From positions 1-35,992 of the forward strand of contig CAJXCW010000019.1 in NCBI GenBank assembly GCA_913051705.1: a stretch of 35,992 nucleotides of DNA, read 5' to 3'. The notes under the pieces are model-generated. The model was not told the DNA's origin, searched no databases, and worked only from the letters and a program-made list of their open reading frames with translations. Shown piece after piece: positions 1 through 35,992 of the stretch (position 1 is its first letter; every line of letters begins with the position of its first letter). This DNA comes from an uncultured bacterium. Its GTDB lineage: Bacteria; JAAXHH01. The translations under genes and the position numbers were made by a program.

Positions 1-395
1 CGAATCAATGCCTGGACAGCTATAGGCACGTTTAACGTGTTGGTTAGCGCTATAGGCGTCTCTATATTACCGAGTTCTTCCACCTGGGTCGATCCGGCCA
101 GTTTACCGAATGCGTTTCCAAGATAGATTGCTGCGGGGATCTTTTCCTGAAATAGATTATCGCCATGGGGCAGAATCACCGTTACACCTGTCCGCACCGT
201 ATCACCCCGCCATAGCGTCTTGTGTCCAACTTTAACGCCTTCAACGTCCGTTATGGCATTCAACGGACCTGTTGGTAGAATGCCAACTTCAATGCCGATT
301 TCACGTGCTCGAGGTCTCGTATTCTCCTGTGCAATCACTGCCACTCCTCCCATGAAAAATATCATCGAGGCTACAAACATTAATTGTCGCATCAT
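1..395 (-). CDS. P1-family (DmpA/S58) aminopeptidase, N-terminal part, runs off the left edge
   Basis: The visible 131 residues begin with a hydrophobic signal peptide (MMRQLMFVASMIFF..., about 24 residues) and then match the N-terminus of the DmpA/BapA L-aminopeptidase/D-esterase family. Seen: REIGIEVGILPTGPLNAITD, then VEGVKVGH, LGNAFGKLAGSTQVEELG and ETPIALTNTLNV, all characteristic blocks of this family. Members are N-terminal nucleophile hydrolases that self-cleave before a Ser/Thr; that site would lie beyond the edge, so activity cannot be judged. The signal peptide indicates export. I chose ATG 395 because GGGAGTG lies 6 nt upstream of it; an in-frame ATG at 410 has no such site. It is 393 bp downstream of the hairpin-ended operon on the same strand, so it is probably a separate unit. 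Confidence 0.85.
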   Translation of the reverse strand, partial: MMRQLMFVASMIFFMGGVAVIAQENTRPRAREIGIEVGILPTGPLNAITDVEGVKVGHKTLWRGDTVRTGVTVILPHGDNLFQEKIPAAIYLGNAFGKLAGSTQVEELGNIETPIALTNTLNVPIAVQALI

Positions 396-727
396 ATCAT
401 TCACTCCCATATTTGATAACGTCAACAGACGTATGCCGCCTAACATATGAGTACATATCAATACTGATACGTAGCCTACCACACCACTTCAGTAATTTTC
501 CCTCTTAAAATATTGAAATAGTATGACTTACACTCGAATTTCTCTTCATATTGAAATCACAAATTATATCACCTGTCGTTTCATAAAGTGGGCTACATAT
601 CTATTTTGATATATAGCACGCCACTTAGACGGTATGGCTACGTGTCAGATGTAATAGGTCGTAAAATCAGCTATCGGTCGTAATCTGTATATTTACGCCC
701 ATAGGATGGGAAGGGTGGACGGACGGG
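396..727. other. Non-coding, AT-rich intergenic stretch
   Basis: No supportable gene on either strand. ACGTAGCC near 470 and GGCTACGT near 644 form a widely spaced inverted repeat; its role is unknown. I could not identify a convincing promoter for the P1 peptidase here. Confidence 0.5.
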
Positions 728-780
728 GTGGGAGGATGGAAGGATGGAAGGAAAAAACCGTGCCCCTTCCATCCTCCCAC
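728..780 (-). terminator. Long perfect hairpin at the end of the four-gene operon
   Basis: Arms 728-743 (GTGGGAGGATGGAAGG) and 765-780 (CCTTCCATCCTCCCAC) are perfect 16-bp complements with a 21-nt loop. It begins 9 nt after the stop codon of the TIM-barrel gene. There is no T run after the stem, so it may act as an mRNA-stabilising or transcription-attenuating stem rather than a classical intrinsic terminator. A direct repeat of GGATGGAA sits in arm and loop, allowing alternative pairing. Confidence 0.6.
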
Positions 781-788
781 CTACGCCT

Positions 789-2405
789 TTACATCTCCGA
801 ATACACATACGGTCCCAGATCATCATCCTGCCCCCGATGAAAATGTTTGCCCATCAGATATTTGATTTCCAACTCCACATCTCGGACATAGATTTGTGGT
901 GTGATTCCTTTGTCCCTGTGGCGTAAGGTGATCTGAAGATTATTCGCACCGGTTACCGGCCAATGCGGTTCGTCGAGCCGGAATATGAACCAGTACCCGG
1001 AACCGGTGCGGTAGCGCGGGGCCTTCATGCGATACATTTCGTTGATCACGCGTTTCAGCTGGTCCGGTATCGGTTGCCCGTTCAAAGTGAAGGTCAGTTG
1101 ATCTGCTTCGGTCGTATTCATAATCCGGATGCGTAACAGCACGTCATGTATTCGACCGACGGCGCCCCATCGCGGCAAATCGTCTGATATGGTAAAAGGA
1201 AGATTGACGGTTTCACCTTCTTCGAGGTTGGCAGGTAATGTCATGGATAACCCGGGTTCGGTCTTCGGTGCAGCATAGCGACCGGTCTGTGTGGGGATGT
1301 AGTAATATTTATCCCGGGTCGCCATCACTTCAGGATGTGGTAATTCCCGGAGTTTTTCGTAGAAGGTGGCGTCATACGGCCAATTCCCGAACCAGTGGGC
1401 CAGATACAATCCATCAACACCCTGCGCCCAGTAATTACAGGCCGCCGCCCGGATGATTTCAATAGGGGCCTCGTGGAGCCGGTCCGAGTCAACCAGACTC
1501 TGAACGGCTGCCAGAATACGGCAGGACTTATCTTTGGCGGCCTGCACCAGCGGACGAAAATTGAGCATCTGATGAACCAGTTCGGTGCCTGAAAATCCTT
1601 GGCCGATCAACACGTCGACAATCCCTTCGTTAATCCAGGTGGATACGTCGAGCCCAATGGACAGGGAACCCGTCACACTGACCGGTATGCGGATGGCTAA
1701 TTCTCTACCTGAACCACTGGTTTTAACCGCTTCATAGACCCTTCTGATCCATGCCGTCATGACCGCACAACCGGCCTCCACCTGATCCGGATGAAAGTAA
1801 TACGGGAAGTAATTCATCTGAAGCTCAAAGCCATCAACTTCATACTTATTCAAGGTTTCTTCAATCAGGGCAAATCGCTCATCCCGCACGGCCTCCTGCA
1901 TGAAGTCCAGGCAGGTATAGCCGGGAAACGATTCATCTACATCGTCATGCGCGCCGATCTCAAGGTGGGTGTTGCCAAATCTAAAATCGGAGCAACGCAC
2001 ATCCTCTTCCCTGGGACCGCGCCCCTGTTGCACCAGCAGGGTGGGGTAGACCAGCATGCCCTTTTCGTGGGCTCTGTCACAGATGAGTTTAAGCGGGTCA
2101 CGGCCCTGCTCAATCAAATGCTTCGCGTTTTGATGCGCCCGGCGAAATATAATATGGGGCCATTGGCCCATATTGTGGCCCCACAGTTCCCCTACCTGGG
2201 TATCGTGTAACACCGTTCTTCCATCGCCCAGGCAAAAGTTGATCGCTTGCACGGGTGTGCCGAGGAGTTCATCGACCCCGGCTTCGTACTCCTCTTTCTG
2301 AATGGGCGGCTCGTACATGTAAATGAGGGGATGACGACCGTCGTGGTAGAACATGAAGTTGGGTTTGGGCATGATGGAGCCTTTCGTCGTTGCGTCCATT
2401 CGCAT
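789..2405 (-). CDS. TIM-barrel glycoside-hydrolase-like protein (family-10-like hypothetical)
   Basis: A protein of 538 residues. The first ~370 residues resemble the (beta/alpha)8 hydrolase-like proteins annotated as glycosyl hydrolase-like 10: an N-terminal strand leading into FMFYHDGRHPLIYMYEPPI, a helix-strand repeat pattern (for example LIEETLNKYEVDGFELQMNY) and a barrel end near VDGLYLAHWFG. The last ~160 residues look like a beta-sandwich. No signal peptide, so cytoplasmic. Start: ATG 2405 overlaps the sialidase stop by one base (TAATG) and has AGAAGG 6 nt upstream, which suggests translational coupling. An in-frame TTG at 2426 lacks a ribosome site; a later ATG at 2372 is possible. 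Last gene of the operon. Substrate unknown; Glu/Asp pairs in the barrel could be catalytic but I cannot assign them. Confidence 0.7.
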   Translation of the reverse strand: MRMDATTKGSIMPKPNFMFYHDGRHPLIYMYEPPIQKEEYEAGVDELLGTPVQAINFCLGDGRTVLHDTQVGELWGHNMGQWPHIIFRRAHQNAKHLIEQGRDPLKLICDRAHEKGMLVYPTLLVQQGRGPREEDVRCSDFRFGNTHLEIGAHDDVDESFPGYTCLDFMQEAVRDERFALIEETLNKYEVDGFELQMNYFPYYFHPDQVEAGCAVMTAWIRRVYEAVKTSGSGRELAIRIPVSVTGSLSIGLDVSTWINEGIVDVLIGQGFSGTELVHQMLNFRPLVQAAKDKSCRILAAVQSLVDSDRLHEAPIEIIRAAACNYWAQGVDGLYLAHWFGNWPYDATFYEKLRELPHPEVMATRDKYYYIPTQTGRYAAPKTEPGLSMTLPANLEEGETVNLPFTISDDLPRWGAVGRIHDVLLRIRIMNTTEADQLTFTLNGQPIPDQLKRVINEMYRMKAPRYRTGSGYWFIFRLDEPHWPVTGANNLQITLRHRDKGITPQIYVRDVELEIKYLMGKHFHRGQDDDLGPYVYSEM

Positions 2406-3457
2406 TACCGTCCTTCTTTGATCCAATCTATATCAAACCGGGTTAGCATCAGATGTTCATTGCGCTTTTTCTTGCCGTATTCGTAGAGACAGCCGATGGT
2501 GTGGTCCGGGAGAACAACGAGGCTGGAATATTCAGAAAAACCGGGGTGTAATGTACGCGAAAAAGCCCAGGTCCGACCACCGTCTGTGGAGTGGCGGATC
2601 GTCATATTGGTTCGGGAATCGCGGCTGGCCGGATTTGAAAACAACAGGTGGTTTTTTGCGCCTGGAATGCTGATCAGGCTGGCCTGGCAGATCGGTTCGA
2701 TCAGCACGTCGTCATGCCACTGTTCCGACCAGGTGAGGCCGCCATCTGTACTCATGGCGATCTGGCGGGTTCGTTTTTCAGGGGCGTAGTTGCGCATATT
2801 GAGCAGGACGTCGCCGTTTTCAAGTTCCGCAATGCAACACTCATTTACGAAATCTTTTAACGTCGAACCGCCCAATTGCCATGATTGTCCATGATCATCA
2901 CTGTAGATGACATGGGAATAATAGCGGTTTGTATCGGCTTCGATATGATCGCATGGGATGAGCAGACGGCCACTTGCAAGCTGTATGCCGTTGCCCGGTC
3001 CGGTCGCAAACCAGGTCCAGTCCGGGCGTTTGGTCGTAGACGTTATTTCATAAGGGGTCGACCAAGAGCGTCCGTCATCCTTGCTGACCACTACCCAGAC
3101 CGTGCGGGCGCCCTCACTGGTTTGATCGATAATCTGCGCCTCCCTGTCGGTCCCTAAATTATGGGTCATCAACAGCCAGATATCCCCGGTTTCACGATCT
3201 ACAACGGCACAGGGATTCCCACAGGTATTTTCCCCGTCGTCCCATACCATCTCATGGTTCGACCACGACCGCCCGCCATCGGTACTACGTTTGACCAGCA
3301 TATCGATGTCGCCGGTGTCGCTGCTGCTGTTTCTACGCCCTTCACAGAAAGCGAGCACCGTGCCTGCAGGAGTAACAATTAACGCGGGGATACGATAGGT
3401 ATGGTAGTCTTCATTCCCGCTGGTCCAGAGGACGGATTGTTTACAGAAGGCGGTCAT
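2405..3457 (-). CDS. GH33-type exo-sialidase / BNR-repeat glycosidase
   Basis: 350 residues, the size of a minimal six-bladed sialidase. Seen: the YRIP motif (Arg22 of the arginine triad), AFCEGRRNSSSDTGDID carrying the conserved Glu-Gly-Arg and the Asp near 47-50 expected as acid/base, five Asp-box repeats (STDGGRSW, SKDDGRSW, SDDHGQSW, STDGGLTW, STDGGRTW), and near the C-terminus EYSSL followed by LYEYG, matching the Tyr/Glu nucleophile region. The family releases terminal sialic acids or related sugars; some members act on other nonulosonates or are trans-sialidases. No signal peptide is visible, so it should act on imported glycans. ATG 3457 has AAGGA 5 nt upstream. It lies 15 nt after the DUF6785 gene and overlaps the next gene, so it is within the operon. 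Confidence 0.88.
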   Translation of the reverse strand: MTAFCKQSVLWTSGNEDYHTYRIPALIVTPAGTVLAFCEGRRNSSSDTGDIDMLVKRSTDGGRSWSNHEMVWDDGENTCGNPCAVVDRETGDIWLLMTHNLGTDREAQIIDQTSEGARTVWVVVSKDDGRSWSTPYEITSTTKRPDWTWFATGPGNGIQLASGRLLIPCDHIEADTNRYYSHVIYSDDHGQSWQLGGSTLKDFVNECCIAELENGDVLLNMRNYAPEKRTRQIAMSTDGGLTWSEQWHDDVLIEPICQASLISIPGAKNHLLFSNPASRDSRTNMTIRHSTDGGRTWAFSRTLHPGFSEYSSLVVLPDHTIGCLYEYGKKKRNEHLMLTRFDIDWIKEGR

Positions 3458-3472
3458 AGGGTTCCTTTTTTA

Positions 3473-5428
3473 TCAATTAAAGATCACATGCCCTGTAATC
3501 CCCGTCAACCCGTCGATGATAACCCAGAGGCCGGCGCTGACGAATTCGCCGAGGATAAGGCCCAGGAAGAACGGCAGCATGGCCCGGTAGATGTTGACGC
3601 CCCCGTATTTCAGAATCAACCCTTTGAGCATCCAGGCCATGAAGATGGAAAACCAGCCAGCGGCCAGCGGGGCGGACGCCCCGACGGGAAATCCGATGAA
3701 ATGAAGCGGCCACCAGATAAAAGTCTGTCGCATGATCATCAGCAGCCACATGATGCCACCGCCCATACCAAAGAAAAACCATCGGCCTGTCGGATCAGAG
3801 GTGGCGTTAATCGTGGCGGCATAATAGTTAAATCGATTCTGCTGAAGTTCACCGAAGAAATGCCAGTTGAGGTTGATGCCCCCGTATTCGTAAGCCAGAT
3901 ACATCACCGCATAGATGGACCCCGCCAGACTACCTATCACGGCCAGGCCCATCGCCACAGTCAACCGGAGCTGATTTTTGATCCGTGCCGAGTCGGCCAG
4001 CTTCAGGCTGTTGGCCATAGACGGCATAATGAGCGTCCTGGTGTGCGTCATCCAGAATTTGGTGAGGCCGATGCTGACCAGGTTACGGGGCCCGAGGAAA
4101 GGCCCTGTGAATCCGTGGATCATAAAATCCTGGGGGTTGAGTGTTTCGGCGAAAATGACGCCACCTTCAGCGACAATACGGGCAAACCCGATATATATGA
4201 TTAGAACCAGCCCCAGCAGGAATATGGCCAGCCACCAGGCCATGCCGATCATCATCAGCCAGCCGAGAAGAAAAAGGAGTCCCAGGCCGCCACCGATGAC
4301 AGCCAGTCGATAGGACAGACATTCATTGGAATCGTCTACAGATGGATCCCCGGTGAACGCTTTGCGGACGACGTCTTTAAGGTGACCGCGCGCCATCCAG
4401 AGGCCGAAGAGGACCAGCACGAACAGGGCGCCGAACATCTGATGTGTGCCCGGCAGGGTGGTATTTCCTGCCACATCGATACCGAACATCGCGTTGATCA
4501 AATTCTGGATTCTACTGATCAGGAAAAACAACCAGAGGCTGAAGGAGACTTCCAGACTGAGCAGATAGCCGAAGCCTAAAAGCGGAAACGACAAGTTGAT
4601 CGGCAGAACCAGTTGATTATTAAACAAGCCGATGGATTCGGTGAAATCGATCGTGGGGAAGAAGTAAATATAATTATGGATACTATTCCAACTGTTGATC
4701 ATGAAGGGAATAAGAAATCCGGTCCACATCACTTTGTTACGAAAAAACGCAGCCACGGGCGAGGTATGGGCTTCTTCTCCCAGGGCTATCATTTCCGTAG
4801 GCAGTTTGACCAGAGGAAAGACCAGCCGTTCTCGTTCGATCCATTGCTTCCTCAGAATAACGGTAATACAGAAGATGACAAAATACAGCACGAGCACGAA
4901 GCTGAGCCAGGCCGCGAGCGGGGTCACCCAATCGCCCCAGGGAATACTCCCGCCCTGCGGCAACCCTTCGAAGAAGGCCCGGATCGTATCCGGGTTTTGT
5001 GGCATCAGCCAGGATTCGAGGTTGGGTACAATCGTCTCGAACCATTTGTTTTCCGGCGTGGCGTAGTACATCGATGCCATGGCTGGTAAAAGAACCTCCG
5101 TCAGACCATAAGAAGGAATGGCTGAAGCAATGAGCGACATGATATACACCACGGCCAGCTCGCCCGGCGAGAGGGCATATCTGGGGTTTGCCACTCTGAG
5201 CAGGGTATTGATGATGCCGACGATAATTGCAAATAGAAACACCACGCCGATAGGTGTAAAATTACTCCCCAGGTAGGATCCTTTAATAATCATATTCGCG
5301 TACGGGTCGGCGACCCCGAGAATCAGTGAACAGCCCAGACCGACCAGGACAGCCCGTGGGGTGACCATCTCGTGCGGGAAGGAATGATGGAGGTTTTCGT
5401 GTTGTTTCTTCGGTTCTGCGACCGACAT
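3473..5428 (-). CDS. DUF6785/DUF6784-type polytopic membrane protein, probable transporter
   Basis: 651 residues with roughly 14 hydrophobic segments; the first begins near residue 27 and the last ends near the C-terminus. Seen: a charged cytoplasmic N-terminus, conserved-looking loops ERERLVFPLVKLPTEMI (about residue 195) and RIVAEGGVIFAETLNPQDFM (about 425), and an amphipathic middle. From family knowledge, this is the architecture of DUF6785/DUF6784 proteins found in Poribacteria, Planctomycetes and Armatimonadetes, distantly reminiscent of OPT oligopeptide transporters. Transport of a peptide or glycoconjugate is my inference. ATG 5428 has AAAGGA 6 nt upstream; 27 nt separate it from the M28/FtsX gene and 15 nt from the sialidase, indicating co-transcription. 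Confidence 0.75.
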   Translation of the reverse strand: MSVAEPKKQHENLHHSFPHEMVTPRAVLVGLGCSLILGVADPYANMIIKGSYLGSNFTPIGVVFLFAIIVGIINTLLRVANPRYALSPGELAVVYIMSLIASAIPSYGLTEVLLPAMASMYYATPENKWFETIVPNLESWLMPQNPDTIRAFFEGLPQGGSIPWGDWVTPLAAWLSFVLVLYFVIFCITVILRKQWIERERLVFPLVKLPTEMIALGEEAHTSPVAAFFRNKVMWTGFLIPFMINSWNSIHNYIYFFPTIDFTESIGLFNNQLVLPINLSFPLLGFGYLLSLEVSFSLWLFFLISRIQNLINAMFGIDVAGNTTLPGTHQMFGALFVLVLFGLWMARGHLKDVVRKAFTGDPSVDDSNECLSYRLAVIGGGLGLLFLLGWLMMIGMAWWLAIFLLGLVLIIYIGFARIVAEGGVIFAETLNPQDFMIHGFTGPFLGPRNLVSIGLTKFWMTHTRTLIMPSMANSLKLADSARIKNQLRLTVAMGLAVIGSLAGSIYAVMYLAYEYGGINLNWHFFGELQQNRFNYYAATINATSDPTGRWFFFGMGGGIMWLLMIMRQTFIWWPLHFIGFPVGASAPLAAGWFSIFMAWMLKGLILKYGGVNIYRAMLPFFLGLILGEFVSAGLWVIIDGLTGITGHVIFN

Positions 5429-5455
5429 GGGTAGTCCTTTCGGGAAAAAACGAAT

Positions 5456-8400
5456 CTACGTCTGGTGCTGGGCTGTTGTGGTCTCATCTGTCAACAAGGG
5501 TTTATCCCCCAGCATCGCTTCTCCCTGGCTCTTAAACAATTGTTTCGCTTCCTCATCGATGGTGCGCCATATGAGAAACTGTTTACGCACGGTGTTCAGG
5601 AATCTGCGGTTGACGCGTTGCCATGAATCGACATCCCCGTTCAACCGGGTAATCTCGAGTTCGATTTGATAGGTATTGTATTCACCCAGCGGGCGGGTGG
5701 TGATGTCGATCTCTTCACTGACGCCCATATCATACGGGGCCAGCCAGGCGCGTAGATGAATGCGGTATCCCATCCCGCCTTCTATCTCAAAACAGGTCAG
5801 GCGGACCTGATCGGCATGAAACAGACCAATCGAATCTTCACCATGGGACTCGAAATAGTCATGCAGATAGGTACTCAGGCCCAACACCTCAACACCGGAC
5901 ACGGTAAACGGGAAATCGAAACGCCATACATCCCCTTCGGGATCGGGGAATTTCCATTGGCGTTCCACGTCCGGCACTGCCATCTGACTGGCTTTATGGG
6001 CGGGATACAGCGTCGACAACAGCACGACGCCCATGACCAGGATAGTAGACATCACGGCAGAGGTGGAAGAATAATTGAGCGTCAGCCCTTCCATCAGTCC
6101 CGTGGAGGTCATCAACTGCCCGAAAGATTGCCCGATCAGATAGCCGGCCATGCCGCCGATAATGGCATAGACGCAGGATTCCGCCATGAATAAGGCGCCG
6201 ATATGAGTCGGGGCCAGGCCGAGCGAACTGAAAATACTGATTTCGCGAAATCGTTCATAGACCGCGCCCATCATGGTGTTTAGAACAATTAACGCCGCCA
6301 CCAGAATGGGGATAAACAGGTTACTCATACCGGTCAGCGCGGTCAATGCAAGGGCGCTGTATACCCTGGCTTTGCCTTCAGCGCCGACAAAAACGGTCAG
6401 GCCGACACGGGGCATGAATTCATCGAGAGAGGCCATCATATCATCCACGGAAGGGAATTTGATGGCCACGGACATGATGTTGCCGTTATTCATGTTGCGG
6501 ACATCGTTATAGGGTATAAAGATGACATCTTTCGGGACCATATGTTTGAACGAAAGGATATCTGCATCTTCATCCGTTTGTCGGGTAGTTGTGCGTATGG
6601 CGCCACGGAGTTCGGCGCTTTCAGACTTATAATCGACCGGAGTGAGGTGGCCGTCGTCCAGATCACGCCATTGGTATAATTTCTCCCCATCAATGATGCC
6701 CTTCACAAGGATAGGCCGGCCGTAGAGCATAATCTGTGCATTCCCCACTTCATCCTGCCCTATATCAAGCAGCCTGGCCAGATCGTTTGGAAGAATACAC
6801 ACGTTGCGCTCTCCCGGCTCAAACCAGGTGCCCGCTATGAGTAGGGTATCAATGCCGGATATGAGGGGCTCGTCGGGAGAAAAGCCCATAATAGCCTTTG
6901 CATAGGTCTGAAATGACTTGGCTTTAAGCTTTTCCTTGGCGCGGGAGATAGCCACGATGTCGTTGGACTGCAACGCATCGGTAATCGATTTAAACTCCGC
7001 GATCGTCGCTGAGTCGGGTACGGCGTCCTCACCACGTTCCAGTTTAATGAAAATGTTACTCCATTCTCCGGCCGGTTGATTCGCATACCAGGCGCGGGGG
7101 ATCACCGTCGCCCGGTCGTTGAACTCACTTTCAATATATCGTAATGCGGAATGTTCCAGCGGCCACCACGCATTATTGCGGATCATCATCCCCTCATACA
7201 TAGGGGCATTCGACCGGTCGATTTTATAGAACTGCAGATAGGTTTGTACGGAGGTGAACGAAATCACCGTGAACATGAGCAGAATGATCGTCGTGCAGGT
7301 CAGCCCCACACGGAGCGGTCTGTTCCGCATGTTGGAAACGCCCAGAGAAAACGCGGCAGCCAGAACACTCACCCGGCTTACATCCGTCTGGTAAATCGTC
7401 GCCCGTTCTTTGCGAACACGATTCATTTCCAGGCCGAACCGGGAAGCAAGAATCCAGGTCACGAGGGCGGCCAGCGTAAAGGTGATAAAAGATAATAATA
7501 TGATATAGGGCGTGGAAGCCAGTTCGAAGGCCGGATGAATGGCAACCAGAATGGCAAAGGAGATCAGGAAGATAGCGGTGACAGCAAGGATACGATGATT
7601 AACTTTGACGAAGCCAAAGAGAAGTCGTTCGACAAAATAAGAAAACGGCAGAATGATAAACAGGTAAAAGATGACGCCCTGCATGAGATCGTTCGCCGTG
7701 GCCGTCGCATCAGGATAGGCGCGTGATTCATAGCCCCAGGCCGCCCGGGCATACTGGATAAAATGTTCCCAGTCCAATGCGGCTCTGGCTTCTTCCGCCT
7801 GACCGAGTAATACTTCCGCTCTGGCGTGCATCTCTTCCATACGGGCGTTTTGGATGCCGGCGTCGTGCAGTTGACCTAAACGGTAATCATTGAGAGTCCA
7901 CATGTCGCGAGCCACTTTATACGGTAACTCGGACAAAATGCCTGCGCCGGATACGGGGTATCCGGTGCCCATCGGATTTTCCGGCGTCGCATTCAACAGC
8001 ACCAGACGGTTACCGAGGACGCTGGTTCCCATGAGCAGTTTAAACCGTTCTCCAGGTTCCATAAATACCGGTCCGCAGGCTTCTACATAGGACATCCAGT
8101 TGAACCAGCCGTGGTCGAGCAGCGCATGACCGAATTTATAAGGCTGCGTATCGGTGGTGCTGAGTACCGTCGCCTCTTTCATACGCGTCAGATATCGCGG
8201 GTCCACCAGGTCGAACAGATCTACGGCCTCACAGCGGAACAGCACAATCTTTTTCTCTTTCTCCACCCAGTCCTGAGTCGTAATGATCGGATACATCCCA
8301 TCGCCGAACGTACCCCGATCCGGCGCATAGATTATTTCGCCGTTGTCTTCGTCAAGGACATAGGCTTCTGTCGGCGTTCGCCTGGGGATCTGCAACTGAT

Positions 8401-10072
8401 CAAACTCCGCCCAGCCGTTTTCATCTCCCACACGAAAATACTCATTACGTACGCCCATCAACGTTTTTTCATTACGGCGGGAGACGAACACCGCGTTAGG
8501 CAATGGTACGCTGGGAATGAAGCTTTTGCTCTGGTCGAACTCGACAGCCTGCACGCGCAGCGTGCCCAGTCCGTCGGGCAGATTCATCTTGAAATCCGGC
8601 ATCAATGCAGGGTCATTAGCCGCATCATAGATCAGGCAGGCGGTTAATTTAGTCTGGGTAACGATATTTTTGTAATTTACCTTTTCAGGAAGATCCAGCG
8701 GCGTATCGACCAGGTTTCTCTGGTCAAATACGGTGGCCAGATAGATGGCTGGAAATCCAGCCCAGAATACCAGCTCTCCATCGGCCCCCCACTTCCCTGG
8801 AAACCAGCTATCCCATTTGATGCCGCTGATGGGTGAGATGGCATTGATGAACATATCGGGATAATATCCCAGCGCTGCTGTAGCCCCGGCGGCATATCTC
8901 ATAAACGCATTACCGAACGGCGTGAAAAACCGTTGCTTGTCGAAGGCGTCCCCCGTATACAGCCAGCCGGTAAACGATACCCCCATCTGATTGCGTTGCC
9001 CGGAGATATCCAGGCCGATATATAGTTTCATATCAAGCGGCTCAGGCACCCTGGCCGCCATCACGGAGTTTTTTCGTATATGGCGTTGGATAAAGGCATT
9101 GATGCCTGCGGTCGCCATATAATGTCCGCTGGTGGCAAGGAAATAAACCGTTCGCGAAGGGGGGTTACGGGCGATCATCCGGGCTATTTCCATCAGACTG
9201 GCGATACCGGCGGCCTGGTTCGCGCCCGGTGAGATCGCAGGGACGACCGAGATGGCGTCGTAGTGCGAGCCGATCACGATAATTTCGTCTTTCAATTCAG
9301 CGTGGGTGCCGGGGATCACACCGATCACATTCTGAGATTCCGTGCGGCGCCAGGTCATCCGGGCTTTGGCGCGAAGGCGAATCTCTTCGCCGCGTTCAAT
9401 ACGGTCGAGGAGCATTCGGGCCGTAGTGCTGGGAACATAAAACCGGGGGACATCCACCGGACTCTGTAAGAATTTTTCTTCTGCCTGCTGGCGCACGGTC
9501 CATTCCGGCTCAATAAAATAAACAGCCCGGGCGCCCAACTCCGCCGCGTTGAGCCAGTTGACGCCGGTATTAAAATCCATCAGCACAAAATTATTTTCAA
9601 TGATCTTACCATTGAAATCTTTGAATTCACCCTTACCTACATAATGCAGAATTCCCTCTACCCCTTCCCGTGGTAACGTGGGTGTGCGGACCAGATTGGG
9701 CCACAGGCAGTGTACAGGGAAAGTCTCGCCGGTAGTCAGCAGACGAATGGAAGCGCCCTCATCGATAGGTGACGCCCCGGTAAACGGCTCATAGGCCACC
9801 CGCTGTAAACCGGCCTGACGAAACTGATCTGCAATATAGGCCGCAGCGGAATCTTCACCGGGATAGCCGATGACACGAGAGCCCAGGCTGGAAAAGTATT
9901 CGATGGTATCGCGAATTCGGGAAGAATCGATATGCGAAGCGATATAACGGTAGTCGGCTGTTTGAACAGATTCTGTGCGTAGATTCCGGTCATCAGCGGT
10001 GCAGGCGGTGAGCGATAGATATATAAGGAACAGTACTGCCGAAATGGTTGTCCTGAAACGGATAGATTTCAC
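5456..10072 (-). CDS. Lipoprotein: degenerate M28 peptidase domain fused to an FtsX-type permease
   Basis: 1538 residues. Order: lipoprotein signal with lipobox LTAC (Cys24); an M28-like domain (about 40-330) including a PA-like insert; a soluble region with no domain I recognise (to about 790); several membrane helices (about 795-945); an extracytoplasmic MacB-core-like domain (about 945-1240); an FtsX helix bundle (about 1240-1370) with AVYERFREISIFSSLGL; and a soluble C-terminal tail of about 165 residues. M28 metal residues are altered: SHYDAIS keeps His270 and Asp272, but the usual GADDN reads GANQA and the usual EE-G reads HYM. It may therefore bind substrate without hydrolysing it, or use other ligands. 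No MacB-type ATPase is nearby. Start: GTG 10072 with AAAGG 7 nt upstream gives a clean lipoprotein signal; a TTG at 10099 lacks a ribosome site. First gene of the operon. Confidence 0.82.
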   Translation of the reverse strand: MKSIRFRTTISAVLFLIYLSLTACTADDRNLRTESVQTADYRYIASHIDSSRIRDTIEYFSSLGSRVIGYPGEDSAAAYIADQFRQAGLQRVAYEPFTGASPIDEGASIRLLTTGETFPVHCLWPNLVRTPTLPREGVEGILHYVGKGEFKDFNGKIIENNFVLMDFNTGVNWLNAAELGARAVYFIEPEWTVRQQAEEKFLQSPVDVPRFYVPSTTARMLLDRIERGEEIRLRAKARMTWRRTESQNVIGVIPGTHAELKDEIIVIGSHYDAISVVPAISPGANQAAGIASLMEIARMIARNPPSRTVYFLATSGHYMATAGINAFIQRHIRKNSVMAARVPEPLDMKLYIGLDISGQRNQMGVSFTGWLYTGDAFDKQRFFTPFGNAFMRYAAGATAALGYYPDMFINAISPISGIKWDSWFPGKWGADGELVFWAGFPAIYLATVFDQRNLVDTPLDLPEKVNYKNIVTQTKLTACLIYDAANDPALMPDFKMNLPDGLGTLRVQAVEFDQSKSFIPSVPLPNAVFVSRRNEKTLMGVRNEYFRVGDENGWAEFDQLQIPRRTPTEAYVLDEDNGEIIYAPDRGTFGDGMYPIITTQDWVEKEKKIVLFRCEAVDLFDLVDPRYLTRMKEATVLSTTDTQPYKFGHALLDHGWFNWMSYVEACGPVFMEPGERFKLLMGTSVLGNRLVLLNATPENPMGTGYPVSGAGILSELPYKVARDMWTLNDYRLGQLHDAGIQNARMEEMHARAEVLLGQAEEARAALDWEHFIQYARAAWGYESRAYPDATATANDLMQGVIFYLFIILPFSYFVERLLFGFVKVNHRILAVTAIFLISFAILVAIHPAFELASTPYIILLSFITFTLAALVTWILASRFGLEMNRVRKERATIYQTDVSRVSVLAAAFSLGVSNMRNRPLRVGLTCTTIILLMFTVISFTSVQTYLQFYKIDRSNAPMYEGMMIRNNAWWPLEHSALRYIESEFNDRATVIPRAWYANQPAGEWSNIFIKLERGEDAVPDSATIAEFKSITDALQSNDIVAISRAKEKLKAKSFQTYAKAIMGFSPDEPLISGIDTLLIAGTWFEPGERNVCILPNDLARLLDIGQDEVGNAQIMLYGRPILVKGIIDGEKLYQWRDLDDGHLTPVDYKSESAELRGAIRTTTRQTDEDADILSFKHMVPKDVIFIPYNDVRNMNNGNIMSVAIKFPSVDDMMASLDEFMPRVGLTVFVGAEGKARVYSALALTALTGMSNLFIPILVAALIVLNTMMGAVYERFREISIFSSLGLAPTHIGALFMAESCVYAIIGGMAGYLIGQSFGQLMTSTGLMEGLTLNYSSTSAVMSTILVMGVVLLSTLYPAHKASQMAVPDVERQWKFPDPEGDVWRFDFPFTVSGVEVLGLSTYLHDYFESHGEDSIGLFHADQVRLTCFEIEGGMGYRIHLRAWLAPYDMGVSEEIDITTRPLGEYNTYQIELEITRLNGDVDSWQRVNRRFLNTVRKQFLIWRTIDEEAKQLFKSQGEAMLGDKPLLTDETTTAQHQT

Positions 10073-10184
10073 AGGCAGGCCTTTATATATTATCCACAAA
10101 CGCCCACTACTCCAGCATCCGGAGATCGGGAGAATAAGAAAAGGAGTATAAAGAGGATGGAGGCTTCGTTGCCGATATTAAAAC

Positions 10185-10212
10185 AGTATATCTCCCGGTA
10201 AAACGATGTCAA
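10185..10212 (-). promoter_or_regulatory. Sigma-70-type promoter of the M28/FtsX operon
   Basis: On the minus strand, TTGACA (10207-10212), a 16-nt spacer and TATACT (10185-10190). Transcription would start near 10178, leaving a leader of about 105 nt before GTG 10072. The leader is purine/pyrimidine biased but I see no riboswitch fold. Confidence 0.6.
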
Positions 10213-10538
10213 AGGGAAATATATAAATAACTGATGTGCATCCCACCATCATCTGAATGGGATCACAGCCCATCAATTACGTAGACTTCATGTCGGTTGG
10301 CCAAACCCGCCGCCACCGGAATTCTTCCTCATATCATTATTTAATATGAATGCCTTACGTCCTGGCGCAATCAAGAGTCGGACCTGCGCCGTTTACTTTC
10401 ATGATAAATTCCTTTGATTCTGGGCAAACAATGTGTATTATTCGTCACACATAACTATACTAGAAAACGCAGTTGGGCTATCGGGAAAGGTGGTTCACCT
10501 GGTCAAAAAAATGACGATTATTGCCAGATCTTTCATTC
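10213..10538. other. Intergenic region without a recognisable gene
   Basis: Both strands are interrupted by stops. On the minus strand a ribosome-site-like AAAGGA precedes an ATG near 10400, but only 15 codons follow. This could be decayed coding sequence; nothing in it is recognisable. Confidence 0.4.
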
Positions 10539-10895
10539 AAAATCTGGAAGAATAAAACTCATGATATAATTATACCTGCCCCCGCCATGGCAGAATTTTT
10601 AGTCCCTGTGCCGCCTGAGAAAACCGTCCCAATAGTTGAGTAAATCTCACAGTCATTCAAGGTCGTTCCATTTGACCTTGCCGTTGCTGAAAAGTATGCC
10701 AATTTGTGGCATACCGTCAGTAAATCTGAAAAGCCTTCCCCAAAGGTGAAATTTGACCTGATGATTATTTGAACGGCGCTATCCGAAAAGTGCGATATTC
10801 TTTATTCTCATGATGAGGATATTTTGCGTATTGGCAAAGGCGTTATTGAAGTTAGAGAAATGCCTGAGATCCTTAGGCAGGGCACACTCATATAA
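10539..10895 (+). pseudogene. Decayed PIN-domain (VapC-like) toxin, N-terminus missing
   Basis: Reading one frame through two stops gives a PIN-domain C-terminal two thirds: NKTHDIIIPAPAMAEFLVPV, then FKVVPFDLAVAEKYANLW, KFDLMII, a stop where Ala is usual, TALSEKCDILYSHDEDILR and IGKGVIEVREMPEI. The Asp of FDLMII and the HDEDI acidic cluster correspond to conserved metal-binding acidic positions of PIN nucleases. Internal stops are TAA 10641-10643 and TGA 10770-10772, and no start with the N-terminal catalytic Asp is found upstream. No antitoxin gene is recognisable nearby. It is therefore a dead toxin gene lying just upstream of the sulfatase. Confidence 0.7.
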
Positions 10896-10918
10896 TCCGG
10901 TTTTCAAAGATATTGGTC

Positions 10919-10942
10919 CAGCAAGCCTCTTAAATCTTGCTG
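10919..10942. promoter_or_regulatory. Short inverted repeat upstream of the sulfatase
   Basis: CAGCAAG (10919-10925) and CTTGCTG (10936-10942) are perfect complements with a 10-nt spacer, 43 nt before the sulfatase ATG. It could be an operator or the end of the dead toxin unit; no clear -35/-10 pair accompanies it. Confidence 0.3.
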
Positions 10943-10985
10943 AGAATCCGTATATCACGTTGAATACATCATACTTTACCTACAA

Positions 10986-12395
10986 ATGACACAACCCAAT
11001 ATTGTCCTTATCATCACGGATCATTTCCGCGGCGACTGTCTGAGCCGGCTGGGACACCCCGTGGTTGAAACGCCGCACCTGGATTCCCTTTCCCGAAGCG
11101 GCGCCGTGTTTACGCACGCCTATACGCCCTGCCCGTCCTGTACCCCTGCTCGTCGTTCCTTAATGACGGGATTGACGCCGGCAAGCCAGGGGATGGTCGG
11201 CTATCAGGATTTTGTGCCGTGGGATTACAATATCACCATGGCAGGAGAATTAACCAGGGCGGGATATCAGACCATCAATATCGGTAAGACCCACTTTTAT
11301 CCGCGCCGGCTTCATCTGGGATTCGAGCAGCTTATCACCCCGGAAGATTATGCGGCCTGGCTTGAACAGAAACCCGACGTGACAGGCAACCGTTTTGCGC
11401 ACGGCGTGGACGCCAATTCCTGGATGGCGCGTCCGAACCACCTACCGGAATCACAGATGGAAGAGGCCTGGTTTGTGGACCAGGCGCGGTCGTTTCTGGA
11501 CAAGAGAGATCCTACGCGGCCTTTTTTTCTCTCTCTGTCGTTTAACGGCCCTCATCCGCCGTGGTGCCCGCCGCAGGTCTATTACGATCAGTTTATCAAT
11601 CGGGATCTACCCGGACCCGTCGTAGGGGATTGGGCGAAGCATCATGCTGATGAGGCAGACGATCCGCTAGATGTCAACGCCTGGCGCGGAACTATACCAC
11701 CGCATCAGATGCAGCGGGCCAGGGCGGCCTACTATGCCTATCTGGCCTATCTTGATGCCCAGGTAGGCTACTTTAACCGGCTTTTGAATGAAAGAGGATT
11801 GAATAACACCTTCCTCCTGTTTACCTCTGATCATGGCGAGATGTTAGGCGATCACAACCTCTGGCGCAAAACATATGCCTACGAAGCCTCAGCGAGAATT
11901 CCGTTTATCATGAAGTGGCCTCAGCAGATGAACCTGGATACAAATAGAGAGATCGAAGCGGTGGTCGGGTGGGAGGATATCATGCCGACCTTTCTCGATC
12001 TGGCCGGGGCCAATATACCCGATACGCTGGAGGGCAGAAGTATCCTGCCTCTACTTAAACAGGAATCAACCGATTGGCGTTCCTATTATCATGGCGAACA
12101 TTCGCCCTGTTACCATCCTGAAAATGCAAATCAGTTTCTGACCGACGGCGCCTGGAAATATATCTGGAATCCCATCACAGGAGATGAGCAGCTTTTTCAC
12201 CTCACCGAAGATCCTCAAGAATGCCGGAACCTGGCAGGTCAATCCGAATATGATAAAACCCAAGCGCTATGGAGAGGCCGCATGGTCAAAGAGTTAGACG
12301 GCAGACCAGAAGGTCTTTCAGATGGAAAGCAATTGATTCCGGGACCGGTCGCTGCATGGCGGGAAGGGGGTACGGGGAAAGTGCATATGGGGTAA
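10986..12395 (+). CDS. Sulfatase (type I, formylglycine-dependent)
   Basis: 469 residues, normal for arylsulfatase-type enzymes that hydrolyse sulfate esters. Seen: N-terminal PNIVLIITDHFRGD, where the usual metal-binding Asp-Asp reads Asp12-His13; the sulfatase signature CTPARRSLMTG with Cys52 as the residue converted to formylglycine (C-x-P-x-R is present as C52-T-P-A-R56); NIGKTHFY; and TSDHGEMLGDHNLWRK with metal ligand Asp282 and His283. The C-terminal subdomain has LFHLTEDPQECRNLAG, typical of family S1. No signal peptide is evident, unlike many secreted sulfatases, so desulfation of imported sugars is likely. A formylglycine-generating enzyme is not in the window. ATG 10986 lacks a strong ribosome site but begins exactly at the conserved N-terminal strand. 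Faces the methionine aminopeptidase gene convergently. Confidence 0.92.
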   Translation: MTQPNIVLIITDHFRGDCLSRLGHPVVETPHLDSLSRSGAVFTHAYTPCPSCTPARRSLMTGLTPASQGMVGYQDFVPWDYNITMAGELTRAGYQTINIGKTHFYPRRLHLGFEQLITPEDYAAWLEQKPDVTGNRFAHGVDANSWMARPNHLPESQMEEAWFVDQARSFLDKRDPTRPFFLSLSFNGPHPPWCPPQVYYDQFINRDLPGPVVGDWAKHHADEADDPLDVNAWRGTIPPHQMQRARAAYYAYLAYLDAQVGYFNRLLNERGLNNTFLLFTSDHGEMLGDHNLWRKTYAYEASARIPFIMKWPQQMNLDTNREIEAVVGWEDIMPTFLDLAGANIPDTLEGRSILPLLKQESTDWRSYYHGEHSPCYHPENANQFLTDGAWKYIWNPITGDEQLFHLTEDPQECRNLAGQSEYDKTQALWRGRMVKELDGRPEGLSDGKQLIPGPVAAWREGGTGKVHMG

Positions 12396-12399
12396 AACC

Positions 12400-12459
12400 A
12401 GTTCCGAGGTCCGAGTAGAATCTCGATAAATAAACCCCTCGGAACTCGAAACTCGGAAC
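12400..12459. terminator. Bidirectional inverted repeat between convergent genes
   Basis: AGTTCCGAGG (12400-12409) pairs with CCTCGGAACT (12437-12446), and a second copy, ACTCGGAACT, follows at about 12450-12459. It lies between the stop codons of the sulfatase and the methionine aminopeptidase, as expected for a shared terminator, although there is no T tract. Confidence 0.5.
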
Positions 12460-12463
12460 TATC

Positions 12464-13246
12464 CTATCCCCACAACTCCGGATTGACCGTCAAAATCTCC
12501 GGTCCATCCGACAGGATGGCTATGGTATGCTCAAAGTGGGCGGCGAGACCACCGTCTGCGGTGACGGTGGTCCATTCATCTTCCAGGACCATGACTTCGT
12601 GCGCACCGACACAGATCATGGGTTCGATAGCGATGACCATGCCGGGTTTAAGCCGCGTGCCGCGCCCCTGCTTACCGTAATTGGGAACCTGTGGTTCTTC
12701 CCACAGGCTGCGGCCGATACCGTGGCCACATAGATCCCGCACAACGGAATAGCCATGGGATTCCGCATATTTCTGTACGGCATGCCCGATATCTCCGAGG
12801 CGGTTTCCTGGTTTGGCCGCATCAATAGCCTTGAAAACAGAAGCTTTGGTTACCTCAAGCAAACGTTGTGCTTCGGATGAGATGGGGCCGACCGGAAAGG
12901 TAAAGGCCGTATCGCCATGATATCCGTCTAAAACCATGGCGAAGTCCAGGCCGATGATATCACCCTCATGCAACCTGCGGCGCTTGCTTGGAATGCCGTG
13001 AACGACTTCATCATTGATCGCTGTACAGATGGTGGCGGGGAAGGCGGGGTGGTTCGTGGGGCGATACCCTAAAAATGAAGAAATCCCCTGGTGTTTTTTT
13101 ATCATCTTGCGGGCAATCAGGTCCAATTCCGCCGTGGTGACTCCCGGTTTAACTGCCTCACCCATACGTTGTAGCGTTTCCGTCGCCGCCTGGCTGCTAC
13201 GGCGAATCGTGTCTATTTGTGACTCCGTTTTTAAAATGATACCCAT
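12464..13246 (-). CDS. map: Methionine aminopeptidase, type I
   Basis: 260 residues, typical of a short type I enzyme removing N-terminal Met from nascent proteins in the cytoplasm. The conserved metal ligands are visible: Asp101 (GLDFAM), Asp112 (GDTAFTF, 11 residues later), the His of CGHGIG, the Glu of AIEPM and the Glu of FEHT; substrate His83 lies in EVVHGIP. No zinc-finger N-terminal extension. I chose ATG 13246, which has AGGA 6 nt upstream and starts at the family's usual point; the open frame extends to a TTG at 13348 without support. It stands alone, away from the ribosomal-protein/secY context where map is often found, so it may be an additional copy. Confidence 0.93.
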   Translation of the reverse strand: MGIILKTESQIDTIRRSSQAATETLQRMGEAVKPGVTTAELDLIARKMIKKHQGISSFLGYRPTNHPAFPATICTAINDEVVHGIPSKRRRLHEGDIIGLDFAMVLDGYHGDTAFTFPVGPISSEAQRLLEVTKASVFKAIDAAKPGNRLGDIGHAVQKYAESHGYSVVRDLCGHGIGRSLWEEPQVPNYGKQGRGTRLKPGMVIAIEPMICVGAHEVMVLEDEWTTVTADGGLAAHFEHTIAILSDGPEILTVNPELWG

Positions 13247-13319
13247 ATGTTTTCCTATATTAAAAATGCACCCTTGATGTCCTTCCCTGCCATATCGAAC
13301 ATGATATTCAGGTGTTTCG

Positions 13320-13348
13320 TATATAGATCGGGTGTTTTGATTTGGCAA
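13320..13348 (-). promoter_or_regulatory. Probable promoter of the methionine aminopeptidase gene
   Basis: On the minus strand, TTGCCA (13343-13348), a 17-nt spacer and TATATA (13320-13325), about 70 nt upstream of ATG 13246. Confidence 0.4.
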
Positions 13349-13354
13349 GGAAAA

Positions 13355-15508
13355 TATGGAGGATAGAAACAGACCGGCTTCAGCCCGAGGCCGGATCCGT
13401 CTCCAACTTCCTTGGTAGTAAAGAACGGTTCATAGATTTTCGTTATGTCTTTTTTTCTATACCATGTCCTGAATCATGGATGGCAATCATGACCCAGGGT
13501 GCGATCACCCCGTCTTTTTTTACTATCTCAGGAACATTCTTATCAAGCCGGATGGTTTCTATGGATAATGTGCCGGCTTCCGACATCGCATCACGGGCAT
13601 TAACGGCCAGATTAATTATGATCTGCTGCACCTGTATCGGGTCTATCTTTACAGTACAGGGAGTAGCATTCAGGCTGAGCTCCAGGCTGATATTGTCACC
13701 CAGGAGGGTCTGTAACATCAGTTGTAGATCCCTGAGATGGTCATTAAGATCAAGCACGACCGGCCTCAATAACTGGCGACGCCCAAAGGCCAAAAGTTGT
13801 TTAGTCAGTGTGGCCGCCAGTTCACCTTCCCGGCTAATCTCTGAAATGGGTAGCTATTGGGGATCGTGTTCATCCAGATTATTCATAAGCATCCCGGCAT
13901 ATCCAATAATAACTGTCATGATATTGTTAAAATCATGACAGTTACCCCCCGTCAACTGGCCGATGGCTTCCATCTTCTGCGACTGTCGAAGCTGTTCTTC
14001 CAGCTCATCAATTCGCTCATCCCTGGGGTCGCTGCGTACCGTAAAATGGACCTCCGCCGGTGCGGAGTATAATTCAGGTCCCGGTCGATGGATTTCACCA
14101 TAATTGTATACCCCTCCGGCGTGAGTTGGGTATATCGGGTCTGCCGCGACCGGGTCGGCTGCTGCCAGTCATCGTCAAGGCCCTCCAACCGATAAATATA
14201 GAGCATGTTCCTGGGTTCTGTACGGAATCCGAGACCGGTGTATTCGAATGTAATCTGGGGATTCGATACATAAATATCGATCGATCGAGAAAGATTATAG
14301 ATCCGGTCAGCAACCACATGAAGGATACGGACATCTGGTGGTGTCGGGTCGATGGTGTAACGTATCACACCGTTTATAGTGCGGAACCAGAACCGGTTTC
14401 GACGAGCCTGGATAATAGCATTGGTCAATTTAATGTGCGGAGATCGAATGGTCTGAAAAATATGGCCGTCGTAATGCACGACGCCGCCATCTGTGCCGAA
14501 CCAGATATGGCCATCGCGATCCTCATAAATACAATTCACATGATTGTCAGGAAGTCCCCACGCCGTGGTTACACGGCGCCAACCGTTACCCTCAGAATAA
14601 TGAACCCCCTCCCATCCTGCGATCCACACCCTTCCCTGACGATCTTTGAGGATGGCTTCCGCACCCGATACTGAGGGCAGGTTCTCTGAGTCCGATTCCC
14701 AAGTGCCATTATCGGCTTCAGTCAAACTTTTCACGCCTTCACCCGGTGTTTCAAGTTAAAAATTTACGGAATTCCGACCATACAGTAATTGGTTTTGTCC
14801 CGTAGCCATAATGGTCGTTATATCATCATACCAGGCCGTCAATTTGTCGTTGTATATGACCTGGAACCCCGGGTCATCATAACAGATGATTTGAACGATC
14901 TCATGAGGCAATCGGTGGGAAATCAGAAGTCGTCCACATTGCTCGGTGATGGCCCTTACCTGTATGCCATGGAACCCCTGATCAACCCCAATGGGGTGAC
15001 ACGTTGTGCCGTCAAAACGTATCAGTCCTTTTTGTCCTCCAAACCAGACATTTCTATCAAAGGCAAATACAATATGTGTATCACAACGCCTGATGCCACC
15101 ACCCCACGTGGCGAACCAGAGGTACTCCCGTGGATGCTTCGGCAATATGTTCTATGTACAGGCTGGACAGACCTTCTGCCGTCGAATAGTTATGCCATAT
15201 TCCGCAAAGAAGGAAGAGGTTACAACCGTATGGTAGCCATCCAGGAATGGAGCCCCCAGAAACCCGGTACCGATGAACAAGGAGATATTGTTTTTCTTGC
15301 TGTAGAATCTCACCAGATCAATGACCGCGATAAATAGCGCCAGAAGTGTCGCAGTTACCTCCATGACGGTGTGTAATTCTTTACTACCCTGCCATACAAA
15401 GCCCCAGGCCAACACCGACCCTGTGGTAAGGAGGAACGAGAATACGAGATATGAAATCGCTCGTTGGTATTTCATGCTTGAGCGCCTGTATATGACCGCC
15501 CAACCCAT
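13355..15508 (-). pseudogene. Decayed membrane-bound sensor histidine kinase with propeller repeats
   Basis: Several adjoining fragments, in order on the minus strand, make up one broken kinase. 15508-15152: hydrophobic segments and RFYSKKNNISLFIGTGFLGA then LDGYHTVVTS, like MASE3-type membrane sensors. 15145-14756 and 14734-13952: two-component propeller repeats (LWFATWGGGIRR, VWIAGWEGVHY, HIWFGTDGGVVHYDG) and a Y_Y_Y domain ([12 protein letters not shown]). About 14020-13857: HisKA with [12 protein letters not shown] and CHDFNN (phospho-acceptor His codon at 13935-13937). 13793-13355: HATPase with NLAVNARDAM, DSGHGI and, after another frame change at a seven-A run near 13450, YEPFFTTK and GSGLGL. 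Breaks include TAG 13854-13856 and at least three frame changes. Only a few of the usual dozen or more propeller repeats remain, implying internal deletion. No response regulator follows. Confidence 0.8.
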
Positions 15509-15940
15509 GAATATCTGATGTTTGGAATTTATGAAAATTACAATATGCTGGTCGGATGCTGGGGGGTATGGTGCAATGTCAACGGTTCAACATAACCGGT
15601 AACATATATATATTCCCTGCATATTAATATATCATCGGCATGAACGATAAAACCTTTAAGCATAATCTTAACGGACGGTCCCCTGATCATCCACCCAGAT
15701 CTGACGCTAAAGCTATAATGGTCACCACTACAAAAACCGATATCCATGTTAAACCTATCGATGTACAGAAATTCATAATCATTGCCTCCCGGAAAAAGTG
15801 TAATAACATGGCCCGTCTCTATCCAGTCATCTATAGATATAACTACGCCAGTCTAATCATACACATCCTGGAATAAAATGAATAACGTTCGTAATCGGTT
15901 GCCTACCATTTAACCGCCGAAAATAACTTCAGGTTACCCA
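15509..15940. other. Intergenic region, possibly decayed sequence
   Basis: No long convincing gene. It holds the possible short membrane peptide listed separately. A 69-codon minus-strand frame (15538-15747) overlaps that peptide in another register and resembles nothing I know. Confidence 0.4.
15687..15776 (-). CDS. Possible 29-residue single-pass membrane peptide
   Basis: ATG 15776 is preceded 8 nt upstream by a strong ribosome site, GGGAGG (15785-15790), and encodes 29 residues with one hydrophobic segment (TWISVFVVVTIIALA) before TGA at 15687-15689. A second in-frame ATG lies two codons earlier. I do not recognise it. It could be a genuine small membrane protein or the surviving start of a decayed gene. 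Confidence 0.25.
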   Translation of the reverse strand: MNFCTSIGLTWISVFVVVTIIALASDLGG

Positions 15941-15968
15941 TTGACATTAACCCTCCCCACGCTATACT
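15941..15968 (+). promoter_or_regulatory. Sigma-70-type promoter of the EamA transporter gene
   Basis: TTGACA (15941-15946), a 16-nt spacer and TATACT (15963-15968), about 70 nt upstream of ATG 16041. Confidence 0.6.
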
Positions 15969-16040
15969 ACGGATATTATCATCCAGAATCCTGATTATCC
16001 GCATGAAAACCTTTCTCCTCCTCCCGACACCAATACCCAT

Positions 16041-16970
16041 ATGAAAAGACATACCACAACCGGTCGATGGGGCTTCGGCCTCACAATGATGCTATTCACA
16101 ATCATCGTCTGGGGGATATTACCGCTTATCCTTAAAATCATGTTGATCAGCCTGGATGCCTATACCATGACCTGGTACCGCTTTATCGTTGCAACTGGCA
16201 TTACGGCTGTGGTGGTGGGAAAACGGGGGAATTGGGGACTTATCCGTCGGTTGCGTGGTTGGTACTGGTTACTCTTTACGGCCGCGGTCATTAGTTTCAG
16301 CAGCGCGTATGTGTTATATCCCTTTGGCCTCGGATATATATCCCCGAGCGCCGCCCAGGTGGTCAATCAGATTTCTCTTTTGTTTATCCTGGGCGGTGGG
16401 ATTCTCTTATTCCATGAACGTCTGGCCGGACTGCAGGCCATCGGACTTGCTATTCTGATAGCTGGAATCGTCCTGTTTTTTAATGAGCAACTGGCGGAAC
16501 TATGGACCGGAGACAGTGCCATGATCCCTGGTATCCTCTGGGTAATCACAGCCGCCGTGGCCATGTCGACCTATACCCTGACGCAAAAACAACTGCTGCA
16601 GATCCTGCCTACCGATGTCATTCTGTTTCTCATTTATCTGGCCGGTTCCCTTCTGACGCTTCCTTTCGTCCATTTTGAGACGCTTCTATTACAGAACACG
16701 GCGCAGTTCATCCTGCTCAATGGCTCTGCCGTCATCTCTCTGATTGCCTTTGTGACGCTCGTTGAAGGCATGAAACATCTTGAAATCAACCGGGTCAGTA
16801 TGCTGCTTGCCATCGTTCCCTTGATGACGGTTGCGGCCATGGCGGTCTGCGCCCCTCTGATACCGGATCTTCTGGAGCCGGAGCGACTCAACTCCACGAG
16901 TATTCTGGGGGCCATTCTGGTCGTCACCGGGTCTATGCTGGGTAATATAAGACGGATGCCGAAAAAATGA
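16041..16970 (+). CDS. DMT-superfamily (EamA) permease
   Basis: 309 residues with about ten hydrophobic segments arranged as two EamA repeats (about 13-147 and 165-300). Seen: an N-terminal WGILPLILKIML helix, the family-typical Trp-Tyr-Arg-Phe (TWYRFIVATGI) after the first hairpin, the ISPSAAQVVNQISLLF segment of helices 3-4, and the second-half equivalent HLEINRVSMLLAIVPLMT. These inner-membrane carriers export or take up small metabolites such as amino acids, nucleobases or drugs; substrate cannot be told. ATG 16041 has only a weak ribosome site but a strong promoter upstream. It ends 5 bp from the convergent NHL gene. It is transcribed alone, so no neighbour gives its substrate. Confidence 0.88.
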   Translation: MKRHTTTGRWGFGLTMMLFTIIVWGILPLILKIMLISLDAYTMTWYRFIVATGITAVVVGKRGNWGLIRRLRGWYWLLFTAAVISFSSAYVLYPFGLGYISPSAAQVVNQISLLFILGGGILLFHERLAGLQAIGLAILIAGIVLFFNEQLAELWTGDSAMIPGILWVITAAVAMSTYTLTQKQLLQILPTDVILFLIYLAGSLLTLPFVHFETLLLQNTAQFILLNGSAVISLIAFVTLVEGMKHLEINRVSMLLAIVPLMTVAAMAVCAPLIPDLLEPERLNSTSILGAILVVTGSMLGNIRRMPKK

Positions 16971-16975
16971 CGCTG

Positions 16976-17986
16976 TCAGGTCACTTTTACCAACTTGATC
17001 ATCCGCCCGCCGATAAGCCACTCAGTCACATAAATATTCCCCTCACTATCTACCGTCATGCCATGCGGGCTGTTGAACTTAACTGGTTCCAGCAGACTGG
17101 TAGGCACGGCATCGCCCTCGTCATTCTTGTTATTGGGCCATCCTACAACCCGGGTGACCTCATCGTTCGCTCCCAGGTGACAGACCAGGTTATCGTCGAT
17201 ATCGACCACAGTCAATCTGGCGCAGAGCTGCCCGATAATGAGCTGGTCTCCATGGGCATCCATGGTACTCGGCAGGGTCAGGAAATCCTCGCCGAACATC
17301 CGCTTGAATCGCCCCTCTGTATCAAATACCTGGATACGTCCATTCGCCCGGTCTGCCACGTATATTTCAGGAGATGATTTCCGGGTGTCGACAAATATGC
17401 CATGCGGCTGATTGAACTTCCCCGCCCCATCTGTCCCGTTAATGCTGCCCAGATAATGTCCGTCCTTATCATACCGATGGACATAATGTTCTCCATAGCC
17501 GTCCGCTACCCAGATATCCCCATTACCACCATGACGCACTTCATTCACCGCCGTCTCTGTGGGGGCGCACCGACGCCCCTTGTAATCAAGGAGATCCGGC
17601 AGGGTAAGCCGCATAATGACCTGGCCTTCCATGGTGGTTTTAAAGACCTGCCCTGATGTGATAGGGCTCTCAGGTGGATAATCATATCCAAGTTCTGGCT
17701 GCCTTTTCGATCCGTTATCCGTCAGCCACAGATACTGGATACCATCCTCTTCCACCAGTGTGATATCATGGATTTCGGCCGCCTCCACTCGCCAGCTTCC
17801 TTTAAATTGGCCCGACCGGTCATAGGTCAACACCGCTGGTTCGCCCGGGTGTGTAGTCATGATGTCCCCATCGCCTGTCACAATCATTCCGGGATGCACC
17901 CACCCGGTCCGGGCGCTTTCCATATCCGGATATTGTGCCCAGTAGTCTATCCATTCATAGGTATTATTTCCGGTCCCAATCTGCAT
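16976..17986 (-). CDS. NHL-repeat six-bladed propeller protein (peptidylglycine lyase-like)
   Basis: 336 residues. Repeated blade motifs are visible: GWVHPGMIVTGDGDIMTTH, GGNGDIWVADGYGEHYVHRY, FNQPHGIFVD with EIYVADRANGRIQVFD, and the C-terminal FNSPHGMTVDSEGNIYVTEW. The HG-plus-VAD pattern is that of NHL and peptidyl-alpha-hydroxyglycine lyase-like propellers, which in bacteria are mostly of unknown role (binding, lactonase-like or lyase). No signal peptide, so probably cytoplasmic. ATG 17986 has GAGGAGA 7 nt upstream. It follows the dead PhyH gene and the aldolase cluster on the same strand as the latter, but 560 bp away, so it is probably its own unit. Confidence 0.82.
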   Translation of the reverse strand: MQIGTGNNTYEWIDYWAQYPDMESARTGWVHPGMIVTGDGDIMTTHPGEPAVLTYDRSGQFKGSWRVEAAEIHDITLVEEDGIQYLWLTDNGSKRQPELGYDYPPESPITSGQVFKTTMEGQVIMRLTLPDLLDYKGRRCAPTETAVNEVRHGGNGDIWVADGYGEHYVHRYDKDGHYLGSINGTDGAGKFNQPHGIFVDTRKSSPEIYVADRANGRIQVFDTEGRFKRMFGEDFLTLPSTMDAHGDQLIIGQLCARLTVVDIDDNLVCHLGANDEVTRVVGWPNNKNDEGDAVPTSLLEPVKFNSPHGMTVDSEGNIYVTEWLIGGRMIKLVKVT

Positions 17987-18166
17987 GATACAGTCTCCTC
18001 AATTCGTCTAATTGTATGGCTTGAATAAATATGGAAACGTTGCATAATAAATACATATACCTAAGGCGAAAAATGAGAAAGATGATAAAGGCTTGTTATG
18101 CCTGGAAAAGTATGGTAGCTTTATTTACCTTCAAATCCTTTCTTACAAAAAGTAGCCGGGGATTAG

Positions 18167-18508
18167 ACAAAGGAAAACTCAGTCAATCTGTCAGAAAGAG
18201 AAAAATATTATATACAGGTTTTATACTATCCCAATGGATTTACCCGAGGAGATAAGAACCTTACTGTTATCCCGGGCAGCCATCTGGTCTCGCCAACAAA
18301 GGATGTTACACCCGCACGCCTGCTGGCCGGTGATTTCAACGACCAGGCTGGTCGGGAGCTCAGGGCGAAACAACTCGAGATGCCACCTGGCAGTATGGTA
18401 TACATCCATGCCAGGATGTTTCATGCTGTTGCGCCAAAGGCACTGAATTCCCCTCAGCCTTATCGTATTTTCTTCATCGACATTTTTAAAGAGGCTGGAC
18501 GGAGATAG
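18167..18508 (+). pseudogene. 3' remnant of a PhyH-type dioxygenase gene
   Basis: An open frame without a plausible start encodes the C-terminal part of a phytanoyl-CoA dioxygenase-like protein: YIQVLYYPNGFTRGDKNL, TVIPGSHLV, a linker, then EMPPGSMVYIHARMFHAVAP (the distal iron-binding His is in MFHAVAP) and PYRIFFIDIFKEAGRR. The N-terminal half, including the HxD motif, is absent; an in-frame TAG lies at 18164-18166 and the sequence upstream is not similar. It is thus a 5'-truncated remnant on the strand opposite its neighbours. Confidence 0.75.
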
Positions 18509-18509
18509 A

Positions 18510-18532
18510 GGACGGAGGATATACCTCGTCCC
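18510..18532 (-). terminator. Imperfect hairpin downstream of the aldolase gene
   Basis: GGACGGAGG (18510-18518) and CCTCGTCC (18524-18531) form a stem with one bulge and a 5-nt loop, 13 nt after the stop of the aldolase gene. No T run. Confidence 0.35.
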
Positions 18533-18544
18533 CTGACCACTTAT

Positions 18545-19429
18545 TTATATCAATCCCAACGTCTCTAGCGCTTTACTTATCGCTGTCCGCTGTTCCTCTG
18601 TGAGAGGTAATCCTGGCGGTCGTGGATCTCCGCAGTCAATCCCTAATCGCTCGCTGACCGCGAATTTCATTGTAGCGTGGAATCCCCCTCCGCAGGCGCG
18701 AAGGACTTCAATCACATTACTCGCCTCGTCCTGCGCCGCTTCTGCACGTTTGATATCCCCATCCTGATAGGCTTGCCAGATCGCTACCCACCGTTCCGGA
18801 GCCAGAATCGGGGGGCCATCGACACAGCCTGTAGCGCCATAGGTCATCGCAGGTAACATCAACTGATTGTTACCGATCAAGCAGCACAACCCCATTTTTG
18901 CAAATATCCGCACGTTAGAAAACACTTGGGATGAATGCTTTAAGCCAGCTAATTGGGGCACCTTATCCTGAATCATCTGCATTAATTCGGGTGAAATGTC
19001 CACACCGGTTGATCCCGGTAAATTATATACAAACAGAGGCAGATCCGCCGCCGCACCTACCACGCGATAATGCTCTGCAATCTCATGGTCCGGCCGCTGG
19101 TAGAAAAAAGGAGGGACACAACAAATAGCTTCTACCCCGGCCTTTGCTGCATGTTCAGCCAGCCCGGCCGCCCGTGCTGTAGTGGCTGCGCCCACATGCA
19201 TAATGTTCTTCACACGCCCCTTAGACTGGTCTGCCACAACCTCTGCAATACGGTGGTTTTCATCATCATCCAGAAGGATACTTTCACCCGTACCCCCGGC
19301 CACCCAGAACCCATGCACCCCCGCCTGTATGTTAAATTCAATAACGTCCCGAAACGCGGCCTCATTGAATCGGCCATCCGATGTCATCGGGGTAATAACT
19401 GCTGGAAATATGCCTTGAAATACAGTCAT
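18545..19429 (-). CDS. DapA/NanA-family aldolase (N-acetylneuraminate lyase-like)
   Basis: 294 residues, standard for this (beta/alpha)8 pyruvate-dependent Schiff-base lyase family. Seen: VAGGTGES (carboxylate-binding loop at 44-50), catalytic Tyr135 in LFVYNLPGSTG and Schiff-base Lys164 in AGLKHSSQ. The family includes dihydrodipicolinate synthase, sialic acid lyase and sugar-acid aldolases. Position in a dehydrogenase/TPP-enzyme cluster argues for a catabolic aldolase rather than lysine synthesis, and the sialidase elsewhere in the window makes sialic acid lyase possible but not proven. ATG 19429 has AAGGAGA 8 nt upstream. It is the last gene of the cluster and follows the TPP enzyme by 57 nt. 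Confidence 0.85.
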   Translation of the reverse strand: MTVFQGIFPAVITPMTSDGRFNEAAFRDVIEFNIQAGVHGFWVAGGTGESILLDDDENHRIAEVVADQSKGRVKNIMHVGAATTARAAGLAEHAAKAGVEAICCVPPFFYQRPDHEIAEHYRVVGAAADLPLFVYNLPGSTGVDISPELMQMIQDKVPQLAGLKHSSQVFSNVRIFAKMGLCCLIGNNQLMLPAMTYGATGCVDGPPILAPERWVAIWQAYQDGDIKRAEAAQDEASNVIEVLRACGGGFHATMKFAVSERLGIDCGDPRPPGLPLTEEQRTAISKALETLGLI

Positions 19430-19486
19430 GAATCCGATCTCCTTAATGTCTAGTAAAGTAAACCAACCTGCAAACGGACTAAGATT

Positions 19487-21160
19487 TCACTCAGGTACAA
19501 ACGCTACAGGCGCCATCGCTTCAATGTCACTCGCCACATCCACCACCACAGGCCTGTTCGCCTCTATGGCCTGTTCCAATGCGCTGGAAATATCCGACGG
19601 GTTTTCTACACGAATTCCAAGGCAGCCCATAGACCGGGCGACCTCGGCGAAATTAACATCCTCAAAGACCCATAAATCATCCGGGCTACCCGAGTCCTGA
19701 TTCTGATAGATCTTGTCAAACCCATCCTTACATTGGTTGAAGGATCGATTGTTGTTCACCACCGTCACCGTATTGATCCCAAATCGGGCTGCCGTTTCCA
19801 ACTCACTGAGATGGTACCAGAATCCACCGTCACCCGTGAAACAAATCACCGGTCTGTCCGGTTCAGCGCACTTGGCGCCCATCGCAGCAGGAAACCCCCA
19901 GCCCAGAGAACCGGCGCAGCGCAGGTAGGTCTGACCGGGTTGCGTCAGTTCGATCATGGTTCCCGTCCACATACCTGCATGTCCCGTGTCCGAGACGATG
20001 ACCGCGTCGGAGGGCAGCATATGCTCTATTTCCCGGCAGAGTCGTTCAGGGCGAATAGGGACAGCATCGGATTGTAACAACGGTTCGAACCCCTCCCGCC
20101 AGCGTTGGACCAATGCCTGCACACGTCCTGTCCATACCGTGTTCGGGGCTTTTGGTTCAAGGACATCGATCAGTCGTTGCATAGTGACTTTCGCATCGCC
20201 AAGCAGACCCACCTCGGTCGGATAATTCCGTCCTATTTCTGTAGGGTCGATATTGACCTGTATGGTTCGAGCGCCCGGTTTCGGCACCTGCCAGAATTGG
20301 GTCACCTGCCCACCTGTTTGACTGCCGATATAGACCACCAGATCCGCCTCCGTCACGATCTCATTGGCACATTTTCTGGAATAAGCGCCCACGACACCTG
20401 CTGAGAGAGGATGATCTTCAGGGATCGCCCCTTTGCTGTTGAGCGAAGTGGCAACAGGGATGGATAGCATCTCCGCCAATTTGACCACCTCCGCCTGCGC
20501 TCCCGAGGCCGTCACACCGCCGCCGGCAACCAGAACAGGCCGTTCTGCCTTAGCGATCAGCGCGGCGGCTTCCCGCACGCGATTTCCTTCCGGTTCGGGC
20601 CGAAAGGCGGGATAACACGTAAAGGGGTCTTCGACGATCACCTCAAGGTCGGCTTCAGCCGCTGCGCCTTCGCCGGCAAATCCCATGCAATCCAGATGGA
20701 CCGGTCCCGGTGCCCCTGAAGTAGCCTCTCGAAACGCCTGGCGGAGTATAAGAGGCAGATCCTCGACCGTATCGACATACGCGTTGAATTTGGTTACCGG
20801 GTCATAAAGGGGTCGGTGGTCGATTTCCTGATAGGCGTGACGATACAGATACATCGGCGTCCATCGACCCGTCATGGCAATCACGGGCGACACCGCCAGG
20901 TAGGCGTCCTGAAGTCCCGCAGCCAGGTTGGCCGCCCCCACAGATTGAGCCATGGCGATGCCCGGCCTGTGCGAAACACGCGCATAGCCATCCGCCATAT
21001 ACGCGGCGGCCTTTTCGGAATGACACCTCACCCGCTTGATCCCTAGTTTTTCCATCTCCATCAGGGCGCCGTCAAGAATATAGGGCACATGAAATACGGA
21101 GGTAACCCCATACCCGTGGAAGGTCTCCGCTATGAATTTAGAACCTGTCATCTTCGGCAA
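19487..21160 (-). CDS. Thiamine-diphosphate enzyme, acetolactate-synthase-like
   Basis: 557 residues with the three domains of the acetohydroxyacid synthase/benzoylformate decarboxylase superfamily: the PYR domain with catalytic Glu49 (CHSEKAAAYMADGYAR), the central domain (about 190-330, PVLVAGGGV) and the PP domain, whose TPP/Mg motif starts GDGGFWYHLSELETAARFG near residue 440 and ends in VVNNN. It binds ThDP and acts on a 2-oxoacid, but the substrate is not fixed; the standard regulatory subunit gene (ilvN) is absent, so this is probably a catabolic oxoacid lyase or decarboxylase. Start: TTG 21160 is favoured because GGAGGA lies 7 nt upstream; an ATG three codons later has no well-placed site. 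It follows the dehydrogenase gene by 50 nt. Confidence 0.85.
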   Translation of the reverse strand: MPKMTGSKFIAETFHGYGVTSVFHVPYILDGALMEMEKLGIKRVRCHSEKAAAYMADGYARVSHRPGIAMAQSVGAANLAAGLQDAYLAVSPVIAMTGRWTPMYLYRHAYQEIDHRPLYDPVTKFNAYVDTVEDLPLILRQAFREATSGAPGPVHLDCMGFAGEGAAAEADLEVIVEDPFTCYPAFRPEPEGNRVREAAALIAKAERPVLVAGGGVTASGAQAEVVKLAEMLSIPVATSLNSKGAIPEDHPLSAGVVGAYSRKCANEIVTEADLVVYIGSQTGGQVTQFWQVPKPGARTIQVNIDPTEIGRNYPTEVGLLGDAKVTMQRLIDVLEPKAPNTVWTGRVQALVQRWREGFEPLLQSDAVPIRPERLCREIEHMLPSDAVIVSDTGHAGMWTGTMIELTQPGQTYLRCAGSLGWGFPAAMGAKCAEPDRPVICFTGDGGFWYHLSELETAARFGINTVTVVNNNRSFNQCKDGFDKIYQNQDSGSPDDLWVFEDVNFAEVARSMGCLGIRVENPSDISSALEQAIEANRPVVVDVASDIEAMAPVAFVPE

Positions 21161-21210
21161 GAAATGATCCTCCGGTTTCTGTTCTTTTAATTTATTCCTG
21201 GTTAAATCCC

Positions 21211-22257
21211 TTACCCCATATCCGCTTTGACCGCAATCTTAATCGCGTCCTTACCATCCAGATGATACCCTCTATGTAGTGCATTTATCCCTTCCGATAC
21301 CCGATCCAGAGGAATAGTGTGGCTGACAAAATCATCGAAGAGATCGGCATGTTTTTCGAGCATCCTCAGAGATCGGAGAAAGTGCTGCGTTTCAAAACCC
21401 CAGGCGGCTTCGAGACGCAGGTTCTTACGCAGGAGCATCTGGTTGGGATTGCATTCGAACGTCCCCGAATCCACAAAATGACCGTATTCTACGTACGTAC
21501 CGCTATGCCTGAGATAATCCAGCCCTTCGACGATAGCCGCCGGATTCCCGGCACATTCGAAGACCACATCGGCGCCCAGATTCTGAGGCGTGTTTTCCCG
21601 GACGATCCGCTTTCTCTCCTCCGGGTCTGGCACATCGGCGATGTTGATCGTCAGATCCGCACCGAACTTCTCCGCCATCTCAAGTCGACCACGCGGCCCC
21701 CCGACACTGATGACACGACCTGCGCCGGAGAGTCGAGCCCAATTCAATACAAGCAAGCCGATAGGCCCCGAACCCTGAACCACCACGGTATCGCCGAATT
21801 GAATCTTAGCCCGGGTGGCGCAATGCACCGCACAGGCAGATGGTTCGGTCAGTACTGCAACTTCGGTGGGCAGGTCGGTTTTAAGGAATATGGTCTTCGG
21901 ATGCCATAGATAGATGTATTCGCCGAAGCCGCCCCGCAGATACGGTTGCTCTTCGGAGGGCACAAACCCGTATCCTACGTTGGGTGAGAGAACAATACGA
22001 TCCCCTTCCTTAACAGGATTATCCAGATAATCCTTCTCAACACCTGCGCCCAATGTATCAATGACACCGACATTCTCATGCCCGAGGATAATATCATGCT
22101 CCAGACGCTGAAACTCCCAGTTGTGCAGATCTGTACCGCAGATGCCCGCCAGTTCCTGTTTAACCAGTAACGTACCCGGCTCGGGTACAGGCACAGGATA
22201 TTCACGCATTTCGAACGCCTTCCCTACCATTACAGATGCACGTCCTGATCGGCTCAT
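21211..22257 (-). CDS. Zinc-type medium-chain dehydrogenase, no structural zinc site
   Basis: 348 residues. Seen: the catalytic zinc Cys in GICGTDLHNWEF, the GHENVGV block with the zinc-binding His-Glu, the Rossmann motif VVQGSGPIGLLVLNWARL and the C-terminal IKIAVK. The usual four-Cys structural zinc loop (around residues 95-110) is replaced by SPNVGYGFVPSEEQPYLRGG, so structural zinc is lost. It oxidises an alcohol or polyol with NAD(P). ATG 22257 has AAGGAGA 6 nt upstream. It lies 56 nt from the dehydrogenase upstream and 50 nt from the TPP enzyme, so it is co-transcribed. Confidence 0.85.
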   Translation of the reverse strand: MSRSGRASVMVGKAFEMREYPVPVPEPGTLLVKQELAGICGTDLHNWEFQRLEHDIILGHENVGVIDTLGAGVEKDYLDNPVKEGDRIVLSPNVGYGFVPSEEQPYLRGGFGEYIYLWHPKTIFLKTDLPTEVAVLTEPSACAVHCATRAKIQFGDTVVVQGSGPIGLLVLNWARLSGAGRVISVGGPRGRLEMAEKFGADLTINIADVPDPEERKRIVRENTPQNLGADVVFECAGNPAAIVEGLDYLRHSGTYVEYGHFVDSGTFECNPNQMLLRKNLRLEAAWGFETQHFLRSLRMLEKHADLFDDFVSHTIPLDRVSEGINALHRGYHLDGKDAIKIAVKADMG

Positions 22258-22313
22258 GACACATCTCCTTAATGAGAAGAAATCTAAACAGTTCTTTTTA
22301 TTAATTCAAAAAC

Positions 22314-23360
22314 TCAATGTTCATCCTGCACCACATGCACCTTGACCGCCCCTGAAGATTTGTCCGCTGCTATCCTGAACGCCTCTTTAATATCCTCCAG
22401 AGGATATCGATGCGTAACCAGTTTGGTGAAGGGGATCCGGCCGGCAATGATCAAATCGATGGCAGCCTGGAAGTCGGTCTGCATATGGCTGAAACCGTAA
22501 CAGTTGGAGCCGGTAATGATCGCTTCAGACCATACGATGCGGCTTAAATTAACTTCGAGGTCTTCGAAATAGCCCGCGACCAGTACGACCGTTCCTCGCT
22601 TCCGTACAATGGTGGTCGCCTCGTTGAAAGCCCGGGCGCCGCCTATGGTCTCGATCACGACATCCATCCCCGATCCGCTGGTAAGGTCCTGAACGGAATC
22701 CGGTACATCATCCTGAGTGATGTCGATGATATGATCGGCGCCGAGATCGTTGGCCAGACGGGCTTGATGCGGATATTTAACGGTGATCAGGGTTTCTTTC
22801 ACACCGATGGCCTTAGCGACGGCCAGACAGAGTTGCCCGATCGTCCCACCGCCTATAATCGCTACCCGGTCTTGATAGGTCGCCCCGGACTGGGCTAAGG
22901 CGCGGTGTGCTACAGCCAGGGGTTCTACCAGCGTGCCCTCCTCAAAGGTCATATCATCAGGAAGTGGGTAGAGGCTGGACACATGGACGGTGGTGTATTC
23001 CGCAAAACCGCCGTGTGAGCCGTGGGCGAACCACTTACGCTCCAGACAGTGATTGTATAATCCTTTCCTGCAATAAAGACAGACGCCGCAATGGGAAAAA
23101 CATTCCATGGTCACCAGATCACCGATTTGGAATCCGGTCACACCCGCCCCGATCTCAGCCACCGTCCCACACACCTCGTGTCCAGCGGCGACATCGAGAT
23201 CCGGTTTCCACTCGCCGAAGTAATTATGCAGGTCACTGCCGCAGATCCCTGTACATCGCGTGTTCAGGGTCAGGTATCCGGGTTCGGGTGGTTTATAGTC
23301 GACATCCTGGATCTGAATTTCACGAATATCGGTATAAAGAGCCGCTTTCATAGAAGCCAT
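22314..23360 (-). CDS. Zinc-dependent sorbitol/threonine-dehydrogenase-like MDR enzyme
   Basis: 348 residues from the chosen start. Seen: CTGICGSDLHNYFG (catalytic Cys), AGHEVCG (His-Glu), the intact structural zinc Cys cluster CGVCLYCRKGLYNHC, VEPLAVAHRAL, and the NAD-binding AIIGGGTIGQLCLAVAKA. It resembles sorbitol, threonine or butanediol dehydrogenases acting on secondary alcohols. Start: several ATGs (23375, 23369, 23360, 23351) are in frame; ATG 23360 has GGGGA 8 nt upstream and is preferred. First gene of the tight dehydrogenase-TPP-aldolase cluster; its promoter may lie in the inverted-repeat element upstream. Confidence 0.85.
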   Translation of the reverse strand: MASMKAALYTDIREIQIQDVDYKPPEPGYLTLNTRCTGICGSDLHNYFGEWKPDLDVAAGHEVCGTVAEIGAGVTGFQIGDLVTMECFSHCGVCLYCRKGLYNHCLERKWFAHGSHGGFAEYTTVHVSSLYPLPDDMTFEEGTLVEPLAVAHRALAQSGATYQDRVAIIGGGTIGQLCLAVAKAIGVKETLITVKYPHQARLANDLGADHIIDITQDDVPDSVQDLTSGSGMDVVIETIGGARAFNEATTIVRKRGTVVLVAGYFEDLEVNLSRIVWSEAIITGSNCYGFSHMQTDFQAAIDLIIAGRIPFTKLVTHRYPLEDIKEAFRIAADKSSGAVKVHVVQDEH

Positions 23361-23389
23361 ATAAATCATCCCCATTAATATGGTTTGGT

Positions 23390-23403
23390 AGGAGCCCGCT
23401 CCT
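23390..23403. repeat. REP-like palindrome
   Basis: AGGAGC (23390-23395), CC, GCTCCT (23398-23403), followed by GTGGGCGAA. This resembles repetitive extragenic palindromes with a TAGGAGC...GGGCGA pattern known in several bacteria. One copy is present in this window. Confidence 0.45.
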
Positions 23404-23427
23404 GTGGGCGAACATCAACGCCATGTA

Positions 23428-23530
23428 ATACCAATTGTTGAATTATAAATTATAAATTATGATTGATAACATTATAATTTTCTGTAAGTTATAGAGAATA
23501 ATACATGGCCTATCATATGACAATTGGTAT
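23428..23530. mobile_element. 103-bp AT-rich inverted-repeat element, MITE-like
   Basis: Terminal perfect 11-bp inverted repeats ATACCAATTGT (23428-23438) and ACAATTGGTAT (23520-23530) enclose a very AT-rich core with direct AAATTATA repeats. No coding capacity, and no obvious target-site duplication. It sits upstream of a dehydrogenase gene and contains a possible promoter on the minus strand (TTGTCA, 17 nt, TATTCT). It could be a miniature non-autonomous element or a regulatory stem. Confidence 0.45.
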
Positions 23531-23630
23531 AATAACCAATGATATCAGTCATTTTGTAGCGGTCAAAATGTCGACAAACGTATGACTATCTATTATATTT
23601 CAAGCACCATCTTATGCCATCCGCCACCGG

Positions 23631-23648
23631 CTACTCGCCAACGAGCAG
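23631..23648 (-). terminator. Possible hairpin after the third dehydrogenase gene
   Basis: CTACTCG (23631-23637), loop CCAA, CGAGCAG (23642-23648), one mismatch, directly after the stop codon of the gene transcribed on the minus strand. No T run. Confidence 0.3.
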
Positions 23649-23650
23649 GT

Positions 23651-24697
23651 CTACCATTTCGTGATGATATGAAACCCCATCGTGGCGAATGCGGTCATCG
23701 AAGATAAGACGTCACTCGTCTCCTCAAGAGCAACCGTTTCGGTGACAAGCCGTGTTGGATCAAGACGGCCATTGGCGATGAGCGTCAGCATACCGGCATA
23801 GCTCGCCGGCGGACAGCCCAGACTGCCGATGAAACGGATTTCTTTCACCGTCATGATATCTGTGGGAAGGCTGATGTCGCCGGTTTCGGTCTCTGATTTT
23901 GTGGTCAATCCGATTTGAACGTGACGCCGCCCTTTTCGTAGCGATTTGATGGCCGGCCTGGCTGTGGTCGTCGATCCCAGCGCATCTATGCTCATGTCCG
24001 CCCCACCTCGGGTTATATCCTTAATGGCCTTTACGGGATTATCCTCCGCGGCGTTGATCGTTACGACGGCTCCTTCTTTCTTAGCCAGAGACAATTTTTC
24101 GGCATTAATATCGACGGCAATCACCTGCGCCCCTAAAACCGTAGCGATCTGGACGGCAGAAAGTCCTACCCCGCCAATACCGAATACAGCCACCCACTCC
24201 CCAGGCTTAACCTGACCCTGATCCACAATGGCGTGATACGCCGTCATAAACCGGCAACCGATCGCAGCCGCACTGAGCGCGTCCACTTCTTCGGGTAAGG
24301 AAACTAAATTAACATCGGCTTCCGGTACGAGCGCAAATTGAGCAAAACCGCCGTTGAAATCAACCCCTATTGTCCCCAATTTCCTACAGATATTGGATTG
24401 CCCCGTATAACAATAGACACAACGTCCACATGCCATGTGAAAGGGAATGGTCACCTGATCCCCCACTTTAAATCCCCGTACATCGGCGCCGACCGCTTCG
24501 ATGACCCCACCGAACTCATGTCCCATAACACGCGGCAAGTCGCACTCGAAATCCCCCTGCCAGGTATGCCAGTCACTCCTGCAGATACCACAGGCTTCCA
24601 CCCCAATAACGGCATCTGTCGGTCCCGGCGTAGGATCCGGCAAACGCTGAATCTCGAGCGGCGCATTCAACGCCGTCATGACAGCTGCTTTCATCAT
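23651..24697 (-). CDS. Zinc-dependent alcohol dehydrogenase, GroES-like
   Basis: 348 residues. Seen: ACGICRSDWHTWQGDF (catalytic Cys with Arg-Ser-Asp), MGHEFGGVIEAVG, a complete structural zinc Cys set CGRCVYCYTGQSNIC, then FMTAYHAIVDQGQVKPG and NAD-binding VFGIGGVGLSAVQIA. It resembles primary/secondary alcohol dehydrogenases for aldehyde or alcohol substrates. ATG 24697 has GAAGG 5 nt upstream; the open frame extends to TTG 24712, which has no usable site. It has its own promoter at 24750-24777 and is 290 bp from the next dehydrogenase, so it is probably a separate transcript related in function. Confidence 0.86.
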   Translation of the reverse strand: MMKAAVMTALNAPLEIQRLPDPTPGPTDAVIGVEACGICRSDWHTWQGDFECDLPRVMGHEFGGVIEAVGADVRGFKVGDQVTIPFHMACGRCVYCYTGQSNICRKLGTIGVDFNGGFAQFALVPEADVNLVSLPEEVDALSAAAIGCRFMTAYHAIVDQGQVKPGEWVAVFGIGGVGLSAVQIATVLGAQVIAVDINAEKLSLAKKEGAVVTINAAEDNPVKAIKDITRGGADMSIDALGSTTTARPAIKSLRKGRRHVQIGLTTKSETETGDISLPTDIMTVKEIRFIGSLGCPPASYAGMLTLIANGRLDPTRLVTETVALEETSDVLSSMTAFATMGFHIITKW

Positions 24698-24718
24698 AAC
24701 ACCCTTCTTCAATCCTTC

Positions 24719-24742
24719 ACCAACTCACCAACTCACCAAATC
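24719..24742. repeat. Tandem ACCAACTC octamers
   Basis: Two exact and one degenerate copy of ACCAACTC in tandem, located at the predicted transcription start of the dehydrogenase gene. Similar sequence occurs in two other intergenic regions of the window (29051-29068 and 35929-35950). Confidence 0.55.
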
Positions 24743-24749
24743 CCCTGTC

Positions 24750-24777
24750 TATATACACCCCACGGAATAGATGTCAA
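24750..24777 (-). promoter_or_regulatory. Sigma-70-type promoter of the dehydrogenase gene
   Basis: On the minus strand, TTGACA (24772-24777), a 16-nt spacer and TATATA (24750-24755). The leader of about 45 nt to ATG 24697 contains the tandem octamers. Confidence 0.55.
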
Positions 24778-24879
24778 GGACTGAGGGAAGTCTATTTATA
24801 CCACCCAGGTTGATGCTTCTGGAATCAAATCTATTGGGGGCGATTCTATTATTGCTCTGTCTCCCTTTACAATAACCTG

Positions 24880-24907
24880 TTGACACGATTATACTTATTA
24901 GTATAAT
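24880..24907 (+). promoter_or_regulatory. Perfect-consensus sigma-70 promoter with overlapping inverted repeat
   Basis: TTGACA (24880-24885), 16-nt spacer, TATAAT (24902-24907). ATTATAC (24888-24894) and GTATAAT (24901-24907) form a 7-bp inverted repeat spanning spacer and -10, a likely repressor site. It drives the hydroxylase-family gene at 25006. Confidence 0.7.
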
Positions 24908-24959
24908 AATACTTAAATACCTCACATGAAGTCCAAACAGGCAACTCATATGATCTCCA

Positions 24960-24983
24960 GGTATATCTGAATTCAGATATACC
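24960..24983. promoter_or_regulatory. 24-bp perfect palindrome in the leader of the hydroxylase gene
   Basis: The 24 bases are fully self-complementary around a central GAATTC, with arm GGTATATCTGAA. It lies about 45 nt after the predicted transcription start and 22 nt before ATG 25006. It could be an operator for a dimeric regulator or an RNA stem sequestering the ribosome site. Confidence 0.6.
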
Positions 24984-25005
24984 CTGTCGTGTGGAAGGCA
25001 TATAC

Positions 25006-25845
25006 ATGGTTTTCGTTGAAAATGAATCTCTGTTTCGCCTCAGCCTGTTTCTCGGTGTGCTGCTGATCATGGCAGTATGGGAAATGGTCTCCCCGATGCG
25101 CGAACTCAACTCGACCAAACTTCTTCGCTGGTCGAGTAATCTGGGCCTGGTCGTGCTCAATGCCCTGGCCTTGCGAATCCTGCTCCCCCTGACAGCGGCA
25201 GGCGCTGCTATGATAGCCCAGGAAAACGGATGGGGATTCTTCCATATCGTTGATATCCCCTTTTCTCCCTGGATAGTCGGTCTGATAACGGTCATGTTTC
25301 TGGATCTGGCCGTATATTGGCAACATGTTCTTTTCCATGTCGTGCCCCCCTTATGGCGCCTCCATCTGGTCCACCATGCTGATCCCGATATCGATGTGAC
25401 GACAGGATTACGGTTTCATACCATGGAAATTCTGATCTCCATGGGTCTAAAAATACTCCTTGTGCTTGCCCTTGGTCCACCGGCCTGGGCGGTCATCCTT
25501 TTTGAGATGGTGCTGAACAGTACGGCCATGTTCAACCACAGCAATGTCCGCCTGCCCGAATCCGTGGATCGGTTTCTACGTCTCTTTCTCGTCACCCCCG
25601 ACATGCACCGGGTTCATCACTCTACCAATCTTACAGAAGCCAATACGAATTTCGGCTTTAATCTACCCTGGTGGGATCGACTCTTCAGGTCCTACCGCGC
25701 CCAGCCGGACCGAGGTCATAAGGGTATGACGATTGGTCTATCTCACCTCCAAGAGCATCGGGTAGTCCGCCTTTACTGGATGCTTCTCCTTCCCTTTATC
25801 ACGGAACGGGGCAACGAACCTGCCGGTCAAGATCTGAAGCGATAG
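25006..25845 (+). CDS. Fatty acid hydroxylase/sterol desaturase superfamily membrane protein
   Basis: 279 residues with four or more hydrophobic segments and the family's di-iron histidine boxes: His107-x3-His111 (HVLFH), His120-x2-HH (HLVHH, 120-124), the FNHSN box and His201-x2-HH (HRVHH, 201-205). Such enzymes hydroxylate or desaturate lipids or sterol-like molecules in the membrane, using O2 and electrons from a partner. No reductase or partner gene is adjacent. ATG 25006 has GGAAGG 7 nt upstream; the frame opens at GTG 24991. Strong promoter and palindrome upstream suggest tight regulation. The stop codon sits inside a hairpin (25832-25871). Confidence 0.88.
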   Translation: MVFVENESLFRLSLFLGVLLIMAVWEMVSPMRELNSTKLLRWSSNLGLVVLNALALRILLPLTAAGAAMIAQENGWGFFHIVDIPFSPWIVGLITVMFLDLAVYWQHVLFHVVPPLWRLHLVHHADPDIDVTTGLRFHTMEILISMGLKILLVLALGPPAWAVILFEMVLNSTAMFNHSNVRLPESVDRFLRLFLVTPDMHRVHHSTNLTEANTNFGFNLPWWDRLFRSYRAQPDRGHKGMTIGLSHLQEHRVVRLYWMLLLPFITERGNEPAGQDLKR

Positions 25846-25871
25846 AGGCTGAGTACTCTGTCGCTTCAGAT
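25832..25871 (+). terminator. Hairpin overlapping the stop codon of the hydroxylase gene
   Basis: ATCTGAAGCGA (25832-25842) and TCGCTTCAGAT (25861-25871) are perfect 11-bp complements, and AGAG/CTCT extends pairing inside the loop. The TAG stop (25843-25845) follows directly after the 5' arm. No T tract. Confidence 0.5.
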
Positions 25872-26027
25872 GGTTCTACGGTCCGTTGCGCCAAAATCCA
25901 GCGCCATACGTTATTTAACCATGTTGTTGGTGAAGGTGTATCCGTCGTGAGTGACCGTTGTTTTTTCGGAAACACAACTCATTTACGGCAGCTTAACCAG
26001 CGACGCGCGATTTTGATAGAGGGAAAC

Positions 26028-28118
26028 ATGAACTCGATCATCTCTTCTGAAAACCTCTTAGATACACATGGAGACATAGCGATACATACTGACCTGATCG
26101 TCAAACCGACGACCTGTTATATGTGCACCTATGATTGTCCCACCGAGGCATATATTAATCGTGGGGGGCGCATTGTCAAAGTGGAGGGCCAACTATGTCG
26201 TCGCGGTCGCCATCAGACAGAATTTCAATACCACCCTGACCGACTGCTTTATCCACTTCTCCGGGATAACGGTAGGCTTCATCGTATTACCTGGGATGAA
26301 GCCCTGGATCATATTGCGGATCAATTAATAACGATCCGGGATCGTTACGGCCCCGAGTCTGTCGTCTTTTTCGCCGGGTATCCGAAAGAAGGGTGGACGC
26401 CTTTACAGCGTTTGACCTATGCCTTCGGCTCTCCTCACTATCTGACTGAATGCAGCTTCTGTTTCGCTTCAACCAGTATTGCTTCCACTATGAATTACGG
26501 ATCGGAGTACCAGGATTTTCTCAGTACCGGCCGTATCCGCTATGATGGAACGCAATGTAATTTAATGTGGTCTACCAATCCGGGTCATTCCGCTGCCCCC
26601 AATTTCTATCACGATTATCTCGAAGCCTGTCGCCGGGGTATGCAGCGTATCGTTGTCGATCCTCGCCGAACCGAAGCGGCAGAGACGGCGGCCTTACATC
26701 TGCAACTGCGTCCCGGTACCGATGGCGCCTTGGGCATGATCCATATCCTGGTGAACGAAGAATTGTATGATGCGGACTTTGTCAATCGCTGGACGGTCGG
26801 GTTTGACGAACTGCGTCACCTTGCAGCACAATATCCTCCCACGCGGGTTGCCGAAATTACCGGTGTACCTGTCCAACAGATCATCGCAGCAGCACGCCTG
26901 TATGCCACCTCAAAACCGGCTAAGCTCCAAACCAGTCCTTGTGCAACTACGCATACCACGAACGGGGTGCAGAACCACCGGGCGATCACCTTATTGCCTG
27001 CGCTAACCGGAAATCTGGACATTCCGGGTGGCAACATGCTGCCGGACCCGATGGTCCCCATGAAGGATGTCTCCCTTTTTCACGAAAAAAAAGCCCAGCT
27101 CAAACCGCGTGCTGGTGAACAGACTTTTCCTGTCTGGGCCGACATGTACCAGGAAGGACAGGCCAACGCCCTCATAGACCAGATTCTTACCAAAAAGCCA
27201 TATCCGATCAAAGCCATCATCGGTGTGGGTATGAATCTTATGATTTGGCCCAATACCGGACGGGTTAAGTTCGCTATCCGAAAACTCGATTTCTTTTCCG
27301 TAATTGATTACTTCGAGACCGTCACAACCGACGAAGCGCAGGTCATTTTACCCACCGCGACCTGGTTTGAGCGATCTTCTCTGGTTACCCGCCCTGGTGG
27401 GTTTGTGCAGTTACGGCAGCCGGTTGTAGAACCCATGGGAGAAGCCTGGCCCGATTGGAAATTCATACTTGAATTGGGAAAGAAATTGGGTTTAGGAGAT
27501 CAAGTCTGGAATGGAGATTTCGACACCTATATCAACGATCGGTTGAAATCGGCAGAGTTAACGGCAGACCAGCTACGTCAGCATCCTGCCGGTATGCGGA
27601 TCCCCGTTGCGCAACGTGTCCCAAAATCATATGAGCATAAAGGTTTCAACACCCCTTCCGGCAAAGTTGAAATCTATTCATCCATACTGAAAGCGCATGG
27701 CTTCGATCCATTACCGGTTTACCGTGAGCCGGCAGAGAGTCCGATAAGTACGCCTGAGCTTTTCGATACATACCCGCTGGTCTTCACATCAGGCGGACGT
27801 TCCAAGGCGTATACCCACTCACAGTTCAGACAGATCGGCAACCTGCATAAGATATTACCCGAGCCGGTGGTTCAAATCAGTCCAAAAGACGCCGATGCCA
27901 GAGGCATCCAACATGGCAACCTCGTCCAGGTAACCTCTGAGAGGGGATGTATCCAGGTCAAAGCGGATGTGACAGACCGTTTGCCGGGCGGTGTGGTTCA
28001 CCTGTATCATGGCTGGAGAGACGCCGATGCCAATGCACTGACAGATGGTCAGGATCTCGATCCGATATCCGGATATCCGCCATTCAAGTCGGGTTTATGT
28101 GAGGTAAGCCGGGTTTGA
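26028..28118 (+). CDS. Molybdopterin oxidoreductase, DMSO-reductase family, cytoplasmic
   Basis: 696 residues from ATG 26028, which has GAGGG upstream; the frame opens at GTG 25947. Seen: an N-terminal [4Fe-4S] motif Cys30-x2-Cys33-x3-Cys37 with a fourth Cys57 (CYMCTYDC... LCRRGR), an unusually short spacing before the fourth Cys; RLLYPLLRDNGRLHRITWDEAL; LTECSFCFASTSIAS with Cys142/Cys145 as likely molybdenum ligand candidates; NPGHSAAPNFYHD; VVDPRRTEAAETAALHLQLR; and a C-terminal molydopterin-binding domain ending near ISGYPPFKSGLCEV. The superfamily carries out redox or hydration reactions with a bis-MGD cofactor. No Tat signal, and no iron-sulfur or membrane subunit nearby, so electron partners are unknown. 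Confidence 0.87.
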   Translation: MNSIISSENLLDTHGDIAIHTDLIVKPTTCYMCTYDCPTEAYINRGGRIVKVEGQLCRRGRHQTEFQYHPDRLLYPLLRDNGRLHRITWDEALDHIADQLITIRDRYGPESVVFFAGYPKEGWTPLQRLTYAFGSPHYLTECSFCFASTSIASTMNYGSEYQDFLSTGRIRYDGTQCNLMWSTNPGHSAAPNFYHDYLEACRRGMQRIVVDPRRTEAAETAALHLQLRPGTDGALGMIHILVNEELYDADFVNRWTVGFDELRHLAAQYPPTRVAEITGVPVQQIIAAARLYATSKPAKLQTSPCATTHTTNGVQNHRAITLLPALTGNLDIPGGNMLPDPMVPMKDVSLFHEKKAQLKPRAGEQTFPVWADMYQEGQANALIDQILTKKPYPIKAIIGVGMNLMIWPNTGRVKFAIRKLDFFSVIDYFETVTTDEAQVILPTATWFERSSLVTRPGGFVQLRQPVVEPMGEAWPDWKFILELGKKLGLGDQVWNGDFDTYINDRLKSAELTADQLRQHPAGMRIPVAQRVPKSYEHKGFNTPSGKVEIYSSILKAHGFDPLPVYREPAESPISTPELFDTYPLVFTSGGRSKAYTHSQFRQIGNLHKILPEPVVQISPKDADARGIQHGNLVQVTSERGCIQVKADVTDRLPGGVVHLYHGWRDADANALTDGQDLDPISGYPPFKSGLCEVSRV

Positions 28119-28165
28119 GTTCCACGGTCTGAGATCGGTGTAACTCCACCGGTAAAACAAGAGGC

Positions 28166-29038
28166 CTATATCCAACGATACATCTTCCTCGGTGTCGGAT
28201 CTGCCTGGGCGTCTTGCCAGGCCTGTATCCAGTCTTCATAGCATGTTATAGGCTGATCAGTGCTACGAACAAGCATGCCCGGCAAGGGACGTCCACCCGG
28301 TTTACGCGCATCATGCCATCTTAAATCCAGGCTCCAGCGCACATGATCCGACCAGTTCGGAACAGAACCGTGCGGCGTCCGGCCATGGATCAGGATGACA
28401 TCTCCTTTTTGAGCCGGCACGATGACGGGCTCACCTGCGGGCTTTTCATCTTCTGAAATCGTCCATCCATAGGGGCATTTAACATGACGCCGAACAGGTC
28501 CGGTATGTAGTCGCGGATATATACATAACGTCCCGTTGGTTTCCGTCGCATCAACCAGAGGCACCCACGAAGTAATCACCAGGGTATCATCCGCCTCGGG
28601 CATCAGAACGGCCGCATCCTGATGAACCGGTGACTGCTGTACCCAGTCGTCCATGCCCACCGATTCCGGTAGTTTGGGACGCACGTGATGGGTGGGGTTG
28701 CTGTAGATCTCAGGACCGACCAGCGATTCGATGATATCGAGCAAACGATCGCTATGTAGAAAATTGAACAAAGGGCGTCGTAGATTAACGGGAAACGACA
28801 CCTGACTCTGAATACTCTTCCCCGTCGCCGCTGTTATACTGGCTATACGCCGTTCAAACGGCTCCTTCTCAAAAAGGCTTTGTATAGCTCCTTCCTGATA
28901 TAATTGTTCTGCTATTTCGTCGATTAACCGGGAGAAATCTGAGATCAGAGGATCAAGGTCCTCTGTCCTCAGGATCTGCCGTGCCACCAGATAACCATTC
29001 CGGTGAAAGGAATTAATTTGCGATATAGAGAGGGACAT
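28166..29038 (-). CDS. PhyH (phytanoyl-CoA dioxygenase) family Fe(II)/2-oxoglutarate oxygenase
   Basis: 290 residues, typical of bacterial PhyH proteins that hydroxylate small molecules. Seen: N-terminal FHRNGYLVARQIL, the metal motif HxD as His139-Gln-Asp141 (SPVHQDAAVLMP), GTLCIYPRLHTGP in the core, the distal His223 in LIHGRTPHGSVPN, and the 2-oxoglutarate Arg in VRWSLDLRWHD. The HxD...H triad is complete, so it should be active. Substrate unknown. ATG 29038 starts at the conserved position although no ribosome site is obvious. The gene faces the molybdopterin gene convergently (47 bp) and lies downstream of a small hypothetical gene, with a degenerate ACCAACTC motif just upstream. Confidence 0.88.
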   Translation of the reverse strand: MSLSISQINSFHRNGYLVARQILRTEDLDPLISDFSRLIDEIAEQLYQEGAIQSLFEKEPFERRIASITAATGKSIQSQVSFPVNLRRPLFNFLHSDRLLDIIESLVGPEIYSNPTHHVRPKLPESVGMDDWVQQSPVHQDAAVLMPEADDTLVITSWVPLVDATETNGTLCIYPRLHTGPVRRHVKCPYGWTISEDEKPAGEPVIVPAQKGDVILIHGRTPHGSVPNWSDHVRWSLDLRWHDARKPGGRPLPGMLVRSTDQPITCYEDWIQAWQDAQADPTPRKMYRWI

Positions 29039-29042
29039 GGGG

Positions 29043-29068
29043 GAATGGTAAGTGAGTGAGTTGGTGAA
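29043..29068. repeat. Degenerate copy of the ACCAACTC motif
   Basis: GTGAGTGAGTTGGTGAAT (reverse of ATTCACCAACTCACTCAC) lies between the PhyH gene and the small hypothetical gene, matching the tandem repeat at 24719-24742. Confidence 0.4.
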
Positions 29069-29072
29069 TTAC

Positions 29073-29324
29073 TTAGCCCGGTGAAGCGAGCTCCTCTACA
29101 TCATCAAATCGGATGACCTTTGATATGACTTCAGGAGGGAGCCGGGTTTTGAAGACATAGATGCCGGGGTTTGGATTCCAAAAGTGTGGGAAACAGGTGA
29201 GATCGATGTTGCATTTAAACACGATAGGCACCTTCTTTCGAATCTTTGCGCGGTAATGAGCGGCGTTGACGACGACCCGCTCAACCGTAAGATGGTATCC
29301 CATGTCTTTGATGTAATCAGTCAT
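29073..29324 (-). CDS. Small hypothetical protein, 83 residues
   Basis: ATG 29324 opens an 83-codon frame (MTDYIKDMGYHLTVERV...) with a balanced, globular-looking composition: a basic RAKIRKKVPIVFKCN stretch, a DLTCFPHFWNPNPGIYVFKT core and an acidic C-terminal tail. I do not recognise the family. It could be a real small gene, or the end of a decayed one, since the upstream frame stays open to a TTG at 29345 and there is no ribosome site. It lies 35 bp from the PhyH start and has no promoter that I can point to. Confidence 0.45.
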   Translation of the reverse strand: MTDYIKDMGYHLTVERVVVNAAHYRAKIRKKVPIVFKCNIDLTCFPHFWNPNPGIYVFKTRLPPEVISKVIRFDDVEELASPG

Positions 29325-29470
29325 AATCAATAAATCATAAATCAACTATTGATATTATCTATCATATCTGAAAAATGGATGCACGGGTCTTGCTCCACTC
29401 ATCGCAACGGCTCACCGGGTTGCCTGTCTGTTCAGGGTGGGCGTATTCTACAGGTTTTCTGTATGGACAT

Positions 29471-29530
29471 GGCAGACACGTCAATAATATCAAGAATAAC
29501 GGCAGGCACGTCAATAACGTCAAGAATAAA
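29471..29530. repeat. 30-bp tandem duplication
   Basis: Two consecutive units differing at about four positions, both containing CACGTCAATAA followed by TCAAGAATAA. Confidence 0.6.
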
Positions 29531-29618
29531 TGTTACTCGGTCATGGCTATACGACATGGGGTTTCTCAGATTGCCCTGGTGCCTGACACAACCATGATCG
29601 CACCCCTACTATTTTCCA

Positions 29619-29648
29619 TTGACACTCTGGGGGTAACGAACATATTAT
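29619..29648 (+). promoter_or_regulatory. Probable promoter of the DUF5916 gene
   Basis: TTGACA (29619-29624), an 18-nt spacer and TATTAT (29643-29648); the start point would be about 29655, consistent with ATG 29693. Confidence 0.5.
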
Positions 29649-29692
29649 CCCGCACCCAGCTCTTCCTCAATCCCTCTCCAGGCGAATCCATC

Positions 29693-32600
29693 ATGTATGT
29701 GCTTGTATGGGAAAAGACCGGCCTCCTTCTGTCTTTGACGCTGATGATCTTTGCGATGACCGCAGAGGCTCAGGAGCGCAAAACCGGCGCATCGTCCGAG
29801 GACACTGCGAATAGCGTGCCTTACCGGGCGATGGCCGATTCGATCAGCCGGACGGTGCATGATGACGCCTCGGATGTGCTGGTCAGGCAGTTGAATAAGG
29901 TCTTCGACGGCCGGTGGCGGTTCAGAATCGTCGAACACAGGATTCATGAGGATGTGGTTGTCGTACTGGGCGAATTGAGCGCCGGAGGCGGCTCCAGGCA
30001 GCAGTTCGGCACGGCTGTTCTGAAAGGACCAAGGTCGATCGGCGAAGCGCTCACGACGGCGGCGCAGGATGCGCTTATGCAGGCGGCGAAGTTCTTCGAC
30101 CTCCGATCCGATACGACCGCTACAGCGACCGGCGCACCGCCTTCAAGAGCGGTTACAGACCGCCTCACCCCGTTGACGAATGCAGTTCCTATGGTTACCT
30201 CCACCGCTTCCTCCCCCCCTTCTGTAGCTCCTGAAACGTGGTTTGACCCGGCCACCACAAAGTATGTGGGCACGCCCATGGAACCAAAAGTGATCGACAT
30301 GAAGAAAGTCGAATTCGATCGTTACATGCTGGAGGCGGTACGGATCACCACACCGCCGAAACTGGATGGCTATCTCGACGACCCTATCTGGCGTCAGGCG
30401 CCGGCGGCCGCCGGATTCCGCCAGCGTGATCCGGCGGAAGGTTTTCTCGATACGGAGGCCACCGAAGTGCGGGTACTCTACGATGAGGAGAATCTGTATT
30501 TCGGGGTGATGTGTTACGATAAAACCCCTGCGAGGGTGGTGGCCACGGAAATGCGCCGCGATGAGATTGTGGATATGAACGACGATGACATCATCGAACT
30601 CTACATCGCACCGAACGGAGAAAATGGCGACACCTACTTTTTCTGCACCAATCCACTGGGCGTCCGCGGTGATGCGCTTGTAGGTTCCGGATTAAGCATT
30701 TTTAACCAGGATTGGGATACCAACTGGCAGAGCTATGCGACACGTCACAGCATGGGATGGTCCGTGGAAATCGTGCTTCCGTTCAAGGCGTTTCGTTTTA
30801 ATCCGGGGGAACGTCAGGACTGGTCGTTCAACGTCGGTCGGTTCGTACAGCGAACGCGCGGCGCCGCATTCTGGGTGCCGGTTAGCCGGGCGGATGGTTT
30901 CGCCGGTACGGTGGAATACAGCAAAGGGGGACGCATCGTCGGCCTGGAAGGTATCAAGCCCGGACGAGCGCTGGAGCTTCTACCATACACCGTGATGGGC
31001 TCGATCGGCAATCGCGGCGCCACCCAACGCGGCGAAGCAATCAATTTCGATCTGCGCCGGGATTTCGGGTTGGACCTGAAGTGGGGCATCACATCGAATA
31101 TTACGGCCGATGCGACCTTAAACCCGGATTTCGCCCAGATCGAGACGGACCGGGAAGTCGTCAACTTGAGCCGGTTCGAGTTCCGATTCGATGAGAGAAG
31201 GCCGTTCTTTCTGGAAGGCACGACCATTTTTAGTTTCGGCGGTGGCTTCTTTTCGCCGCTCCCGATTTTCTTCAGCCGCCGCATCGGTACTCAGTTGTTC
31301 GACGGATCCACGGTGCAGATCCTGCATGGTGAGAAAGTGTCTGGAAAAATAGCAGGGACCAGTTTCGGCCTATTGAACGTGCATACCAGGGAGACGCCGT
31401 GGGCGTTGACACAGTCCGCAGTGACCACGGTCGCAGATACCGCGGTGACAAGCACCGGTGGTATCCAGATCGCTCACAGAGACACGCTGACCGTAACGCG
31501 GACCCTGTTTACAGAGCCGGAGACGAACTGGAATGTATTCCGTCTGAAGCAGGATCTGTTCGGTCGTTCCACACTGGGTGTGATAGGCCTGATGAAGGAG
31601 CCGGAAGATCGTCCGGACCGCCATACGGAACTGCCGGGATTTCGATTGTCCGATACAAAATATAACCGGGTGATCGGTGCGGACCTGAGGCTCCAGTCCA
31701 ACCGTACCGAGCACCAGCTCAATCTGCTGGTGGCACGAAGCTTTCTGCCGAAAACGGAGTTGCACAGCCGGGTGCTGGCGAACAGCGACAGCACACTTTT
31801 GACCCAGACCGCGCTGGAGTGGGGCGGTGCGATTATACATACGTGGCGTAATGCCTGGATACGTACAACGTCTTCTTACACTGATATCCGCGCCGGTTTG
31901 TTTTCGGATTTGGGGTTTATCACCCGAAGGGATATCCGTCAGGCAGAAGCCTCAATCGGCATGAGCCACCTGATTCGAAAATGGGGCATCCGGAGTTTCG
32001 GCTCGTCCTCAAGAGGGAGCCTGATCGGTGGCACCTGGATCACCAACCACCAAGGCGGATTTTTTGACAGGGATCTGGTGGCATCCTGGACCGTCGAGGC
32101 CAATCCCGGCCTGGAATTCGAAAACGGCGTGAATTTTCGATTAAAGTGGTCGCGAAATTTCGACCGGCTCGACCGGGAAACGACGATCGCCGGGGTGGCT
32201 TTCCCTGCCGGCACGTACACCTTCGATGATTATGCCGCCGAGATTTCCACGGATCGGGGTAAGCGCATCTCCATCGAGGGATCTTATACACAGGGCAATT
32301 TCTACGACGGGATGCGGCGTACAATCGAGGCGGAGACCACATTGAAACCCATGTACCGTATACGGATCGGGCTGAACCTGACGTACAATCGGCTTAAACG
32401 GACGCAAATGCCGGGGGCGTTCTGGTTCGACGAGCGATGGATTCCGAGATTCCGGTTCAATTATTCGTTTTCGCCGGATATGTTCATCAGCCTTTTTGCT
32501 CAGATAAATACCCGCCGGAAGGCTCCGACTGATCACCTTGAAATCAAGACCCTGGTAAGCAATTTCCTGTTCGCCTACACCATGCCCCAGGGACATACGT

Positions 32601-32716
32601 TTTTCCTGGCGTACAACCAGCTTACAGACGATGAATTCAATCCTCGTGGACAGCGGCCCCTGCGTCCCGCCTCACAGGCGATCGTCGCAAAATTCTCGTA
32701 CCTGTTCAATCTCTGA
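29693..32716 (+). CDS. DUF5916/CBM9-type outer-membrane protein with a Rad52-like N-terminal region
   Basis: 1007 residues. Order: signal peptide (MYVLVWEKTGLLLSLTLMIF then AMTAEAQE); a region at about 58-140 resembling the Rad52/Rad22 annealing fold (see findings); a low-complexity linker; a carbohydrate-binding family 9-like domain at about 218-400 (KLDGYLDDPIWRQAP, ATEVRVLYDEENLYFGV, DDIIELYI, WSVEIVLPFKAFRF); then the DUF5916 beta-barrel (about 430-1007) with DATLNPDFAQIETDREVVN, RFDERRPFFLEG and a C-terminal strand ending VAKFSYLFNL, with terminal aromatic pattern of outer-membrane proteins. It probably binds and takes up or displays carbohydrate at the cell surface. The frame is open to 29375, but the signal peptide and a promoter at 29619-29648 point to ATG 29693. 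No partner gene is adjacent. Confidence 0.85.
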   Translation: MYVLVWEKTGLLLSLTLMIFAMTAEAQERKTGASSEDTANSVPYRAMADSISRTVHDDASDVLVRQLNKVFDGRWRFRIVEHRIHEDVVVVLGELSAGGGSRQQFGTAVLKGPRSIGEALTTAAQDALMQAAKFFDLRSDTTATATGAPPSRAVTDRLTPLTNAVPMVTSTASSPPSVAPETWFDPATTKYVGTPMEPKVIDMKKVEFDRYMLEAVRITTPPKLDGYLDDPIWRQAPAAAGFRQRDPAEGFLDTEATEVRVLYDEENLYFGVMCYDKTPARVVATEMRRDEIVDMNDDDIIELYIAPNGENGDTYFFCTNPLGVRGDALVGSGLSIFNQDWDTNWQSYATRHSMGWSVEIVLPFKAFRFNPGERQDWSFNVGRFVQRTRGAAFWVPVSRADGFAGTVEYSKGGRIVGLEGIKPGRALELLPYTVMGSIGNRGATQRGEAINFDLRRDFGLDLKWGITSNITADATLNPDFAQIETDREVVNLSRFEFRFDERRPFFLEGTTIFSFGGGFFSPLPIFFSRRIGTQLFDGSTVQILHGEKVSGKIAGTSFGLLNVHTRETPWALTQSAVTTVADTAVTSTGGIQIAHRDTLTVTRTLFTEPETNWNVFRLKQDLFGRSTLGVIGLMKEPEDRPDRHTELPGFRLSDTKYNRVIGADLRLQSNRTEHQLNLLVARSFLPKTELHSRVLANSDSTLLTQTALEWGGAIIHTWRNAWIRTTSSYTDIRAGLFSDLGFITRRDIRQAEASIGMSHLIRKWGIRSFGSSSRGSLIGGTWITNHQGGFFDRDLVASWTVEANPGLEFENGVNFRLKWSRNFDRLDRETTIAGVAFPAGTYTFDDYAAEISTDRGKRISIEGSYTQGNFYDGMRRTIEAETTLKPMYRIRIGLNLTYNRLKRTQMPGAFWFDERWIPRFRFNYSFSPDMFISLFAQINTRRKAPTDHLEIKTLVSNFLFAYTMPQGHTFFLAYNQLTDDEFNPRGQRPLRPASQAIVAKFSYLFNL

Positions 32717-32719
32717 TAA

Positions 32720-34061
32720 TTAATACGTCGTCGGCTTAGGCGTGTTCGGCGGCCAGTACCCTTCCGGATTCTCATCCCATCTGGAACCGCACATCTCCGA
32801 AATCACACACCACTCCGCCGAGGTCAAATGGGCGTGGTTGTGGAACAGGAAGCGTTGGAGACCGGCTTCTTTCGAGGCCGTCAGAATACGATAGAGATCA
32901 CCGGCCGTCATCGGATCTCCACCGTGGGGCATACGTCCGGTGTCCATCCACGGGACAATTTTGTCCGCATCGCTGACCGCATCCAGGGCCCGCTGAGTCT
33001 CCTCCTTTACTACCTGGTCGAAAAACGCCTGGGGAAACCCCCGATCCATATCCCCCAGTGAGTGCACCCCGGGCAGATTCACGCCCAGCCAGGCTTTGAC
33101 CACCGTGAAGCAGTCTCGCTCATTCAAAGCTGGATTCCACCGATGAATCTGCTTCACCCAGCGAGCGACCGTTCCATACATACCATCGAAACCCCGATGC
33201 CAGAAGTAGTGCTTGACCAGGAGGAAATCAACGATCTCGTCCCAGGCCAGAAAGTCCAGGCCGGTCATCCCGGAAAACACCGCCGAGCGTGGTCCGTTGC
33301 CCAACAGCAGCTTGCGCGGAAATCTGTCCAGTTCGCCGCCGTACAGCCCGGCCCGTTTCAATGCCGTCCTGCCGTCGCCAGCGTAGCCAGTAGATGGCGT
33401 CTTCATCGAGGTCGAAAAGGCTCATTTCCGCCAGCACGCCGTGGGCACCGTAGTACCGAACCTGAGCAGGCGTGAGGGCGCGAAATCGGTCGGAAACATG
33501 GCGCTGGCCGCGCTCGAAGCGCCCCACATCACACCCCCTGGCCACTGCCTCGGAACGGGCGGTCTCGGACAATTCCCGGAACACGGCATTACCATGGTGG
33601 TACTCCAGTTCATACGCCGACTCTGTCCACCCGTCCATGATACCGCCATCTACCTGAGTAAAGGTGGAAAAAATCTCGTCCCAGACCGCTGCTGTGGCCA
33701 CCGCACGGTAGGGATCTTCCGCTACCGGCAGTGGTTTGTAGCGGGTTCGGCCCCCAGGGCAGAAAATCAACACCGTCCAACCCCGTGCCTTGGCATCATC
33801 CAGCATGGCGTGCAGGCATTTTTCACGGGCTGCATCAGAGGGTAGCAGGTCTTTCTCCACCTCCAGGCCGCGCGATTGGAACGCTTCGGGTTTGGCGGGT
33901 AAAGCCGGTATGGTGAACGCGCCCTGGTCATCGGCAAACGTCAGGCGACCGAATACCAGACCACGGATACCACCGGCTTCCCAGGCATCAAAAATACGTT
34001 TGTAGTCGTCCATGACCGGTTCCAACGGCTGGCCTATACGTATCCAGGCTTCGAGTGCCAT
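32720..34061 (-). pseudogene. Frameshifted hypothetical gene
   Basis: One reading begins at ATG 34061 (AAAGGA 5 nt upstream) and gives about 230 residues: RIGQPLEPVMDDYKRIFDAW, GIRGLVFGRLTF, GWTVLIFCPGG, then VRYYGAHGVLAEMSLFDLDE. Past about 33380 it turns into random-looking Arg-rich sequence, and the sensible continuation (ALKRAGLYGGELDRFPRKLL, LDFLAWDEIVDFLLVKHYF, RFLFHNHAHLTSAEWCVISE) lies in a second frame that ends at 32720. Together they make about 445 residues with an alpha/beta pattern reminiscent of the barrel protein family at 789-2405, though I cannot name it. A single-base indel near 33370-33390 explains the break; it may be a sequencing error. Confidence 0.7.
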
Positions 34062-34139
34062 GTGCATCCTTTCGTTCAGGTTTAAGGAACGGCAATTAAA
34101 TAAGCGCGCCTTTATCCAATCCGTTCGACTTCTTCTGGC

Positions 34140-34397
34140 TCATTCCTCTTTATATTCCTCGCAGGCTTTTACGAACTCCGATGATGTGGAGGTATATCCT
34201 ACCACATGTTCGAAGTTTCGCAGCATGATCACGCGGTAGTTGTGTGCGACGGCTCCGGTCAAGGTCTGGTATAGACAGGATCGCTGACTGAAACCCACGG
34301 CTATCAAGGTCTTGATGTCATAACACCGCAAGTGATAGTCCACCTGTGTTTCGTGGAAACCCGACCACGCTGATGTTGAGCGGTCTTTGCGTAACAT
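34140..34397 (-). pseudogene. C-terminal remnant of an isochorismatase-like cysteine hydrolase
   Basis: An 85-codon frame encodes FHETQVDYHLRCYDIKTLIA then VGFSQRSCLYQTLTGAVAHN and YRVIMLRNFEHVV, matching the C-terminal half of the cysteine hydrolase (isochorismatase-like) fold with the nucleophile Cys41. The N-terminal half, with the catalytic Asp and Lys, is absent; the amidohydrolase stop lies only 20 bp upstream and there is no ribosome site. It is probably a 5'-deleted gene. Confidence 0.6.
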
Positions 34398-34417
34398 CAG
34401 TTAGTAAATGGTCTGTA

Positions 34418-35542
34418 TCACATTCGTCCATCCCGCAGGATACGGGTACACATCAACCTTCTGGGAAAGACACGGACATCACGATGAGAATCCTGGAACT
34501 CAAACTTTCCCTCTTGTAATTCGAACACGGCGATATCTGCGAAAGCACCGACGCGCAGGGTACCCAGGTCGGGGCGACCAATCACCCGAGCCGGAATGGA
34601 TGTTGTACTGGCGACAACATTGTCTATCGGCATCCCGAGGTTAAGCATCTTCGACATCGTCGTCGGCAGGTCGAACACCGGTCCGTGAACATTGGATGTA
34701 TAGAGATCCGTACTGATCACGTCGGGGAAAAATCCCCGTTCAAACGCCGCCTGCGCCACATCAAATTTGAAACTGCCCGCGCCGTGGCCGACATCCATCA
34801 CAATTCCGCGTTTCTGGCCTTCGATCACCTCTGGCCAGACCGCCCGATGGTCGTCCAGAATACCGTGGCCGTGGCCGTGATACGTATGGGTAATGATGTC
34901 ACCCGGCCGAAGTAAATCCATGATGCCGCCCAGCGAACAGGGCGTATTGCCGACATGGACCATCACCGGAAGATTGAGCTGCGCCGCAGCCTCAACCGCC
35001 AGCCGCAGTGGGTCGAGCCCATTGTTTCCAATGAACCTGAGGCCCAGGCGGACTTTCACGCCGACCATCAGATCCCGGTTATCAGCGATGGAGGCAACGG
35101 TCCTGTCCACATTAATAAACTTCAAGCTTTCGCATTCAGGCGTGCCGGCTGTTGGGATCCCGATAAGAGAAATGTTTGAAAATCCCAGCACCCCTGTCTT
35201 CGACGGCTCCGCTACATGCCGACGGAATGAGCCCATGCTCGGCCAGCTTGAACTACCAGCATCCACAATCGTAGTGACACCGGCCTGTGGGCAGACATCG
35301 TCCGGCACCAGGCCGATATCGGTAAATCCCCAGCAGATGTGGGTATGCAGATCTATCAGACCGGGGAATACATACTGTCCGGTAACATCTATAGTAGTCG
35401 CGCCCTCCACCGGTAGATCCGTCCCCACGGCGGCAATATACCCGTCTCGAACTGCGACGTCGCCGACCGCATGTAAGGACTGTGCCGGATCAATGACGGT
35501 CCCCCCCTTCAACAGCAAAGAACTCCCCGTCGACATCTCCAT
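34418..35542 (-). CDS. Amidohydrolase/deacetylase family metallohydrolase
   Basis: 374 residues of the amidohydrolase superfamily. Binuclear metal residues are visible: His66-x-His68 (PGLIDLHTHI), Lys163 as the carboxylated lysine (VGVKVRLG), His196 (VMVHVGN), His219 (IITHTYHGHG) and Asp279 (ISTDLYTSN), with the composite N-/C-terminal beta-sandwich (LLLKGGTVIDPAQ and GTLRVGAFADIAVFEL). Closest in pattern to dihydroorotase-like amidohydrolase/deacetylase enzymes that cleave N-acyl or cyclic amide bonds; exact substrate unknown. No signal peptide. ATG 35542 has GAAGGAG 6 nt upstream. An inverted repeat at 35650-35673 lies in its upstream region. It is followed at once by the isochorismatase remnant. 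Confidence 0.9.
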   Translation of the reverse strand: MEMSTGSSLLLKGGTVIDPAQSLHAVGDVAVRDGYIAAVGTDLPVEGATTIDVTGQYVFPGLIDLHTHICWGFTDIGLVPDDVCPQAGVTTIVDAGSSSWPSMGSFRRHVAEPSKTGVLGFSNISLIGIPTAGTPECESLKFINVDRTVASIADNRDLMVGVKVRLGLRFIGNNGLDPLRLAVEAAAQLNLPVMVHVGNTPCSLGGIMDLLRPGDIITHTYHGHGHGILDDHRAVWPEVIEGQKRGIVMDVGHGAGSFKFDVAQAAFERGFFPDVISTDLYTSNVHGPVFDLPTTMSKMLNLGMPIDNVVASTTSIPARVIGRPDLGTLRVGAFADIAVFELQEGKFEFQDSHRDVRVFPRRLMCTRILRDGRM

Positions 35543-35992
35543 AAGTGGCTCCTTCGTTATTTCGTATTTTGAGGATTAATTACACGTTTCGTCGGCATAC
35601 CACATATATAGGAATTTCAGCTGTTATGCCCGGAGCATCTATACATTCTGTTTGTAACCACCCAGCTACAAACGGCAGAAACTACCCCGGAAGATATAAC
35701 GTAGAGTCGATATGCGCTGTCAACTCATTTTAATTGACACGTGGAAAGGCCAATCAAGCAGGACGCACCTTCACGATTGCGGGAGAATCCTCGGGTCCCA
35801 GACATGTTTTCTGCGGTGGCAGGTATGGAAATTGCTGCGTCTGCCCGTTTGGAAATAGGCTCCGATACAATCGTCTCTCACATACGGAATGCACTTGCCA
35901 CATATTATATCCCTATCATATATTAACGCCATCACCAAATCACCAAAAAGCACAGCGAGCGAAGCGGAGCGCGTTCTAATAATGCCTCGAAG
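35543..35992. other. Intergenic region with small repeats, no firm gene
   Basis: Contains the inverted repeat at 35650-35673. A 61-codon plus frame (35741-35926) begins at a GTG just after an in-frame stop and reads ERPIKQDAPSRLRENPRVPD..., which looks partly protein-like but resembles no family I know; I treat it as a possible fragment. At 35929-35950 is CACCAAATCACCAAA, like the octamer repeats elsewhere. At 35956-35976 is AGCGAGCGAAGCGGAGCGCG, a common type of short GC-rich repeat. Confidence 0.4.
35650..35673. promoter_or_regulatory. Inverted repeat upstream of the amidohydrolase
   Basis: GTTTGTA (35650-35656) and TACAAAC (35667-35673) are perfect 7-bp complements with a 10-nt centre, about 110 nt upstream of ATG 35542. 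Possible operator; no clear -35/-10 pair is seen. Confidence 0.35.

Follow-up and report, generated by a model that had tools for sequence, protein, structure and literature searches.

Several described systems resemble parts of the locus analyzed here. OPT proteins are known as importers, and the transferrin receptor provides an example of an M28 fold used as a receptor head. LolCDE and MacB, which belong to the type VII (mechanotransmission-type) ABC systems, combine an FtsX permease domain with a MacB/LolC-like ectodomain and a LolD-like ATPase. YbbAP-TesA likewise pairs a type VII permease fold, with its MacB-like periplasmic domain, with a LolD-family ATPase and a periplasmic hydrolase-fold part, and has been proposed to hand membrane compounds over to its hydrolase partner (PMC12646458). 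Among glycosidases, the GH156 exosialidase EnvSia156 uses Asp14 as base and His134 as acid (PMC6811678). Sponge metagenome-assembled genomes are enriched in GH33, and Latescibacteria in glycosidases (PMC8163846).

The window, the whole stretch of 35,992 nucleotides that we analyzed, contains four open reading frames in one tight run on the minus strand, and re-checking reproduced exactly the gene spacings of 27, 15, and -1 nt given in an earlier note on this DNA, which supports the operon layout described there. The first gene (5456..10072, GTG start) encodes a protein of 1538 amino acids with a lipobox LTAC (Cys24) and Pfam matches to M28 (E 7e-10) and FtsX (E 4e-12), here called M28-FtsX. 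An alternative in-frame TTG lies at 10099. The following genes encode a DUF6785/DUF6784 membrane protein (3473..5428; 651 amino acids, Pfam E 3e-134), a putative GH33-type sialidase (2405..3457; 350 amino acids, BNR_2 E 3e-38), and a TIM-barrel protein related to GH156/GHL10 (789..2405; 538 amino acids), whose start ATG overlaps the TAA of the sialidase gene. The family matches, to FtsX plus M28, to DUF6785/DUF6784, to BNR sialidases, and, below threshold, to GHL10, agree with the earlier note. Shine-Dalgarno-like purine-rich stretches were found 5' of the starts of genes 2, 3, and 4. The promoter previously placed 5' of the first gene (10185..10212, minus strand; TTGACA-N16-TATACT) indeed agrees with the sigma-70-like consensus in 11 of 12 positions, while chance alone would give about 0.17 such sites in 12.4 kb, counting both strands. 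The long GC-rich hairpin at the other end (728..780, minus strand) proved much more stable than chance predicts (-45.8 kcal/mol for the folded region, z = -5.2, with 0/200 shuffles as strong); its suggested role as the terminator was less secure. Since a clean U-tract is missing and related copies occur at seven further places in the genome, a repeat element is possible alongside a terminator, and we did not retain the possible reading as a plain terminator.

Sequence profiles and a structural model characterize M28-FtsX as a type VII ABC permease whose large extracytoplasmic head combines an M28 fold with a transthyretin-like domain, in support of its former description as receptor-like. The ectodomain of approximately residues 43-480 (8633..9946, minus strand) is assigned to the M28 fold by profile matches to PF04389 (E 7e-10) and the aminopeptidase 2ek8 (E 2.8e-9 over residues 43-312). 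It is followed at approximately residues 500-615 (8228..8575, minus strand) by a beta-sandwich that, in the AlphaFold model, has VIA Z of about 9-10 to transthyretin-like and similar sandwich domains. The permease half (residues 900-1369; 5966..7375, minus strand; PF02687 E 4e-12) shows the type VII order of TM1, a MacB/LolC-like periplasmic domain, and TM2-4, and matches HrtB, MacB, LolC, and YtrF with VIA Z 13-16 (Foldseek E 3.7e-10 to MacB). The secondary structure of the model further delimits a C-terminal domain (residues 1382-1521; 5510..5929, minus strand), predicted from the inferred topology to be cytosolic. In contrast to LolCDE and MacB, M28-FtsX has an additional M28 and transthyretin-like head, N-terminal TM helices, and a C-terminal domain, and no MacA/TolC or LolA partner was seen in its cassette. 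As compared to YbbAP-TesA, the hydrolase fold is fused to the permease and is of the M28 type, the permease is not duplicated and probably pairs with a short FtsX protein, and an OPT-like protein is linked. Across 92 homologues of M28-FtsX, the canonical co-catalytic zinc ligands and the catalytic Glu are not kept. The loss of these residues suggests that the M28-like domain is probably inactive as a trimming peptidase, and an active M28 peptidase was abandoned as the default.

Because sequence searches of solved structures returned nothing meaningful for the DUF6785 protein or for OPT2, an OPT-like family encoded next to M28-FtsX elsewhere, we turned to a structure-based fold search. The DUF6785 model (pLDDT 87.5) matched the barley transporter YS1 (7wsr) with Z 25.0 and rmsd 3.8 over 550 of 651 residues at 12% identity; the next fold reached only Z 5.2. 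The model therefore predicts an OPT/YSL fold across the whole chain, and this comparison with OPT transporters, which had been proposed earlier, favors the idea of a putative transporter. However, the PF03169 (OPT) profile gave no match to DUF6785 at E 0.1, and thus we speak of an OPT fold rather than of a Pfam OPT member. The same profile matches 4 of 17 OPT2 proteins (best E 5.5e-6, the first member falling below the curated cut-off), and DUF6785 and OPT2 are related to each other (hhalign probability 88.9, E 2.4e-6, 563 columns).

The third gene product is a probable sialidase. It shares with the GH33 enzymes 1EUR and 6mnj domain homology (PDB sialidases, E to 7e-54), Asp boxes, the RIP motif, and an intact catalytic set (R22, D47, E206, R222, R282, and Y310) that includes the Arg triad, the Glu/Tyr nucleophile pair, and the acid/base Asp. 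Like cytosolic sialidases it lacks a signal peptide, and its operon partner is OPT-like. The TIM-barrel protein also has no signal peptide, which fits the earlier notion of two cytoplasmic glycosidase-like enzymes. Its barrel is homologous to EnvSia156 (6rzd, E 4e-14 alone and 8.5e-35 with profile), and the equivalent of the general base D14 is kept (D22). In contrast, the position of His134 is not His, and the carboxylate-binding Arg129, Arg202, and Asn346 are replaced by L, Y, and H, although all three are present in a paralogue (L085:1069-2610). As judged from its residues, the protein is a diverged relative of the GH156 family whose active site has mostly changed. A second sialidase was therefore rejected despite the clear homology, since the protein no longer has the residues for substrate binding and for the acid.

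A search of family and order relatives recovered all four genes in this order only from the source genome, so that the proposed conservation of gene order holds for its internal pairs but not for the whole. The M28-FtsX and DUF6785 pair also occurs in a sister genus, and DUF6785 and the sialidase stand in tandem in all nine genomes of another sister genus (g3) that have this sialidase, there with no adjacent M28-FtsX. Orthologues of the TIM-barrel gene in two relatives (G001 and G015) are placed away from the other operon genes. Thus, the scattering of homologues, which the earlier note would have taken as refutation, applies to the TIM-barrel gene and partly to the sialidase, but not to the core pair.

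The association of M28-FtsX with OPT-like proteins extends much further. Considering loci with both flanks evaluable, an OPT-like gene adjoins M28-FtsX in 45 of 59 (Latescibacterota, Omnitrophota, and Armatimonadota). The neighbor is DUF6785 upstream in 18/63 cases, and OPT2 (39/71) or DUF6785 (4/71) downstream; DUF6785 neighbors are spread over several separate clades of the M28-FtsX tree and can stand on either flank of the gene. The 14 loci without an adjoining OPT-like gene include G000:C9, L160, and L161, the subgroup nearest to the copy in the window. Because the source genome holds about 30 DUF6785 matches and about five M28-FtsX copies, most DUF6785 proteins have no nearby M28-FtsX partner.

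The earlier note had stated that a MacB ATPase is missing. This has to be corrected, as another contig of the source genome (G000:C7) encodes a LolD-like ATPase together with a short FtsX, a PqqD-domain protein, and p296, and this ATPase is 76% identical to the one clustered with M28-FtsX in G053. Its best NCBIfam model is TIGR02211, below the cut-off of that model. In some phyla these genes form a single cluster: the full set of M28-FtsX, OPT2, p296, PqqD, short FtsX, and ATPase is found in L163, L177, L188, L192, and L236, parts are missing in L166 and L233, and the cassette is detached in G001:C34 and G015:C480 as it is in G000:C7. Among 96 genomes, OPT2 is present in exactly the 19 that carry M28-FtsX, and the LolD-like ATPase in 18 of these 19, while neither occurs in the other 77 (Fisher p 1e-18 for the ATPase, and 1.6e-9 when counted by genus). 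The PADLOC model CARF_LolE_TM matches residues 797-1502 of M28-FtsX (E 4e-56); despite the label of the model, no CARF domain was found in the protein. An anti-phage system was rejected, the PADLOC matches being limited to the two FtsX proteins (CARF_LolE_TM models), with none for DUF6785, the sialidase, the TIM-barrel protein, p296, PqqD, or OPT2.

The first two genes are part of a bacterial envelope system that is widespread and, apparently, undescribed. M28-FtsX and the OPT-like proteins very probably form one functional module, the C7 ATPase cassette is likely to drive it, and we lean toward import as the role of the OPT-like protein. In our preferred, still tentative reading, the operon represents a substrate-specific branch within a modular envelope system. 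ATP hydrolysis by the ATPase, acting with the short FtsX and M28-FtsX, would move the M28-FtsX head, which may bind a peptide, glycopeptide, or acidic oligosaccharide and present it to the neighboring OPT-like carrier for import. The cytosolic GH33 enzyme would then take off a terminal nonulosonic acid, with a further bond cut by the GH156-related barrel. It is plausible that acidic glycans are imported and then trimmed in the cytosol; that the substrate is an acidic glycan or glycopeptide, sialylated or similar, is a guarded suggestion.

Alternatively, the system might take up peptides or metallophores, with the M28-FtsX head as receptor, the OPT-like partner as a carrier of peptides or, like YS1, of metal chelates, and the glycosidase-like genes as co-regulated passengers. 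YS1, the nearest solved fold to DUF6785, is an Fe(III)-phytosiderophore carrier, the heads lack a canonical catalytic site, the cassette contains the peptide-binding PqqD domain, and glycosidase genes were not found at the other M28-FtsX loci examined. We nevertheless consider this unlikely, as a fold shared at 12% identity is uninformative on substrate and DUF6785 is linked to the sialidase without M28-FtsX in nine genomes. Export or lipid handling appears similarly improbable. As in LolCDE, MacB, or YbbAP-TesA, the permease would lift a lipid-linked or peptide product from the inner membrane for the OPT-like protein to flip or export. The type VII fold of M28-FtsX, the periplasmic action of the well-studied type VII systems, the handover proposed for YbbAP-TesA, and PqqD, which suits a peptide product, fit this scheme; the importer role of OPT proteins, the cytosolic glycosidases, which suggest inward flow, and a cassette without biosynthetic genes speak against it. 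It is less probable still that the M28 domain works as a hydrolase through a rewired site and trims the substrate before import. Such a site could draw on D272 and H317, invariant in the 92 homologues, D355 (88) and E433 (85), and the bridging position, which is acidic (E or D) in 79/92. However, all 92 homologues have His instead of the catalytic Glu, F/H/Y replaces the second Glu ligand in 90/92, and the His of HxD, kept in the window protein, is Y/F in 84/92. A chance joining of unrelated genes in one lineage is the least probable, as the restriction of the complete order to the source genome is outweighed by both conserved internal pairs and by the M28-FtsX/OPT pairing that recurs across phyla, which largely excludes it for the first two genes.

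We further speculate about a new class of uptake machine. Its type VII ABC motor, bearing a receptor head of enzyme fold, would mechanically load or gate a secondary carrier of OPT fold, and a single ATPase cassette would be shared by several pairs of head and carrier in each cell, every pair being connected to cytosolic enzymes of its own. Should the ABC motor act on the OPT carrier, it would couple primary with secondary transport in a manner that, to our knowledge, is known for neither the type VII ABC nor the OPT family. Our literature search found no paper on M28 with FtsX and OPT, or on PqqD with FtsX and an ABC transporter, and DUF6785/DUF6784, named in no paper within the same literature, gain a predicted fold and a partner. 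M28-FtsX, OPT2, p296, the PqqD-domain protein, the short FtsX, and the LolD-like ATPase emerge as a gene set inherited together across several little-studied phyla. The L236 genome, which carries the whole cluster, is that of Chthonomonas calidirosea, a species with cultured strains, and therefore the system is testable.

ORF calls on the window bore out the strand and spacings of the four minus-strand genes described in the earlier note, which encode M28-FtsX (a permease with an M28-fold ectodomain; 5456-10072), a DUF6785 protein (3473-5428), a sialidase (2405-3457), and a TIM-barrel protein (789-2405). The window is one entire contig of a 5.45-Mb metagenome-assembled genome. The most likely start of the last gene is the ATG at 2405, whose A doubles as the final base of the sialidase stop codon. 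A promoter-like site upstream of the first gene, at 10212-10185, matches the consensus at 11 of 12 positions, with a chance expectation of ~0.17 such sites per 12.4 kb on both strands, and the hairpin is far more stable than expected by chance (z -5.2), with no clean U-tract 3' of it. As read from the sequence, the four genes are likely to share one transcript. Sequence similar to the hairpin region (700-790) recurs seven times elsewhere in the genome (78% over 71 nt on contig C147; shorter elsewhere), and it is possibly a repeat element.

The earlier note had treated the four genes as one unusual import-and-trim module. Comparison of gene order upheld their grouping in part. DUF6785 followed by the sialidase is kept in all nine sister-genus genomes having the sialidase (66-68% identity), and M28-FtsX followed by DUF6785 is kept in comparison genome G001, in which M28-FtsX is split across two contigs with ends meeting at residue 1330, so that the join is inferred. 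The TIM-barrel orthologues in G001 and G015 (70-71%), however, lie away from the other three genes. Thus, the operon consists of two conserved pairs and one recruited gene, assembled locally.

A sequence search found no solved relatives of the DUF6785 protein. Its structure model is confident (pLDDT 87.5, pTM 0.90) and aligns with YS1, an OPT/YSL transporter of barley, along 550 residues with a Z of 25, as compared to 5.2 for the next-best fold. This match, in line with the comparison to OPT transporters that the earlier note had proposed, shows that the protein as modeled has the OPT fold. The family is strongly expanded in the window's genome, with about 30 matches (loci L001-L030). The ten scanned neighbors of these genes include enolase-superfamily, amidase, aldehyde dehydrogenase, short-chain dehydrogenase, and PhyH enzymes, which is compatible with a substrate-carrier family but no test of it.

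M28-FtsX contains a complete type VII ABC permease in residues 900-1369 (Z 13-16 versus HrtB, MacB, LolC, and YtrF; Foldseek E 3.7e-10 versus MacB). The permease is preceded by a lipobox (Cys24), the M28-fold ectodomain (sequence match to aminopeptidase 2ek8, E 2.8e-9), a transthyretin-like (TTR) sandwich, and extra transmembrane helices, and is followed by a C-terminal domain. Among 92 homologues, the M28 catalytic glutamate is replaced by histidine in all 92, the second glutamate of the site is substituted, and the HxD histidine is tyrosine or phenylalanine in 84, while being retained in the window protein. D272 and H317 never vary, and D355 and E433 rarely do. Judging from these residues, the canonical peptidase site is gone, and an altered ligand or metal site is possible. 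The TM/FtsX/C-terminal half spanning residues 797-1502 (5567-7684) also matches PADLOC CARF_LolE_TM (PDLC01991; E 4e-56) and, more weakly, CARF_Beta-galactosidase_LolE_TM; the permease half may elsewhere be joined to other sensor or enzyme domains. A 2426-aa relative in genome G054 (L122:4077-11357) carries a head with LysM and long insertions.

Scanning GTDB genomes gave at least 519 M28-FtsX relatives, of which we read the 80 best loci; these come from Latescibacterota, Omnitrophota, Armatimonadota, TA06, Elusimicrobia, and others. We found that DUF6785 or a second OPT-like family, OPT2, directly adjoins M28-FtsX on the same strand in 45 of the 59 loci with both flanks evaluable; the estimated chance rate is ~1 in 100 loci, given ~30 OPT-like genes per several thousand. 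OPT2 can be aligned to DUF6785 along the whole length (hhalign probability 88.9, E 2.4e-6) and weakly matches Pfam OPT (best E 5.5e-6). In the M28-FtsX tree (FastTree, some long branches), DUF6785 neighbors occur in several separate clades, 5' of the gene in some cases and 3' in others. At G012:C184 (L134), an amidohydrolase lies between M28-FtsX and OPT2, an arrangement also seen on contig C105 of the window's genome; the window's own amidohydrolase/deacetylase (34418-35542, minus strand; PRK09237, E 2e-126) is related (38%) to the G012 enzyme.

A cassette of p296, a PqqD-domain protein, a 220-aa FtsX, and an ABC ATPase follows the M28-FtsX/OPT-like pair in G053, L163, L177, L188, L192, and L236; most of its members are also present in G090, L166, and L233. 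The window's genome carries the same cassette on contig C7 (L248:5545-8505), with an ATPase that is 76% identical to that of G053 and has Walker A, LSGGQ, and His-loop motifs. The cassette also occurs in G001 and G015, and its ATPase and p296 were seen in G002. Across 96 genomes, the ATPase was present in 18 of 19 with M28-FtsX versus 0 of 77 without it. OPT2 was present in exactly these 19. The 19 come mostly from a single family; counted by genus, the ATPase is in 7/8 versus 0/77. A large periplasmic loop is missing from the short FtsX, from which we infer that it forms a heterodimer with M28-FtsX. On C7, a DUF6807 gene (L248:8517-9668; E 5e-65) lies directly 3' of the cassette, and the cassettes of G001 and G015 are likewise followed by genes of about that length.

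The data show the folds, the linkage, and the shared inheritance; what follows is the most likely working. The ATPase and both FtsX proteins would form a type VII mechanotransmission complex. The M28/TTR head would bind ligand outside the inner membrane and serve the OPT-like carrier; transport would run inward, and cytosolic enzymes would process the imported material. Since sponge-associated bacteria are reportedly enriched in GH33, with a glycosidase enrichment that includes Latescibacteria (PMC8163846), a sialylated or similar acidic glycan is a reasonable guess for the substrate. Type VII ABC systems, OPT proteins, and GH33 are already known separately; in the searched literature, outside which most subscription journals lie, we found neither their combination nor the M28-type head or the OPT fold of DUF6785. 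We file the system as a variant within type VII ABC systems; were it a true ABC-OPT hybrid, it would represent a new class.

The third gene encodes a GH33-type sialidase with a full catalytic set and no signal peptide. The TIM-barrel protein is homologous to EnvSia156, an exosialidase of family GH156 (E 8.5e-35, three-sequence profile). Of the residues with assigned roles in that enzyme (PMC6811678), it retains the general base, whereas the acid and all three residues that bind the carboxylate are not kept, and therefore it was not filed as GH156. A GH156-like paralogue on contig C104 of the window's genome (L085:1069-2610) keeps all five key residues and is a better candidate for an inverting sialidase than the TIM-barrel gene. 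Elsewhere in the window, a minus-strand row (18545-23375) encodes a DHDPS-family aldolase, whose best NCBIfam model is N-acetylneuraminate lyase, below cut-off, together with a TPP enzyme and two zinc dehydrogenases; these genes could serve catabolism of sialic acid or another sugar acid.
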